Shown: positions 1 to 64,000 of the stretch, piece by piece
How the letters are laid out: every line of letters begins with the position of its first letter
How positions within the stretch are numbered: position 1 is the stretch's first letter
DNA from: Thalassotalea nanhaiensis
GTDB taxonomy: Bacteria; Pseudomonadota; Gammaproteobacteria; Enterobacterales; Alteromonadaceae
DNA length: 64,000 bases
Assembly (NCBI RefSeq): GCF_031583575.1
Contig: NZ_CP134146.1
Location: forward strand, 4,030,001-4,094,000
Direction of reading: 5' to 3'
Position numbers and translations under genes: made by a program
Notes under the pieces: generated by a model
The model's database searches: none
Told to the model about the DNA's origin: nothing
What the model saw: the letters and a program-made list of their open reading frames with translations, nothing else

Positions 1-110
1 CCATTGATTTCTTTCCAATCACTGCCTTGCTGGGCAAATAACGTGATAGGAACATTTTTTGCGGGTTTTCCGCGTGTTGTATCGAGTATGTGAGTAGTAA
101 TTTGACTCAT
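1..110 (-). CDS. uraH: 5-hydroxyisourate hydrolase (partial, 3' end outside window)
   Basis: Only the first 36 or so codons are present, reading leftwards from the ATG at 108-110. The N-terminus MSQITTHILDTTRGKPAKNV carries the transthyretin-like HIU hydrolase signature (THxLDTxxGxPAxxV), whose His is a known active-site residue of the family. The enzyme hydrolyses 5-hydroxyisourate, the product of urate oxidation, to OHCU, which is the substrate of the UraD enzyme encoded 14 bp upstream. It is the last visible gene of the xdhABC-allB-alc-uraD-uraH operon. The stop codon and C-terminal YRGS-type motif lie beyond the window. Confidence 0.85.
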   Translation of the reverse strand, partial: MSQITTHILDTTRGKPAKNVPITLFAQQGSDWKEIN

Positions 111-124
111 ATTTATTCCTTAAG

Positions 125-634
125 TTAGCCTTCAGCTAATGCCTTATCGATGCGAAGTTGAAAAATTTTTCGCTGCTCCTCAGCCGCATTAACTAATTCT
201 TGTGCTTTGCTATTTGGTAATCGTGCTTGCAGTAAATCAGACATTTGTTTGGCACTTTTTCCTGTTGCACAAACAATAAAAATGAAGCCAAATTTTTCTT
301 CATAGTCAGTGTTACCTTGCGCTAAAGTTTCAAGAACACTTTCGTTAGCTTGTTTCACTAAGCCCTGTTCATTACCTGCCAGCTCTTTAGTATTTGCATA
401 TTTGGCCCTTAAACTGCTCACATCGCCGATTTTTGGATGCCCTTCAAAGGCTTCCAAAAAGTCATATTCTTGTAGCCCTTGCCAAGCACTATCAGCCGCC
501 CTCTTTAACCCTTGCTCACTAATAAAAGGTCTTGCAGACACCATACGCTCTACCCAAGCAGTAGATGTACAGCATTGCATAAATGTATGTGCAGCCTGTT
601 CTGGCGTTTGATTATTTAAATCATCTAAGGTCAT
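125..634 (-). CDS. uraD: OHCU decarboxylase
   Basis: This 169-residue protein decarboxylates 2-oxo-4-hydroxy-4-carboxy-5-ureidoimidazoline to S-allantoin, the last step of urate breakdown to allantoin. The family motif EGHPKIGD is at about residues 64-71 and includes the catalytic His66. AGNEQ and FGFIFIVCATGKSA follow as expected. An in-frame ATG lies 45 bp further upstream, but the start at 634 is preferred. It has an AAGGAT ribosome site just before it, begins MTLDDLN as usual for the family, and avoids overlapping alc, which stops at 639. The gene lies between alc and uraH in the same operon. Confidence 0.92.
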   Translation of the reverse strand: MTLDDLNNQTPEQAAHTFMQCCTSTAWVERMVSARPFISEQGLKRAADSAWQGLQEYDFLEAFEGHPKIGDVSSLRAKYANTKELAGNEQGLVKQANESVLETLAQGNTDYEEKFGFIFIVCATGKSAKQMSDLLQARLPNSKAQELVNAAEEQRKIFQLRIDKALAEG

Positions 635-638
635 CAAT

Positions 639-1694
639 TTATCCTTTTTTACCAAATGCACGTAACCGAGAAATACCACCGTCAGGGAAAATATTTAAGC
701 GTATATGGGTAAAAGTTTCAGTGTTCGCTGGAATGATTTCCTCAATAAATAAGTGCTCACGATGTGCGTACAACTTAGTACGAGCAATTATAGGTTGCCA
801 CTTGTCTTCTTGCTTACCATCGCTAAAGTCATCGCTGGTCGACACCATGCCTTCAAGCGTAAATGTGTCAGGGAAGTTCCCTTTAAAATGACAGGTATCA
901 ACGATGACTTTTTCAATACTTCCCTGGCTGGCAAGTTTAACAATAGACCAATCTGGACCTGGGTCACGGCGACGTTTTGTTTCCCAACCATCGCCCATAT
1001 CTTTACCACGACCTGGCATAATTAAATTGTTCTTGTCACTAAAGAACATGTCGCTAACCAATAACGCTTTACCACCATTTTTAATGTAGGCTAAGTCTAT
1101 TAATTCACCATCAATAAATTGCTGCCAGTTAACTTCTGCTTCACCATAAACACGTAAACGCGCAATACCGCCATCCGGGAACATATTCAAACGCACATGT
1201 GTCCAGGCAGTGTCATCATTAATGGCAAAAATATTTTGACTGTGAGCGTCTACAGCTGCCGGAGCTAAAATAGTATGCCAAACGGTATCAGCATTAGGCT
1301 CTACTTCACTTACACAAGCTTCTACTGAAACAGACTCTGGCGCATTTCCACGGAAATAGTTAGTGTCGATGTCAAAACCACGAATTACACCTTTGATACC
1401 TAAACGAATGATGCACCAGTCAAAATCACGACCGTTATCACGACCATAACTGCGACGTGATTCCCAACCATCCATCCATTTACCTCTGTCGGTAAATTTG
1501 TCATCGATAAAAATACCACGACCAGGTTTGATTAGATTTTCCATCTCAGCAAAAAAATCATCACTACAAGACAGAGTTTCTCCGCCTACACGTTCACTGG
1601 CTAAATCAACACAATGGGTTTTTAGCTCGTTTTCTAATTCAAGCGATTTACCGCTTAGTTTATTTTGTTGCTGAGTATCTATTTCTAGCATCAT
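639..1694 (-). CDS. alc: Allantoicase
   Basis: Allantoicase (351 aa) splits allantoate into ureidoglycolate and urea. It shows the usual internal duplication of two jelly-roll repeats, about residues 45-185 and 215-348. Each opens with a matching block (NLIKPGRGIFIDDKF and NLIMPGRGKDMGDGW), followed by DGWE(S/T)(R/K)R, and each ends with the FPDGGI(A/S)RLR(V/A) signature. The length is normal for bacterial allantoicases. It sits 80 bp downstream of allB and 4 bp upstream of uraD. A second ATG directly follows the first, so the true start could be 3 bp later. AGGA about 10 nt upstream is the likely ribosome site. Confidence 0.95.
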   Translation of the reverse strand: MMLEIDTQQQNKLSGKSLELENELKTHCVDLASERVGGETLSCSDDFFAEMENLIKPGRGIFIDDKFTDRGKWMDGWESRRSYGRDNGRDFDWCIIRLGIKGVIRGFDIDTNYFRGNAPESVSVEACVSEVEPNADTVWHTILAPAAVDAHSQNIFAINDDTAWTHVRLNMFPDGGIARLRVYGEAEVNWQQFIDGELIDLAYIKNGGKALLVSDMFFSDKNNLIMPGRGKDMGDGWETKRRRDPGPDWSIVKLASQGSIEKVIVDTCHFKGNFPDTFTLEGMVSTSDDFSDGKQEDKWQPIIARTKLYAHREHLFIEEIIPANTETFTHIRLNIFPDGGISRLRAFGKKG

Positions 1695-1774
1695 AGCTTG
1701 GTTTTCCTACATCTAAATTTGTTATTAATTCAATTTTGGTAATTATTGCTGCTACCCACTTTAGCAACTGATAA

Positions 1775-3130
1775 TTACAGCCTACCTTTTAATAAAGGAC
1801 GCCCTTTTGGCGCATTGATGAATTCGTCTTGTTGATATACATGATGACCACGAACAAAGGTATGTTCTACTTGACCGGTGACCTTACGACCTGCGTAAGG
1901 AGTAATATTGTGACGGTGTTTGATCATCTCATTGGTGATGGTAAATTCAGCACTCGGGTCAAACACTAAAAAGTCAGCATGGTTACCAACCTTAATTGCC
2001 CCTTTGACTGAGTCTAAACCGGCAAACTTTGCTGTTTCAGTAGACATTAAACGAGCAATATCAACTAAGCTGAAACCACGTTCTTTTGCTTCAGTCCAAA
2101 TTAATGAAATACCAAATTGCAGCGCAGAAATACCGCCCCAAGCCTTTTCAATATCGCCAGTATCAATGTGCTTTAACTCTGGTGTACATGGCGAGTGATC
2201 TGAAACAATAAAGTCTAAACGGCCATCGGTAACTGCTTGCCATAAGTGTTCGCGGTTTTTGTTTTCACGAATTGGCGGACAACATTTAAATAATGTTTTG
2301 CCATCTGGAATGCTTTCTGAAGCAATGGTTAAATAATGAGGACAGGTTTCAGCAGTAAAGCGTAAGCCTTCTTGTTTCGCACCGGAAATAGTGTCCAATG
2401 CTTCATCTGAAGATAAATGCACGATATGAACTTTACAGTTATCACCCTGCTCTTTTGATTCACGGGCCATATCGACCATTAACGAAATTGCATCGTTTTC
2501 CCAGCTTTTAGGGCGAGACTCTAAGAAAGTATTATATTCTTTGGTGATTTCAACGTCATGAAAACTACCACAGTCTAATTCAGCATGAATTAAATATGGC
2601 ACATCGTGCTTGGCTAATATTGGCATAGCGGCGCGCATATCTTTCGCTTCAACTGGAGGAAACTCTTCAATTCCAGAATCAATTAAAAAGGATTTAACCC
2701 CTAATACTCCGGCTTCAAGTAACTCGTCTAAATCACCAATATTTTGCGGAATTACGCCGCCCCAAAAGCCACAATCAACCCATAACTTATCGTCTACTGA
2801 GTCGAGTTTTTCTTGAAACGCGGCTTTAGTTGTAGTCACAGGAATACAGTTTAATGGCATATCAACTAGTGCAGTAATACCACCTGCTGCCGCTGCTTGA
2901 GTAGCAGTATTAAACCCTTCCCACTCAGTGCGGCCAGGTTCATTAATATGTACATGCGAGTCAACTAACCCTGGCATGATCACTTTGTTGCCAAAATCTT
3001 GCACTGGGCAAGATAAGCTTGCACCGTATGGGTGAATGGCCAAGATAAGTTCATCTTTTATTTCAACACAAGCGGCGATCTGTTTACCGTCAATAATGAC
3101 ATTTTTACTTTGCAGGGCAAAATGAGACAC
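1775..3130 (-). CDS. allB: Allantoinase
   Basis: Allantoinase (451 aa) is a dinuclear metal amidohydrolase of the dihydroorotase-like group that opens allantoin to allantoate. The metal-binding HxH is H59/H61 in DSHVHINEPGR, and the carboxylated lysine is probably K146 in GVKSFLIDSG. Further ligands are in LIHAE, HIVHLSS and the catalytic Asp motif SDHSPC. The EPGRTEWEGF block separates allantoinase from dihydropyrimidinase and dihydroorotase. The gene follows xdhC by 23 bp and precedes allantoicase, which fits the substrate chain of the operon. Confidence 0.95.
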   Translation of the reverse strand: MSHFALQSKNVIIDGKQIAACVEIKDELILAIHPYGASLSCPVQDFGNKVIMPGLVDSHVHINEPGRTEWEGFNTATQAAAAGGITALVDMPLNCIPVTTTKAAFQEKLDSVDDKLWVDCGFWGGVIPQNIGDLDELLEAGVLGVKSFLIDSGIEEFPPVEAKDMRAAMPILAKHDVPYLIHAELDCGSFHDVEITKEYNTFLESRPKSWENDAISLMVDMARESKEQGDNCKVHIVHLSSDEALDTISGAKQEGLRFTAETCPHYLTIASESIPDGKTLFKCCPPIRENKNREHLWQAVTDGRLDFIVSDHSPCTPELKHIDTGDIEKAWGGISALQFGISLIWTEAKERGFSLVDIARLMSTETAKFAGLDSVKGAIKVGNHADFLVFDPSAEFTITNEMIKHRHNITPYAGRKVTGQVEHTFVRGHHVYQQDEFINAPKGRPLLKGRL

Positions 3131-3153
3131 TTTGCTTCTCCTATTGTTTGAGG

Positions 3154-4071
3154 CTAACTACTTACTTCTTCGCTAGTAAGTAATTCCTTAAATTCTTTCC
3201 AGTGAATACCCTGTTGTGATACAGGACGAGTTTTATTCTTTTCAACAGCAATTTCTGGTTGTTGTTGCTCAAGTTTTTGCTGTTGTACTGTTTGATAAAT
3301 ATTGATAATTTCGCCAGCAACAGATACGGCAACTTCCATCGGTAGTTTCCCACCCACTTGTTCCAGACCAATTGGACAATTCATTCGGGCAACCTGTTGT
3401 GGATCAATATCCCGATGCTTGAAGCGCTGTTCGAAGCGACGTTTTTTTGTATCTGATGCGATAAGGCCTAAATAACTAAAATCTGCACGTTTCAGAATGG
3501 CTTGTGATATATCAAAATCCATTTGATGATTATGTGTCATCACCACGAAATAGCTGTTTGCTGGCATACTGGCAACTTCAAGTTCAGGCTCTTCACTAAC
3601 CACTTTATGGACATTATGATAGGCATCTAAATTTGCAGGAAATTGCTCATCTCTACTGTCTACCCAAGTAACCTGACAAGGTAGTTGCGCTAAAATTGGT
3701 ATTAGAGCTTTGCCCACATGACCCGCACCAAACAGCATAATGTTCACACCAACTGCTGCAAAACATTCAAACATCACCGTAGCGTTGCCACCACAACATT
3801 GGCCTAGATTGCTGCCAAGTTGAAAATGCTCCAAGTGTTGGGCGCTTTTACCTTCTGCCAGCATAGTTTTCGCATACTTAATGGTTTTATGCTCTAAATG
3901 ACCACCACCAATGGTGTCAAAAATGTCATCTTTGGTGATAACCATTTTTGTACCACTGTTTCTTGGCGTTGAACCAGAAACGCCAACCAATGTTACCAGC
4001 ACATAGGCTTGGCCTTGCTTGCTTAATTGATAAGAAGCGCTATTCCAGTTGTTATTCATTGCCATAGTCAT
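3154..4071 (-). CDS. xdhC: Xanthine dehydrogenase accessory protein XdhC
   Basis: This 305-residue chaperone binds molybdenum cofactor, promotes its sulfuration and inserts it into the large xanthine dehydrogenase subunit; it is not part of the mature enzyme. The N-terminal XdhC/CoxI domain shows GSTPRNSGTKM (residues 33-43), TIGGGHLE (53-60) and a CCGG motif at 92-95. The C-terminal Rossmann domain has LFGAGHVGKAL, with the glycine loop at 115-120, and a later DMD-type segment. The gene lies 22 bp after xdhB. The last 40 residues are rich in Gln, Glu and Lys and are probably flexible. Confidence 0.94.
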   Translation of the reverse strand: MTMAMNNNWNSASYQLSKQGQAYVLVTLVGVSGSTPRNSGTKMVITKDDIFDTIGGGHLEHKTIKYAKTMLAEGKSAQHLEHFQLGSNLGQCCGGNATVMFECFAAVGVNIMLFGAGHVGKALIPILAQLPCQVTWVDSRDEQFPANLDAYHNVHKVVSEEPELEVASMPANSYFVVMTHNHQMDFDISQAILKRADFSYLGLIASDTKKRRFEQRFKHRDIDPQQVARMNCPIGLEQVGGKLPMEVAVSVAGEIINIYQTVQQQKLEQQQPEIAVEKNKTRPVSQQGIHWKEFKELLTSEEVSS

Positions 4072-4093
4072 CAGATTTCTCCTAAGTAAGCTG

Positions 4094-6463
4094 TTACGAT
4101 TGTGCTTTCATTGCTTCAACCGCCCAGAGTACTCGTTCAGGGGTTGCTGGTGTATCAAGCACAGGACTTAAGCTGTAATTTGACACACTCGAAATTGCAT
4201 CTTTAAGTGCCGACCATACAGACATCCCTAGCATAAATGGTGGTTCACCAACGGCTTTAGAGTTGTAAATCGTATGTTCACGATTAGGGGCATCAGGCAC
4301 TAGGGCAACACGAAAATCTGCCGGTGCATCATTAATCGCTGGGATCTTGTACGTTGCCGGGTTATTAGAAAGTAGACGGCCTTGTTCGTTCCACATCAAT
4401 TCCTCAGTCGTTAACCACCCCATACCTTGCACAAACGCACCTTCAATTTGGCCAATATCAATCGCCGGATTAATAGAGTGTCCGACATCTTGTAAAATAT
4501 CGGTCCGCAAGGTTTTGTATTCACCGGTTAACGTATCAATGAGCACTTCCGATACTGATGCACCCGTTGCGTAGTAGAAGAATGGACGTCCTTTACCTGT
4601 TGCACGGTCAAAATGGATCTTAGGGGTTTTATAAAAGCCAGTAGAGGATAAAGAAACACGGGCCATATAAGCGATTTGTGAAAACTCAGCAAAACTGAAG
4701 GTTTGCTCTCCAACAATTATATTGTTGTTTTCAAAGATGACTTGCTGCGCTGTTACTTGGTATTTTTCACAGGCAAAGTCAATTAAGCGTTGTTTAATGG
4801 TTTTTGCTGCAGCTTCGGCAGCTTTACCATTTAAATCAGTACCCGAAGATGCTGCGGTTGGTGACGAGTTTGGAACTTTATCAGTACGCGCTGCCGAAAC
4901 GGCAACAGTGTCAACATCAACCTGGAATTCTTCCGCAACAATTTGCGCCACCTTGGTGTTAAGGCCTTGCCCCATTTCACTGCCACCATGGCTTAAATGA
5001 ATGGTGCCATCGGTATAAACATGAACAAGCGCGCCGGCTTGATTTAAATGTTGAACGGTAAATGAGATACCAAATTTAACCGGCGTTAAGGCAATACCTT
5101 TTTTAAGTATGGCGTTATTGGCATTAAATTCAGTAACCGCTTTACGACGTGCCTGATAATCAGAACTTTGTTCTAATGTCTCAATAATTTCAGGTAAATT
5201 GTTATGTTCGACTTCTTGATGATAGTGAGTTTCATTGCGACCTTCACCACCATATAAGTTAATTTTTCGAATTTCTAACGGGTCTTTACCCAGATGACGA
5301 GCAATATCGTCCATGACCATTTCAATAGTCATCATACCCTGAGGACCACCAAAACCACGGTACGCAGTATGAGAAACAGTATTCAATTTACAACGATTAC
5401 CGGTGACACTGGCTTGATCCAAGAAGTAAGCATTATCAGAATGGAACATCGCTCTATCAACAATGGCATCAGATAGATCCGGTGAATAACCACAGTTACC
5501 ATTAACTTCTATGTTGATACCTTTGATCTGGCCGTCTTTGTCAAAACCAACGGTATAGTTATTTTCAAACGGGTGACGCTTACCCGTCATGATCATATCG
5601 TCCATGCGGCCTAATTTAAATTTAACCGGACGATTAGTTTCATTAGCAAGCAAGGCGGCAATACATGCCCACGGTGCTGCTTGTGTTTCTTTACCACCGA
5701 AACCACCGCCCATACGGCGCATATCCACTAACACTTTATTCAATGGAATATCTAACACTTCAGCAACTAATTTTTGAACTTCACTTGGATGTTGAGATGA
5801 GGTATAAATTTCCATACCACCATCTTCGGTCGGCACAGCTGTTGATACTTGACCTTCAAGATACATATGCTCTTGACCACCAACAATAATTTCACCTGAA
5901 AGTTGATGTGGTGCTGCATTAATGGCAGTTTCAGAATCACCACGTTTCATCTGAAATGGCGGACGAACAAAGTTTTGTTTCGCTAAAGCGTCTTTTACCG
6001 TTAATACCGCTTCTAATTCTTGATACTCAACTTTTGCTAATTTAGTCGCTTTTCGAGCCAAATCGTAACTTGTTGCAGCTACTGCAAAAATTGGTTGGCC
6101 AACATATTCTACTTTGCCAATAGCCAGTACAGGATCACCTGGGAATACCGGACCAATATCAGTATGTCCCGGTACATCTTCAACGGTAATTACCGCAACA
6201 ACACCTTCTGCAGCTTTAACCGCAGATAAATCCATTGAAAGAATATTCGCGTGTGCATAAGATGATTGACCTACTGCAGCATGCAATTCACCTCTTAACG
6301 CTGGACGGTCATCAACATAAATTGCTTCACCAGCAACTTGCTTGTCAGCACTTTCATGTTTTTTAGAACGACCTACGCCACCTAAGCCAACATTGACTTG
6401 TCCGGTAACAACACTTTTATCACTGTTCGAACTTGCTTTTTTTACATCAATCAGACTACGCAT
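4094..6463 (-). CDS. xdhB: Xanthine dehydrogenase molybdopterin-binding subunit
   Basis: The 789-residue large subunit of bacterial XdhAB carries the molybdopterin active site that hydroxylates hypoxanthine and xanthine to urate. The conserved features are present: the MGGGFGGKE loop, AYRGFGGPQGM with the substrate Arg, the GSEMGQGLNTK cofactor loop, and the C-terminal KAVGEPPFMLG carrying the catalytic base Glu. The first 25 residues are a basic Ser/Lys-rich extension before GVGRSKKHESADKQV. The ATG lies inside the end of xdhA, an 8 bp overlap that suggests translational coupling. It partners with XdhA and is loaded by XdhC. Confidence 0.96.
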   Translation of the reverse strand: MRSLIDVKKASSNSDKSVVTGQVNVGLGGVGRSKKHESADKQVAGEAIYVDDRPALRGELHAAVGQSSYAHANILSMDLSAVKAAEGVVAVITVEDVPGHTDIGPVFPGDPVLAIGKVEYVGQPIFAVAATSYDLARKATKLAKVEYQELEAVLTVKDALAKQNFVRPPFQMKRGDSETAINAAPHQLSGEIIVGGQEHMYLEGQVSTAVPTEDGGMEIYTSSQHPSEVQKLVAEVLDIPLNKVLVDMRRMGGGFGGKETQAAPWACIAALLANETNRPVKFKLGRMDDMIMTGKRHPFENNYTVGFDKDGQIKGINIEVNGNCGYSPDLSDAIVDRAMFHSDNAYFLDQASVTGNRCKLNTVSHTAYRGFGGPQGMMTIEMVMDDIARHLGKDPLEIRKINLYGGEGRNETHYHQEVEHNNLPEIIETLEQSSDYQARRKAVTEFNANNAILKKGIALTPVKFGISFTVQHLNQAGALVHVYTDGTIHLSHGGSEMGQGLNTKVAQIVAEEFQVDVDTVAVSAARTDKVPNSSPTAASSGTDLNGKAAEAAAKTIKQRLIDFACEKYQVTAQQVIFENNNIIVGEQTFSFAEFSQIAYMARVSLSSTGFYKTPKIHFDRATGKGRPFFYYATGASVSEVLIDTLTGEYKTLRTDILQDVGHSINPAIDIGQIEGAFVQGMGWLTTEELMWNEQGRLLSNNPATYKIPAINDAPADFRVALVPDAPNREHTIYNSKAVGEPPFMLGMSVWSALKDAISSVSNYSLSPVLDTPATPERVLWAVEAMKAQS

Positions 6464-7916
6464 AATTTACCACTCGTGTTTCAATAACTTTGCTTTGCAG
6501 CTCTAAATAGCACTTTTCAATAAGATTTTGAGCCACCGTCATACGGTAATTGCTCGACGCACGAACATCAGACATCGGATTAAAGTCATTCGTTAAGGCT
6601 TGTTTCGCTTGCATTACTGACTCTTTAGTTAAATTATTGCCTTGCAGCTTTTCTTCTGCAGCGGGAGCGCGTTTTGGAATAGCCGCCATACCACCAAAAG
6701 CTAGACGTACATTGGTAATTTCCTGACCGTCTTGCTCTATAAAGAATGCAGCTAATACTGCCGATATATCGTCATCGATACGTTTAGATATTTTGTATAA
6801 CTTTAATGTTTGACCAGCGACTGGTTTAGGGATTTGTACAGACTTGATAAACTCAGAAGGCTTAAGCACTGTTTTCTTGTAATCAACAAAATAGTCTTCA
6901 ACTAAAATAGTGCGTTCATTGCCATTAACATGCAAAGTCATTGTTGCGCCAAGTGCAATTAATGCGGGAGGCATATCGCCAATCGGAGAGGCATTACCAA
7001 TGTTGCCGCCTAAGGTGCCATTGTTTCGTACTTGTTTGGAACCTATACGTTCTATCATTTCACCTAAGTCAGGGTAGTAATGATGCAACGTTTCAATAAA
7101 CTTACTATACGGAAGTGCTGAGCCAATAATTATCTCACTGTCTGTTTCTTCAATATTGGTTAATTCTGCAACGTTACCAACGTAAACAAGTTTATCTATT
7201 GTCGCTAAGTTTTGTGTGACAGATAATGCTAAGTCAGTACCTCCTGCCACTAATGTAGAGTCTGGCTCACTGGTTAATTCATACGCTAACTCGTCGATAT
7301 TTTTTGGGGCGATAAAATTATGACCATTACCACTTAATGTCGGGGCAGGTAATTTTTGTAACTCAGTGAGGGTTGCAACAGTTTGTTGGTAATGTTTTGC
7401 AAAAGAATCATCATCGGTATTGGTGCTCGACGTGATAGCCGCTTCTATGATTGAGCGGTATCCTGTACAACGACATAAGTTACCCGCTAATGCTTCGAGT
7501 ACTTCAGCGCGAGTAGGTGTTTTATTATGCTTATGCAAAGCAAATGACGACATAACAAAACCAGGAGTACAAAAACCACATTGTGTGCCATGATTATCAA
7601 CAAGAGTTTGTTGAGCATGATGCAACTTGGCACCGTCTTTTAAATCTTCTACCGTGATCAATTGCTTACCATGCAGATTACCAACAAAGGTAATGCACGA
7701 ATTAATCGAATTATAAGTAAGTTGACTAGCGTTATCACTGTCCAACTCTGCCAGTACTACGGTACAGGCACCACAATCACCAGATGCACATCCTTCTTTG
7801 GTGCCAGTATTAAATTGTATCTCGCGCAGGTATTGCAGAACCGTTAAATTCGGGTCTATGTTTTCTATGGTCACAACGTCGTTGTTTAATAAAAAACGAA
7901 CTGTACTCTTAGTCAT
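6456..7916 (-). CDS. xdhA: Xanthine dehydrogenase small subunit (2Fe-2S and FAD)
   Basis: This 486-residue electron-transfer subunit passes electrons from the molybdenum site to NAD+. The first [2Fe-2S] cluster is ligated by C43, C48, C51 and C74 (GCASGDCGAC). The second is ligated by C113, C116, C148 and C150 (CGFCTPG and CRCTGYR). The FAD domain follows from about residue 190, with VAGGTDLALSV and GGNIGNASPIGDMPPAL, and the CO-dehydrogenase flavoprotein C-terminal domain ends the chain. It is the first gene of the seven-gene minus-strand operon. A palindrome and a plausible promoter lie 75-90 bp upstream. Confidence 0.96.
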   Translation of the reverse strand: MTKSTVRFLLNNDVVTIENIDPNLTVLQYLREIQFNTGTKEGCASGDCGACTVVLAELDSDNASQLTYNSINSCITFVGNLHGKQLITVEDLKDGAKLHHAQQTLVDNHGTQCGFCTPGFVMSSFALHKHNKTPTRAEVLEALAGNLCRCTGYRSIIEAAITSSTNTDDDSFAKHYQQTVATLTELQKLPAPTLSGNGHNFIAPKNIDELAYELTSEPDSTLVAGGTDLALSVTQNLATIDKLVYVGNVAELTNIEETDSEIIIGSALPYSKFIETLHHYYPDLGEMIERIGSKQVRNNGTLGGNIGNASPIGDMPPALIALGATMTLHVNGNERTILVEDYFVDYKKTVLKPSEFIKSVQIPKPVAGQTLKLYKISKRIDDDISAVLAAFFIEQDGQEITNVRLAFGGMAAIPKRAPAAEEKLQGNNLTKESVMQAKQALTNDFNPMSDVRASSNYRMTVAQNLIEKCYLELQSKVIETRVVNYA

Positions 7917-8442
7917 AATTTCTTCCGTAGTTGATCTTGTGTTAATAGAATGTGATCAAATTCAATAACCTAAATATATCAGATTAAAAAGTTGACACAA
8001 GTGTCAATTTTATAAAATAACAATATTTAAGCCGCCAAAAACAAAAAATGGCAGTTAAATCATGAGGAAAACGTTATATAGAAATGACTAAAAAAAATTT
8101 AAATTAGCCCCCTTATATAAGCCATTTATCGCTTTTTCTTTCTAAGACTAAAAGCTGAAAGTCACTGAAAACCTGACTTTGATTGTTATAACTAAAAAGA
8201 TTACTAAGCATCATTAGCTTAGCCTCACTCATTATTTCTGAGCGCAGGCTCTGCTAACTCGGCTTAGTTACACGTTTTGGTCTTTGCCTTAAAAAATAAT
8301 TTTTGCATTTGTTTTAATCAAAGGAATATTCATCATTATTCACTGATATTCAGCTTTTTATCCCTGCAAGAATAACCAAGAATAAATCATGCAAAACACA
8401 GTAAATGTGATCTAGAATGGTTAACAATGCATGGAGTATGAA
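7917..8442. other. Divergent intergenic region between xdhA and the XRE regulator gene
   Basis: This 526 bp AT-rich stretch has no credible coding frame. It holds the xdh promoter and palindrome near 7973-8007. At the other end, TGTGATCTAGA (8406-8416) matches one half of a CRP site without the second half. GGAG at 8433-8436 is the ribosome site of the regulator gene. I see nothing definite in the middle (8040-8390). Confidence 0.5.
7973..8007 (-). promoter_or_regulatory. Probable operator palindrome and promoter of the xdh operon
   Basis: TTGACAC-AA-GTGTCAA at 7992-8007 is a perfect inverted repeat with 7 bp arms and a 2 bp centre. Read on the minus strand it overlaps -35-like hexamers (TTGACA at 8007-8002, TTGTGT at 8000-7995). 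TATATT at 7978-7973 is 16 bp after the second and could be the -10. A repressor bound here would block xdhA transcription. The regulator is not known; the divergent XRE-type gene at 8443 or a GntR/TetR-type protein elsewhere are possibilities. Confidence 0.5.
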
Positions 8443-9171
8443 ATGACATTTGGTAAACAATTAAAAAAATTACGCAGTGAAAGAAACTTAAGCCAACCAC
8501 AATTAGCAGAGCTGGTGGGTATTGAGCAGTCGTATTTATCAAAACTTGAAAATGATAAGTCGATCCCCTCTAATGAAATTTTTCGTCAAATTCTACAAGC
8601 GTTAAATATAAAGCTAGGCGATTTTTTAACATCGATTAAATCGGCCAGCGACAGACAAAATTTGACGCAAATTCCTGACATAGAATTATGGTATCGACAA
8701 CAAGACAATATAAATTTTAAACAACAACGACGTTATTTATATTTTTGTAGTGGTTTAATTGTTTTAGCGGTGACTCTATTTTATCTTGGTTTTAGTAAGC
8801 TAGCATTTAGTGAACTGCGCTATAAATACTATTCTCCAGGAGTGATTTTGGCAGGCGAACCGAAAAATATATTTAACGACTGGTCACGTTTGCTTGAAGC
8901 ACCAATGGGAAAAATACATGAAATTCGCAAGAAAAAAGAAATTGAAATGACTAATCGAAAAGATGAAATAGAGATAGATTCAGCAACCTATCTTGGCTCA
9001 TCTTTTATGCAAAAGGTCGAAGGTGGACAACGACACTTTTCACAACGCGATAGCATCAATATTCCTCGTACGATTAACTCCTGGTTGCAGGTGCTTGGTG
9101 TGTTATTGTTTGCGTGTGGTTTTATGGGTTTTGTTTTAGAACGAAGATTGTTTGCATCGACTAAGACATAA
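8443..9171 (+). CDS. Membrane-anchored XRE-family HTH regulator
   Basis: A 242-residue protein with an N-terminal Cro/CI-type helix-turn-helix (LSQPQLAELVGIEQSYLSKL, about residues 17-36) and a cytoplasmic linker to about residue 90. A membrane segment follows (LIVLAVTLFYLGF, about 103-115), then roughly 90 residues predicted outside the membrane with a Lys/Glu-rich charged stretch, and a second membrane segment close to the C-terminus (VLGVLLFACGFMGFVL). The start at 8443 is chosen over the ATG at 8431 because GGAG at 8433-8436 is ideally spaced for it. It is divergent from the xdh operon, so it may sense an envelope or periplasmic cue and control that operon. This is inference; the family has no named function that I recognise. 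Confidence 0.8.
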   Translation: MTFGKQLKKLRSERNLSQPQLAELVGIEQSYLSKLENDKSIPSNEIFRQILQALNIKLGDFLTSIKSASDRQNLTQIPDIELWYRQQDNINFKQQRRYLYFCSGLIVLAVTLFYLGFSKLAFSELRYKYYSPGVILAGEPKNIFNDWSRLLEAPMGKIHEIRKKKEIEMTNRKDEIEIDSATYLGSSFMQKVEGGQRHFSQRDSINIPRTINSWLQVLGVLLFACGFMGFVLERRLFASTKT

Positions 9172-9204
9172 TCTAAATTACTCAAAGCAGCTGTAGCTGC
9201 TATA

Positions 9205-9251
9205 TCTTGCCATTAAAAAGTAGATACATTTTTAGCTATTTAATGGCAAGA
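9205..9251. terminator. Long stem-loop between convergent genes
   Basis: TCTTGCCATTAAA (9205-9217) and its exact complement (9239-9251) form a 13 bp perfect stem with a 21 nt loop. It lies between the 3' ends of the XRE regulator gene and lrgB. There is no uridine tract on either strand, so termination would not be classical; it may instead protect the 3' ends of the mRNAs. A second small palindrome, GCAGCTGTAGCTGC, precedes it at 9187-9200. Confidence 0.4.
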
Positions 9252-9311
9252 AATAAGTGACATTGCTAAGACGTGATCTTTAACGAATAATTACCAATAA
9301 GCAGTTATCTT

Positions 9312-10043
9312 TTAATTGATGGCGAGCATGCCAAGTATCCAGGGCAACATAAATGCCGTAGTAAATGATGCTAAGGCCATACCTAGGCCAGAGAAAGCGC
9401 CCATGGTATTACTTTCTTTAAAAGCAACTGCGGTACCTAAACCATGTGAGGTTAACCCCATGGCAAACCCTCTAAAGCGGTCGTCTTTAACCCCAACCAG
9501 TGAAAATATTTTCAATCCTATTACACCACCTAAAACCCCGGTGGTAGCAGCTAACCCGGCAGATAATGACACTATCCCGCCTATTTGTTCAGATATGCCC
9601 ATAGCAACCGGAGTGGTAACTGATTTCGGCGCTAACGATATTTGTGTAGCAAGGCTGGCACCAAATAAATCAGCAATACCTATAGCACTTAATGAACCAA
9701 TAAATACCGATGCTATCAGGGTGATCAAAATAGGAATTAACAACTGTTTAATTCGGTGTAATTGGTGATACAAAGGTACGGCTAATGCTACGGTCGCCGG
9801 CCCCAGTAAAAAGTGAATAAACTTGCCGCCGGCAAAGTAATCTTCATAACTGATCCCAGTAATTAACAGCACGCTAATAACAACGATCATGCAGGTAATA
9901 AACGGGCTTAATATAGGTTTATAATTTGATTTTTTATAAAGATACATAGCAAGCATATACGCTAGCAAGGTTAAAATAATCCCTGTTAATGGCGAGCCTT
10001 GGATCATCAACCAAATCGCTGAAAGTTTCTCGTTAAATGTCAT
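9312..10043 (-). CDS. lrgB: LrgB/CidB family membrane protein
   Basis: A 243-residue integral membrane protein with about seven hydrophobic segments. The LrgB signature region SLAPKSVTTPVAMGISEQIGG is followed by GLTSHGLGTAVAF. LrgB proteins work with LrgA in holin-like control of murein hydrolases or, as shown for plant and some bacterial homologues, in glycolate/pyruvate transport. The start at 10043 (MTFNEKL) is preferred over the ATG at 10076. It lies 11 bp inside the end of lrgA, which is typical of the coupled pair, and gives a normal N-terminus. Confidence 0.88.
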   Translation of the reverse strand: MTFNEKLSAIWLMIQGSPLTGIILTLLAYMLAMYLYKKSNYKPILSPFITCMIVVISVLLITGISYEDYFAGGKFIHFLLGPATVALAVPLYHQLHRIKQLLIPILITLIASVFIGSLSAIGIADLFGASLATQISLAPKSVTTPVAMGISEQIGGIVSLSAGLAATTGVLGGVIGLKIFSLVGVKDDRFRGFAMGLTSHGLGTAVAFKESNTMGAFSGLGMALASFTTAFMLPWILGMLAIN

Positions 10044-10401
10044 GCTTTGTCTCTTTAACCAAGAACTTGCTAGCAAAAGACATTAACAATGCCGTACTCG
10101 CTAGCATAATAATGGTACTTAGGATCAACGTTGCTGTAATTGGCAACCATTCATTCACTAACAATTCATAATGCGCCATCAACCCAACACTGACAGGGAC
10201 AAACATTATTGATAAATGTCCCAACAAAGTTGTTGATGCTGTATTTAATGGCTTGCCAACACTGCCTTTTATAATAAGAGCAGTGAGTAACAGGACGATA
10301 CCAACTACAGGTCCTGAAACGGGTAAATCGAGAAGAATAACCAACGCTTCGCCTAGTAGTTGGAATATTAACAACAAAGTGAAACCTATGATGAAGTCCA
10401 T
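10033..10401 (-). CDS. lrgA: LrgA/CidA family holin-like protein
   Basis: A 122-residue protein with four predicted membrane helices. The family block LDLPVSGPVVGIVLLL is at about residues 24-39, and the segment HLSIMFVPVSVGLMAHYELL follows. It is the small partner of LrgB, and the two genes overlap at 10033-10043. The exact physiological role (holin-like regulation of cell lysis or organic acid transport) cannot be decided from sequence. Confidence 0.88.
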   Translation of the reverse strand: MDFIIGFTLLLIFQLLGEALVILLDLPVSGPVVGIVLLLTALIIKGSVGKPLNTASTTLLGHLSIMFVPVSVGLMAHYELLVNEWLPITATLILSTIIMLASTALLMSFASKFLVKETKHDI

Positions 10402-10524
10402 GATGAGCCCTTTAAATACGGATAATTTCTAAGCCAAAGGTATAAAGAAAGTAAATAATAACAGCACTATTGTTGAAATTCATTTGATTTATTGAAAACT
10501 AAGTTTTATTGTACCTATACAGGT

Positions 10525-10541
10525 CAGTGGTCTGATGAGTG
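10525..10541 (-). promoter_or_regulatory. FadR-like operator upstream of acyl-CoA dehydrogenase gene
   Basis: The minus-strand sequence CACTCATCAGACCACTG resembles the gammaproteobacterial FadR site (core CTGRTCNGACNNGTT), especially ATCAGAC. It lies 69-85 bp before the acyl-CoA dehydrogenase start. Binding by FadR would tie the gene to long-chain acyl-CoA levels. The match is partial and the regulator itself is not in the window. Confidence 0.35.
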
Positions 10542-10609
10542 TAACAATTGATATGATTCAACCTAATCTGACCAAAGATAAAAACAAGTAAATTACCTTT
10601 GAGTGAACC

Positions 10610-12406
10610 ATGCCAGAATATAAAGCGCCAATCCGTGACACAAAGTTTGTCATGCAAGAATTATTAAATTGTGAAGATCATTATCAACGTTTGGGTTATG
10701 AAGATGCCAGCATCGAAATGGTTGATGCCATTATCAATGAAGCTGCAAAACTAAATGAACAAATCATTGCCCCTATTAACCAAGTTGGTGATCAACAAGG
10801 CTGTACTTTCGATAATGGGAAAGTTACTACGCCTGATGGCTTTAAAGAAGCCTATCAGCATTATGTTGAAGGTGGCTGGCCTACGCTTTCACAATCTTTA
10901 GAGTTTGGTGGCCAAGGCTTGCCACATTCTTTAAGTACCGCTATTGGCGAATATACTTCGGCAGCAAACCACAGTTTTGCGATGTATCCGGGATTAAGCC
11001 ACGGTTGTATGGCTACTCTGGAAGCTCATGGTACTGAACAATTAAAGCAAATGTTTTTACCAAAACTGGTAGAAGGTACCTGGACCGGAACCATGTGTTT
11101 AACAGAGGCACACTGTGGCACTGATTTAGGTATGCTGCGCACTAAAGCAGAATTAAATGCCGATGGTACTTATCGTTTAACTGGCAGCAAAATTTTCATC
11201 TCTGCCGGTGAGCACGACTTATCAGACAATATTATTCATGTTGTTATAGCGCGTATACCAGGTTCACCAGAAGGCACTCGCGGAATTTCTCTATTTATCG
11301 TGCCAAAGTTTAACGTTAATGCAGATGGCACTGTTAGTGATCAAAACGGTGTCACCTGTGGTTCGATTGAGCACAAAATGGGTATTAATGGCAGCGCCAC
11401 TTGTGTTATTAATTTTGATAATGCTACAGGTCATTTAATTGGTGACGTTAACCGTGGTTTAAACTGTATGTTTACCTTTATGAATGCCGCAAGGTTAGGG
11501 GTTGCAAACGAAGGGGTAGCTCATGCAGACGCTGCTTTTCAAGGCTCATTAGCTTATGCCAAAGACCGCCTGCAAATGCGTTCAATGTCTGGCCCTAAAA
11601 ATCCAGATGGCCCTGCCGACCCTATTATTGTTCATCCTGATGTGCGCCGCATGTTACTTACCCAAAAATCAATAAGTGAAGGTGGCCGAGCATTAATTGG
11701 TTATTTAGCGCAATTAGTGGATGTTGTTCATGCCAGTAAAGATGAAGCTGAAGTAGCAAAGGCGGAAGCTAACTTAGCGTTACTAACCCCAATCGGAAAA
11801 GCATTTTTAACCGAATTAGGCTTAGAATGTGCTGGCCATGGCGTACAAATTTTTGGTGGTCATGGTTACGTCAAAGAATGGGGCATGGAACAGTTAATGC
11901 GCGATGCTAAAATAAGCTGTTTATATGAAGGCACAACAGGCATACAAGCGCTCGATCTATTAGGCCGTAAAATACTTGGCTCTAAAGGCGAGCTATTGAA
12001 AGGTTTTGCCACTGAAATAGGCACCTTTTGTCATATGAACGGTCAAAACCCAGAATTGACAAGCTATTGTATTACCCTTGGAAAATACAGCGAGGAATTA
12101 GCAAAGCATACTCAGCAACTTGGTGCTAAAGCTATGCAAAATCCTGATGAAATCGGTGCAGCTTCAGTGGATTACCTAATGTATGCCGGTTATGTCACCC
12201 TCGCTTATTTTTGGGCTAAAATGGCTAAAACCGCTGCTGAAACATTAGCAAAAGGAACTGCTGAAGAAGATTTTTATCAAGCAAAAATTAAAACTGCCAA
12301 GTTTTATTTTGAACGCATATTACCAAGAGCTGAAGGTCATGCTGCCTGCATGATTAATGGTGCTGATAGTATGATGGCCTTAGACAGCGAAGATTTTATT
12401 TTTTAA
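10610..12406 (+). CDS. Acyl-CoA dehydrogenase, long form with extra C-terminal domain
   Basis: A 598-residue flavoenzyme of the acyl-CoA dehydrogenase superfamily, in the roughly 600-residue class that includes M. tuberculosis FadE5 and methylthiopropionyl-CoA dehydrogenase DmdC. The central FAD/substrate segment MCLTEAHCGTDLGML is at about residue 163. The catalytic Glu is probably E440 in LYEGTTGIQALDLLGRK. The HGVQIFGGHGYVKEWGMEQ block, which binds FAD at the dimer interface, is intact. About 120 C-terminal residues form the extra helical domain of this subgroup. The gene is monocistronic, with a strong terminator 26 bp after the stop and a FadR-like site before it. The exact substrate chain cannot be read from sequence. 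Confidence 0.9.
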   Translation: MPEYKAPIRDTKFVMQELLNCEDHYQRLGYEDASIEMVDAIINEAAKLNEQIIAPINQVGDQQGCTFDNGKVTTPDGFKEAYQHYVEGGWPTLSQSLEFGGQGLPHSLSTAIGEYTSAANHSFAMYPGLSHGCMATLEAHGTEQLKQMFLPKLVEGTWTGTMCLTEAHCGTDLGMLRTKAELNADGTYRLTGSKIFISAGEHDLSDNIIHVVIARIPGSPEGTRGISLFIVPKFNVNADGTVSDQNGVTCGSIEHKMGINGSATCVINFDNATGHLIGDVNRGLNCMFTFMNAARLGVANEGVAHADAAFQGSLAYAKDRLQMRSMSGPKNPDGPADPIIVHPDVRRMLLTQKSISEGGRALIGYLAQLVDVVHASKDEAEVAKAEANLALLTPIGKAFLTELGLECAGHGVQIFGGHGYVKEWGMEQLMRDAKISCLYEGTTGIQALDLLGRKILGSKGELLKGFATEIGTFCHMNGQNPELTSYCITLGKYSEELAKHTQQLGAKAMQNPDEIGAASVDYLMYAGYVTLAYFWAKMAKTAAETLAKGTAEEDFYQAKIKTAKFYFERILPRAEGHAACMINGADSMMALDSEDFIF

Positions 12407-12431
12407 TAAATAGCTAATTTAACTTTTCCAT

Positions 12432-12470
12432 AACGCTCTTAATGTCTTCATTAAGAGCGTTTTTTATTTT
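12432..12470 (+). terminator. Rho-independent terminator of the acyl-CoA dehydrogenase gene
   Basis: AACGCTCTTAATG (12432-12444) pairs perfectly with CATTAAGAGCGTT (12449-12461) around a 4 nt loop, followed by a T-rich tract to 12470. Confidence 0.93.
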
Positions 12471-12633
12471 ATATAAGGCTGTTTGTTTAACTAAATAAAA
12501 ATTCCTCCTCATACAATTTTATCAAAACAAAAAATAACAGCCTTTTTTAACATTCTATTCATCACTTTTATTTATTTTCTACTATATTCAATAGAGTAAT
12601 AATTCATTGACTTAAAAGAATAAAGGTACATTT

Positions 12634-13503
12634 ATGGATGCAATAGAATCCTCTGAGGTGTTAGAAAATATTGATATTGAAGTTATTCAGAAACATTTGG
12701 ATACCTTTATCGATTTGGCCATAACATTCAGCACAAAAATATTGGTTGCGGTATTAGTTTTATGGATAACAACTTGGATTGTTAAGCGAATTGTTAGACT
12801 TGTCGATCTCGGTATGACCGCGCGTAAAGTTGAAGTTACTTTGCATAAATTCTTATTAAGCATTATTAATATTGCCCTAAGAACAATTTCAATTATTATA
12901 TTTGCCTCTATGATAGGTATTGAAACAGCCTCTCTTATTGCTTTATTAGGTGCCGCAGGTTTGGCAGTTGGTTTAGCATTACAAGGCAGTTTAGCCAACT
13001 TTGCCGGCGGTATTATTATCTTATTCTTCCGCCCATTTAAAGCTGGAGATGTTATTGAGGCACAAGGTTTTGAAGGTACAATTCATGAAATTCAGATCTT
13101 TAACACCATCATGATCACTTATGATAATCGTAAAGTATTTATCCCTAACGGGTTATTATCGAATGGCTGTTTAGTAAATGATTTTACACAAAAAGTACGC
13201 CGGGTTGATATGAAGTTTGGCGTAAGTTATTCAGATTCAATACCAAAAGTTAAAGAAGTGATTCAAAGTGTACTTGACGCAGATGAGCGGGTATTGAAAA
13301 AGCCAGCAGCAGATATTTGGTTAGCGGAACATGGCGATAGCTCGATCAACTTCTTTGTGCGTCCCTGGGTAAGAAGTGACGATTACTGGCCAGCCTATTT
13401 TGGCATTCATGAGGAAATAAAGTTAGCATTTGATCGTGAAGGCATCAGTATTCCATTCCCACAACGCGATGTACATATGATCCCAGTAGAAAACAAAGCA
13501 TAA
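12634..13503 (+). CDS. mscS: Small-conductance mechanosensitive channel
   Basis: A 289-residue MscS-type channel, nearly the length of E. coli MscS (286 aa). It has three membrane helices in the first 130 residues. The pore helix TM3 carries the Gly/Ala packing pattern GAAGLAVGLALQGSLANFAG, followed by RPFKAGD leading into the beta domain, and the PNGLLSNG motif. The cytoplasmic alpha-beta domain ends with FPQRDVHM. It opens under membrane tension to release solutes during hypo-osmotic shock. It is a single gene with its own terminator. Confidence 0.94.
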   Translation: MDAIESSEVLENIDIEVIQKHLDTFIDLAITFSTKILVAVLVLWITTWIVKRIVRLVDLGMTARKVEVTLHKFLLSIINIALRTISIIIFASMIGIETASLIALLGAAGLAVGLALQGSLANFAGGIIILFFRPFKAGDVIEAQGFEGTIHEIQIFNTIMITYDNRKVFIPNGLLSNGCLVNDFTQKVRRVDMKFGVSYSDSIPKVKEVIQSVLDADERVLKKPAADIWLAEHGDSSINFFVRPWVRSDDYWPAYFGIHEEIKLAFDREGISIPFPQRDVHMIPVENKA

Positions 13504-13522
13504 AAGATATTAAATAACCAAT

Positions 13523-13555
13523 AAGCAGCCACTAATTACTGGCTGCTTTATTTTT
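13523..13555 (+). terminator. Rho-independent terminator of mscS
   Basis: AAGCAGCCA (13523-13531) pairs with TGGCTGCTT (13540-13548), followed by TATTTTT. Confidence 0.9.
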
Positions 13556-13601
13556 ATCACCCTGCTATATTTGGTAAATATCCAATTAACCAATAAATGC
13601 C

Positions 13602-14228
13602 GTGTTACTCATCAACGAAGAAAACACCTTAAATTACTCGCCATCATGTGAGCGCAATCAAGATGTTATTTTAAAACAACTGTTACCTATTTTATCGTCG
13701 GTAAGTTCTGTGCTAGAAATTGGCAGCTACTCCGGTCAGCATGCTCTGCATTTTTGTTCATCACTAAGTCATTTAAATTGGCAACCTAGTGATCAACACA
13801 GCCTAGTTGCAAACTTAAATGAAAACTTGCATCGTCATAACATCGACAACATTAAACCAGCGATAGAGTTAGATGTAAGTGATCCCGTACAATGGCCAGA
13901 AACAAAGTTTGATTTAATATTTAGCGCCAATACGTTACACATAATGTCTTGGCAACATGTTGTTGAAATGTTTAACAATTTACCGAAATGCCTAAACAAC
14001 CAAAGTTATTTATGCATTTATGGGCCGTTTAAATATAATGGTCAATATACCAGCTCAAGTAATGCTAACTTTCAATTGTGGTTGCAAAATAGAGATCCGG
14101 TTAGTGGTATTAGAGATTTTGAAAAAATTAATGAATTGGCTGAGGACATTGGTCTTACTTTACTACAAGACATCGCCATGCCTGCCAATAACCAACTTTT
14201 AATATGGAAATACGAAAATGTTTGCTAA
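13602..14228 (+). CDS. DUF938 family SAM-dependent methyltransferase-like protein
   Basis: A 208-residue protein of the DUF938 family. The N-terminal family motif YSPSCERNQDVIL is at about residues 12-24. A Rossmann-type SAM loop follows (VLEIGSYSGQHALHF, about 38-52), then the acidic residue region WQPSDQHS and SANTLHIMSW near 110. The C-terminal YGPFKYNGQYTSSSN block is conserved. The substrate is unknown. The GTG start at 13602 is used; an ATG at 13597 is out of frame. It overlaps the next gene by 11 bp, so the two are probably translated together. Confidence 0.82.
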   Translation: MLLINEENTLNYSPSCERNQDVILKQLLPILSSVSSVLEIGSYSGQHALHFCSSLSHLNWQPSDQHSLVANLNENLHRHNIDNIKPAIELDVSDPVQWPETKFDLIFSANTLHIMSWQHVVEMFNNLPKCLNNQSYLCIYGPFKYNGQYTSSSNANFQLWLQNRDPVSGIRDFEKINELAEDIGLTLLQDIAMPANNQLLIWKYENVC

Positions 14229-14529
14229 CACACCAAAGCCTCCTTATTACGCGGTTATATTTACCTCGACATTAAAAGCCGATGATCCTGAATATGACAA
14301 AATGGCAGACCTGATGGTTGAACTGGCCAGTAAACAAGATGGTTTTTTAGGTATCGAATCAGCACGTTCAGAAATAGGTATTAGTGTTTCATATTGGCGA
14401 GATCTTGATGCTATTAAGCAATGGAAAGCACAAACAGATCATCAAGTGGCTCAATCAAAGGGTAAACAACAATGGTATAGCCACTATATAACCCGGATCA
14501 GTAAAGTAGAACGAGACTATCACATGTAA
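14218..14529 (+). CDS. Antibiotic biosynthesis monooxygenase (ABM) domain protein
   Basis: A 103-residue ferredoxin-like ABM protein. The pattern YYAVIFTSTL, then MVELASKQDGFLGIESARSE, then ISVSYWRDLDAIKQWK and a terminal YSHYITRISKV is typical of small dimeric proteins in this fold. Such proteins include heme-degrading and quinol monooxygenases as well as many without known catalysis. Its start overlaps the DUF938 gene. The substrate is unknown. Confidence 0.82.
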   Translation: MFANTPKPPYYAVIFTSTLKADDPEYDKMADLMVELASKQDGFLGIESARSEIGISVSYWRDLDAIKQWKAQTDHQVAQSKGKQQWYSHYITRISKVERDYHM

Positions 14530-14556
14530 CGATGCTGCAATGTCTCGTGTTTAAAT

Positions 14557-15912
14557 TCAGGCGTGTTTTCTTTTCGCCATTAAAAATAAGATTAAGCCAA
14601 GCACTGACCAAGCAATAATCATTACCCACTCATACGGCCATAACAATGAACTTGGCCCCCATGGTAGATATATCCACGCAAGGCAGATACTAACAATAAG
14701 TGCGCTCCATCCTACCAACTTGCCGTGCTTTACTTTAAATGGCCTTGGCATATCAGGTTCGGTTTGTCTTAACTTTAAAAATGCATAGGCGACCATGCCA
14801 TAACCAATAACCACCGCAAAACTTCCGGCATTAATTAACCAAACTAAAATAGTTTTCCCAAAGAAAGGCGAGATACAACACAGTAACCCAATAAACAAAA
14901 TCGCGACATATGGGGTATTGTATTTAGGGTGAAGTTTGGCAAAAGCTGCGGGCAATTGCCCTGCTTTTGCTAATGCATAAATTGCCCGACTGCCGCCTAA
15001 AATAAAAGCATTCCAACTTGTAATTATACCCGCGATACCGCCAAAAACGGTTAAATTGCCAGCCCATTGACCATGCCAAACATTCGCATGTGCATCAGCG
15101 GTGGCCATACTGCTATTACTTAATTGCTCCGAATTCATAGAAAGCGCCACACCAAAGCAAATAAGGCAGTACCACAATACCGCCATTGCTACAGAAAAGA
15201 CTAAAACTTTACCTATAACTTTAGGATCTAAGTTTATCTCCTCGGCAGATTGTGGAATAACATCAAAGCCGATCATAAGTGCAGGTATCATTGCCAGAAC
15301 AGCAAAAAAGCCTTTGTGATCATCAACAAATAGCGGTGTTAAATAAGTTAGGTCGAACTCACTAGCCACGCCCATTAAGAACATTAAACCCACAATTATG
15401 AAACAACTGGTAATTGTAGTTTGCACAACAGCCATAAACTTAATGCCTAAAACATTAATCGTTGTCATTGCAATAGTTGCAACAACTCCAATGATTGCAT
15501 AGCTAATATATACTTCAGCATCAAACACTGACCATAAATAACCGACTTCTAAGTTTGGAAGTAAATATTCTATTGCCAAAGGTAACGCCGCAGATTCAAA
15601 GGTTGGAACAGTGACATAGGCCATAATAATTGCCCATGTACATATAAATGAACCGGTTCGACCAAACGCTCGTTCGGTATAAACATGCTCGCCGCCAACT
15701 TTTGGCATAGCAGAAACCAATTCAGCGTAAGTTAGACTTATCAGTATTATCGCAAAACCGCCCACTAAAAAGGCTAACAAAGTGCCTAAACTGCCCGCGG
15801 AGCTTAACCAAATGCCGGTCATGATCACCCAGCTCCAGCCAATCATAGCGCCAACAGCTAATACCAGCACTTCTCTTTTTGACAACGTTCGAATTAAGCC
15901 TTGACCCGACAT
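14557..15912 (-). CDS. APC superfamily amino acid permease
   Basis: A 451-residue integral membrane transporter with about 12 hydrophobic segments. The first helix carries the APC substrate/cation motif GAMIGWSWVIMTG (about residues 21-33). TYAELVSAMPKVGGEHVY (about 61-78) is the consensus of the family's first cytoplasmic loop. It probably imports or exchanges an amino acid, but specificity cannot be assigned. The 3' end converges on the ABM gene, and upstream it diverges from a candidate small RNA. The ribosome site is weak. Confidence 0.86.
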   Translation of the reverse strand: MSGQGLIRTLSKREVLVLAVGAMIGWSWVIMTGIWLSSAGSLGTLLAFLVGGFAIILISLTYAELVSAMPKVGGEHVYTERAFGRTGSFICTWAIIMAYVTVPTFESAALPLAIEYLLPNLEVGYLWSVFDAEVYISYAIIGVVATIAMTTINVLGIKFMAVVQTTITSCFIIVGLMFLMGVASEFDLTYLTPLFVDDHKGFFAVLAMIPALMIGFDVIPQSAEEINLDPKVIGKVLVFSVAMAVLWYCLICFGVALSMNSEQLSNSSMATADAHANVWHGQWAGNLTVFGGIAGIITSWNAFILGGSRAIYALAKAGQLPAAFAKLHPKYNTPYVAILFIGLLCCISPFFGKTILVWLINAGSFAVVIGYGMVAYAFLKLRQTEPDMPRPFKVKHGKLVGWSALIVSICLAWIYLPWGPSSLLWPYEWVMIIAWSVLGLILFLMAKRKHA

Positions 15913-16079
15913 AGTTACATGTTCTCTTTGTTTTTATTAATATTTTTTGTTTTAAACAGTATTATATGTTTTAAATTAAAAAGCCATTTTTGTGCTTATT
16001 TTTTCACCGGTAACAAACTCCCCCCTAACAATTACATCTCGGTAACAGCTTTTAATTTAAAGCGCTTTATAATGACAAC

Positions 16080-16153
16080 TATTGAATGAATTATTCATTC
16101 GTTTTCTCTCCCTGAGATATCCCTTTAAGCACCTGATTAGGTGCTTTTTTTTT
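16080..16153 (+). ncRNA. Candidate Hfq-type small RNA
   Basis: About 74 nt from a predicted start just after TATAAT (16068-16073). It would fold into a 5' hairpin (7 bp arms, 16084-16100), a pyrimidine-rich unpaired stretch TTTTCTCTCCCTGAG, and a terminator hairpin with nine consecutive T residues. This is the usual layout of Hfq-binding regulatory RNAs. The terminator is on the + strand while the upstream gene is on the minus strand, so some transcript must start within the gap. A -35 element is not obvious. It could also be an attenuator for the gene at 16250. Confidence 0.45.
16127..16153 (+). terminator. Rho-independent terminator with no upstream + strand gene
   Basis: AAGCACCT (16127-16134) pairs with AGGTGCTT (16139-16146) around GATT and is followed by TTTTTTT to 16153. 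On the minus strand there is no T tract, so it acts rightwards only. Confidence 0.9.
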
Positions 16154-16249
16154 GCCCTAAGAAAGCTAAGCACTACTGTAATACTATCCTTGTTCCCCAC
16201 ACTGAAAATTTACGATAAACTATGGTCAAATTTACTACTGACCAACACT

Positions 16250-16711
16250 ATGCGCTTACTTTCTTTTTTCTTATTATTCAGCTTTAGCAGTGGACTATTC
16301 GCTGCCACCCAAACTAAACCTGCAAATCCAGATGAAATGGTGAAACAGTTTTCTAAAATGCACGAACAATTAATGCCTATAGTTGCGGTTGCCGATATGT
16401 TTTATGGCTGTCATTTAAATAAAGCACAAGAACAGTACACACTTGAGTTTCTAATCAATGACATGGATAAAGAGTTATTGGCCACTAAATTAAGTGAATG
16501 TTTGGGTGAAGAAAACCTAGCTTCTGATAACGCGCTTAATTACGGAATAAAAGCATGTTTCAGTGATCAAATGAGTCACCTGCCAGATGATGAACAACAG
16601 AAAAACATTGAACAAGTCGATAATGTTTTAGCTGAACTGCCAAGATCTGAAAGACAGAAAAGCTTTACTCAATGTGTGAACAATCAAACCCTTAAGTATT
16701 TGGGCAATTAA
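16250..16711 (+). CDS. Small exported protein of unknown function
   Basis: I do not recognise a family. From the ATG at 16250 it is 153 residues with a clear Sec signal peptide (MRLLSFFLLFSFSSGLFA, cleavage before ATQ). The mature part is hydrophilic and probably helical, and has four cysteines (GCHL, SECLG, KACFS, TQCVN), compatible with two periplasmic disulfides. The frame is open 56 codons further upstream, but that part crosses the terminator at 16127-16153 and looks non-coding. The flanking genes give no functional hint. Confidence 0.72.
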   Translation: MRLLSFFLLFSFSSGLFAATQTKPANPDEMVKQFSKMHEQLMPIVAVADMFYGCHLNKAQEQYTLEFLINDMDKELLATKLSECLGEENLASDNALNYGIKACFSDQMSHLPDDEQQKNIEQVDNVLAELPRSERQKSFTQCVNNQTLKYLGN

Positions 16712-16791
16712 ACAGCTAAAACTTGAGTTTTCAAGGTGATGATTGATACCATAACGCCAACGTTCTTCCTAATGACTAAAATGGTTTTATT

Positions 16792-17496
16792 GTGAATAAA
16801 AGTATCATCACTAACTTAATTGCTCTTGCAGTTGCAATTTCTGGCTATGTGTTAAATCAGAGCATTCTATTTTCTATTGGTATTTTTGCAGTATCCGGTG
16901 CCATAACTAATGCCCTGGCTATACACATGCTGTTTGAAAAAGTACCAGGCTTATATGGCTCAGGTGTAATTCCGGCCAGATTTGAAGACTTTAAAGCTGG
17001 TATTCGTGACTTGATGATGAAGCAGTTTTTTACCACTGAGAACATTGATAAATTCTTATCTGAAAAAAGTGGCGCTGCCAGTAATTTTGATTTAGCACCG
17101 GTAATTCAAAAAGTTGACCTTGAACCTGCATTTAACTCATTAGTAACCACCATTGAAGAGTCTTCATTTGGCAGTATGCTTGCAATGTTTGGTGGCACAG
17201 AAGCGCTTACCCCTTTAAAAGAGTCTTTTATTGAAAAAATGAAAGCCTCACTTGTCGACATTACTGAAAGTGATAATTTTAATGAATTGGTTCGTGAAGA
17301 ATTAGAGCAACCCAGTGTTGTCGGATCAATGAAAGAGAAAGTAGAAGACATCATTAACAAGCGTTTAAATGAATTAACCCCACAATTGGTGAAAGAAATC
17401 ATTCAAGAAATGATAAGAAAACATCTTGGCTGGTTAGTCGTTTGGGGTGGTGTATTTGGTGGAATTATTGGCTATATTTCAGCATACGTAATGTAA
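16792..17496 (+). CDS. DUF445 family membrane protein
   Basis: A 234-residue DUF445 protein. There are two N-terminal hydrophobic segments (about residues 5-22 and 25-44), the second running into the family motif AITNALAIHMLFEKVPGLYGSGVIP. A helical soluble middle follows, with a C-terminal membrane anchor LGWLVVWGGVFGGIIGYISA. It starts with GTG. The function of the family is unknown, although some members are linked to membrane organisation. It is a single gene upstream of the aminotransferase. Confidence 0.82.
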   Translation: MNKSIITNLIALAVAISGYVLNQSILFSIGIFAVSGAITNALAIHMLFEKVPGLYGSGVIPARFEDFKAGIRDLMMKQFFTTENIDKFLSEKSGAASNFDLAPVIQKVDLEPAFNSLVTTIEESSFGSMLAMFGGTEALTPLKESFIEKMKASLVDITESDNFNELVREELEQPSVVGSMKEKVEDIINKRLNELTPQLVKEIIQEMIRKHLGWLVVWGGVFGGIIGYISAYVM

Positions 17497-17619
17497 AAAT
17501 CATAAATATCTCAAAAAGACGGTAATTTAGCCTTAATTTTAACCGCTAACTGAGATATGCTTGCGCTTTAACACTGTAGTATTCACTCGGAATGCTCATC
17601 ATAAAAGGTAAAAGGAACA

Positions 17620-18807
17620 ATGTTCGGTAATCTTACAGCTCTACCAGCCGATCCTATCTTAGGTTTATTGGCAAAATATAGAATTGATCAAAACCCAAAC
17701 AAGATTGATTTAGGTGTTGGCGTCTATAAAAACGAAGCAGGTCATACAGCAATTTTAGATTGTGTAAAATCGGCAGAGAAATTTCGTTTAGATACTGAAG
17801 ATACCAAGGTGTATATTGGCCCTACGGGCTCAGCATCTTTTAATGATGAGATGGCCAAGCTTGCTTTTGGTGAGCATGATGTTATTGCTCAGAATAGAGT
17901 TCGCACAGTTTCAACACCAGGTGGTACAGGTGCACTTCGTGTTGCCGCAGAATTTTTAAAAGCCTGTAAGCCAGATGCTACCATTTGGGTAAGTGACCCA
18001 ACGTGGGCCAACCACACAGGATTGTTCCAAGCAGCAGGCTTAACCGTAAAAACTTACCCTTATTACGATTATGAGAATAAATCTTTAAAGTTTGATGAAA
18101 TGCTGTCGACTCTTGCCAACGTAGGTAAAGGGGATGTGGTATTACTGCATGCTTGTTGTCATAACCCAAGCGGCATGGACTTAAACCAAGAGCAATGGCA
18201 GCAAATTTGTGCCTTAGCATCTGAAAATGGTTTTACGCCACTAATTGATATGGCATATCAAGGTTTTGGTGATGGTCTGGAAGAAGATGCATACGGCTTA
18301 CGATTAATGGCAGCCAGTGTTGAAGAAATGATTTTATGTAGTTCATGTTCTAAAAACTTTGGCCTATACCGTGAACGTATCGGTGCATGTAGTATTATTG
18401 GTAAAGATGCTTCGTCAATCGACGTTGCTAACTCAGTACTATTAAGTGTAGTGCGTTGTATTTATTCTATGCCACCAGCACATGGTGCAGCAATTGTTGA
18501 AACAATTTTAACATCAGATGAATTACGCAACCAATGGTATGAAGAATTAGCGATTATGCGTAATCGCATCAATGGTAATCGTCAACTGCTTGTTGATAAC
18601 CTAAAAGCACAAGGTGTTACCCGTGACTTTAATTTCATCACTCAACAAAAAGGGATGTTCTCATTCTTAGGTGTTACACCTGAGCAAGTACAACAGTTGC
18701 AAGATGAGTACAGCATTTACATGGTTGGCTCTAGTCGAATGAGCATTGCAGGCATTGCGAATAGTAATGTTGAGTATTTAGCAGCAAGCATTGCAAAAGT
18801 GCTTTAA
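17620..18807 (+). CDS. Aspartate/aromatic amino acid aminotransferase
   Basis: A 395-residue class I PLP aminotransferase of the AspC/TyrB group. MFGNLTALPADPILGLL at the N-terminus, GVGVYKNEAG and TPGGTGALRVAAEFL match E. coli AspC/TyrB closely. The PLP lysine is about K245 in SSCSKNFGLYRERIGAC, and the substrate-binding Arg region is SSRMSIAGI. It transfers amino groups between aspartate, and often tyrosine and phenylalanine, and 2-oxoglutarate. AspC and TyrB cannot be separated by eye, so no symbol is given. AAAGGAAC before the ATG is a good ribosome site, and a terminator follows. Confidence 0.93.
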   Translation: MFGNLTALPADPILGLLAKYRIDQNPNKIDLGVGVYKNEAGHTAILDCVKSAEKFRLDTEDTKVYIGPTGSASFNDEMAKLAFGEHDVIAQNRVRTVSTPGGTGALRVAAEFLKACKPDATIWVSDPTWANHTGLFQAAGLTVKTYPYYDYENKSLKFDEMLSTLANVGKGDVVLLHACCHNPSGMDLNQEQWQQICALASENGFTPLIDMAYQGFGDGLEEDAYGLRLMAASVEEMILCSSCSKNFGLYRERIGACSIIGKDASSIDVANSVLLSVVRCIYSMPPAHGAAIVETILTSDELRNQWYEELAIMRNRINGNRQLLVDNLKAQGVTRDFNFITQQKGMFSFLGVTPEQVQQLQDEYSIYMVGSSRMSIAGIANSNVEYLAASIAKVL

Positions 18808-18826
18808 TACTCCAACACTTTGAATA

Positions 18827-18854
18827 AAAAGCTTCCTCTGGGAAGCTTTTTTTT
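18827..18854 (+). terminator. Rho-independent terminator of the aminotransferase gene
   Basis: AAGCTTCC pairs with GGAAGCTT around TCTG, followed by a run of T residues to 18854. Confidence 0.92.
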
Positions 18855-18904
18855 GCCTAAAAACACCACTTCACAGCGCTTTAACCAGATAAAATCTTCG
18901 TCAA

Positions 18905-18957
18905 TGAATACGTATGCAAATGTATCGAAATCAACTGCATCTGTTATGAATACGTAT
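18905..18957 (+). promoter_or_regulatory. Two LacI-type operator-like sites upstream of pullulanase gene
   Basis: TGAATACGTATG occurs twice, with palindromic cores ATACGTAT at 18908-18915 and 18950-18957. The centres are 42 bp apart, that is four helical turns, so a regulator would bind on the same DNA face. The core resembles LacI-family maltodextrin regulators of marine gammaproteobacteria (consensus near TGCATACGTATGCA, from memory). Both sites lie 75-125 bp before the pullulanase start. Confidence 0.55.
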
Positions 18958-19031
18958 GTAAAAACCATTAATTCTCATAAAAATAGGCTAGGTTAGAAAT
19001 GTTAATTAGATGATAATAAAAGGCTTAGAAA

Positions 19032-22000
19032 ATGTTACCAACAATGAAAAAGCTACTGTTAGTAACCTCACTCTCTTGTGGTGTGGTTGCTTGTGGCGGC
19101 TCTGATTCAAGCAAAACTCCAAAAGCAACGTCTACCAACAACCAAGCGCCAACGATTGCCGAGTTTACCGCATCGGTCGATCCAGCAGCACCTTTGGTGT
19201 ATACATACACTTGGTCTGTTGCCGATCCAGATGGCGATACGTTAACCTGTACTTTAAATCCAGGGGACGGCCAACAAACACCAATCATTAGTGATTGTGC
19301 TAACAATAATTCAATTGAAATTACCTATGAATCCGCAGGTGATTTCACTCCCAGCTTTCGTGCTAATGATAGTGAAAACGCTTATGCCACGGCAGATATC
19401 GATATAAGTGTGACTACCGGCATCGTTATGCCTGAGCCTGTGCTTGTTGCAAGTGCGAACCAATTAGTCGTTTTTTATAATCGCCCTGATAATCTTTACA
19501 CTGATTGGGTTTTACATTTATGGAACAATAGCGATTGTGATGCGTACGCAGATTTTCCTGCAGACGGTGGTACCGACTGGAACACAGGGCAAACCCAAAG
19601 TGGTGTCGATGAAAATTATGGCGCCTACTGGGTACTTAATTTAAAAGATGGCTATGGTGAATGTGCTAATTTTATTGTGCACAAAGGCGATGAAAAAGAT
19701 TTAGGTGGTGGTGATCTTCAAGCCGATCTAACCGGTGGTAGAACATTTTGGACCTTATCTGGAAAAAGTTTCTTATACAACCAACCTACTTTATTCCCTA
19801 CAGGCGTACAAATTGAAGGTATTGCTGCTCATTGGGCTAACGCCAATACCATGTACTGGAACGTACCAGCAGCAGACGTAACCAAAGTAAGAATTTACAG
19901 TTCTGCGTCTGATGATATGGAATTTGACAGTGCCTCCGGTATTGAGGGTGATAATTACATCGAATATATGACTGATATGTCAGAGACTCATCCAGCTATC
20001 ACCTTAGGCATGCCTAGATACCAAGGGCAGGCAGCATTTACCACCAGCAATGCCGATGAGACTAAAGTCAAACAAATGCTTACAGGGAAATTGTTGGCCA
20101 TTGCTTATGACGATACCGATAAACCTATTGCCGCTACTCACGTACAAACCCCGCGTATTCTTGATGCACTTTATACTTCAGGTACGATGGATGCCGACGA
20201 AGCAGAATTAGGCTTGCTTTACGACGGCAATGACATTATTAGTAACTTATGGGCACCAACCGCTCAGAGCGTTAAATTAAACATTTTTGATGCTGACAAA
20301 GTGTTACTTACAAGCAACGAAATGAGCTTGGATGCTGATACGGGTATTTGGTCATTCTCTGCGCCAAATACAGTTGATCGTTCTTTCTATCGTTTCGAGC
20401 TAACGCTTTACCATCCTCAGAATCACCGCTTTGAAACCGTACATGTTACTGACCCATATTCGGTATCACTGTCAACGAATGGTATGTACTCTCAGTTTGT
20501 AAATTTAGCCGACAGCGATTTAATGCCAACCGGTTGGGAAGAACATATGATCCCTACCGTTGTTGATCCAGAAGATGCCGTAATTTACGAAGGCCATATT
20601 CGCGATTTTAGTGTTCGTGATGCCAGTACAACAGAATTAAACCGTGGTAAATATTTAGCATTTACCGAGGAAAGCTCTGTACCCGTTACGCATTTAAAGT
20701 CTATGGTAGCCGCTGGTTTAACGCATTTTCAAATGTTGCCTGCAAACGATATTGCCAGCATAAATGAAGACAGCTCAACTCGTGTAAACATTACCGATAC
20801 CGTTGCGGATTTATGTGCACATAACAGCTCTGCACCTGTATGTGGTGTTGAAGATGATACAGCAACGTTATTATCCGTATTTGAAAATTTCGATGCGAGC
20901 AGTACAGATGCGCAAGCCTTATTGCAAGCAATGCGTGGCTTAGACAGCTTTAACTGGGGTTATGATCCAAAACATTACACCACACCAGAAGGCAGCTATG
21001 CCTCAAACCCAGATGGTGTAGCTCGAATTTTAGAAATGCGTAAAATGAACCAAGCTCTACATGAAATGGGCTTACGCGTTGTGTTGGATGTAGTCTATAA
21101 CCATACAAATTCTTCGGGTTTATATGATGATTCTGTATTAGATAAAGTAGTACCGGGTTATTACCATCGTCGTGATTTAGTGACGGGAAATGTATTAACC
21201 GATACCTGCTGTCAAGATACTGCGCCAGAGCACAAAATGATGGACAAGTTAATGTCCGATTCATTGATGACTTGGACCCAAGCGTATAAGTTTGATGGTT
21301 TCCGATTTGATATTATGAGCAACAATTCAGTTGATTCTATTTTAAATGCTCGCACCAGAGTACAAGCTGTCGACACTGATAATTACTTTTACGGTGAAGG
21401 TTGGACTCGTGCAGATCAAGGTTATAACCAAGCTCAACAAAACAACATGGCAGGCACTGAAGTTGCAACTTTCAACGATCGTCCTCGTGACATTATTCGA
21501 GGTGGTGACTTATTTAACGGGTCAAGTAATTTAAATAACCTCGACATTATCCGTTTAGGTCTGGCAGGAACATTAGAAAACTACGAGCTGCAAGATAAGA
21601 ATGGTATTAAAAAGTTAGGTAAAAACTTCTCACAATCTGCCTACGCGAAAGACCCAGCAGATGTTATTAACTACGTCTCAAAACACGATAACGAAACCTT
21701 ATGGGATCAGTTACAGTATGGCTTAGCAAGCGACATGTCGGTTAGCGACAGAGTTCGTGCGCAAAATATCGCAGCTACGTTACCATTATTGAGTCAGGGG
21801 ATTCCATTTTTCCAATTTGGTGGTGATTTTATTCGCTCCAAATCAATGGACCGTAATACTTACGATGGCGGTGACTGGTTTAACTATGTTGATTTCACCA
21901 AGTCTAGCAACAACTGGAATGTTGGCTTACCATTAGCCGAAGATAACGAGTCTAAATGGGAGACAATTTCAGGCATTATCAGCAACAGTGAAACAACTGT

Positions 22001-23231
22001 TCAAAGCAATGATATTGCCATGGCAAGTATGGTGTTTAATGAATTTTTAAGCATTAGAAATACCAGTAAGCTTTTTCGATTAACCAGCGAAACTGATGTT
22101 CTACAACGTGTAGGCTTTCACAATACCGGCCCAAGTCAAACTCCAGGCTTAATTGTGATGAGCATTGACGATGGCGTAGGTTTAACTGATTTAGACGCCA
22201 ATAACGATGCCATAGTAGTTGTTATTAATGGTTCATCACAACAACAATCGCATTCTGTAGCGACTGCGGACGGTTTTGAATTACACACTGTTCAACAAAA
22301 CTCAGATGACGGCACAGTACAAGCTGCAAGCTTTATCGCTGATATTGACTCAGGTACATTTACCGTGCCTGCATTAACAACTGCAGTGTTTGTTAAACCG
22401 CAAGGAGATACACAAGGTACAGGTTTAGCGGCTGATGCTACTTCAAATCAACCAGACGTTGCGCCATATGGTGATACAGTTGTATATCTTCGAGGCTCAA
22501 TGAATAACTGGGGTAACGATGGTTTAACTGAGGCTGATAGTTTTGTGTATGAAGGTAATAACACGTATAGCATAGACGTTACGTTAACTGCTGGTCAGCA
22601 AATATTTAAAATTGCCTCAAGTGATTGGTCTGCGGTTAACTTAGGCTATTACGAAATGACCTATGCTGCAGACTCGGTTGCTGTGTCAGACGATGGCGGC
22701 AACCTTACTTTTAATGTTGCAGAAGACAGCCTATATACATTCACTTTAGATGCATCAACAACCACGCCAGTACTGAAAATTGTTGCTAAAAGTGAATCGG
22801 TTAATTGTTCTGCACTTGTTGACTCTGCCGATCCTGCACCATTTTCCATTACCGGTGGCGGACATTTATATGTTCGTGGTTCACATTCCGGCTGGAATGC
22901 AGAAGCAGATTATCAATTGCATTACAAAGGTGAAAATAAGTACCAGGCGGTTGCAAACTTTGATGGAGAATTCCAATTTAAACTTGCATCGGACGATGGC
23001 AGCTGGACTACACAACTGTGGGCACAAGCACCAGGTACTACCGATTTAAATGCTGAAAACCTAGAAGTTGGTATTAACTATGCTGTTGCTCTTGGCGATG
23101 GCGGTCTAGGTAATAATCAAACAAACTTGGACGCTGGACAATACAGCATTTTACTCACGTTAAATGAAGACAACCCAAGTGCTGGCTTTGATGTGGGCAA
23201 TATGATAATTCAGAAGTGTTCAGTTGAGTAA
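19032..23231 (+). CDS. pulA: Secreted pullulanase-type alpha-1,6-glucosidase (lipoprotein)
   Basis: A 1399-residue GH13 debranching enzyme that cuts alpha-1,6 links in pullulan, glycogen or starch. It starts with a lipoprotein signal ending in GVVAC. A PKD-like region is at about 30-115, a CBM41-like starch-binding module at about 140-235 (VLHLWNNSDCDAY), a pullulanase N2-type domain and a CBM48 at about 390. The pullulanase signature FNWGYDP is near 640. GH13 regions are DVVYNHT (about 685), GFRFDIMSNN (nucleophile Asp, about 757), FYGEGW (acid Glu, about 789) and SKHDN (about 885). Two repeated C-terminal modules beginning VVYLRGSMNNWG (about 1152) and HLYVRGSHSGWN (about 1277) resemble carbohydrate-binding domains. 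Classical PulA is about 1090 residues, so the C-terminal extension is an addition. Probably surface-anchored and induced by maltodextrins. Confidence 0.93.
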   Translation: MLPTMKKLLLVTSLSCGVVACGGSDSSKTPKATSTNNQAPTIAEFTASVDPAAPLVYTYTWSVADPDGDTLTCTLNPGDGQQTPIISDCANNNSIEITYESAGDFTPSFRANDSENAYATADIDISVTTGIVMPEPVLVASANQLVVFYNRPDNLYTDWVLHLWNNSDCDAYADFPADGGTDWNTGQTQSGVDENYGAYWVLNLKDGYGECANFIVHKGDEKDLGGGDLQADLTGGRTFWTLSGKSFLYNQPTLFPTGVQIEGIAAHWANANTMYWNVPAADVTKVRIYSSASDDMEFDSASGIEGDNYIEYMTDMSETHPAITLGMPRYQGQAAFTTSNADETKVKQMLTGKLLAIAYDDTDKPIAATHVQTPRILDALYTSGTMDADEAELGLLYDGNDIISNLWAPTAQSVKLNIFDADKVLLTSNEMSLDADTGIWSFSAPNTVDRSFYRFELTLYHPQNHRFETVHVTDPYSVSLSTNGMYSQFVNLADSDLMPTGWEEHMIPTVVDPEDAVIYEGHIRDFSVRDASTTELNRGKYLAFTEESSVPVTHLKSMVAAGLTHFQMLPANDIASINEDSSTRVNITDTVADLCAHNSSAPVCGVEDDTATLLSVFENFDASSTDAQALLQAMRGLDSFNWGYDPKHYTTPEGSYASNPDGVARILEMRKMNQALHEMGLRVVLDVVYNHTNSSGLYDDSVLDKVVPGYYHRRDLVTGNVLTDTCCQDTAPEHKMMDKLMSDSLMTWTQAYKFDGFRFDIMSNNSVDSILNARTRVQAVDTDNYFYGEGWTRADQGYNQAQQNNMAGTEVATFNDRPRDIIRGGDLFNGSSNLNNLDIIRLGLAGTLENYELQDKNGIKKLGKNFSQSAYAKDPADVINYVSKHDNETLWDQLQYGLASDMSVSDRVRAQNIAATLPLLSQGIPFFQFGGDFIRSKSMDRNTYDGGDWFNYVDFTKSSNNWNVGLPLAEDNESKWETISGIISNSETTVQSNDIAMASMVFNEFLSIRNTSKLFRLTSETDVLQRVGFHNTGPSQTPGLIVMSIDDGVGLTDLDANNDAIVVVINGSSQQQSHSVATADGFELHTVQQNSDDGTVQAASFIADIDSGTFTVPALTTAVFVKPQGDTQGTGLAADATSNQPDVAPYGDTVVYLRGSMNNWGNDGLTEADSFVYEGNNTYSIDVTLTAGQQIFKIASSDWSAVNLGYYEMTYAADSVAVSDDGGNLTFNVAEDSLYTFTLDASTTTPVLKIVAKSESVNCSALVDSADPAPFSITGGGHLYVRGSHSGWNAEADYQLHYKGENKYQAVANFDGEFQFKLASDDGSWTTQLWAQAPGTTDLNAENLEVGINYAVALGDGGLGNNQTNLDAGQYSILLTLNEDNPSAGFDVGNMIIQKCSVE

Positions 23232-23263
23232 TTTATCCTAAAAACTTAGAACACTAACTATTT

Positions 23264-23289
23264 AAGGCCACTCAATGAGTGGCCTTTTT
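23264..23289 (+). terminator. Rho-independent terminator of pulA
   Basis: AAGGCCACTC (23264-23273) pairs with GAGTGGCCTT (23277-23286) around AAT, followed by T residues. Confidence 0.92.
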
Positions 23290-23580
23290 AATATAAACAT
23301 TTGAAAAGAGCTCAAATTTCATTCACCTATTTTCAAGCACCTTCATTAACCATATGAAATTTAACGATTATAATATTAATCAATACATTTAAATAATTAA
23401 TCAATTCAAATTAGAACATTATTCAATCAAACGAGGGTTGTTTACATCGCTCCGCTGGTTTAACTTTTCAATTGCAAGGTTTACTCCCATTACCTTTTTT
23501 AAAAGTAGTAACAACCAATTGCTAAACTTTTAAAAAACTGAAAATTAACCATAGAAGTAATTATCAGCAGCTCTGTCTTT

Positions 23581-23609
23581 GGCCACTCTTTGAGTGGCCA
23601 TTTTTATTT
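23581..23609 (+). terminator. Second free-standing rho-independent terminator
   Basis: GGCCACTC (23581-23588) pairs with GAGTGGCC (23592-23599) around TTT, followed by ATTTTTATTT. The arms repeat those of the pulA terminator 317 bp upstream. No gene lies between the two. Confidence 0.85.
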
Positions 23610-23702
23610 CCGCAATTTTCCAACGAATACCAATAAGATTATTAGACTTAGGATTAATTTACCGATAAGTTAAATTATCTGTATTTTAAATTAGAGTAAT
23701 TT

Positions 23703-24626
23703 ATGGGAACTGGTAGCCACCATAGTAATGACGACCCGCGTAATGCTGATATACAAATAAACATTAATGGCGAATTATTCCATCGTGACCAAGCAAAAGT
23801 GTCGGTATTCGATTCCGGATTTATTCTTGGTGACGGCGTTTGGGAAGGTTTGAGGCTGCACCATGGAAAATTGCCATTTATAAACCAACATATGCAACGC
23901 CTTTATGAAGGCGCTAAAGCATTGGATATGGAAATTGGCATCAGTAAAGTCGAACTTATAAATCGTATATTTGATACCTGCCAAGCTAATGATATGCAAG
24001 ATAACGTACATATTAGATTAATGGTAAGTCGTGGGGTTAAATCGACCCCTTATCAAGACCCACGAGTGACTATTACGCCTGCAACCATCGTTATTATTCC
24101 AGAATATAAAATGCCATCGGAAGACTCCTTAGATAAAGGCTTAAACCTGTATACCGTATACGTTCGACGTGGATATCCCGATGTTCAAGACCAAAAGTTA
24201 AACAGTCACTCTAAACTCAATTGTATCTTTGGCTGTATTCAAGCAACCAAGGCAGGAGCCGATGAAGCGTTGATGCTCGATCCTCATGGCTTTGTTTCTA
24301 CCTGTAACTCCACTCACTTTTTCATCGTTCGTAACGGTGAGGTTTGGACTTCAACGGGTGATTATTGCCTTTCCGGGATAACTCGTTCGAATATCATCAA
24401 ATTATGCGAAGAAAATAATATTAAAGTTTATCAAAAAAACTTTACGCTTTCTGAAGTGTACGGTGCTGAAGAAGCGTTTGTTACAGGAACATTTGCCGGA
24501 GTTACACCGGTTAAATCTGTAGATGGCAGAGACATAGGTGAATACCCTGAGCGACAAGGCAAAGGGGAAATGGTATCCCGTTTACAAGAGCTTTATAAAA
24601 ACATGATCGCGACAGATTTCGGTTAA
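23703..24626 (+). CDS. Class IV (branched-chain / D-amino acid type) aminotransferase
   Basis: A 307-residue fold-type IV PLP aminotransferase. VFDSGFILGDGVWEGLR (about residues 38-54) is the N-terminal signature. The PLP lysine is in LNSHSKLNCIFG (about 178). The phosphate-binding stretch EALMLDPHGFVSTCNSTHFF and TGTFAGVTPV near the C-terminus are typical. Relatives include BCAT, D-alanine transaminase and aminodeoxychorismate lyase; substrate specificity is not obvious. The polar His/Asp-rich first 18 residues are unusual. It is followed after 33 bp by a sulfotransferase-like gene, and the two look like one transcription unit. Confidence 0.86.
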   Translation: MGTGSHHSNDDPRNADIQININGELFHRDQAKVSVFDSGFILGDGVWEGLRLHHGKLPFINQHMQRLYEGAKALDMEIGISKVELINRIFDTCQANDMQDNVHIRLMVSRGVKSTPYQDPRVTITPATIVIIPEYKMPSEDSLDKGLNLYTVYVRRGYPDVQDQKLNSHSKLNCIFGCIQATKAGADEALMLDPHGFVSTCNSTHFFIVRNGEVWTSTGDYCLSGITRSNIIKLCEENNIKVYQKNFTLSEVYGAEEAFVTGTFAGVTPVKSVDGRDIGEYPERQGKGEMVSRLQELYKNMIATDFG

Positions 24627-24659
24627 AGTAAATCCTCAATTATTAGCAAAGGAAGTAAA

Positions 24660-25388
24660 ATGACGTTAAAAATTGCAATGTGGTCTGGTCCAAGAAATAT
24701 CTCTACTGCAATGATGCGCTCATGGGAAAATCGTAAAGACACACAAGTTGTTGATGAACCATTTTATGCTTATTATTTGGCGCAAACTAACGCTGATCAT
24801 CCAATGGCGAAAGAAGTATTGGCTAGTCAATCAACTGACTGGCAAGACGTTAGCGAGCAGTTGAGCAAAGTAAAATACCAACACAATATTTTTTATCAAA
24901 AGCATATGACTCATCACATGCTCGAAGATATCGATTTAACCTGGACCAAAAAATTAACTCATTGCTTTTTAATTCGTGACCCCTTGTGTGTGATCAATTC
25001 CTATGTAAAAAAAATGCCTTCGGTAAGTAACGATGACATTGGCATTAAACGCCAGCTCCAATTATATAAACAAATAACTGATATTACCGGACAAGATATA
25101 CCCATTATCGATAGCAAAGATGTGCTGCTCAATCCTAGAGGCATTTTGAGTAAATTATGCGAAACATTAGGCATTGCTTTTGATGAAAACATGCTTAGCT
25201 GGCCAACAGGTTCACGCGCTTCTGATGGGGTTTGGGCAAAGCATTGGTATGAGAATGTCGAAGCATCAAATTCATTTGCTGCCTATCAAAAGCCATTGCT
25301 CAAACTTACCGAACAACAAAGGCTGTTAGCACAAGAAAATGATAACGATTATCAACAGTTATATCAAAAACGGTTATTAGCCGATTAA
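24660..25388 (+). CDS. Sulfotransferase-like P-loop protein
   Basis: A 242-residue protein with an N-terminal P-loop of the PAPS-sulfotransferase type (MWSGPRNISTAMMRSWENR, residues 7-25), then VVDEPFYAYYL and the 3'-phosphate-type segment CFLIRDPLCVINSYVKKMP (about 107-125). These match the small bacterial sulfotransferase-like family found beside class IV aminotransferases. The real donor and acceptor are unknown; a function other than sulfonation is possible. A GGAAG ribosome site precedes the ATG. Confidence 0.78.
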   Translation: MTLKIAMWSGPRNISTAMMRSWENRKDTQVVDEPFYAYYLAQTNADHPMAKEVLASQSTDWQDVSEQLSKVKYQHNIFYQKHMTHHMLEDIDLTWTKKLTHCFLIRDPLCVINSYVKKMPSVSNDDIGIKRQLQLYKQITDITGQDIPIIDSKDVLLNPRGILSKLCETLGIAFDENMLSWPTGSRASDGVWAKHWYENVEASNSFAAYQKPLLKLTEQQRLLAQENDNDYQQLYQKRLLAD

Positions 25389-25491
25389 GGACACAGTTCT
25401 ATAATAAAAGAATCATTTATAAAGTCGTATGTTTTCAGTTAGAATAGCTCGATTAAAACAATGAAAACTCATTAAATATTTGGAAACTGTT

Positions 25492-26121
25492 GTGGCTACT
25501 ATCGGCAATTTATTTATTTTATCAGCACCAAGTGGCGCTGGAAAATCAAGCTTAATCAAAGAATTACTTGAGCAGAACAATCCTCGTCCACTGCAAGTTT
25601 CAGTGTCACATACAACTCGTGCACCGCGCCCAGGTGAAGTTGATGGTGTTCATTACCATTTTGTCAGTGTTGAGCAATTCAAAAAATTAATTGCTGAAGG
25701 CGCATTTTATGAGTGGGCAGAAGTATTTGGTAATTATTACGGTACATCTGAAACAGCTATTGATCATCAACTGCAACAAGGAATAGATGTATTTTTAGAT
25801 ATTGATTGGCAAGGTGCCCAGCAAGTACGTTTGAAAAAACCTCAAGTAACCACTATTTTTATTTGCCCACCAAGTAAAGAAGAATTACAACAAAGGTTAC
25901 GTAATCGTGGACAAGACAGTGAAGAAACTATTGCCGAGCGAATGGCAAAAGCAGAATCTGAATGTTCTCATTATCAAGAGTTTGACTATATTGTAATTAA
26001 TAATGATTTTGATATCGCGGTTACAGATTTAAATACCATTATTAACAATCAGCGTTTAAAACAATCCCAGCAAGCTGAAAAATATAACCAGTTATTAACA
26101 AAGCTTGCAGGTAAAGCATAA
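25492..26121 (+). CDS. gmk: Guanylate kinase
   Basis: Guanylate kinase (209 aa from this start) phosphorylates GMP to GDP with ATP. The P-loop [10 protein letters not shown] is at about residues 9-18. The GMP-binding block [20 protein letters not shown] is complete, as are [20 protein letters not shown] and the lid [11 protein letters not shown]. The GTG at 25492 is preferred to the TTG at 25480, because GGAAA at 25482 is then the ribosome site and the protein begins MATIGNLF like other Gmk. It is the first gene of gmk-rpoZ-spoT-ridA-trmH-recG. Confidence 0.95.
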
Positions 26122-26229
26122 AGAAGGATCAAAACATTAGTTGTTTTGATCAAATTGCTAGCATAAAGTTTAAGCATTTAGTAAACTATGCGACTTATTC
26201 AAAAATTTTTTGTTCTCTGGAGTAGTTTA

Positions 26230-26505
26230 ATGGCTCGCGTTACTGTTGAAGATGCAGTTGATAAAGTTGGAAATCGTTTCGATTTAGTATTAATAGCGTC
26301 ACGTCGTGCACGTCAAATCGCCACTGGCGGTAAAGATGCATTAGTTGATATTGAAAATGATAAGCCTACCGTTCTAGCACTTCGTGAAATTGAACAAGAC
26401 CTTATCAACGAAGAAATTATGGACAACGCTGATCGTCAAACACAGGTTCAACAAGAATCTGCTGAACTTGCCGCTGTTGCCGCAATTGTTGGTAGTCAAG
26501 TTTAA
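26230..26505 (+). CDS. rpoZ: RNA polymerase omega subunit
   Basis: The 91-residue omega subunit helps beta' folding and RNA polymerase assembly and forms part of a ppGpp binding site in proteobacteria. [20 protein letters not shown] is the canonical N-terminus, followed by [12 protein letters not shown] and [10 protein letters not shown]. The ATG at 26230 is chosen over one at 26188 because GGAG sits 9 bp before it and the family starts there. A terminator separates it from spoT, so spoT expression relies on read-through or its own promoter. Confidence 0.97.
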
Positions 26506-26555
26506 AACTAAAAGGTAAGCCTTACCAATTTAGTTAAAAATTAGATTTAAATAGG

Positions 26556-26588
26556 AAGCCAATGGTATTTGCCATTGGCTTTTCTTTT
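26556..26588 (+). terminator. Rho-independent terminator after rpoZ
   Basis: AAGCCAATGG (26556-26565) pairs with CCATTGGCTT (26572-26581), followed by TTCTTTT. It lies between rpoZ and spoT. Confidence 0.88.
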
Positions 26589-26662
26589 AATTTAACCATT
26601 AATACCATATTATTTAGTTAAACCAGATAAAATCACCCTTCATCGAGCATTTGGAGTAATAG

Positions 26663-28780
26663 GTGTACCTTTTTGAACCGCTGAAAAAACAAGCTGAAAC
26701 CTATTTACCGGCAGAGCAAATTGAATTGCTGAAGCAGGCTTATGTCGTTGCCTTTGATGCCCACGATGGCCAAATGCGCTCAAGTGGCGATCCTTATATA
26801 ACCCATCCAGTTGCTGTTGCCCGCAATCTTGCTGATATGCACCTTGACCATGAAACGTTAATGGCGGCTTTATTACATGATGTTATTGAGGATACCGAAG
26901 TAACCGGCGATGAATTGGCTGAATTATTTGGCAATACCGTTGCTGAATTAGTCGAAGGTGTGAGTAAGCTTGATAAAGTAAGCTTTAGTGACAAACAAGA
27001 AATGCAGGCGGAAAATTTCCGCAAAATGATCATGGCGATGGTGCAAGATATACGGGTCATATTGATCAAACTTGCTGACCGTACCCATAATATGCGTACT
27101 TTAGGTGCTTTACGTCCCGAAAAACGTCGCCGAATAGCCAAAGAAACACTCGAAATATATGCACCAATAGCCAACCGCTTAGGTATTCATGGCATTAAAA
27201 GCGAACTTGAAGTGCTCGGCTTCGAAGGTTTATATCCAATGCGTGCCCGTGCTTTAAAAGAAGCCGTAAATCAAGCTCGTGGTAACCGCAAAGAAATCAT
27301 CGATAACATTCGTGAAGAAATTCAAACTCGCCTAGAAGAGTCTGGTATTCAGGCTGAAGTTATTGGTCGTCAAAAACACTTGTATTCCATTTACCGTAAA
27401 ATGCTGAACAAAGAACTAATGTTCAATGAAGTAATGGACATTTATGCATTTAGAATTATTGTCGATAACGAATTTGATACCTGTTATCGCGCTTTAGGTG
27501 CCGTACATAACTTATTTAAACCTATTGAAACCCGCTTTAAAGATTACATTGCCATACCAAAAACCAATGGTTATCAATCGTTGCATACTTCATTAATTGG
27601 CCCACATGGTATTCCTGTAGAAATCCAGATAAGAACCTGGGAAATGGATCAAATGGCTGACAAAGGTGTCGCCGCGCATTGGGTTTATAAACAAAAAGGT
27701 GATGATGTTACAGGTACAGCAGCACAAGTACGTGCCCGAAAATGGATGCAGAGTTTAATGGAACTGCAACAAAGTGCGGGTAGTTCATTTGAATTTATTG
27801 AAAACGTTAAAACCGATCTTTTCCCTGAAGAGATTTATGTGTTTACTCCTGATGGTAAAATCATTGAATTGCCTATGGGCGCTACTGCTGTAGATTTCGC
27901 CTATGCCGTACATACTGACGTTGGTAATAGTTGTGTAGGTGCAAAAGTTGAGCGCAAACCTTATCCACTTAGAAAACCTTTATTGTCAGGTCAAACCATT
28001 GAAGTCATTACTTCAACCGGCGCTCGTCCAAATGCGACCTGGTTAAACTTTGTTGTAACGGCAAAAGCTAGATTACAAATACGTAATTATCTACGCTCAA
28101 TGGAACAAAACGAATCGCTCAATTTAGGTAATCGCTTATTGAACCATGCCTTAGGCCAAACTAAACTGGAAGACATCGATTCAGATCGAATTCAGCAGGT
28201 CGTTGTTGAAGCTGGCTATGAAACCTTAGATGAGTTAATGGTTAATATTGGTTTAGGTAATGCCCTGAGTATTGGTATTGCGCGTCGTTTAACAGGCGAA
28301 TTTACCAGTGATAGCGAAGAACCAAATTACGGCAAGGCAAAAATGCCAATTAAAGGCTCTGAAGGCATGTTGGTTACTTATGGTAAGTGCTGTCATCCGA
28401 TTCCAGGTGACGATATTGTCGCTTACATCAGTTCCGGCAAAGGCCTAATGGTGCACCAACACGGTTGTCGTAACATTAGTGGTCGAGAAAAAGAATTAGG
28501 TAAATTCTTCCCGGTGAAATGGGATAAAGACATCGATAAAGAATTTATCGCGGCGTTAAGAGTTGAAATAATTAACCATCAAGGTGCATTATCTAAATTA
28601 ACCTCAGTGATCACTAAAAATGAATCAAATATTAGAACCTTATCGACTGAAGAGAAAGATTCAAATTTATACCTAATAAGTTTAGAAGTTACCTGTCGAG
28701 ATCGTATACATATTGCCAATATTATCCGTCAAATAAAAATTATGCCTGATGTGCAACGTGTGATCAGACCAAGAAAATAA
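26663..28780 (+). CDS. spoT: Bifunctional (p)ppGpp synthetase/hydrolase
   Basis: This 705-residue SpoT controls the alarmone (p)ppGpp. The HD hydrolase domain has ITHPVAVARNLA and LLHDVIEDT (about residues 45-80). The synthetase domain includes IAIPKTNGYQSLHTSLIGP (about 295-313). The TGS domain begins near EIYVFTPDGKIIELP (about 390), a helical/CC region contains KCCHPIPGDD, and the C-terminal ACT domain starts about 630 (RVEIINHQGALSKLT). It matches E. coli SpoT along its length. It uses GTG with GGAG 6 bp before it. Whether synthetase activity is retained cannot be judged by eye. Confidence 0.97.
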   Translation: MYLFEPLKKQAETYLPAEQIELLKQAYVVAFDAHDGQMRSSGDPYITHPVAVARNLADMHLDHETLMAALLHDVIEDTEVTGDELAELFGNTVAELVEGVSKLDKVSFSDKQEMQAENFRKMIMAMVQDIRVILIKLADRTHNMRTLGALRPEKRRRIAKETLEIYAPIANRLGIHGIKSELEVLGFEGLYPMRARALKEAVNQARGNRKEIIDNIREEIQTRLEESGIQAEVIGRQKHLYSIYRKMLNKELMFNEVMDIYAFRIIVDNEFDTCYRALGAVHNLFKPIETRFKDYIAIPKTNGYQSLHTSLIGPHGIPVEIQIRTWEMDQMADKGVAAHWVYKQKGDDVTGTAAQVRARKWMQSLMELQQSAGSSFEFIENVKTDLFPEEIYVFTPDGKIIELPMGATAVDFAYAVHTDVGNSCVGAKVERKPYPLRKPLLSGQTIEVITSTGARPNATWLNFVVTAKARLQIRNYLRSMEQNESLNLGNRLLNHALGQTKLEDIDSDRIQQVVVEAGYETLDELMVNIGLGNALSIGIARRLTGEFTSDSEEPNYGKAKMPIKGSEGMLVTYGKCCHPIPGDDIVAYISSGKGLMVHQHGCRNISGREKELGKFFPVKWDKDIDKEFIAALRVEIINHQGALSKLTSVITKNESNIRTLSTEEKDSNLYLISLEVTCRDRIHIANIIRQIKIMPDVQRVIRPRK

Positions 28781-28792
28781 AAAGAGACAATT

Positions 28793-29182
28793 ATGAAAAC
28801 AATTATTTCTACAGAAGATGCGCCAAGCGCAATCGGTACATACAGCCAAGCAGTAAAAGTTGGCAATACAGTATATTTATCAGGTCAAATACCATTAGAC
28901 CCTAAAACTATGGAAGTTGTTAGCCAAGATTTTGCCGAGCAAGCAGATCAGGTATTCAAGAATTTATCTGCCGTTTGTGAAGCCTCTGGTGGCGATATCA
29001 ATAATATGGTGAAAGTAAATATTTTCATGACTGATCTTTCTAACTTTGCCACCGTCAATGAAATCATGAGCAAATATTTCTCACAACCTTATCCTGCTCG
29101 AGCAGCAATTGGTGTTAGCCAGTTACCTAAAGGCGTTGATATTGAAATTGATGGCATAGTTGAACTTCCAAATACAAATTAA
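28793..29182 (+). CDS. ridA: RidA family reactive enamine/imine deaminase
   Basis: A 129-residue RidA/YjgF protein that hydrolyses reactive 2-aminoacrylate-type enamines formed by PLP enzymes. [37 protein letters not shown] and [15 protein letters not shown], with the key Arg near residue 105, are diagnostic; IEIDGIVEL closes the chain. It is inserted between spoT and trmH with 12 and 14 bp spacers, so it is cotranscribed with the stringent response gene. Confidence 0.95.
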
Positions 29183-29196
29183 TCTATAGGACAATT

Positions 29197-29907
29197 ATGA
29201 CTCCTGAAAGACACCAACGCATTCTTGAAATGTTAAATAAACGCCAAGTAGACTTAACAGTATGCATGGAAGGTGTACATAAACCGCATAACCTAGCCGC
29301 CGTAGTTAGAACTTGTGACGCCATTGGTGTGAATGATGTACACGCCATATGGAAAAATGAAGTAATGCGTGTTGGTGGCGGCACTTCTGTTGGTTCACAA
29401 AACTGGGTGAATGTTCACAGTCATGAATCAACAAAAGAAGCAATAACCCGCTTAAAAGAACAAGGCATGCAAGTACTGGTAACCAACTTATCAGATACTG
29501 CAGTAGATTTTAGAGAAATTGATTACACCAAACCAACGGCTATTATTCTTGGCCAAGAAAAATTTGGCGCATCTGATGAAGCACTGGCTTTAGCCGATCA
29601 AGATATTGTTATTCCTATGGTTGGTATGGTGCAATCGTTGAATGTATCGGTTGCTTGTGCCGTAACTCTGTACGAAGCACAACGTCAACGTCAAGCCGCT
29701 GGTATGTACGACTCGCCTTCAGACTTAACTCAAGAGCAACGTAATAGAGTTCTGTTTGAAGGTGGTCACCCTATTTTTGCCGAAGCTTGTAAACGCAAGG
29801 GCTTACCTTATCCTGAGATTGACGATGATGGCCAAATTGTTGCTGCTGATGATTGGTGGGTTAAAATGCAAATGACCAAAGATGCCTGGCAGGATCTCGA
29901 TCAGTAA
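29197..29907 (+). CDS. trmH: tRNA (guanosine-18-2'-O)-methyltransferase
   Basis: A 236-residue SPOUT-class enzyme that methylates the 2'-O of G18 in tRNA D-loops. The catalytic motif-1 region is KPHNLAAVVRTCDAIGV (about residues 28-44). The trefoil-knot motifs AIILGQEKFGASDEAL and IPMVGMVQSLNVSVACAV are complete. Its stop codon shares one base with the recG start (TAATG), implying coupled translation. Confidence 0.96.
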   Translation: MTPERHQRILEMLNKRQVDLTVCMEGVHKPHNLAAVVRTCDAIGVNDVHAIWKNEVMRVGGGTSVGSQNWVNVHSHESTKEAITRLKEQGMQVLVTNLSDTAVDFREIDYTKPTAIILGQEKFGASDEALALADQDIVIPMVGMVQSLNVSVACAVTLYEAQRQRQAAGMYDSPSDLTQEQRNRVLFEGGHPIFAEACKRKGLPYPEIDDDGQIVAADDWWVKMQMTKDAWQDLDQ

Positions 29908-32009
29908 TGAGCACGGCGTTACGCGAAGGACTGCATAACCTAGCAAGCACTCCGGTAACTGTACTAAAAGGTGTAGGTCCGAGTATTGCCACCAAACTAG
30001 AAAAGCTTGGTCTGTATACCCTACAAGATGTGCTTTTTCACTTACCACTTAGATATGAAGACAGGACCCGGGTTTATCGTATTCGCGATTTGATGCCCGG
30101 CTTGCACACCAGTGTAATTGGCGAAGTAGTAGACAGTCAGGTGTCTATGGGCCGCAGACGAATGTTATTGGTTAAGATCAATGATGGCAGCGGCGAACTC
30201 ACCTTACGTTTTTTTCATTTCTCGGCCGCACAAAAAAACAACCTCAGCAAAGGTACGCAAGTTCGCTGTTTTGGTGAAATTCAACGTGGTGGTCGCGGTT
30301 TTGAAATCATTCACCCTGAATATAAACCCGTCGATAGTACCGCTAACATTGTGCAAGTGGAAGAAACATTAACCCCGGTATATCCAACCACTGATGGCTT
30401 AAGGCAAATTAGCTTACGTAATATATGCGACCAGGCATTATTGCGCCTACAGCGGGGAAATATTGAAGAGTTGTTACCAGATAACTTTTTTGCAGAGCCT
30501 ATCAGCCTGAGTCAAGCGATCAAACTTATTCACCGTCCACCGCCTGATGTTTCTATTACTTTGATTGAAGAAGGCAGACATCCGGCACAATTGCGACTGA
30601 TTAAAGAAGAGCTGTTAGCACATAATTTAAGTATGCTAAAGCTGCGTCAATCCAGTGATAAACACCCGTCTATTCCACTTACTATAGATAAAGAGTTGGA
30701 GCAAAAGTTTCTGCAAAGCTTGCCATTTTCACCAACGAATGCACAGCAGCGAGTAGTGAAAGAATTAAGGGAAGATCTTGCTAAAGAACTGCCCATGATG
30801 CGTCTGGTACAAGGCGATGTTGGCTCAGGTAAAACCCTAGTTGCAGGCTTGGCAGCACTAACCGCAATTGGCCAAGGCTATCAAGTAGCCTTAATGGCGC
30901 CTACGGAAATTTTAGCCGAACAACACGCCATTAATTTTGCCAATTGGTTTTCTCCACTAGGTATTCAAGTGGGTTGGCTGGCAAGTAAAAGCAAGGCGAA
31001 AATAAAACAACATGCCCTTGCAGCAATTAGCGACGGCAGCATGCAAATGGTTATAGGGACGCATGCACTTTTTCAAGAGCAGGTAGTATTCAACAATATG
31101 ACTTTGTTGATCATTGATGAACAGCATAAATTTGGCGTACATCAACGCTTATCATTGCGTGAAAAAGGCAAAATTGGTGATTGTTACCCACACCAACTAA
31201 TTATGACTGCAACCCCGATCCCAAGAACACTGGCAATGACTGCCTATGCCGATTTAGACACCTCTGTAATTGATGAGCTACCTCCGGGCAGAACTCCAAT
31301 TAAAACCGTTGCAGTTGCCGACATTCGCCGTGACGATGTTATAGAGAGAGTAAAACATAATTGTTTAAATGAGCAACGCCAAGCGTATTGGGTATGTACC
31401 CTAATTGAAGAGTCAGAAGTGCTCGAATGCCAAGCAGCAGAAGACACCGCAGCATATTTGCAGCAACAATTAGGTGAACTGAAAGTAGGCCTGGTTCATG
31501 GCAGAATGAAAGCCGATGAAAAGCAAGCAGTGATGGACGAGTTCAAAGCCGGCAATATTGATCTGTTGGTTGCAACAACCGTAATTGAAGTTGGCGTCGA
31601 CGTTCCTAATGCCAGTTTGATGATAATAGAGAATCCTGAGCGCTTAGGCCTGGCGCAATTACACCAGTTACGCGGCCGGGTTGGTCGTGGCTCAGTAGCT
31701 TCACATTGCGTGTTAATGTATAAAAGTCCGTTATCTAAAACAGCAACCAAACGGCTTGGCGTGTTACGAGAGTCTAATGATGGCTTTTTAATTGCCGAAC
31801 GTGATCTTGAAATACGAGGGCCAGGAGAATTGCTCGGCACTAAGCAAACTGGCTTAGCTGATTTAAAAATTGCCGACTTGGTTCGAGATGGTGAACTTAT
31901 CCCTGAAGTTCAACAACAAGCTTATTTGCTCTGGCGCCAATTTCCTGAAAAAGCGGAAGCTCTGATAAAGCGCTGGCTAGCCAATAAAGAAAAGTATTCA
32001 AACGCCTAA
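29907..32009 (+). CDS. recG: ATP-dependent DNA helicase RecG
   Basis: A 700-residue branch-migrating helicase that reverses stalled replication forks and processes Holliday junctions. The N-terminal wedge/OB domain spans about 1-200 (VLKGVGPSIATKLEKLGL at the start). Helicase motifs are LVQGDVGSGKTLVA (Walker A, about 303-316), LLIIDEQHKFGVHQR (DEQH box) and TATPIPRTLAMT. Motif VI is in QLRGRVGRG, and the C-terminal GPGELLGTKQTGL motif is that of RecG. Length matches E. coli RecG (693 aa). Last gene of the gmk-rpoZ-spoT operon region. Confidence 0.97.
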   Translation: MSTALREGLHNLASTPVTVLKGVGPSIATKLEKLGLYTLQDVLFHLPLRYEDRTRVYRIRDLMPGLHTSVIGEVVDSQVSMGRRRMLLVKINDGSGELTLRFFHFSAAQKNNLSKGTQVRCFGEIQRGGRGFEIIHPEYKPVDSTANIVQVEETLTPVYPTTDGLRQISLRNICDQALLRLQRGNIEELLPDNFFAEPISLSQAIKLIHRPPPDVSITLIEEGRHPAQLRLIKEELLAHNLSMLKLRQSSDKHPSIPLTIDKELEQKFLQSLPFSPTNAQQRVVKELREDLAKELPMMRLVQGDVGSGKTLVAGLAALTAIGQGYQVALMAPTEILAEQHAINFANWFSPLGIQVGWLASKSKAKIKQHALAAISDGSMQMVIGTHALFQEQVVFNNMTLLIIDEQHKFGVHQRLSLREKGKIGDCYPHQLIMTATPIPRTLAMTAYADLDTSVIDELPPGRTPIKTVAVADIRRDDVIERVKHNCLNEQRQAYWVCTLIEESEVLECQAAEDTAAYLQQQLGELKVGLVHGRMKADEKQAVMDEFKAGNIDLLVATTVIEVGVDVPNASLMIIENPERLGLAQLHQLRGRVGRGSVASHCVLMYKSPLSKTATKRLGVLRESNDGFLIAERDLEIRGPGELLGTKQTGLADLKIADLVRDGELIPEVQQQAYLLWRQFPEKAEALIKRWLANKEKYSNA

Positions 32010-32147
32010 TATAATTAGATCAGAATCAAGTTTATTTATTAAACTTTACTCTCCCCCCAGATTTTGCATATTTAATTTAGACCTGACCCTAATTATTCAG
32101 TAAACTAAGGCTATTAATTGTGATTCACTTCCAACGAGCAAAAATCA

Positions 32148-32903
32148 ATGAGCACTGAAGAAAAAGATACTACTCACTTTGGTTATAAAACCGTAAAAAC
32201 TGATGATAAAGAAACTATGGTTGCCAGTGTTTTTCACTCAGTTGCTAAGCAATACGATGTTATGAATGATCTTATGTCATTTGGCGTACATCGTTTATGG
32301 AAAAGATTTACCATTGATGCAAGCGGGGTTCGTCCTGGCAATAGCATTTTAGATTTAGCCGGTGGTACAGGTGACTTAACCGCTAAATTTTCAAAACTTA
32401 CTGGCCCGCAAGGCAAAGTAATTTTAGCCGATATTAACTCTTCAATGCTGAATGTTGGTCGTGATAAATTGCGCGATTTGGGCATAGTGGGCAATGTTGA
32501 TTACGTACAAGCCAATGCTGAAGCGCTACCTTTTGACGATAACAGTTTTGATATTGTCACTATTGCTTTTGGTCTTCGTAATGTAACCGATAAAGATAAA
32601 GCGCTTCGTTCAATTTATCGTGTGTTAAAACCGGGTGGTCGCTTACTGGTGTTAGAATTCTCTAAACCTGAACATGATTTACTCAATAAAGCCTACGACT
32701 TTTATTCATTTAACATTCTACCTAAAATGGGTGAGTTAGTTGCAAAAGATGGTGAGAGCTACCAATACTTAGCCGAATCAATTCGTATGCATCCTGATCA
32801 AGAAACATTAAAGTCGATGATGGAAGAAGCCGGGTTTGAACAAACAACGTACCACAATTTAACCGGTGGTATTGTCGCCTTACATAAAGGTTATAAGTTT
32901 TAG
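32148..32903 (+). CDS. ubiE: Ubiquinone/menaquinone C-methyltransferase
   Basis: A 251-residue SAM-dependent enzyme that adds the C-methyl group in ubiquinone and menaquinone synthesis. [20 protein letters not shown] is followed by [18 protein letters not shown]. The SAM loop is [15 protein letters not shown] (about 67-81), and [15 protein letters not shown] and [11 protein letters not shown] are the UbiE signatures. It heads the ubiE-ubiJ-ubiB operon, with 5 bp to the next gene. Confidence 0.97.
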
Positions 32904-32908
32904 TCACA

Positions 32909-33529
32909 ATGGATATTGAGCAATTGCTACCCAAGCAACTATTTACCGCTTTGTTAGAGATGATCATTAACAAAGCGCTTAGCTTAGATCCAAAGATTAA
33001 TAACGCCTTAGCCAAGGTGAATAATAAAAGCCTAACCTTATTATTGTCTGAACTTGGCTTTCCAATAACCATTCAAGTTCATCAGCATGAAGTAACCGTT
33101 TTAGCCAGTAAGCTATCAACAGACTGTGTCATTCAAACCAGCATTAAAGCGTTACCCAAATTAGCTCAACCAGAACTGTTAACATCACTGATTAAAACCG
33201 GTGAACTAGACATTATTGGCGATCCTAAGCTGGCACAACAGTTTGCCAGCATTGGTGAACAATTGGATATTGACTGGGAACAGCAAATTGCCAGCAGAGT
33301 TGGCGATGTGCCAGCATTTAAATTAGGCCAACTAAATAAAACAGTATTGGATAAGTTACACTTCGCTAATCAACAAATTGGCCAAGATGCCAGTGAATAC
33401 TTATTACACGAACAACGAATATTGGTTTCTGAAACTGAACTTAAGCAGTTTAACCAACAAGTTGACGATGTAACGCAAGCCGTTGATAACTTAGTAGATA
33501 GATTGACAACATTGACTAATACTTTATAA
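32909..33529 (+). CDS. ubiJ: Ubiquinone biosynthesis accessory factor UbiJ (SCP2 domain)
   Basis: A 206-residue protein with an N-terminal SCP2 lipid-binding domain (about residues 10-115; SLTLLLSELGFPITIQVHQH) and a C-terminal coiled-coil region (about 160-206). UbiJ binds ubiquinone intermediates and holds the soluble Ubi complex together with UbiK. Sequence conservation is low in this family, so the call rests largely on its fixed place between ubiE and ubiB and on the SCP2-like N-terminus. Confidence 0.87.
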   Translation: MDIEQLLPKQLFTALLEMIINKALSLDPKINNALAKVNNKSLTLLLSELGFPITIQVHQHEVTVLASKLSTDCVIQTSIKALPKLAQPELLTSLIKTGELDIIGDPKLAQQFASIGEQLDIDWEQQIASRVGDVPAFKLGQLNKTVLDKLHFANQQIGQDASEYLLHEQRILVSETELKQFNQQVDDVTQAVDNLVDRLTTLTNTL

Positions 33530-33555
33530 CAGATTCATCATTTTAGGGAATTCGA

Positions 33556-35187
33556 GTGCGCAGTAAACGCCTTTATCAAATAGTAAAAACATTTCTAAAT
33601 TACGGTTTAGATGAATTGTTGCCTGCACATAAAAAACCGTTTATCGCTAAAGTAGCTCGGCATAGTTTATTTTGGTTACGTAATAAGCATAAAAATGAAC
33701 CCATTGAGCGACGTTTTCGCTTAGCGATTGAAACTCTCGGGCCAGTATTTATCAAATTTGGACAAATGCTTTCTACCCGACGCGACTTGCTATCAATTGA
33801 ATTAGCCAACGAATTGGCTTTATTACAAGACAAAGTTAATGCCTTTGACGGTGAGCAAGCGAAAGCAATTATAATTGACGCTATCGGTGAACAAGCTTTC
33901 CAAGAGCATTTTAGTGATTTCGACACCACGCCATTAGCTTCCGCCTCAATCGCGCAAGTTCATACTGCTACTTTTACTGACACACAGTCACAAGAGCAAC
34001 AAAACGTAGTCATCAAAGTTTTACGTCCTGGTATTGAAAAAATCATTCATGCCGATCTAAAGGTAATGCAAACGTTCGCACGTTTAGTCACCCGTTTTTA
34101 TAGTGAAGGTAAGCGACTTCGTCCTGTAGAAGTTGTCAATGAATATAAAAAAACCATTCTTGATGAGCTGGATTTATTACGCGAAACAGCGAATGCGATT
34201 CAACTTAAACGCAACTTTGTTAACGACAAAGTATTGTATGTTCCAGAAGTACACAGCGAATATTGTTTTAAAAACGTTATGGTTATGGAGCGTATTTATG
34301 GCATTGGCGTTGGTGAAATTGAACAGTTAAAAGCAAATAATGTTAATTTGCAGCTGCTCGCCGAGCGTGGCGTTGAAGTGTTTTTTACGCAAGTATTTCG
34401 TGATAGTTTTTTCCATGCAGATATGCATCCTGGCAATGTATTTGTGAACGCAACCAACCCAGATGACCCTACTTGGATAGCGATTGATTGCGGAATAGTC
34501 GGAACGCTAAACAAAGAAGATAAACGATATTTAGCAGAAAATTTTGTCGCCTTTTTTAACCGTGATTACCGTAAAGTTGCACAATTACACGTTGATTCGG
34601 GTTGGGTTCCTGTTAATACCAGTGTTGACGAATTTGAATTTGCCATACGTACCGTTTGTGAGCCTATTTTTGAAAAGCCTTTATCTGAAATTTCTTTTGG
34701 CCAAGTATTGGTTAACTTATTTAATACTGCTCGTCGCTTTAATATGGAAGTACAACCACAGTTGGTATTATTACAAAAAACGTTACTTTATATAGAGGGC
34801 TTAGGCCGACAACTATACCCACAGTTAGACTTATGGAAAACGGCAAAACCATTTCTAGAAGACTGGGTTAAAGAGCAAATGGCACCAAAAACACTGTTTA
34901 ATTCAGTGAAAAGCAGCTTTCCATTTTGGGCTGAAAAAATGCCTGAATTACCCAACTTAGTCTATGACTATTTAAAAGCCGGTAAAGAAAGCGCTATCGC
35001 TCAACAAACCTTGTTGGAAGAATTAAAACTGCAACAGCAAAGGCAACATAAACGCCTGCGTTCGGCAATATTGGCAAGCACTTTACTGCTTGTTGCTACA
35101 GTGCTTTTTATTGATCAACAACATCAATTTGCAGCACTGGTATTAGCCCCTAGCGCTATTTTTGCATTGCTAGCTTTTAAGAAATAG
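33556..35187 (+). CDS. ubiB: Ubiquinone biosynthesis ATPase/kinase-like protein UbiB
   Basis: A 543-residue ABC1/ADCK-type atypical kinase, membrane-bound, needed for ubiquinone synthesis; it probably extracts or presents quinone intermediates using ATP. Visible are the KxGQ motif ([15 protein letters not shown], about 71-85), the Ala-rich loop [12 protein letters not shown] (about 125-136), [22 protein letters not shown] (catalytic loop) and IDCGIVGTL. Two membrane helices end the protein. It starts with GTG. It converges with the gene at 35217, leaving 29 bp. Confidence 0.96.
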
Positions 35188-35216
35188 CTAATCACTATCT
35201 CGACAATTGCTAATAG

Positions 35217-36188
35217 CTAGTCTGCTTGAAAATAACCTTCGACACGTAACGCTATACCAGGTGTTGTTTTGTAACTTTCGTCTTCTGGCCATTCAATAAA
35301 AGGCTCTACTTCAAAATAAAGCCAACGCCGATAAGCGTTAACTCGATAACGCCAACTCAATGTATAGTTATCAACAACAAAGCCCCTACCTGCATTGTTT
35401 TCACCGTTAATGGACACACCTAAAGCCGAGGCGCGAAAACGATCAAGTTGGTGAAGATAATAATAACCATTTCTCCAACGTGTGCCTTTAAAAGCTTCTG
35501 AAGTTTTAACACTGTAATTAGCGCGAAATTGTTTTCTATCAGCAAAGTTAAAATCATATTCAAAAAATAATCTACTGCCAAAACCGTCATCCAAATAATA
35601 AAAAATTGATGGCTGAAATTTAAACAAATGCCTCTCAGAATACTCTGCTTTTATTTTTGCTCGAACTTTTGCAAAAATATCTCCTCCTGATATACCGACT
35701 CTTGAATCGACAAAATCATCAATTGTGTCGAGGTTAATGAGGCGGATAGCAGCAGTAAAGGAGTCGTTATTATGGTCGCCAGTTAACGCTCTGCCAGAAT
35801 TATTTTGGTCATCCGTATTATCATCATCTTCTTCATCTGAAAGTATTATATCGACTTTATTTTCAAGATTAGGTAATTGCAGGCGTAGACGAAATTTTTG
35901 CGTAAACACCTGAAGGTCTCTGGCCCTGGGTTCGAAACCAAGGCGGATACGAGCTAAAGTTTTAGGTGAGGTTTCTTCCTCCTCGTCAATGGCAAAAAAG
36001 CTATCAAACCACTTTGCTGAGCCAAAAACTGAATCACTAATACTATTATGAAAACCAAATAACCAATCATCCTCAGGGTCGGGATGAATGATCATTTTTT
36101 CATCTATTGGTGGTAGAGGTTGCTCGTCTTCACTGGCTAAGCAATCTACACATATCAATAAACTCAATAGCAACACATATTTTAGCAA
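35217..36188 (-). CDS. Exported, outer-membrane-like protein of unknown function
   Basis: A 323-residue protein with a signal peptide (MLKYVLLLSLLICVDCLAS). After an acidic linker rich in Asp/Glu/Pro, there are alternating hydrophobic/aromatic stretches typical of beta strands (for example FKFQPSIFYYLDDGFGSRLF and RWRNGYYYLHQLDRFRA). The C-terminus is ALRVEGYFQAD. An acidic insertion SDEEDDDNTDDQNN lies at about 116-129. A small outer membrane beta-barrel is likely, but I do not recognise the family. It stands alone between ubiB and tatA on the opposite strand. Confidence 0.75.
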   Translation of the reverse strand: MLKYVLLLSLLICVDCLASEDEQPLPPIDEKMIIHPDPEDDWLFGFHNSISDSVFGSAKWFDSFFAIDEEEETSPKTLARIRLGFEPRARDLQVFTQKFRLRLQLPNLENKVDIILSDEEDDDNTDDQNNSGRALTGDHNNDSFTAAIRLINLDTIDDFVDSRVGISGGDIFAKVRAKIKAEYSERHLFKFQPSIFYYLDDGFGSRLFFEYDFNFADRKQFRANYSVKTSEAFKGTRWRNGYYYLHQLDRFRASALGVSINGENNAGRGFVVDNYTLSWRYRVNAYRRWLYFEVEPFIEWPEDESYKTTPGIALRVEGYFQAD

Positions 36189-36449
36189 TTAATTTTCCTT
36201 AACTAAGCTCTTATGTTGATTAATATCAATACCCATACTTGTAAAATATAAGTAAATAACCCCATACCGATTCATCAACATGGTATAAGTATAACAATCA
36301 CAATAAATAATATGAAAATCAATAACAATTGTATAATTTATAGTGAAAATAATTACTGAAAACAAGCATCAATCATAGTATCTTGCTATGATGTGAAGAA
36401 TACCAATATTATTGGTAATATATATTTTTAAGCATTTAAGGAATACATC

Positions 36450-36689
36450 ATGGGCGGCATTAGCATTTGGCAATTATTGATCATTTTTGCAATTATCATT
36501 TTATTATTTGGTACTAAAAAATTACGAAATATTGGTGGTGATCTAGGCTCTGCAGTTAAAGGTTTTAAAAAAGCGGTCAGCGATGAAAAAGAAGAAGCTA
36601 AAGAACCTGAAAAGTTAAGCGAAACATCACAAAAAAGTGAAGAAGCTCCTGTTACAAAAGCAGAAACTAAAGAAAAAGATCAGGCGTAA
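36450..36689 (+). CDS. tatA: Sec-independent translocase subunit TatA
   Basis: A 79-residue TatA. One N-terminal membrane helix ([20 protein letters not shown]) contains the FGxKKL hinge motif, and an amphipathic helix ([14 protein letters not shown]) and a Lys/Glu-rich tail follow. TatA oligomers form the pore or weaken the membrane for folded, twin-arginine proteins. It is the first of tatABC, with 2 bp before tatB. Confidence 0.96.
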
Positions 36690-36691
36690 AT

Positions 36692-37060
36692 ATGTTTGAT
36701 ATTGGTTTTTGGGAACTAACAGTAATTGCCGTTATGGGCTTAATTGTACTTGGGCCTGAACGTTTACCAACAGCAATACGCAGTATTAGAGGCTGGATTA
36801 AAAACATAAAACAGTTTAGCAGCAGTGTTCAAACTGAGCTCAAAGAAGAACTGCGTATTCACGAGTTACATGAAAATTTAAAAAAAGCAGAACAGCAAGG
36901 CTTAAAAGATTTAGCGCCTGAACTGCAAGAATCTGTAGATAGCTTAAAAGCAGCGGCACAAGAAGCTACAAGACCTTATGCTAAAGATTCAGACGATACA
37001 AAATTAAATGATCGTGCAACCACCCACAAACCAGAAAGTGATGTAAACAATGACAAATGA
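36692..37060 (+). CDS. tatB: Sec-independent translocase subunit TatB
   Basis: A 122-residue TatB, which with TatC forms the twin-arginine signal receptor. [20 protein letters not shown] is the N-terminal helix with the conserved Glu8, followed by [12 protein letters not shown] and a long amphipathic, coiled-coil-like region. It overlaps tatC by 11 bp. Confidence 0.96.
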
Positions 37061-37820
37061 TGCCAATACTGGCGCGTCCTCTTTATTTGAACATTTATTA
37101 GAGCTACGTAGTCGTTTACTCGCGATAGTACTTAGTATTTTATTGATATTCATTTCTCTGGCTTATTTTGCTCAAGATATTTATCAATACTTGGCACTAC
37201 CATTGTTGGAGGTAATGCCCGACGGTAGCAATATGATTGCAACAGATGTTGCCTCGCCATTTTTTGCCCCATTCAAACTAACATTAGTAGTCTCTATTTT
37301 TGCCGCAATGCCTTACATTTTGTATCAAGTTTGGAGCTTTATTGCTCCAGGGTTATATCAAAATGAAAAACGTTTGGTAGCACCATTATTGTTTGGCTCC
37401 AGTTTACTGTTTTATGGTGGTATTGCCTTTGCTTACTTTATTGTATTTCCGCTGGCATTTGCTTTTTTTAGCAGCGTAGCTCCTGAAGGGGTAACAATAG
37501 CAACGGATATATCAAGCTACCTGGATTTTGTGTTAAAGTTATTTTTTGCATTTGGTGCCGCTTTTGAAATTCCAATAGCCATTATTTTGATGTGTTGGAC
37601 CGGTTTCACCACCCCAGCAAAATTAAGAGAAAAACGTCCCTACGTTATTGTCGGAGTATTTGTTGTCGGCATGTTATTAACTCCTCCAGATATTATTTCT
37701 CAAACGTTATTAGCAATTCCGATGTGGCTATTATTTGAACTAGGCGTGATTTTCGCTTCTTTTTATACAAATAACAGCGATGAAGATGAACAACAGAATG
37801 AGCAAGCAAACGATGTTTAA
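37050..37820 (+). CDS. tatC: Sec-independent translocase subunit TatC
   Basis: A 256-residue, six-helix membrane protein that recognises twin-arginine signal peptides. [14 protein letters not shown] (about 11-24) includes the essential HLxELR motif. [21 protein letters not shown] (split by helix 2) and [11 protein letters not shown] are conserved. The acidic tail after about residue 240 is variable. The following gene starts inside its 3' end. Confidence 0.96.
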
Positions 37821-38388
37821 CAAGATACCTTCAGTCCTACTATTAACCTTATTTAGCACAACGTGTTTTGCCGATATTCCAAAAGAATTAGTCGCTTGTG
37901 CTGATATTGATAATAAAGAAACGCGCCTTCAATGTTATGACAATTATATGTTAAAACAAAGCCGTACTGAGAGCGAAGGAACAGCAGTAGCTGTAGAAAC
38001 ACCGCAACCATTGGTTTTATCTTCAGAGCCAGAAAGTGAAACATTGATCAGTACCCCTGTGCCACCGCAAGTAAGCAGTAAGAAAGAACAAGGATCAGTG
38101 CAGAAAGAAGAGCAAGCAATTAAGAAAAATTTTGGCTTGGAACATAAAAAAACGTCGGTAGAAGAAGCTACAGATTCACTTATTTTCACCATTGCAACAG
38201 CCAAGAAATCAGTTCATGGCAAGTGGACTTTGACCTTTACTAACGAGCAAAAATGGGTGACCATTTCCTCTGAAAGAATGAAGTTTAAAGCAGAACAAGA
38301 AGTTATTATCAGCCGCGGCATGTTCAATTCATTTATGTTAAAAGTTATGAACTCTAATCGTTCAGTTAAAGTTAAAAGAATTAAATAG
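37813..38388 (+). CDS. Exported protein of unknown function downstream of tatC
   Basis: A 191-residue protein with a signal peptide ([20 protein letters not shown]). A cysteine motif follows it ([20 protein letters not shown]) of the C-x(n)-RLxCYD type common in exported gammaproteobacterial proteins. After a Pro/Ser/Glu-rich linker the C-terminus (residues about 125-191) ends in [15 protein letters not shown] and a basic tail, a pattern seen in many small uncharacterised proteins. The function is unknown. Starts at 37780 and 37798 are also in frame. The one at 37813 is chosen because it gives a clean signal peptide; it overlaps tatC by 8 bp. Confidence 0.7.
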
Positions 38389-38396
38389 GTCACCTT

Positions 38397-41068
<2,672 letters not shown>

Positions 41069-41076
<8 letters not shown>

Positions 41077-42574
41077 AATTTATTACCAGCGTCACACCCA
41101 AGGTTGATAGATCGATACACTCTTGTTTTAAATCTGCAGAAATTAATGGATGATTACGAACAAAAACTTCCGGTAGGTGTAAGCTAACATTCATCTGATC
41201 AGCCGTTAGACTGAAGCTTGGCATCACATCATCTGTTCTGCGCTTAGATAAAATCACCGCAATACGTAATATCACAATAAGAAATATTGCTTGTTGCTTA
41301 CTGGTAAGGTATTGATTTTCAATCGCGGTTTCATCAATATCTGTTTTGTGGTTTGTCACCAGCGCAATTAATAATTTCCGCTCAGAGTTAGAAAAACCTG
41401 CTAAGTCAGTATTTTCCAAAATATATTTGGCATGTTTTTTATTACCTTTGTACTCAAGTAATAATCCGATTTCATGTAGAACACACGCTGATTGTAAAAT
41501 AGTCCCAAGCTCATTGGTTAATTGCCACTGTGTTTGCAATTGTTCAAAGGCGTTATTGGCAATATCAGCGACACGATAAGCATGGCGCTCATCGATACTA
41601 AAACGCTGAATTAAACCTAATAGAGTACGCTGTCTGATATTTACATTGCGCATGTTTGGCAATAATTCGTACAACACACCTTCCCTAATTGCGCCGCCGG
41701 CAAGATATACCTCAGCGATGTTAAATTCAGCAAAGATAGCAGTTAATATTGCTAATCCAGGTGCGAATACAGGTTTTCGTTCTGCTTCTAAACCTAGAAT
41801 ATTAAGCTTGTCGATAGTCTGAAAACTAACAACTTGTTGTTGAATATCTTGCAAATTTGCTAGGGTGATTTTTTGCACTTTACCTTGCGCGGTTAACACC
41901 TCTGCAACGGCTTGTAACGTACCTGAGATCCCTAAAGCAGTATCCCAGCCAATACCTTTATATTGTGCAGATACGTCGGACAAAATAATTCGGGCTTTAT
42001 TAATTGCTTGCTCAAAGGCGTTTTCGCTAAATGTTCCATCAGCAAAAAACTCACCATTAAATGTAACGCAGCCCATATTTAAAGAGCAGGCTTGTTTAAC
42101 ATCAAAACCACTACCAACAATAAGCTCAGTACTTGCACCACCAATATCAATCACTAAACGCTTATCGGCACTACTTGTGGTATGCGCAACGCCTAAATAG
42201 ATATTATGAGCTTCTTCAATGCCGGAAATTAAGTTAATTTTATGGCCAAGAATTGTTTCAGCTTTAGTAATGAAGGTATTTGAATTAGTCGCTAAACGAA
42301 GGGTAGCTGTGGCAACTATTTTAATATTTTGATCGGGAATATCTTGTAAACGTTCGGCAAAAAGGCTTAAACACTCCCAGCCACGCGCCATGGCTTCATC
42401 ACTGAGAGCATTGTCAACATCCAAGCCTGAAGCCAAACGTACTTTACGTTTTACTTTATCAACTACCTGGACGCTGTCTGCGACCAGGCGAGTGATTAAC
42501 ATATGAAATGAGTTGGAGCCCAAATCAATAACCGCATAAAGCGGCTGTGAGCAAGAAGGTACGCTTGCAGACAC
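41069..42574 (-). CDS. gppA: Guanosine-5'-triphosphate,3'-diphosphate pyrophosphatase / exopolyphosphatase family
   Basis: A 501-residue Ppx/GppA phosphatase. The ASKHA-type phosphate loop is AVIDLGSNSFHMLI (about residues 14-27), and LVIDIGGASTELIVG (about 140-154) and YLAGGAIREG (about 290) are the other nucleotide-binding motifs. An HD-like C-terminal domain follows (ACVLHEIGLLLEY). GppA converts pppGpp to ppGpp; Ppx degrades polyphosphate. The GppA assignment is supported by its position 7 bp after rhlB and beside trxA-rho, the arrangement found in E. coli. Confidence 0.88.
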
Positions 42575-42581
42575 CGTTTAA

Positions 42582-43865
42582 CTATCTCGGATTATGAGGG
42601 CGACGATGGCCACGGTTATTAGAACTACCTTGTCGACCACCTTTGCCACGGTTGGCATTTGGTTGATGACGACGAGGCCTGTGTGCAGGCTTAGGTAAGT
42701 CTGTTAATAGCGCTTCAGAATCATATTTACTTACTGGCAAACTATGCCCGATATAATCTTCAATCGCAGGCAAGTTAAACACTGAGTCTTCACAAGCAAA
42801 ACTAATTGCATGACCTGTTGCACCAGCTCGACCAGTACGGCCAATACGATGTACATAATCTTCAAAGTCGTCAGGCAAGTCATAGTTAAATACATGGGTA
42901 ACACTTGGAATGTGTAAGCCACGTGCTGCCACATCTGTTGCCACTAAAATATCTAATTGACCTTTAGTAAACTGCTCAAGAATTTTAATACGCTTGTTTT
43001 GTGCCACATCACCGGTTAATAAACCAACACGATGTTTGTCTGCTTGCAAATGCGCCCAAACTCTTTCACAAATATGCTTGGTATTAGCAAAGATAATAGC
43101 TTTATCAGGCCATTCTTCTTCAATTATGGTTTGTAGCAGTGCCATTTTTTCGTCATTTGACGGATAAAATAGCTCTTCTGAAATTCGTAAATTAGTTTTT
43201 TGCTCAGGCGCTACCTCAACACTTTCAGGATCGTTCATGTGTTCGAAGGCTAATTCTTTAACTCTGAACGAAAGCGTTGCTGAAAACAGCATATTTAAAC
43301 GTTCTTTAGCACCCGGCATGCGATTAAACATAAAGCGGATATCTTTGATAAAGCCAAGATCGAACATTCGGTCAGCTTCATCAAGTACAACAGCTTCGAT
43401 ATTATTAAGCTGGTATACACCCTGCTTTAAATAGTCAATCAAGCGTCCACAAGTACCGATAACAATATCGACTCCTTGCTCTAATTCTAGACGTTGGCTT
43501 TCATAGCCTTCTCCGCCATAAACTACGCCAAGACGTAAGCCTGAACTTTTTGCCATCTCTTTGGCATCATTATGTATTTGAATCGCCAACTCACGAGTAG
43601 GCGCCATAATAATAGCTCGAGGCTGGTTGTGTGCTGGTTTGTCATTTTTAAGTAAATGATGAAAAACCGCAGCAAGAAAGGCGATTGTTTTGCCTTCACC
43701 AGTTTGTGCCTGACCAGCAATATCTTTACCAGATAATAAAATCGGTAATGATTTTTCCTGAATTTCAGTACAATAGTGAAAGCCCATGGTTTCTAATCCG
43801 GTCACTACTTGTGGAGCAAGACCAAGACTTGAAAACTTTGTTTCAGTTAAGTGTGTTTTTTTCAT
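42582..43865 (-). CDS. rhlB: DEAD-box ATP-dependent RNA helicase RhlB
   Basis: A 427-residue RNA helicase, a partner of RNase E in the RNA degradosome. The motifs in order are [19 protein letters not shown], the Q motif, [11 protein letters not shown] (Walker A, Glu in place of the more common Thr), [29 protein letters not shown] and [10 protein letters not shown]. The C-terminal 35 residues are Arg/Gly/Asn-rich and probably bind RNA or RNase E. It is divergent from trxA. Confidence 0.94.
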
Positions 43866-44076
43866 AGGCGATAGAATAACACAATTAGTTTATCTATTAA
43901 CTAATATCTCATTGATATTGGGTTAAATTTAAATACTTATTAGCTATTACAATTAGGAATATAAAAAATAGACTTGTATTTCTTGCAAATAATCCCAATA
44001 TCGATAAACATAGCCCAACATAGTACAGGGCAAAAATACATTATTATGGCGATTTGCCAATTTAACGGAGAGAAAA

Positions 44077-44403
44077 ATGAGCGATAAAATTGTTCAGCTA
44101 ACAGATGACAGCTTTGATGCTGATGTAATTAATGCTTCGGCCCCAGTTTTAGTAGACTTTTGGGCTGAGTGGTGTGGTCCATGTAAAATGATCGCTCCGA
44201 TCCTTTCAGAAATCGCTGAAGAATATGATGGCAAAGTAACCGTTGCTAAATTAAATATCGATCAAAACTCTGGCACTCCACCAAAGTACGGTATCCGCGG
44301 CATTCCAACATTATTATTGTTTAAAGATGGTGCTGTTGCCGATACTAAAGTTGGTGCGCTTTCTAAAAACCAATTAAAAGAATTTTTAGACGCAAACGTA
44401 TAA
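44077..44403 (+). CDS. trxA: Thioredoxin 1
   Basis: A 108-residue thioredoxin with the active site WCGPC (C33 and C36) in [16 protein letters not shown], cis-proline motif RGIPTLLLF and the usual length. It reduces protein disulfides in the cytoplasm. GGAGAG precedes the ATG. It has its own terminator, and the rho leader follows. Confidence 0.97.
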
Positions 44404-44421
44404 TTGCGACTTAAATGTTAA

Positions 44422-44449
44422 AAAGGTCAACAAAAGTTGGCCTTTTTTC
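44422..44449 (+). terminator. Rho-independent terminator of trxA
   Basis: AAGGTCAAC pairs with GTTGGCCTT (one G-T pair), followed by TTTTTT. It lies just after trxA and ahead of the rho leader. Confidence 0.85.
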
Positions 44450-44655
44450 GTTTTTATAAACAAAAGTTGCCTCATTATTAAGCAGTTACTTTACCTATTC
44501 TAGATTTAGTGCTAATTTATACAAACTGGTATTAATCATACCGATCCAAATTCTTAACTCTCTCACTTTGGCAAGTTCTTTAGCCTGTTTTAAACGAGAG
44601 CAATGCAAAATAAACTTAAGCAAAAACTTAATAACATCACAAAGACCCATCAAAT

Positions 44656-45915
44656 ATGAATCTAATCGAACTCAAAGATAAATCCATTGGCGAATTAATC
44701 AAACTCGCTGAATCGATGAAACTGGAACATTTAGCCCGTACCCGCAAACAAGACGTCATTTTCGCAATATTAAAATCCCACGCAAAAAGCGGCGAAGACA
44801 TTTTTGGCGGTGGTGTTTTAGAAATTTTACAAGATGGCTTTGGTTTCTTACGATCGGCAGATTCTTCTTTCTTAGCAGGCCCAGATGATATCTACGTTTC
44901 ACCAAGCCAAATCAGACGATTCAGCTTACGTACCGGTGATTCTGTATTCGGTAAAATTAGACCTCCGAAAGATGGCGAACGTTATTTTGCTTTACTAAAA
45001 GTCAACGAAGTTAACTTTGACCGACCTGAAAATTCTCGCAATAAAATTCTTTTTGAAAACCTTACTCCTATCCACCCAAATGAACGCTTAACCATGGAAC
45101 GTGGTAATGGCAGTACTGAAGATATTACTGCCCGTGTATTAGATTTGGCATCTCCTATAGGTAAAGGACAACGTGGGCTAATTGTTGCCCCACCAAAAGC
45201 GGGTAAAACATTATTACTACAAAACATCGCTCAAAGTATCGCCCATAATCACCCTGAATGTGAATTAATGGTATTACTTATCGATGAGCGTCCAGAAGAA
45301 GTTACTGAGATGCAACGCCTAGTTAAAGGCGAAGTTATTGCTTCAACATTTGATGAACCAGCTAGCCGCCATGTACAAGTAGCTGAAATGGTTATTGAAA
45401 AAGCAAAACGTTTAACAGAACATAAAAAAGACGTGGTTATCTTACTTGATTCAATTACACGTTTAGCTCGTGCTTATAACACAGTAATTCCATCATCAGG
45501 TAAAATCTTAACTGGTGGTGTTGATGCAAATGCTTTACACCGTCCTAAGCGTTTCTTTGGTGCTGCACGTAATATTGAAGAAGGTGGTAGTTTAACAATT
45601 ATTGCTACAGCACTAGTCGATACCGGTTCTAAAATGGATGAAGTTATCTACGAAGAGTTTAAAGGTACAGGTAATATGGAATTACACCTTTCTCGCAAAA
45701 TTGCTGAAAAACGTGTATTCCCTGCTATTCACTTTAACCGCTCTGGTACTCGTCGTGAAGAGTTGCTTACCAAGCAAGATGAGCTACAAAAAATGTGGAT
45801 ATTACGTAAGATAGTTCACGAAATGGGTGAAATTGACGCAATGGAATTCATGATCGATAAGTTAGCAATGACGAAAACGAACAAAGAGTTTTTCAGTTCA
45901 ATGATGCGAAAATAA
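44656..45915 (+). CDS. rho: Transcription termination factor Rho
   Basis: A 419-residue hexameric RNA-dependent ATPase. The N-terminal domain opens [19 protein letters not shown], followed by the RNA-binding OB fold ([20 protein letters not shown]). The Walker A is [15 protein letters not shown] (about 178-192), and the Q-loop and R-loop regions are complete. Length equals E. coli Rho. A 252 bp gap after trxA is a plausible autoregulatory leader, because rho is known to terminate within its own leader in E. coli. Confidence 0.98.
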
Positions 45916-45975
45916 TTCCAAACAATTAGGAATTATCCCAAACTTATTTTGGGATCCATTAAGTAAATTTTTAAT

Positions 45976-46005
45976 AACCCGGCAATTGCCGGGTTTTTTA
46001 TTTTT
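45976..46005 (+). terminator. Rho-independent terminator of rho
   Basis: AACCCGGC (45976-45983) pairs with GCCGGGTT (45988-45995) around AATT, followed by a T-rich tract. Confidence 0.93.
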
Positions 46006-46109
46006 AAAGCTATACTAACGTTTGAAATGTAGTCTGAATCAGCTATTTCAAAATTTGACCATGAGAAAAGGTTCGACAATTTAACCATTTGACAAAGTAG
46101 AGGGTACAT

Positions 46110-46346
46110 ATGAGCTTTTTTGACATGCTGCGTGAGCGCGATGAACTTGCCGAACAAGTTGAAACGAAAGCAACCATAATTACTATTATGGCAGAGCGAT
46201 TTGAACCAAAAGAAGATATATCCCCTTATGAAATTGCGTTAATACTAAAAGCGTTTGCAATAGCTTCTGTAAACGGTCTATCTGAAGAAACCAAACAAAT
46301 GATGCTTGATAATAAGTTAGACCGCCATTTTGCACCGCTTAAATAG
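46110..46346 (+). CDS. Small hypothetical protein downstream of rho
   Basis: A 78-residue soluble protein. It begins MSFFDMLRERDELAEQVETK and looks wholly helical. I do not recognise a family. A well-placed GAGGG at 46100-46104, normal codon use and a clean intergenic position support a real gene. It has no signal peptide, membrane segment or cysteine. Confidence 0.65.
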   Translation: MSFFDMLRERDELAEQVETKATIITIMAERFEPKEDISPYEIALILKAFAIASVNGLSEETKQMMLDNKLDRHFAPLK

Positions 46347-46533
46347 CATATTGGCTGATTAATAATTCTGAACTGACGGCTACGTGTCGTTGGCTTTCAT
46401 AGTCCGATATATTATTTGTTTAAACGTTAAGAGCAGATAAACAGTGTTCACCTCAGTAAATAAATAATGTGATTTTTGCAGATTATCTATTCATTTTAAG
46501 CGATAATTACCTCTGACCTATGTAATTGAACCA

Positions 46534-47376
46534 ATGGTATCGATCTTGAATACAGAAAGCGGAAAACGCCTAAATAAATATATTAGTGAATCAGGGTATT
46601 GTTCACGCCGCGGCGCTGATAAATTGATAGAACAAAATTTAGTGACCATAAATGGCAAGCAACCAGAGCTCGGCACTAAAGTAATGCCTGGCGATGTGGT
46701 AAAAGTTGAAGGCAAGTTAATTTCAGCGGCACCAGAAAATAAATCTGATCGTATTTATATCGCTTATAACAAACCAATTGGTATTATCTGTACCACTGAG
46801 CTTGATGTACGAGGCAATATTATTGATGCAATTGGTCATAAAGAGCGCATTTTTCCTATTGGTCGATTAGATAAACCATCGGAAGGTTTAATATTTTTAA
46901 CCAGCGATGGCGATATTGTTAATAAAATCCTACGTGCTGAAAATGCCCACGATAAAGAATATGTGGTAACCGTTGATCAACCGATAAGTGAACGTTTCCT
47001 TGAGCGTATGGCCAGAGGCGTACCAATTTTAGGAACGATTACCAAACCATGTAAAGTAAGCATGGTTGGTAAATTCGTATTCAAAATTGTATTAACACAA
47101 GGCTTAAACCGACAAATTCGTCGAATGTGTGAATACCTAGGTTATGAAGTTACAAAATTATCCCGCACACGCATTATGTCAATTTCGCTTGGTAATTTAA
47201 AACCGGGACAATGGCGTAATTTAAACGCGCAAGAAATGAAAGATATTAATGATGCTGTTGCTGGTTCAACCAAGACAGCACCAGAAAACCATCGCAAAGT
47301 TAATCCTAATGAAAAAGTAAACCCTTGGGCGCAAGTAGAAGCCGAGTTAAATGCTAAAGGGCCGAGTAAAGAGTAG
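46534..47376 (+). CDS. rluF: 23S rRNA pseudouridine synthase RluF
   Basis: A 280-residue RsuA/RluB/E/F-family enzyme. The N-terminal S4 domain is RLNKYISESGYCSRRGADKL (about 12-31). The catalytic domain has FPIGRLDKPSEGLIFLT with the catalytic Asp (about 113), KEYVVTVD, GVPILGTITKPCKV and QGLNRQIRRMCEYLGY. It resembles E. coli RluF closely, which modifies U2604 in 23S rRNA and also U35 in tRNA-Tyr. The basic C-terminal tail is variable. Confidence 0.93.
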   Translation: MVSILNTESGKRLNKYISESGYCSRRGADKLIEQNLVTINGKQPELGTKVMPGDVVKVEGKLISAAPENKSDRIYIAYNKPIGIICTTELDVRGNIIDAIGHKERIFPIGRLDKPSEGLIFLTSDGDIVNKILRAENAHDKEYVVTVDQPISERFLERMARGVPILGTITKPCKVSMVGKFVFKIVLTQGLNRQIRRMCEYLGYEVTKLSRTRIMSISLGNLKPGQWRNLNAQEMKDINDAVAGSTKTAPENHRKVNPNEKVNPWAQVEAELNAKGPSKE

Positions 47377-47391
47377 ATTTTTAATTTCTAT

Positions 47392-47497
47392 AAGCCCACT
47401 CTAAAGGCTGTCCATGCCTGTCGTGGATAAGTATTTCCATATACAAGCCCACTCTAAAGGCTGTCCGTGCCTGCCGTGGATAAGTATTTCCATATAC
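47392..47497. repeat. Tandem duplication of a 53 bp intergenic unit
   Basis: Two adjacent 53 bp copies (47392-47444 and 47445-47497) begin AAGCCCACTCTAAAGGCTGT and differ at only two positions (A/G and T/C). They lie between rluF and its terminator. No frame across them looks coding. They differ in sequence from the repeat at 55921 but share its style. Confidence 0.9.
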
Positions 47498-47498
47498 A

Positions 47499-47529
47499 AA
47501 AAAGCCAGCTTTCGCTGGCTTTTTATTTT
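47499..47529. terminator. Bidirectional terminator between rluF and the amidohydrolase operon
   Basis: AAAAAGCCAGC pairs with GCTGGCTTTTT around TTTC. T tracts flank it on both strands, so it can stop rluF on the right-going side and the amidohydrolase operon on the left-going side. Confidence 0.92.
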
Positions 47530-47544
47530 AAGTACTTAAAATAA

Positions 47545-48825
47545 TTAAGGACGTGTATATTGCTGTGGTTTCTCGTTATCAATTTTTAAATATCGATCAC
47601 GAAGCTTAGTTTGACGTGACTCTAATGGTACTTCTTCGCCATTAATAATAACGTTCGTTGGTGCCTGCATAACTTCTAAAGGGTCACCAGACCAAATGAC
47701 AACGTCTGCTTGCATACCTGCTTTAATGCTACCAACTCGGTTATCAATACCATAAATTTTGGCTGGTGCCGTTGTTAAAGAAGCAAGACCTGCCTGCCAA
47801 GGTAAACCATTGGCTACCGCATTACCTGCATGTTGAGGGGCAAGGCGAATGTTATGCGTGCTCATGCCAATAGCAACGTTAACACCAGCATCATTTAAAC
47901 GGGCAGCGTTCGCTAACGTCGCGCCATTTTGCTCGAACGTATAAGGCAAGTTTGATTCTGGGTTTAGTATCACTGACATGCCTGCAGCAGCAACTTCATC
48001 GGCAACTCGCCAAGCTTCACTCGCACCAACTAGGGTAACGTTTAAGCGTTTGAAGTTCTTAGTAAGTTTAATTACACGGCGAATATCACTTGCACGATGC
48101 ACTTTAACTAATAAAGGCATTTCCCCTTTAATTACCGGGATCAACGCTTGTACATTGGCTTTACTTAACGTGCCATGCCATTCAGTTTGCGGAGTAAACG
48201 TAATGCTTTGTGCATAAATAGCTTCATTTAACGCATTACGAATGTCTAGCCAAAGAGCTGCACGACTACCACCACTAACATCAGCACCGCTATTTGATAA
48301 ATCTATCGACATAAAGGCACGCTTTTTCATTACAGGGTCAACATCATCACCTAAAGTAATGATAGCACCACGACCTTTATAGATTGTATCGCTGTAACCT
48401 ATTGATGTTGCTGCGCTGGTAATACCTTCGATGCGAGAAATATTTCTTAGTGTTGTATCCGGGTTTACTGCAGCAGTTGCATCTAAAGCGGCGTGCAAAT
48501 CTGACTTTCCAACACTGGAGTCATTTGTACCCGCCCAAGATGGTACTTCAACTAAACCAAGCGACGTATACGCACCAATAAAACCTGGTGTTATCACTTT
48601 ACCTTTCGCATCAATAACGCGATAGCTGGCATCAGTAGATACTTCTTGCGCGATCACTTTACTGATTTTGCCGTCTTCAATTAATACTGTTGCATCTTCA
48701 ATTGTCCCTTGTGCTGTCATGGTATGCACGGTGCCACCGATAATGGCAATTTTTTCAGCGTGTGCGCCAGCACTGAAAGCAAGGGCTGTTATTGTTGCGA
48801 TTGCGCTTAAAGTTAATTTGCTCAT
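47545..48825 (-). CDS. Exported amidohydrolase-like protein with degenerate metal site
   Basis: A 426-residue protein with a signal peptide (MSKLTLSAIATITALAFSAGAHA). Its fold is that of imidazolonepropionase-type amidohydrolases: IGGTVHTMTAQG, then VITPGFIGAYTSLGLVEV, and a late GIDNRVGSIKAGMQADVVIW. The usual HxH after GxID is replaced by AYTS. The positions matching QHAVE and HSDSD of the partner read VGASE and GMSTH. It therefore probably lacks metal-dependent catalysis and may be a structural or regulatory partner of the protein encoded upstream, whose gene it overlaps by 4 bp. Confidence 0.85.
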   Translation of the reverse strand: MSKLTLSAIATITALAFSAGAHAEKIAIIGGTVHTMTAQGTIEDATVLIEDGKISKVIAQEVSTDASYRVIDAKGKVITPGFIGAYTSLGLVEVPSWAGTNDSSVGKSDLHAALDATAAVNPDTTLRNISRIEGITSAATSIGYSDTIYKGRGAIITLGDDVDPVMKKRAFMSIDLSNSGADVSGGSRAALWLDIRNALNEAIYAQSITFTPQTEWHGTLSKANVQALIPVIKGEMPLLVKVHRASDIRRVIKLTKNFKRLNVTLVGASEAWRVADEVAAAGMSVILNPESNLPYTFEQNGATLANAARLNDAGVNVAIGMSTHNIRLAPQHAGNAVANGLPWQAGLASLTTAPAKIYGIDNRVGSIKAGMQADVVIWSGDPLEVMQAPTNVIINGEEVPLESRQTKLRDRYLKIDNEKPQQYTRP

Positions 48826-50237
48826 TTGTGATCTCCTTCTGCAACTTGTCCTAACTCATAATCACTTACTGCCCACGTCTCTGGTTTGTTGCGATCAAAC
48901 GCTACTCCACCGTCAATAAAGACCATTTCAGCTTGTGAATAAGTTGAGAAAGGCTCGCTGCTCCACATAACAACATCCGCATTTTTACCTACTTCAATCG
49001 AACCAGTCTGTTCAAAAATACCCAATGACTTAGCAGGGTTTGCTGTTAACCAAGTCCAAGCATCCGCTTTGCTGAAATCGATGCCAGCACGCTGACCATC
49101 AGATAACGCTTTTGCAGCTTCTTGATTTAAACGTTGAATACCTTGGTCACTGTCAGAATGTACTATTGCACAGGCTTTTGCATTAGCAACCATTGGAATG
49201 TTTTCACGAATACCGTCATAGGCTTCCATTTTAAAGCCCCACCAATCGGCCCACATAGCAGAACAAATATTATTTTCGGCTAATTTATCTGCAATTTTGT
49301 ACGATTCAACGGCGTGTTGGAAAGAGGCAATTTGGTAATTAAACTCTTTCATTACATCTATCATGGTGCCCATATCATCGGCACGATAACAATGCATATG
49401 AACTAAAATATCACCGCGTAATACACCGGCTAAAGTATCTAGATTCAAATCACGTTTTGGCGCTTTAGCATCTTTACCTGCTTCATAATCTGCTTTGTAT
49501 TTGTCCCATGAACGCTGATAATTTTCAGCATCAGCCCATGCTTGACGATAACCAGCAACATTACCCATACGAGTCATTGGCCCACCTTTTTTGCCATACA
49601 CGCGTTTTGGATTCTCACCACAAGCCATTTTCAAGCCATAAGGCGCATCTGGAAATTTCATGTCTTGGATAACACGATTAGGTAAATTTTTAACGGTAAC
49701 CCCACGACCACCAATTAAGTTACCTGAGCCAGGTAAAATTTGCATCGACGTAACACCACCAGCTAAAGCGCGACGGAAACCTGGATCTTGCACTAAAATT
49801 GAATGTTCAGCCCAAACAGCAGCAGTTACCGGCTTAACCATTTCGTTACCATCAGAATGAGAACCTGTATCTGGCGTAGCATATACACCTAGATGACTGT
49901 GTACATCAATAATACCGGGAGTAATCCACTTACCCTTTCCATCTACAACTTTTACATCATCAGCAGCTTTTATAGAGTTGCCAATCGCTTTAATTTTACC
50001 ATCGGCAAGCAATACCGAAGTATTTTCAAAAAAACCACCAATACCATCATATACATTGGCATTAGTAATTAAAGTAGCAACGCTTGGTAAAGCTTTATAA
50101 GTACTCGGGTAAGGGTCTTTGTTGATCTCTACAAATGGTGCTTGCGCTTTTTTAGCTTCAGAACCGCCACAACCAACTAAGGTAGCAGCAGCGACTAAGC
50201 TAAGGCCCGTAAACAGGGCTTTATTTAGTGTTTTCAT
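48822..50237 (-). CDS. Secreted lipoprotein amidohydrolase
   Basis: A 471-residue amidohydrolase with a lipoprotein signal (LVAAATLVGC). It retains the metal motif IIDVHSHLGVY (about residues 108-118), HMHCYRADD, the QHAVE segment and the acid motif IVHSDSDQG, and ends with SIEVGKNADVVMWS. It belongs to the imidazolonepropionase/prolidase-like amidohydrolases; the natural substrate is unknown, perhaps peptides or cyclic amides in the periplasm. It is first in a two-gene operon with the degenerate paralogue. Confidence 0.87.
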   Translation of the reverse strand: MKTLNKALFTGLSLVAAATLVGCGGSEAKKAQAPFVEINKDPYPSTYKALPSVATLITNANVYDGIGGFFENTSVLLADGKIKAIGNSIKAADDVKVVDGKGKWITPGIIDVHSHLGVYATPDTGSHSDGNEMVKPVTAAVWAEHSILVQDPGFRRALAGGVTSMQILPGSGNLIGGRGVTVKNLPNRVIQDMKFPDAPYGLKMACGENPKRVYGKKGGPMTRMGNVAGYRQAWADAENYQRSWDKYKADYEAGKDAKAPKRDLNLDTLAGVLRGDILVHMHCYRADDMGTMIDVMKEFNYQIASFQHAVESYKIADKLAENNICSAMWADWWGFKMEAYDGIRENIPMVANAKACAIVHSDSDQGIQRLNQEAAKALSDGQRAGIDFSKADAWTWLTANPAKSLGIFEQTGSIEVGKNADVVMWSSEPFSTYSQAEMVFIDGGVAFDRNKPETWAVSDYELGQVAEGDHK

Positions 50238-50382
50238 AGTTTCACTTTTTTATTTCTTCTAAAGTTGCATTTACTCTAGCAGTGGATCCAATTAATGTCA
50301 TGGTAACTTATCGTAAATATTCGGTTAACTAACTTAACCATATTGATAAAAATCGTTATTTTTTAAGGATATATACCAAAAT

Positions 50383-50877
50383 CTAGATACGGGTATATGT
50401 TCCGTCAAATAGAGTCACCCATGAACTCCCGGCATCAACACTTTGCTGCCAATGTTGTCTAACGTTATTATTTTCCAATAAACTCCAAGTTATCTTTTGC
50501 AATAGCTTTTTACCCTTGTCGTCAGTAATAGCCCCCTCTAATATCATAGCGCCATTAACTAACCCACCATTAAGCTGTAATAACAAACCACTATTATCGG
50601 TCCAGGACTGGTGCCAAGTTTTCTGTTGTTTATTATAAATATTTAAGCTTGTCCCTTGAAAACCTGAAGGGGTTTTATATTCTTCAAGCAGTACACAACC
50701 GCCTAAAATCTTAGAAATTTTACTCTCGCTTACCTGATCATTTTCTGGATTAGTGACTTGCCATTCACCTAACCAAAAATCAAATTGCTTATATTCCGCC
50801 TCTGTACAACTCTCCTTAGCGTATGCACTACAGGCGATAAAGAGCAGGGTAAATAGAGTAATAATTGTTGTTTTCAT
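50383..50877 (-). CDS. Exported DUF1579-like protein
   Basis: A 164-residue protein with a signal peptide (MKTTIITLFTLLFIACSAYA). The mature part opens with QFDFWLGEWQVTNPE and continues ILGGCVLLEEY, GTSLNIYNKQQKTWHQSWTD and LLLQLNGG. This FDFWLGxW...KWHQxWxD pattern marks a small lipocalin-like family of unknown function. The ATG at 50877 is chosen because AGAGGA is placed ideally before it. The open frame upstream overlaps the ubiD promoter region. Confidence 0.8.
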   Translation of the reverse strand: MKTTIITLFTLLFIACSAYAKESCTEAEYKQFDFWLGEWQVTNPENDQVSESKISKILGGCVLLEEYKTPSGFQGTSLNIYNKQQKTWHQSWTDNSGLLLQLNGGLVNGAMILEGAITDDKGKKLLQKITWSLLENNNVRQHWQQSVDAGSSWVTLFDGTYTRI

Positions 50878-50986
50878 ATTGTTTCCTCTCAGTTTAATAC
50901 TATTGAGACTAAGCTTGATTGTTAAATAATTCAAATTGCTATTACTTACAGGTATAATGCCGACAAACAAATACTTGTATAAGATT

Positions 50987-52486
50987 ATGAAATATAAGGA
51001 TCTACGCGATTTTATTGCTCAATTAGAAAAAATTGGCCAGTTAAAACGTATAACACAACCTATCTCGACAGACTTAGCAATGACTGAAATTAGCGATCGC
51101 ACATTGCGCGCAGAAGGTCCGGCTTTGCTATTTGAAAACCCTATAGGATACGACATGCCTGTGCTTACCAATTTATTTGGTACGCCTGAACGTGTTGCAT
51201 TAGCAATGGGACAAAAAGATGTAACCGCACTTCGTGACGTTGGCAAACTTTTGGCCATGCTGAAAGAGCCAGAGCCGCCAAGAGGCTTTAAAGATGCCTT
51301 TGATAAGTTGCCGGTGTTTAAGCAAGTATTGAATATGCCAACTAAACGCTTGAAAAAAGCGGATTGTCAGGAAGTGATCATTTCTGGTGACGATGTTGAT
51401 TTAACTAAATTACCCATTCAAACTTGTTGGCCTGGTGATGTTGCTCCACTAATTACCTGGGGTTTAACGGTTACACGAGGGCCTGAAAAAGAACGACAAA
51501 ACTTAGGTATTTATCGCCAACAATTACTTGGGCCAAATAAAATTATCATGCGTTGGTTGTCTCACCGAGGCGGAGCGCTCGACTTTCAAGACTTTAAAAA
51601 GAAATTTCCAGGTGAGAAATATCCGGTTTCTGTTGCTTTAGGTGCCGATCCAGCAACAACGCTTGGCGCGGTAACTCCAGTACCAGATACATTATCAGAG
51701 TATGCCTTTGCCGGCCTACTTCGTGGTAGCAAAACCGAAGTCGTTAAAAGTATCAGTAATGATCTGGAAGTACCGGCTACCGCTGAAATTATACTCGAAG
51801 GCTACTTAGATCCAGATGAAGTGGCGCCAGAAGGCCCTTATGGTGATCATACAGGTTATTACAATGAAGTAGATAACTTCCCGGTAATGACCGTAACCCA
51901 TATTACCCATCGTAAAGACCCTATATATCACAGCACGTATACTGGCCGTCCACCTGATGAGCCCGCTATATTAGGTGTTGCCTTAAATGAAGTGTTTGTG
52001 CCTATTATACAAAAACAGTTTCCTGAGATAGTCGACTTTTATTTACCGCCTGAAGGTTGTTCATATCGAATGGCAGTAGTCACCATGAAAAAGCAATATC
52101 CCGGCCATGCAAAACGCGTGATGATGGGGGTGTGGTCATTTTTACGCCAGTTCATGTATACCAAATTCGTCATTGTATGTGATGACGATGTAAATGCCCG
52201 AGATTGGAAGGATGTTATTTGGGCAATGACAACGCGAATGGATCCAGCTCGAGATACTGTTTTAGTAGAAAACACTCCTATTGATTACCTTGACTTTGCT
52301 TCTCCAGTATCAGGTTTGGGATCAAAGATGGGGATGGACGCCACTAACAAATGGCCTGGTGAAACTGACCGGGAATGGGGTGAGCCAATTACCATGACCG
52401 ACGAAATTAAACAGCATGTGGATGATATTTGGGACGAATTAAATATTTTCGACCTAAACTTAGATACTAACGAACCACAAGATTAA
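50987..52486 (+). CDS. ubiD: 4-hydroxy-3-polyprenylbenzoate decarboxylase
   Basis: A 499-residue prenylated-FMN decarboxylase of ubiquinone synthesis. [20 protein letters not shown] starts the protein. It is followed by [53 protein letters not shown] (the prFMN-binding region), [12 protein letters not shown] and [10 protein letters not shown]. It matches E. coli UbiD throughout. The ATG at 50987 is preferred over 50936, which lacks family similarity in the first 17 residues. The cofactor-making UbiX is not in the window. 23 bp to fre. Confidence 0.96.
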
Positions 52487-52509
52487 TAGACAAATTTAAG
52501 AAACAAATA

Positions 52510-53205
52510 ATGAATACCATAAATTGCCAAGTGCAATCATTAACACCGTTAACTGATAATGTTTTTCAAGTATTATTAAAACCAGATCAAAGCGTTAGCT
52601 TTTCTGCAGGGCAATACCTAAATTTTGTTATGAGTGAAGACGATAAGCGTCCTTTCTCCATTGCTTCAAGCCCTGGTTCTGAGCTAATTGAATTACAAAT
52701 AGGTGCTTTTGCTGCCGACGGCTGGGCAATGCAAGTTATTGAACATATACAAAACAATAACAACGTAACGGTTGAAATGCCCGGCGGGCAAGCACAATTA
52801 CGAACAGATAGTCTGCGCCCTATCATTCTTTTAGCTGGAGGCACGGGATTTTCATACATAAAATCTATCCTTGGCGATTTGGTAAGCCGCAAAGCTCAAC
52901 AACCAGTGCTTGTGTACTGGGGATTAAGAGATACCAGCGCATGTTATCAATTAGATGAAACACAAGCCTTGGTGGATCAGCTAAGCCATGGTCAATTTAT
53001 GCCGGTTGTGGAAACACCTGATGAAAATTGGCAAGGCAGAGTCGGTAAAGTACATGAACCTTTATTGCATGATGTAATTAGCTTAGAGCCATACGACATT
53101 TACATGGCTGGCCGTTTTGATATGGTAGGTTTTTTAAGAAGTGAATTTATAGAGCATGGCGGCATTAAAGAGCACATGTATGCCGATGCCTTTGCGTTTA
53201 TTTAA
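52510..53205 (+). CDS. fre: NAD(P)H-flavin reductase
   Basis: A 231-residue flavin reductase of the ferredoxin-NADP+ reductase family. DKRPFSIASSPGS (about 48-60) is the flavin-binding motif, and LLAGGTGFSYIKSIL (about 110-124) the NAD(P)H-binding glycine loop. YMAGRFDMV near 200 completes it. It supplies reduced FMN; next to ubiD this can feed prenylated-FMN synthesis by UbiX, which uses reduced FMN. The ubiD-fre pair is conserved in gammaproteobacteria. Confidence 0.94.
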   Translation: MNTINCQVQSLTPLTDNVFQVLLKPDQSVSFSAGQYLNFVMSEDDKRPFSIASSPGSELIELQIGAFAADGWAMQVIEHIQNNNNVTVEMPGGQAQLRTDSLRPIILLAGGTGFSYIKSILGDLVSRKAQQPVLVYWGLRDTSACYQLDETQALVDQLSHGQFMPVVETPDENWQGRVGKVHEPLLHDVISLEPYDIYMAGRFDMVGFLRSEFIEHGGIKEHMYADAFAFI

Positions 53206-53224
53206 CGTAGTTTAGTAAAGGCTT

Positions 53225-55753
53225 TTAAATATGAGATTGAATAACCTGTTCAATCTCAGTTTGAGCTAAAGGTTTTGAATAATAAAAACCCTGCCCCGAT
53301 TGACACCCCATCTCAGTTAACACCCTAACTTCACTTTCATGCTCTATTCCCTCAGCAACAACTGACATTCCTAAATGCTCTGCCATATCAATGATAGTTT
53401 TAATCATCACTGCTTGTTTTTTATCTTCGCGCATATTATTTATAAACGACCGATCAATTTTTAAGGTATCAAAGGGAAATTTATACAAATAACTTAATGA
53501 AGAGTAACCGGTACCAAAATCATCAAGTAATAATTTAACCCCTAATTCCTTTAGTTTAGTCATGTTTTCATTAACCAAATCGCCATTTTCAAGCAATGCT
53601 CTTTCGGTTAACTCTAAGCGCAATGAATTTTTCGGAATTTGATACTTCGAGATAATCCTACTTATGTGGAGAGTTAGATCACTATTGATAAAGTGGCCGC
53701 TAAATAAGTTACAGGTAATAAACAGCTTGTCATTTTTAAACTTTTTTTGCCAAAGCCTAAGGATTTTAGCGGATTGTTCTATGATTTCTAAATCAATATT
53801 GTGAATTAAACCTGTTTCTTCTGCTTTAGCTATAAATTCGTTGGGGTATGTTAACCCTCGTTCACTTGATTGCCAGCGTGCCAAGGCTTCAAAGCCAACT
53901 ATTTTATTTTCGTTCAAGTTATAAATGGGTTGAAAATAAGGAATAAATTCCTGATTTTTAATCGCGGTTTTAATGTCTAATTCTAACTTTATCGAGGCTA
54001 AAAGTTCATGGTGCATATTACTATTAAATAATTCATAGCGACCTTTACCAAACTCTTTTGCCTTATACATTGCGGTATCGGCATCCCGCAACATATCTTC
54101 TGCGTTGCTATAGTGTTGGTTACTAGCAACAATACCAATACTTGCACCAATATTAATCATACTTTCGTTGATATATATATGCTGTGACAGAGTTTCTATA
54201 ATTTCATCCGAGACTCTAATACCAACATTTATGCTTGGAATTTCATCTAATAATACAACGAACTCATCACCACCTAAACGCGCTAAAATATCATTATTGC
54301 GGATCAGTTTTTTTATCTTATTGGCTACATTTTTTAGTAACTTATCACCAGCGTGATGCCCTAAAGAATCATTTACCGTTTTAAAGCGATCAAGATCTAT
54401 GAATAATAAAGCAAAGTTATAATTTTTATTCTCATTAACATTAGCAATTTTATGCTCAAGAATTTTATTAAAATAAGAACGATTGGGTAATTCAGTTAAG
54501 CTGTCATGGTTTGCAGAATACTTTAATTGTTGTTCAGCAAGTTGCCGCTGGGTAATTTCTTCAACAAGCTCTTCGGTTCGCTGCTTCACTTTAATCTCTA
54601 GTTCATCTCGAGATTGTTGCTGTAATATTGCCAATTCCCGTTGAAATAACGCAATTGAGACATGTTGAGAAACAAAATTCAAAAAATCGGCATCTTTATC
54701 ACTGTAACTGAATGCCTTTGAATAGCTTTGCACAACCATAGCGCCAATGATTTCACCATGTTTATATAACGGTACTCCAAGCCAAGAGTGAGCTTCACCT
54801 GACTTGATATCAACAACTTTGGTACGAATTAACTCCCTAATGTGTTGCTTTGATAATAACTGTGGTTGACCACTATTAATTAAATAATCCGTCAACCCTT
54901 GGCCAAATTTTCTTGGGCTAAACAGACTTTCATGATCATTGATTGCTGAGTCTGCAAAATAGGCAAAACGTAAGGTCTCTCTCTTCTCACATACCCTGGC
55001 TATATAAAAATTATCTGCGAATAAATATTTTCCAATTACAGTATGAACTTCTTTATAAAAGGTTTCTAAATCTAAATTTGCCTGACTTAAATCCGATATT
55101 TCATACAGTGATTGTTTAGCGGCTTCTATCTTTTCTATTTCGCCAATTTTCTCTTCCAGTTCTCGAGTTCGAATATTTACGTCATACTGTAATTGTTCTT
55201 TATATTCAAATCGTGAAAGTGCAGAAATTATATGCTGGCCAGTAATAGACATTATCTCTTTATCAATGGCTTTATATCTCACATCGTTATTATAACTTTG
55301 TATAACCATCAACCCGACAATATTATTATTTTTAATTAACGGTACCCCTAGCCAGTCAACCGCCATATTGCCTCTTTCTTTAATAATACCTTTGGCTAAC
55401 AGGCGCTCAAACTTTTTGGCTTGCATTAACAGTGGTCGGCCTCTAGTTAGAACCAGTCTAGATAAAGAATCTGATAGGTAACTTTGCGGCATTTGATAGT
55501 TTGTTAGGGTATCTTTTTCATCAACATGATAACTAAAATCTAACGTTTGAGTTTTGTCGTTGGTAAATGCAATAAAAAAGTTTCGAGCATCGATGAAAGT
55601 ATTCACTATTTGGTGAACTTGTTGATAAAATTGTTCGATACTGCCACTGGTAAAAGTTGACTCGGATAATTCATAAAGAGCATCTTGTAAAACTTTTAAG
55701 TCATAATGCTCTTTTTTTAAAGCATCTAATTGATGTTGTAGTTTAGTTGTCAT
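53225..55753 (-). CDS. GAF-GAF-GGDEF-EAL c-di-GMP signalling protein
   Basis: An 842-residue cytoplasmic protein. Two GAF-type sensor domains span about 20-180 and 210-370, each with an LGVPL(I/Y)K...GxMV(I/V)QSY motif. A coiled coil (about 375-410) leads to a GGDEF domain (about 415-575) with an intact RLGGDEFVVLLDE active site. The EAL domain (about 590-840) has VGFEALARW, DDFGTGYSSLSYL and IDRSFI. Both diguanylate cyclase and phosphodiesterase motifs are intact, so it could act in either direction. No membrane segment is visible. It converges with fre. Confidence 0.92.
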   Translation of the reverse strand: MTTKLQHQLDALKKEHYDLKVLQDALYELSESTFTSGSIEQFYQQVHQIVNTFIDARNFFIAFTNDKTQTLDFSYHVDEKDTLTNYQMPQSYLSDSLSRLVLTRGRPLLMQAKKFERLLAKGIIKERGNMAVDWLGVPLIKNNNIVGLMVIQSYNNDVRYKAIDKEIMSITGQHIISALSRFEYKEQLQYDVNIRTRELEEKIGEIEKIEAAKQSLYEISDLSQANLDLETFYKEVHTVIGKYLFADNFYIARVCEKRETLRFAYFADSAINDHESLFSPRKFGQGLTDYLINSGQPQLLSKQHIRELIRTKVVDIKSGEAHSWLGVPLYKHGEIIGAMVVQSYSKAFSYSDKDADFLNFVSQHVSIALFQRELAILQQQSRDELEIKVKQRTEELVEEITQRQLAEQQLKYSANHDSLTELPNRSYFNKILEHKIANVNENKNYNFALLFIDLDRFKTVNDSLGHHAGDKLLKNVANKIKKLIRNNDILARLGGDEFVVLLDEIPSINVGIRVSDEIIETLSQHIYINESMINIGASIGIVASNQHYSNAEDMLRDADTAMYKAKEFGKGRYELFNSNMHHELLASIKLELDIKTAIKNQEFIPYFQPIYNLNENKIVGFEALARWQSSERGLTYPNEFIAKAEETGLIHNIDLEIIEQSAKILRLWQKKFKNDKLFITCNLFSGHFINSDLTLHISRIISKYQIPKNSLRLELTERALLENGDLVNENMTKLKELGVKLLLDDFGTGYSSLSYLYKFPFDTLKIDRSFINNMREDKKQAVMIKTIIDMAEHLGMSVVAEGIEHESEVRVLTEMGCQSGQGFYYSKPLAQTEIEQVIQSHI

Positions 55754-55920
55754 GATGAATCTAAAATTATCCGTAGCATTTTATGTTTATTTCAACCGAT
55801 CACTTCGTTAATCAGAAGAAATTCTAACCGGCTGTTAACTTTTATCACAAAGGGTTAATACACACTATAATTTAACCTTGAAAGTTACAAATCAGTAACA
55901 ACGAATCGATATATATTATA

Positions 55921-56020
55921 TACAAAGCTGAAACCTTCCATGGCGGTTTGCATTCCTTCATCCCTGAATTTACAAACCTAAAACCCTCCATGGTGGTTTG
56001 CATTCCTTCATCCCTGAAGT
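55921..56020. repeat. Tandem duplication of a 50 bp intergenic unit with CCATGG core
   Basis: Copy 1 is 55921-55970 and copy 2 is 55971-56020. They match at 45 of 50 positions by my count. Each contains (C/T)CCATGG(C/T)GGTTTGC and CATTCCTTCATCCCTGAA. Similar CCATGG-centred segments are, from memory, dispersed in intergenic regions of Alteromonadales genomes. Confidence 0.85.
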
Positions 56021-56072
56021 AAAACATAAAGTACGCCATCCATGGCATTTCTGCATATAGCTCTTCCTTGAG

Positions 56073-56100
56073 CAAAAAAAAGGAGCAAATTTGCTCCTTT
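56073..56100 (-). terminator. Rho-independent terminator of the duplicated-domain protein gene
   Basis: Read on the minus strand, AAAGGAGCAAATTTGCTCCT forms a stem followed by a run of eight T residues. It lies 29 bp after the stop at 56129. Confidence 0.9.
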
Positions 56101-56128
56101 GGTTTAACTAAACTCTAGGGGAAAACAA

Positions 56129-56893
56129 TTATGTTTCTTGTTTGATTGTCCACAAGTAGTCTTCATGTGAGCCACAAATACTACTGAATTCTTCACCAAT
56201 TTGTTTGTCACCTTCCACAAACAATTTATTAAGTATAGCAGCCCGTGCTTTTAATAAATCATCATAGTTTTCAGCACTCATTGTGGCTAATTTTCTGTAT
56301 TTACCCCCAACAACATGAGCAAGCCACCCCCAAGACGTTAGCTGTCCTTTGCCGACAAATTCGTTATATACCGGCGCAAAGACTTTTTTTACAATTTCAT
56401 CGGCTCTCTCTTCTGTCGTAAAGTCACATTCCATATAAACTGACATGCTTGCTTTACCTCTAGGAGAGTTATCACTGGCAGGTCTAGAGCCAGCAACAAA
56501 TTGCCAAATATAGTCAACATGACTAGTGCAACCGGTCATAAGAGCATCAGGGCCTTTGCCTAAGGCTTTATCTAACTTTTCACCCATCTTTTTCTGAGCA
56601 CTAAGTAATCCACTTACACTTGGTGCAGCATGATAGAGAATGCGTCGCCATTCGCCGCCAGTTTGATGTGCTAGCCAGCCCCAACCGGATATTGTGCCAT
56701 CTTTTACTGCAGCATCATAAATTGGAGCATAACTGTTCTCCACTAGTTCATCAGCCGCAGCCTCTTTATCAGGTGCACACATAAAATATGTTGCATAACT
56801 GTACATTTCTGGTTCTTTCGGCTCGGCAGATAGTGCCGCAAACGGTAGTAATAATGAGACAGCAAAACTCATAAGAATCTTAAAACGTTTCAT
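56129..56893 (-). CDS. Exported protein with internal two-fold repeat
   Basis: A 254-residue protein with a signal peptide (MKRFKILMSFAVSLLLPFAALSA). The mature part is two similar halves of about 110 residues. Each has an early Cys (YFMCAPD / YMECDFT), an APxY segment, the motif (S/T)SGWGWLAH or TSWGWLAH with GG, and a late Cys before SH(V/E)DY(I/L)W. A disulfide within each half is likely. The halves resemble dimeric ferredoxin-like (ABM-type) folds. I do not know a function. It has its own terminator and no operon partner. Confidence 0.8.
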   Translation of the reverse strand: MKRFKILMSFAVSLLLPFAALSAEPKEPEMYSYATYFMCAPDKEAAADELVENSYAPIYDAAVKDGTISGWGWLAHQTGGEWRRILYHAAPSVSGLLSAQKKMGEKLDKALGKGPDALMTGCTSHVDYIWQFVAGSRPASDNSPRGKASMSVYMECDFTTEERADEIVKKVFAPVYNEFVGKGQLTSWGWLAHVVGGKYRKLATMSAENYDDLLKARAAILNKLFVEGDKQIGEEFSSICGSHEDYLWTIKQET

Positions 56894-57166
56894 ATTATTA
56901 TCTCCTCATCCCATAATGGGAAAATACCCATCTAACAAAGGCTTTTGTACATAGGTAATAGATTCAGCTAAAGCATAGTGCATAGGTGTTATCTTTTTAG
57001 GTTAAATAAATATAAAAAACTATGTTTTTATATTGTATGGAGATATGCGCAAGATCTAAGTGATTAAAAACATTGCCTTTATAACCAAGCATTTATACCG
57101 AACCTCGCTTTTTAACGCGATTTAGGTATATAGTAAACTAGGTTAAAAAAACAATAAGAGGGATCT

Positions 57167-60040
57167 ATGATATCCATTAAACAGCTAACATCTTGGCTAT
57201 TACTGGCCAGTGCAAGCTTTACCGCAACAAGCACCGAAGTAATGAAGCCTACCCCTTTAGCACAGGCAGAGTATCCAAACATATTAACGGGCACTTACAA
57301 CAGTGCAATAACGTCCCCTGAAAAATTTTTAGGGTTTGAAGTTGGTCAAAAAACCGCAACGCCAGAGCAAATTAATACCTTGGTAAATATTTGGGCTAAA
57401 GAAAGTGAACGCGCCAGTATTATTGAATATGCAAGAACCTATGAAGGTCGTCCGCTGCATTACTTAATTATTTCCAGTAAAGAGCATGTTGCCAATATTG
57501 ATACCATTAAAAGCAACATAGACAAACTCAGCACACCTGATGACTTGTCCAACAAACAAGTAAAAGCCTTAATAAAAGAGACTCCGGCTACAGCATGGAT
57601 GGCGTACTCTATTCATGGAAATGAATCTTCTGGCGCTGACTCTTCTTTGGCGCTTATTTATCATTTAATCGCCAGTGAAGATGAGAACGTTAACGCTCTT
57701 TTAAATAATGTTGTAGTGCTAGTCGATCCAATGATGAACCCAGATGGAAGAGCTAGATTTACCAAACAATTGCAACAAAATCGCAGCGCTAGCGCAAATT
57801 TTGATACCCAATCGCTATTACACTCTGGTGTTTGGCCATTTGGTCGAACCAACCATTATCACTTTGATTTGAACCGTGATTTTTATTATGCGGTGAACCC
57901 AGAATCGCGCGGTCGTATTAAAGCTATCAACCAATGGTATCCATTGCTGATGATTGATGGGCATGAAATGGGCGCTTTGGATACGTTCTTGTTTGGCCCA
58001 CCGCGTGAGCCTATTAATGAACATATTGCTCCAAGTATTAATCAATGGAGTAAAGTATTTGCCAGTGAACAAGCCGCTGCTTTTGACAAGAAGTCTTGGC
58101 CTTATTATACCGGCGAATGGTTTGAAAATTTATATCCGGGATATTCAAATTATTCAGAATATAAAGGCTCTATTCATATTTTGTATGAACAAGCGCGTAC
58201 AGCTGAAGACGGTGTAAGGCTTGAAAATGGTCAAATACGCAGTTATAAAAAATCGGTTCATCACCAATTTTATAGTTCGATGACAAACTTAACTACATTA
58301 AGCAATCATCGCGAAAAAATCTTTACCGACTTTGTTAAAAACAGAAAAAACCATGTGGCTAAATCAAGTATTTATGCAAATAAAAGCTTTGTTGTTTTAC
58401 CAACAAAAAATCAGTCTCGACTCAATAAATTTCTAGATCTTATGGATTTGCAGGGTATCGAATACTACACCAACAAGACTGAACTAAAGGTACGTAATGC
58501 GACAAACCAACTTGGTCAAAAGTTAAATTCTACTACCATACCTGCTGCCTCAATCATTATCCCTAATCGTCAATATGATGCACCTTTAATTGCAGCAATT
58601 CTAGAATTTGATGCAAAAATTAAAGAGCAGGTCATATTAGAAGAGAGACAGAAAACCCTGCGTGACGGTAGCTCGGTAATGTATGATGCTACTGCTTGGA
58701 ACTTAACGATGCTATACGGTTTAGATGCACTAGAAGTTGACCAACACCTGCAAAGTGGTTTATCTAAATTGGCACGCGAAGAGACCTCATCTACTATCGC
58801 TTTAGAAAATACTATCGCTTATATTGTTGATGGCGCTAATGATGCTTCTGTTGGTTACGCTGCGCGTTTATTAGAACAAGGTGTACAAGTAAGGGCATTA
58901 GACCGTAAAGGCTTATTTAACGAGGTGGAATTCAGTCGCGGTTCTATTGTTGTGACTGTGCATGATAATAAAAATTCAACGCAGCTATTAAGCATAATTG
59001 AAACTACGGCTAAAGATACTGGCGTACAAGTACGGGCAATTAGCCAGGGCTTGGGCGAAGAAGACTTACCAGATATTGGCGGCGAACATTTTAAATTATT
59101 AAAACGTCCGCAAATCGCTATGCTTACCCAAACGGGCATTAGTCCTTATGATTATGGCCATATTTGGCACATGTTAGATACAGAATTAGGCGTACGTCAT
59201 TCTCATTTGAGCCAAGAATTGTTTAACTCTATGGATTTACGCTCTTATAACGTATTAATAATACCAGGTCGTTGGTATGGAGAGCTTAGTGCAGGCAATG
59301 TAAGTGCTATTGATACTTGGGTTAAAGCCGGTGGCACACTTATCGTAACTGGTAATTCAACAGTTCAACTGGCTAAAACTAAAGATTTTACCAGCACCAC
59401 ATTGTTAGCTGATTCATTCGAAAATATGCAAGATTATAATATTGCGCTTTATAAAGAGTGGCTTGCAAAACAAACCAGTGTATCTAATCAGGACGTTCTG
59501 GCGAATCACGTTGTGGCTGATTCCATCTGGTATCCATGGCAAAATCTTGACGAATTAAAGCCGATGAATAAAGAGCAATTAACCCGATGGGATGCGTGGA
59601 CGTCACAATTCATGCCTTCAGGAGCACTTGTCGGTACTCGCACAGATCAAAAGAGCTGGCTTACGTATGGCGTAAACGAGATATTACCGGTATTAATCGA
59701 TAACTCACCGCAATTAATGAGTAAGCGACCTGCCAGCGCCATTGTTCGCTACGGGGTATTGATCGATAACCCGAAAGCCAAAGAACGCTTAATCGGTTGG
59801 TCAACTATCCCTGAGGGCAAAGATTTATACCTACGCATGAGTGGGTTAGTTTGGCCAGAAGCGGCTCAGCGTATTAGTAATTCAGCGTACTTGACCCGCG
59901 ATAGAAAAGGCAATGGCCAAGTGATAATGTTTGCTAATTCGCCGAACTTTAGAGGGGCAACCAAAGGTACAGCAAGGTTGCTACTAAACGCGATAGTTTA
60001 CGGTCCAGGGCTTGGCAGTAATCAAGCGATAAACTTGTAA
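57167..60040 (+). CDS. Large secreted M14 family zinc carboxypeptidase
   Basis: A 957-residue exported metallopeptidase. After an N-terminal signal-like segment (QLTSWLLLASASFTATS), the M14 domain spans about 50-400. The zinc ligands are H150 and E153 in YSIHGNESSG and H266 in MIDGHEMGAL. The substrate Arg motif is HFDLNRDF (about 232-239), and a likely catalytic Glu is in HILYEQARTAEDG. The C-terminal half includes a glutamine-amidotransferase-like region (about 640-760; YNVLIIPGRWYG and GGTLIVTGNST). This architecture is common in marine gammaproteobacteria and probably degrades peptides in the periplasm or outside. Confidence 0.88.
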   Translation: MISIKQLTSWLLLASASFTATSTEVMKPTPLAQAEYPNILTGTYNSAITSPEKFLGFEVGQKTATPEQINTLVNIWAKESERASIIEYARTYEGRPLHYLIISSKEHVANIDTIKSNIDKLSTPDDLSNKQVKALIKETPATAWMAYSIHGNESSGADSSLALIYHLIASEDENVNALLNNVVVLVDPMMNPDGRARFTKQLQQNRSASANFDTQSLLHSGVWPFGRTNHYHFDLNRDFYYAVNPESRGRIKAINQWYPLLMIDGHEMGALDTFLFGPPREPINEHIAPSINQWSKVFASEQAAAFDKKSWPYYTGEWFENLYPGYSNYSEYKGSIHILYEQARTAEDGVRLENGQIRSYKKSVHHQFYSSMTNLTTLSNHREKIFTDFVKNRKNHVAKSSIYANKSFVVLPTKNQSRLNKFLDLMDLQGIEYYTNKTELKVRNATNQLGQKLNSTTIPAASIIIPNRQYDAPLIAAILEFDAKIKEQVILEERQKTLRDGSSVMYDATAWNLTMLYGLDALEVDQHLQSGLSKLAREETSSTIALENTIAYIVDGANDASVGYAARLLEQGVQVRALDRKGLFNEVEFSRGSIVVTVHDNKNSTQLLSIIETTAKDTGVQVRAISQGLGEEDLPDIGGEHFKLLKRPQIAMLTQTGISPYDYGHIWHMLDTELGVRHSHLSQELFNSMDLRSYNVLIIPGRWYGELSAGNVSAIDTWVKAGGTLIVTGNSTVQLAKTKDFTSTTLLADSFENMQDYNIALYKEWLAKQTSVSNQDVLANHVVADSIWYPWQNLDELKPMNKEQLTRWDAWTSQFMPSGALVGTRTDQKSWLTYGVNEILPVLIDNSPQLMSKRPASAIVRYGVLIDNPKAKERLIGWSTIPEGKDLYLRMSGLVWPEAAQRISNSAYLTRDRKGNGQVIMFANSPNFRGATKGTARLLLNAIVYGPGLGSNQAINL

Positions 60041-60065
60041 ACCGATTTCAGCAATTAGGATAAAT

Positions 60066-60107
60066 TACCAAGTAGGCGAAATAACCTACTTGGTATTAGT
60101 TCTTTTA
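60066..60107. terminator. Stem-loop between convergent M14 peptidase and precorrin-2 dehydrogenase genes
   Basis: TACCAAGTAGG (60066-60076) pairs exactly with CCTACTTGGTA (60085-60095). On the + strand TTAGTTCTTTT follows, so it may stop the peptidase gene; on the minus strand the tail is weak. Confidence 0.65.
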
Positions 60108-60108
60108 C

Positions 60109-61059
60109 TTATATCGCTGCCGCCGATGAAAAGTTGAACACTTGGCAATTCATCTGCTTGGCCTCATTGACAAGTGTTTGGCTTAGCATTGAATTAACAT
60201 TGTTAAGATAACAGACTCGCTTGCCTTGCTTTAATAGCGTCAGAGCTTTATTCATATTTTCTTCATTTAACACTGTTTTTGGCGCATCTCGTCGGCATAA
60301 ATCTATTATTACGCTACCAACATCCAAATCATGCACAATATTATCTGCTTTTTGCATATTTCTTACTGCACCTAAGGTTAACAAGTCGGGGTGCAGTGGC
60401 GTATCAACAATCAATAGTTCAGCCTGGCTCATAGCAACATCCTCGCTATCGGCCAGTTGTGTATTAAACGTGTGCTCGAGATTTTCCCCCTGCTCGATAC
60501 CTGTGCCACTGAAAAATGTTTCCCAAAATAACCGGCGGTTGGCAAAATTAGTAAAGTGATCTTTGACCGATTGACGCTTTTCTCCGGCAAAAGATGCCAG
60601 TTTACCAAGTGATTGTGGAATGATGGTTTCTAGTTTTTCTCGCCAATAACGCAATAATACCGGCGACTGACCAGAGCTGGTCATGGCAAAAACCATAGGA
60701 GTACGATCGATAATTGCCGGTGTAATAAAGTGACACAAGTCAGCATTGTCGACCACATTGGCCAACACACCATTATCCAATGCATCTTTACTTATTTGTT
60801 CATTTAAGACGCGGTTTTCCGTTGCCACAAATACCAGTTGTTTATTGGCTAATTGTGACTTTTCATAATAACCATCGATGTAATTAATTTTATCTGCATC
60901 AATCAGTGCTTGTACGTTTGCTGACACTTTGGGTGACACCACCGTTACGCTTGTCGGACTTTTTATCAGTAACTCAATTTTAGCACTGGCAATATCACCG
61001 CCGCCCACAACTAACACATTCGTCTTTTTCGCATCCAGGAAAATAGGAAAGTAATTCAT
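60109..61059 (-). CDS. Precorrin-2 dehydrogenase/ferrochelatase (CysG N-terminal type) with degenerate SUMT tail
   Basis: A 316-residue protein. Residues 1-215 match the CysG N-terminal half that oxidises precorrin-2 to sirohydrochlorin and inserts iron. VLVVGGGDIASAKIELL is the NAD loop, NVVDNADLCHFITPAIIDRT the active-site region, and TSSGQSPVLLRYWREKLE the Ser-containing motif. Residues about 217-316 align with the start of the CysG SUMT domain (LLTLGAVRNMQKAD, then LCRRDAPK and KQGKRVCYL). The SAM loop GAGPGD is replaced by DTPLHP and the rest is missing, so methylation must come from the neighbouring SUMT. It makes siroheme, the heme d1 precursor. Confidence 0.87.
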   Translation of the reverse strand: MNYFPIFLDAKKTNVLVVGGGDIASAKIELLIKSPTSVTVVSPKVSANVQALIDADKINYIDGYYEKSQLANKQLVFVATENRVLNEQISKDALDNGVLANVVDNADLCHFITPAIIDRTPMVFAMTSSGQSPVLLRYWREKLETIIPQSLGKLASFAGEKRQSVKDHFTNFANRRLFWETFFSGTGIEQGENLEHTFNTQLADSEDVAMSQAELLIVDTPLHPDLLTLGAVRNMQKADNIVHDLDVGSVIIDLCRRDAPKTVLNEENMNKALTLLKQGKRVCYLNNVNSMLSQTLVNEAKQMNCQVFNFSSAAAI

Positions 61060-61074
61060 TATTTTTATAGCTCT

Positions 61075-62664
61075 TTAATGACTAGTTCCGCGTTCATAAT
61101 GAGTTTTATTATAAACATTATACTTACCAGACGGCTTCTTCATCGGTAATCGTTTGATTTCTTTCAAACTATTAGCATCATACACAATGACTTCACCATC
61201 ATTATCCCAAATGCTCAATAATACGTATTTTCCGTCTTTGGTAAATTCAACATGCGCAGCTGTTTTACCCGGTGACGGTGCTAAAGTTTTAACGATCTCT
61301 AATGTATCTTTTTTAATGATATGAACTTTTTCTTTATTTGGACCAAAAAACACATCAACCCAAGCATACGGTGATTTACTATGACTGCGCATAAAAAATC
61401 CAGGACCTTCGGTTTCAATTTCTTTGATCACTTGCCAGTTGTCCATATCAATAACAGTCACTCGGCCATCTTTGATATTTGGTGAGGCAAATACCTGTTT
61501 TCCCTGATAGTCCCAAGTAATGCCTGAGCCTAAATGTGGCATGCCCGCCATTTCAATGGTTGCAACTTTCTTTTTTGCATCCAAATTAATCACTTGCCCA
61601 TTTTGACTGTCGCGTGAAGCACCAATTAAATTTATATACTCAGGATCAAAGAAGAAATCATCGAGGTAGTCTTCAGTTGTTATGCGTCGAATTGGGAATT
61701 GCTCTTCACTCTTCCAATTTTCAACTTTTCCTTCACCACCATCTTTTCGATAATCGTGCGCCCAACCTTTATAAACCTCAACACCACCTGCTGAGCTGTA
61801 AGGTATCTCCCAAACTTCTTTCACATCTTTTAACGCGACAATGAAGCTTGTTCTTGGAGGAGCGTTATAAACGGCACTAACTCGAGATGATTTACCGTCT
61901 TTATCGGCTGTAGGTACCACTTTAATCGGCGTTAGGTTTTCAGTATCTAAAATTACAATATTATGCGGCAGGTAATTACCAACAATGGCGTATTTTCCAT
62001 CTGATGAAACTGCCATATTTCGAGTGTTGATACCGGCGCGGATCTCCGCCACAGTTTTCATATTGTAAATATCATATTTACTGATCCAACCGTCACGTGA
62101 GGCAAAATAAACAAACCGCCCATCTGGGGAATATTTAGGACCACCATGAAGTGCAAAGCGGGTTTTGAAGCGTGTTATTGGCTCAAATGTATCACCATTT
62201 AATAAAGTAGCTGAGTGATCGCCAAGCTCCACCACGATAAATAAATTCATTAAATCAGCATCAAATTGCGGTTCATTTGGTAATGTACTTTGATCAAAAT
62301 GCTGCACATGAGAAGCATTAATATCTGCCAAGCTCCACTCTGGTACCGTTTCAGCCGGCGTGTAAATATACTCGACCAGTTGGTCAATATCATCTTTAGA
62401 TAATGTTTGTGCAAAAGCGGGCATTTGCGTAGCGACACGCCCCTTACTTATAACACCACTGGCTTTATTTTTACGTAGTCGCGATAGATTTTCTGGAAAT
62501 AACGCCGGTCCCATACTGCCCATACGATTTAAGCCATGACAGCTTTGACAGTGTTGCTGATAAAGTTGTTCAGCATTTTGTTTTTCTGCTGCGAAAACAC
62601 TATAACTGAGCAGTAAGGTAATACCTGTAACAAGTATATTTACAATGGATGTTTTATTGTTCAT
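61075..62664 (-). CDS. nirN: Cytochrome c / heme d1-binding protein NirN
   Basis: A 529-residue periplasmic protein with a signal peptide (ending YSVFAA). An N-terminal cytochrome c domain has CQSCH (C39, C42, H43) and a probable axial Met in ATQMPAF, and an eight-bladed d1-type propeller follows. NirN oxidises dihydro-heme d1 to heme d1 and passes it to the nitrite reductase NirS. LFIVVELGDHSATLLNGD and FALHGGPKYSPDGRFVYFAS are NirN-like, and GKYNVYN ends the propeller. NirS shares the fold, but the HGGPK and INTRNMAVS segments favour NirN, as does the cluster. Confidence 0.88.
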   Translation of the reverse strand: MNNKTSIVNILVTGITLLLSYSVFAAEKQNAEQLYQQHCQSCHGLNRMGSMGPALFPENLSRLRKNKASGVISKGRVATQMPAFAQTLSKDDIDQLVEYIYTPAETVPEWSLADINASHVQHFDQSTLPNEPQFDADLMNLFIVVELGDHSATLLNGDTFEPITRFKTRFALHGGPKYSPDGRFVYFASRDGWISKYDIYNMKTVAEIRAGINTRNMAVSSDGKYAIVGNYLPHNIVILDTENLTPIKVVPTADKDGKSSRVSAVYNAPPRTSFIVALKDVKEVWEIPYSSAGGVEVYKGWAHDYRKDGGEGKVENWKSEEQFPIRRITTEDYLDDFFFDPEYINLIGASRDSQNGQVINLDAKKKVATIEMAGMPHLGSGITWDYQGKQVFASPNIKDGRVTVIDMDNWQVIKEIETEGPGFFMRSHSKSPYAWVDVFFGPNKEKVHIIKKDTLEIVKTLAPSPGKTAAHVEFTKDGKYVLLSIWDNDGEVIVYDANSLKEIKRLPMKKPSGKYNVYNKTHYERGTSH

Positions 62665-62673
62665 TAGTAATTC

Positions 62674-63525
62674 CTATCCAACGGATAACTCAGGGATTTG
62701 GCTAAACGGTTGCGCTGCATTTTCCGCTTGAAAATATCCCACTCCGGCAACGTGTTTAGGATCAAGTTGCTCAACGACATTGCCAACAACGATAAGCGCA
62801 GGTGGCTTAATATCATTATCAATAACCATTTTCTCAAGCGAGCCTAATGTGCCTCTGAACACTTGTTGATCAACTCTGGTGCCTTGTCTGATTATTGCAG
62901 CAGGTGTACTGCCAACACGGCCATGCTCGATCAGTTTTTCTGAAATCATTTTCACCGCGCTTATGCCCATATAAAACACCACAGTTTGGTTGTCATTATT
63001 CAAGCTTTGCCAAGGTAATACTAACTGACCATCATTTTGCAAATGTCCGGTAACAAAAGTACAACATTGAGAAACTCCGCGATGTGTTAACGGGATCCCA
63101 GCATATGTTGTCGCTGCGGAAGCGGCGGTAATACCTGATAACACATGGCAATTCACGCCGTGTTTAAGCAAGTGCTCAGCTTCTTCACTGCCGCGACCAA
63201 AAATAAACGGATCGCCACCCTTTAAACGTAAAACACGTTTATTTTGCAATGCATAATCCACCAAAACTCGATTAATGTCCCCTTGCGGTACGCAATGTTT
63301 TGCCTGTTTTTTTCCTACGTAAAAACGTTCACAATCAGCAGGTAATAGGTCCATAATGTCATCGCTAACCAAGCGGTCATAAACAACAACTTCAGCTTGC
63401 GCGATAAAGCGTACCGCTTTCACTGTCAGTAATTCTGGGTCGCCAGGACCGGCACCAACTAACGCTACTTCGCCTTTAGCAAAGTTAGTTCGTTTAGCTA
63501 TTTTATTAATAAGGAAATCAGCCAT
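62674..63525 (-). CDS. nirE: Uroporphyrinogen-III C-methyltransferase (SUMT)
   Basis: A 283-residue SUMT that methylates uroporphyrinogen III at C2 and C7 to precorrin-2 using SAM. VALVGAGPGDPELLTVKA (about 21-38), VVYDRLVSDDIMDLLP, VGKKQAKHCVPQ, RVLRLKGGDPFIFGRG (about 97-112) and AGIPLTHRGVS are complete. In this cluster it plays the NirE role, feeding heme d1; cobA is an equivalent name. It lies 18 bp after nirJ and 9 bp before nirN. Confidence 0.92.
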   Translation of the reverse strand: MADFLINKIAKRTNFAKGEVALVGAGPGDPELLTVKAVRFIAQAEVVVYDRLVSDDIMDLLPADCERFYVGKKQAKHCVPQGDINRVLVDYALQNKRVLRLKGGDPFIFGRGSEEAEHLLKHGVNCHVLSGITAASAATTYAGIPLTHRGVSQCCTFVTGHLQNDGQLVLPWQSLNNDNQTVVFYMGISAVKMISEKLIEHGRVGSTPAAIIRQGTRVDQQVFRGTLGSLEKMVIDNDIKPPALIVVGNVVEQLDPKHVAGVGYFQAENAAQPFSQIPELSVG

Positions 63526-63543
63526 AATAAATTCTCTTTATTT

Positions 63544-64000
63544 TTAAATGTTGGTAACCGTAATTGCTTCACTTGCAACAGAAGTTAAACCAATTTCTTG
63601 ATCGGTTAAGTAGCAGCCAGGATCTTCTGCCCATACATCACCAGACTGTGCAAAAGCTCTGGTACGAGTGTTGCCCCCACAAATATTTAAATATTCACAT
63701 TTTGCGCAACGACCTTTAACTGGTCGCGGACTTTGTCTAAAACCAAGCATTAATGGGTCTTGAGTGTTTTTCCAAACATCTGAAAACTTTTCAGTTTTAA
63801 CGTTACCAATAGGATGATTCCACCAATAGGTATCAGGATGAATAACACCGGTATTATCAATGTTTGCAACATTTACACCGCTGGCATTTCCGCCCCAATT
63901 GATTAATCGTTGTTCTAAATTGGCAACACGTTGTGGGTATTTATTTCCGAATTTCTTCATCGCCCATTGTAATAAAAACGGACCGTCTGCATCGTTATTA
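63544..64000 (-). CDS. nirJ: Heme d1 biosynthesis radical SAM protein NirJ (C-terminal part)
   Basis: The gene runs off the right edge; about 152 C-terminal residues are seen, reading DADGPFLLQWAMKKFGNKYP onward. WGGNASGVNVANIDNTG, then NHPIGNVKTEKFSDVWKN and the cysteine cluster GRCAKCEYLNICGGNTRTRA with DPGCYLTDQEIG match the SPASM-like auxiliary Fe-S region of NirJ. NirJ removes propionate side chains during conversion of siroheme-derived intermediates to heme d1. The N-terminal radical SAM domain lies outside the window. An internal ATG at 63958-63960 is not the start. Confidence 0.88.
   Translation of the reverse strand, partial: NNDADGPFLLQWAMKKFGNKYPQRVANLEQRLINWGGNASGVNVANIDNTGVIHPDTYWWNHPIGNVKTEKFSDVWKNTQDPLMLGFRQSPRPVKGRCAKCEYLNICGGNTRTRAFAQSGDVWAEDPGCYLTDQEIGLTSVASEAITVTNI

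Follow-up and report, generated by a model that had tools for sequence, protein, structure and literature searches.

The trifunctional enzyme CysG of Salmonella and Escherichia coli (457 residues; PDB entries 1pjq and 6p5x) carries a precorrin-2 dehydrogenase/sirohydrochlorin ferrochelatase, CysG-B, and a methyltransferase (SUMT) on one polypeptide. According to a study of Salmonella CysG (PMC7018833), the dehydrogenase/chelatase active site is closed at its back by three residues of the SUMT module: R260, which touches the ring C acetate, and R261 and D262, which line the site. In the mutants described there (PMC7018833), R260A reduces dehydrogenase activity to zero and chelatase activity about 100-fold, R261A lowers the two activities about 40-fold and 20-fold, and D262A and D262N both reduce activity. 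Pennington et al. proposed this contribution of SUMT residues to the CysG-B site as a possible evolutionary benefit of the CysG fusion (PMC7018833).

Not every enzyme of this step is built that way. Met8p of yeast (also a chelatase) and SirC of Bacillus are dehydrogenases without an attached active SUMT, and free SUMTs of the NirE/CobA type exist as separate proteins. We analysed a 64,000-nucleotide stretch of Thalassotalea nanhaiensis DNA (the window), which encodes a 316-residue protein that resembles each of these systems in part (Table 1). Like CysG, it has a CysG-B part with all the ligand residues listed below and an N-terminal SUMT subdomain with the residues RRD at the same place; unlike CysG, it lacks the SUMT C-terminal subdomain, the S-adenosylmethionine (SAM) loop and the GGDPF motif. 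Like Met8p and SirC, it is a predicted dehydrogenase without an attached active SUMT; unlike it, Met8p lacks R260, R261 and D262 (PMC7018833). With free SUMTs (NirE, 2ybo) it shares the fold of its tail, hereafter the stub, which differs from them in lacking the SAM motif, the catalytic motifs and the second subdomain, and in having the pair RR, absent from the 32 free SUMTs compared.

Table 1. Coordinates of features in the window and in related loci
Feature	Position	Strand	Remarks
Stub-bearing CysG, 316 aa	60109-61059	-	CysG-B plus SUMT stub, from open reading frame, profiles and PDB alignment
CysG-B part, residues 1-191	60487-61059	-	Rossmann domain plus dimerisation/helical region
SUMT stub, residues 212-316	60112-60426	-	N-terminal alpha/beta subdomain, without SAM and catalytic motifs
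Lost SAM loop, residues 219-224	60388-60405	-	DTPLHP at the GAGPGD position
Lost KGGD at the GGDPF motif, residues 286-289	60193-60204	-	here NNVN
RRDA, residues 256-259	60283-60294	-	equivalent to CysG R260-R261-D262-A263
NirN-like protein, 529 aa	61075-62664	-	has cytochrome c and cytochrome d1 domains; named by domain content and location
Separate full-length SUMT, 283 aa, nirE position	62674-63525	-	from profiles; without RR at the RRD position
nirJ, C-terminal part	63544-63999	-	gene leaves the window; 396 aa in locus L055
SUMTs with decayed CysG-B, family f37	L307:1114-2316, L310:1111-2310, L306:1483-2784, L308:1108-2304, L309:1450-2769		each mirrors the stub CysG of its own genome

A CysG with a shortened methyltransferase domain

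The N-terminal part of the 316-residue protein is easily recognised, with profile matches to NAD_binding_7 (residues 6-115, E 2.1e-26), CysG_dimeriser (residues 150-190, E 7.2e-13) and TIGR01470, the CysG N-terminal domain, whose cut-off of 62.3 bits is exceeded at 198.6 bits. The CysG equivalog model PRK10637 (NF007922) extends further, matching residues 3-266 to its positions 1-271 of 450, and scores 246.8 bits, below the cut-off of 400 for the full-length trifunctional enzyme. Alignment with 1pjq is likewise a single stretch, residues 1-264 against 1-268, and it places R256-R257-D258 on R260-R261-D262. An earlier note on this DNA had described a SUMT remnant of about 100 residues behind CysG-B, at 60109-60411. 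The remnant is indeed there, about 105 residues long and recognised by PRK10637, 1pjq, BLASTP and the fold of a structural model; its location stands, and its limits move slightly outward because similarity begins near residue 212. The methyltransferase profiles match it weakly, all below their curated Pfam and NCBIfam cut-offs: TP_methylase (PF00590) finds residues 221-295 of the whole protein at 20.6 bits and the tail alone at 23.3 bits (E 7e-5) against a cut-off of 27.8, and TIGR01469 (SUMT) finds the tail at 25.2 bits (E 1.2e-5) against 185. SUMT similarity is thus present in profile searches, and the tail matches no other domain. Both comparisons proposed in the note, with full-length CysG (1pjq) and with the neighbouring SUMT, give a match, the latter with 28% identity over 109 columns by BLASTP (E 5e-6).

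What has gone is most of the methyltransferase. The GAGPGD loop, which the note had reported missing, is replaced and GGDPF is lost too; the remainder of the catalytic domain is deleted as it had said, with the SUMT C-terminal subdomain absent from a model that spans the N-terminal subdomain only. What remains complete is the active-site set of CysG, including D104, P133 and the RRD from the SUMT module: the CysG-B ligand residues K27, N101, D104, S128, P133, R137, R140, R162, K166, R175 and W179 are all present, their roles being taken from work on CysG (PMC7018833). The protein is therefore a predicted precorrin-2 dehydrogenase/sirohydrochlorin ferrochelatase, both activities being read from its residues only, and it is presumably an active enzyme, in which RRD would be placed and would work as in Salmonella CysG.

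A recent frameshift or nonsense truncation of the window gene was considered and rejected. The frame is open throughout, without interruption; a SUMT search across the organism's genome gave three SUMTs but no hit beyond the stub's downstream end, where only 68 bases separate the stop codon from a convergent gene ending at 60040.

Predicted structure of the stub

An AlphaFold model of the monomer (mean pLDDT 88.3, pTM 0.66) shows residues 214-310 as a complete small alpha/beta domain of five strands. Residues 211-313 superpose on SUMT 1ve2 residues 1-115 (Z 14.5, rmsd 2.1 A, 100 residues). They also superpose on NirE 2ybo residues 16-132 (Z 14.0, rmsd 2.2 A, 102 residues). By this modelled fold the stub corresponds to the N-terminal SUMT subdomain, and the C-terminal one is missing. 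The structural model of the tail, which the note had suggested, so speaks for SUMT ancestry and against a different domain. Matches of the model to Met8p and SirC cover residues 1-210 and 3-205, and neither reaches the stub. The arrangement of the two domains was discarded as a source of evidence: the whole model matches CysG residues 1-330 with Z 21.0 yet an rmsd of 16.3 A, and matches to CysG chains over both domains have rmsd values of 16-18 A, so that the model leaves the place of RRD relative to the active site unfixed.

A tail that keeps the full five-stranded fold, and with it a possible interface, might serve mainly in folding or dimerisation, with RRD conserved only through packing at the domain interface. 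We regard this as unlikely: CysG-B proteins without any tail exist, two of them in family f3 at 192 and 230 aa, and the three fully invariant columns of the stub are charged residues whose CysG counterparts touch the substrate or lie around it.

Conservation of the RRD residues

In the first sets collected, R256, R257 and D258 are each present in all 55 stubs, and in 32, 32 and 31 of 32 full-length CysGs. Among the 80 named loci (the best of 573) the corresponding counts are 22 of 22 stubs for each residue, and 58, 57 and 56 of 58 full-length forms. Pooling without duplicates gave 72 stubs, 89 full-length CysGs and 32 free SUMTs, and in the 72 stubs RRD is the sole fully invariant stretch; the SUMT catalytic residues are gone. 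Six columns of the SUMT domain are at least 95% conserved in full-length CysGs and less than 50% in free SUMTs. Five of these lie inside the stub (Q236, R256, R257, D258 and A259) and are kept in 99-100% of the 72 stubs; the sixth, a phenylalanine, lies outside it. By comparison, of 22 stub-region columns conserved in both full-length CysGs and free SUMTs (one of them an alignment-end artefact), only L227 is at 95% in stubs, with G213 at 93%. The contrast between the two classes of column gives a Fisher p of about 1e-4, columns and sequences being non-independent and their relatedness uncorrected. The two arginines occur together in none of the 32 free SUMTs. Among 47 SUMTs that give no CysG-B hit, two have the pair, and both of these carry a decayed CysG-B remnant.

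An enlarged set of 87 stubs has RRD in 83, RRE in two, RKD in one and RQD in one. (Nine rows are not in this count: three run open at a contig end, four lack their 5' end, and two, L254 and L256, have no tail.) Full-length CysGs do not all have the motif; 16 of 133 have neither RRD nor RRE or RKD. Ten of these 16 keep arginine at the R260 position, which fits R260A being the most severe of the mutations, and nine have D104 intact. Such forms show that there are other ways for the site to function or to disappear. Among the divergent full-length CysGs that lack RRD are L231, L234, L236, L239, L241, L232, L250 and L253, some of which keep only the R260 equivalent. Co-variation of RRD with D104 was examined and set aside: in raw counts D104 is found in 201 of 203 proteins with RRD vs 9 of 17 without, a difference that is not significant after allowing for relatedness, there being three independent pairs on starred branches and six on all branches.

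Selection on the stub is purifying. Its median dN/dS is 0.126 vs 0.075 for CysG-B, and none of the 53 pairs reaches 1; the pairs come mostly from one group, with 39 of the 40 pairs listed belonging to family f2. These values bear on the idea that the stub is a functionless leftover on its way to loss. Family f37 offers that idea some comfort, as its stubs have lost the SAM loop in graded steps (GTGPGDP, GTGNGDP, GCGDGDP, GVGHGDP, VADGDP, EASEAP), and so does the pair containing the window's own protein (P0001/L148), in which the stub evolves faster than CysG-B (dN 0.39 vs 0.11, stub dS saturated). Purifying selection, the presence of R256 (the R260 equivalent) in 87 of 87 stubs from many families, and the occurrence of two stub copies in one genome all argue the other way, and we give the leftover hypothesis very little credence.

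Distribution and repeated truncation

The stub is no peculiarity of the window gene; many gammaproteobacteria have it. Across the order, 142 of 197 genomes have a match, and among the matches listed there are 55 short forms in 54 genomes, every one of which aligns through the stub. Named loci (the best 80 of 573) comprise 22 stubs, from Thalassotalea, Colwellia, Thalassomonas, Psychrobium, Moritella, Photobacterium and less precisely named gammaproteobacteria, and 58 full-length forms, including Alteromonas, Paraglaciecola, Nitrosomonas and Aquitalea. A second search of 35 genomes with weak hits, together with a search of two families, added ten stubs in f37, four in f74 and one in f20. Since the order and class counts are made among the matches listed, the spread is a lower bound. 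Of eleven f37 matches with open frames below 430 aa, ten are stubs. The eleventh, L319 in genome G633, has a 417-aa open frame with SAM loop, GGDPF and PGIT intact that stops soon after; it is perhaps a recent and different shortening of a full-length form, and it is not counted among the stubs. L320, which reads N beyond CysG-B, was left out.

Nearly all CysGs of the class, among the matches listed, are full length, so the stubs read as truncations; a tree by itself cannot give the direction of change. With the profiles, the PDB alignments and the tree, this bears out the earlier note's view of an ancestral CysG whose methyltransferase half decayed. The dimerisation and precorrin-2 hand-over that it had suggested as reasons for keeping the stub fared less well, no evidence being found for either.

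Truncation appears to have happened more than once. A CysG-B tree of 87 rows has three stub label changes, two of them forced by starred branches, and a quick tree of 110 rows has six, at least three on starred branches. A single origin of all 55 stubs was tried and rejected, the AU test disfavouring one clade at p 0.014 with L046 included; without L046, one clade for the remaining 54 stubs is not rejected (p 0.24), so a single event may lie behind the two largest stub clades, of 45 and 9 rows. Several bacterial lineages thus seem to have shortened CysG in the same way. The chain ends 49-77 residues after R256 in 86 of 87 stubs, close to the PGIT position of full-length forms, which lies 68-69 residues after the R260 position in 133 of 133. 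Repetition of the same shortening suggests that what is left over is a working part and not junk. The shortest stub, L237:1438-2289 (283 aa), ends 28 residues after R256, reads RQD and has N at D104; it may be degenerate, or a dehydrogenase-only enzyme.

A SUMT, free or in a fusion, is encoded elsewhere in all 54 stub genomes of the order and in all 14 further stub genomes of f37, f74 and f20. The best SUMT of genome G023 is a SUMT-HemD fusion. (At L130:1326-2717, a SUMT is fused to a HemD-like domain in a 463-aa protein whose genome also has a stub CysG.) Having the SUMT on another polypeptide invites the suggestion that the stub is its docking site, used to channel precorrin-2, the more so as the partner lies two genes away in the window and is the next-door gene in a Psychrobium MAG (L150). 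We hold this to be quite improbable, as the conserved residues are already accounted for by the active site and the SUMT and stub genes stand far apart in some genomes, such as G005 and G021.

Complementary decay in duplicated CysGs

Family f37 contains both halves of the story. Nine of its ten stubs have RRD and one has RKD. Alongside the stub, two of these ten genomes still encode a full-length CysG that reads RRDA. In five, the best SUMT bears a decayed CysG-B remnant, covering roughly positions 1-100 of the 205-position CysG N-terminal model (Table 1); in the remaining three, no CysG-B remnant was found on the SUMT, in one by profile and in two by reading short N-termini. Six of the eight SUMT partners lack an intact RRD (two of the six keep the first R), and the other two, about 400 aa long and with the remnant, still read RRDA. 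Some f37 stub genomes have a second, more distant SUMT, and the four examined all lack RR. Some duplicated f37 CysGs, that is, decay in mirror image.

Other families vary the pattern. In f74, RRD is missing from the full-length CysGs L288, L290 and L292, which carry T at D104, and the stubs of the same genomes have D104 with RRD or RRE; a fourth genome, G365, is stub-less, and its only full-length form lacks RRD and has T at D104. In two genomes of f11 (L128 and L129, with L043 and L044), a full-length CysG with G at D104 and RRD intact stands beside a stub. By and large, RRD follows the dehydrogenase half and not the methyltransferase half that encodes it.

Genomic context: a heme d1 (nir) cluster

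The separate SUMT is, as the note had said, two genes upstream of the stub CysG, with a NirN-like gene in between. The part of nirJ that lies in the window scores 234.6 bits against TIGR04051 (cut-off 515). Locus L055 extends the minus-strand order: a cytochrome c plus d1 protein, a NapC/NirT-type cytochrome, a cupredoxin, a small cytochrome c, a d1-domain protein, four NirD/L siroheme-decarboxylase HTH proteins, nirJ, the SUMT, the NirN-like protein and the stub CysG. We take the first of these to be nirS, by position and domain; by domain and order, the d1-domain protein is presumably NirF-like, the cytochrome c plus d1 protein beside the stub CysG NirN-like, and the SUMT NirE. The stub CysG sits with nirS, nirF, nirD/L/G/H-type genes, nirJ, nirE and nirN, and so belongs to a nir cluster. 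The NapC/NirT-type cytochrome of this cluster, at L055:12943-14736, is a 597-aa protein that also carries an ethylbenzene dehydrogenase-type domain. Read from the sequences, the order of the four decarboxylase-type genes, nirJ, the SUMT, the NirN-like gene and the stub CysG is the same in Thalassotalea sp. ND16A (73% identity).

The genome encodes a second stub CysG (L056:7751-8680, 309 aa, 42% identical), perhaps the housekeeping copy; the adjoining gene, recognised by eye, we take to be prmA-like. One of the two further SUMTs in the genome adjoins open reading frames of 115 and 855 aa, which by length and position only we assume to be nirD and nirB. Siroheme is the precursor of heme d1 (PMC4063343), and a dedicated siroheme-forming enzyme in a nir cluster therefore makes sense. 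The window protein would accordingly have its role in heme d1 supply.

Probable role of the stub

Very probably, the stub has been retained as a wall, itself non-catalytic, of the dehydrogenase/ferrochelatase active site, in this case in an enzyme of a heme d1 cluster. Our own observations are the homology, the disappearance of SUMT residues, the conservation of RRD, the recurrent truncation and the gene order; the role of R260, R261 and D262 in Salmonella CysG was established by others, and the mechanism draws on those published mutants of a homologue and on the conservation pattern. A full-length CysG would have become a bifunctional precorrin-2 dehydrogenase/sirohydrochlorin ferrochelatase as its SUMT half lost SAM binding, catalysis and the whole C-terminal subdomain, a separate SUMT doing that job. 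The N-terminal SUMT subdomain would owe its survival to the R256-R257-D258 loop, which would wall off the dehydrogenase/chelatase site at the back, R256 binding a tetrapyrrole carboxylate and R257 and D258 setting charge and geometry. Precorrin-2 from NirE would then be converted by the 316-residue protein to siroheme, to be used for heme d1. Several observations count against this reading: the f3 CysG-B proteins that have no tail, Met8p with none of the three residues, the full-length CysGs lacking RRD, the two f37 SUMT partners that retain RRDA, and the short, RQD-bearing stub L237. More generally, we think it probable that several lineages independently turned the methyltransferase domain into a non-catalytic wall, that duplicates decay in mirror image, and that RRD is functionally inherited by the dehydrogenase half.

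A search of titles and abstract openings found no description of a truncated SUMT stub; subscription journals lay mostly outside it, and a prior description may exist. For annotation, the tail is probably a working part; proteins with a stub should not be named methyltransferases, and a separate SUMT should be looked for in their genomes. The window protein is a real and informative CysG variant, its methyltransferase cut to the subdomain which, by homology, would complete a neighbouring active site. Repeated natural truncation that keeps the RRD piece gives independent comparative support to the idea of Pennington et al. (PMC7018833), and allows the proposed benefit of fusion to be tested directly in a small protein that itself lacks SUMT activity. 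If true, this would be a natural experiment that answers what the CysG fusion is good for.
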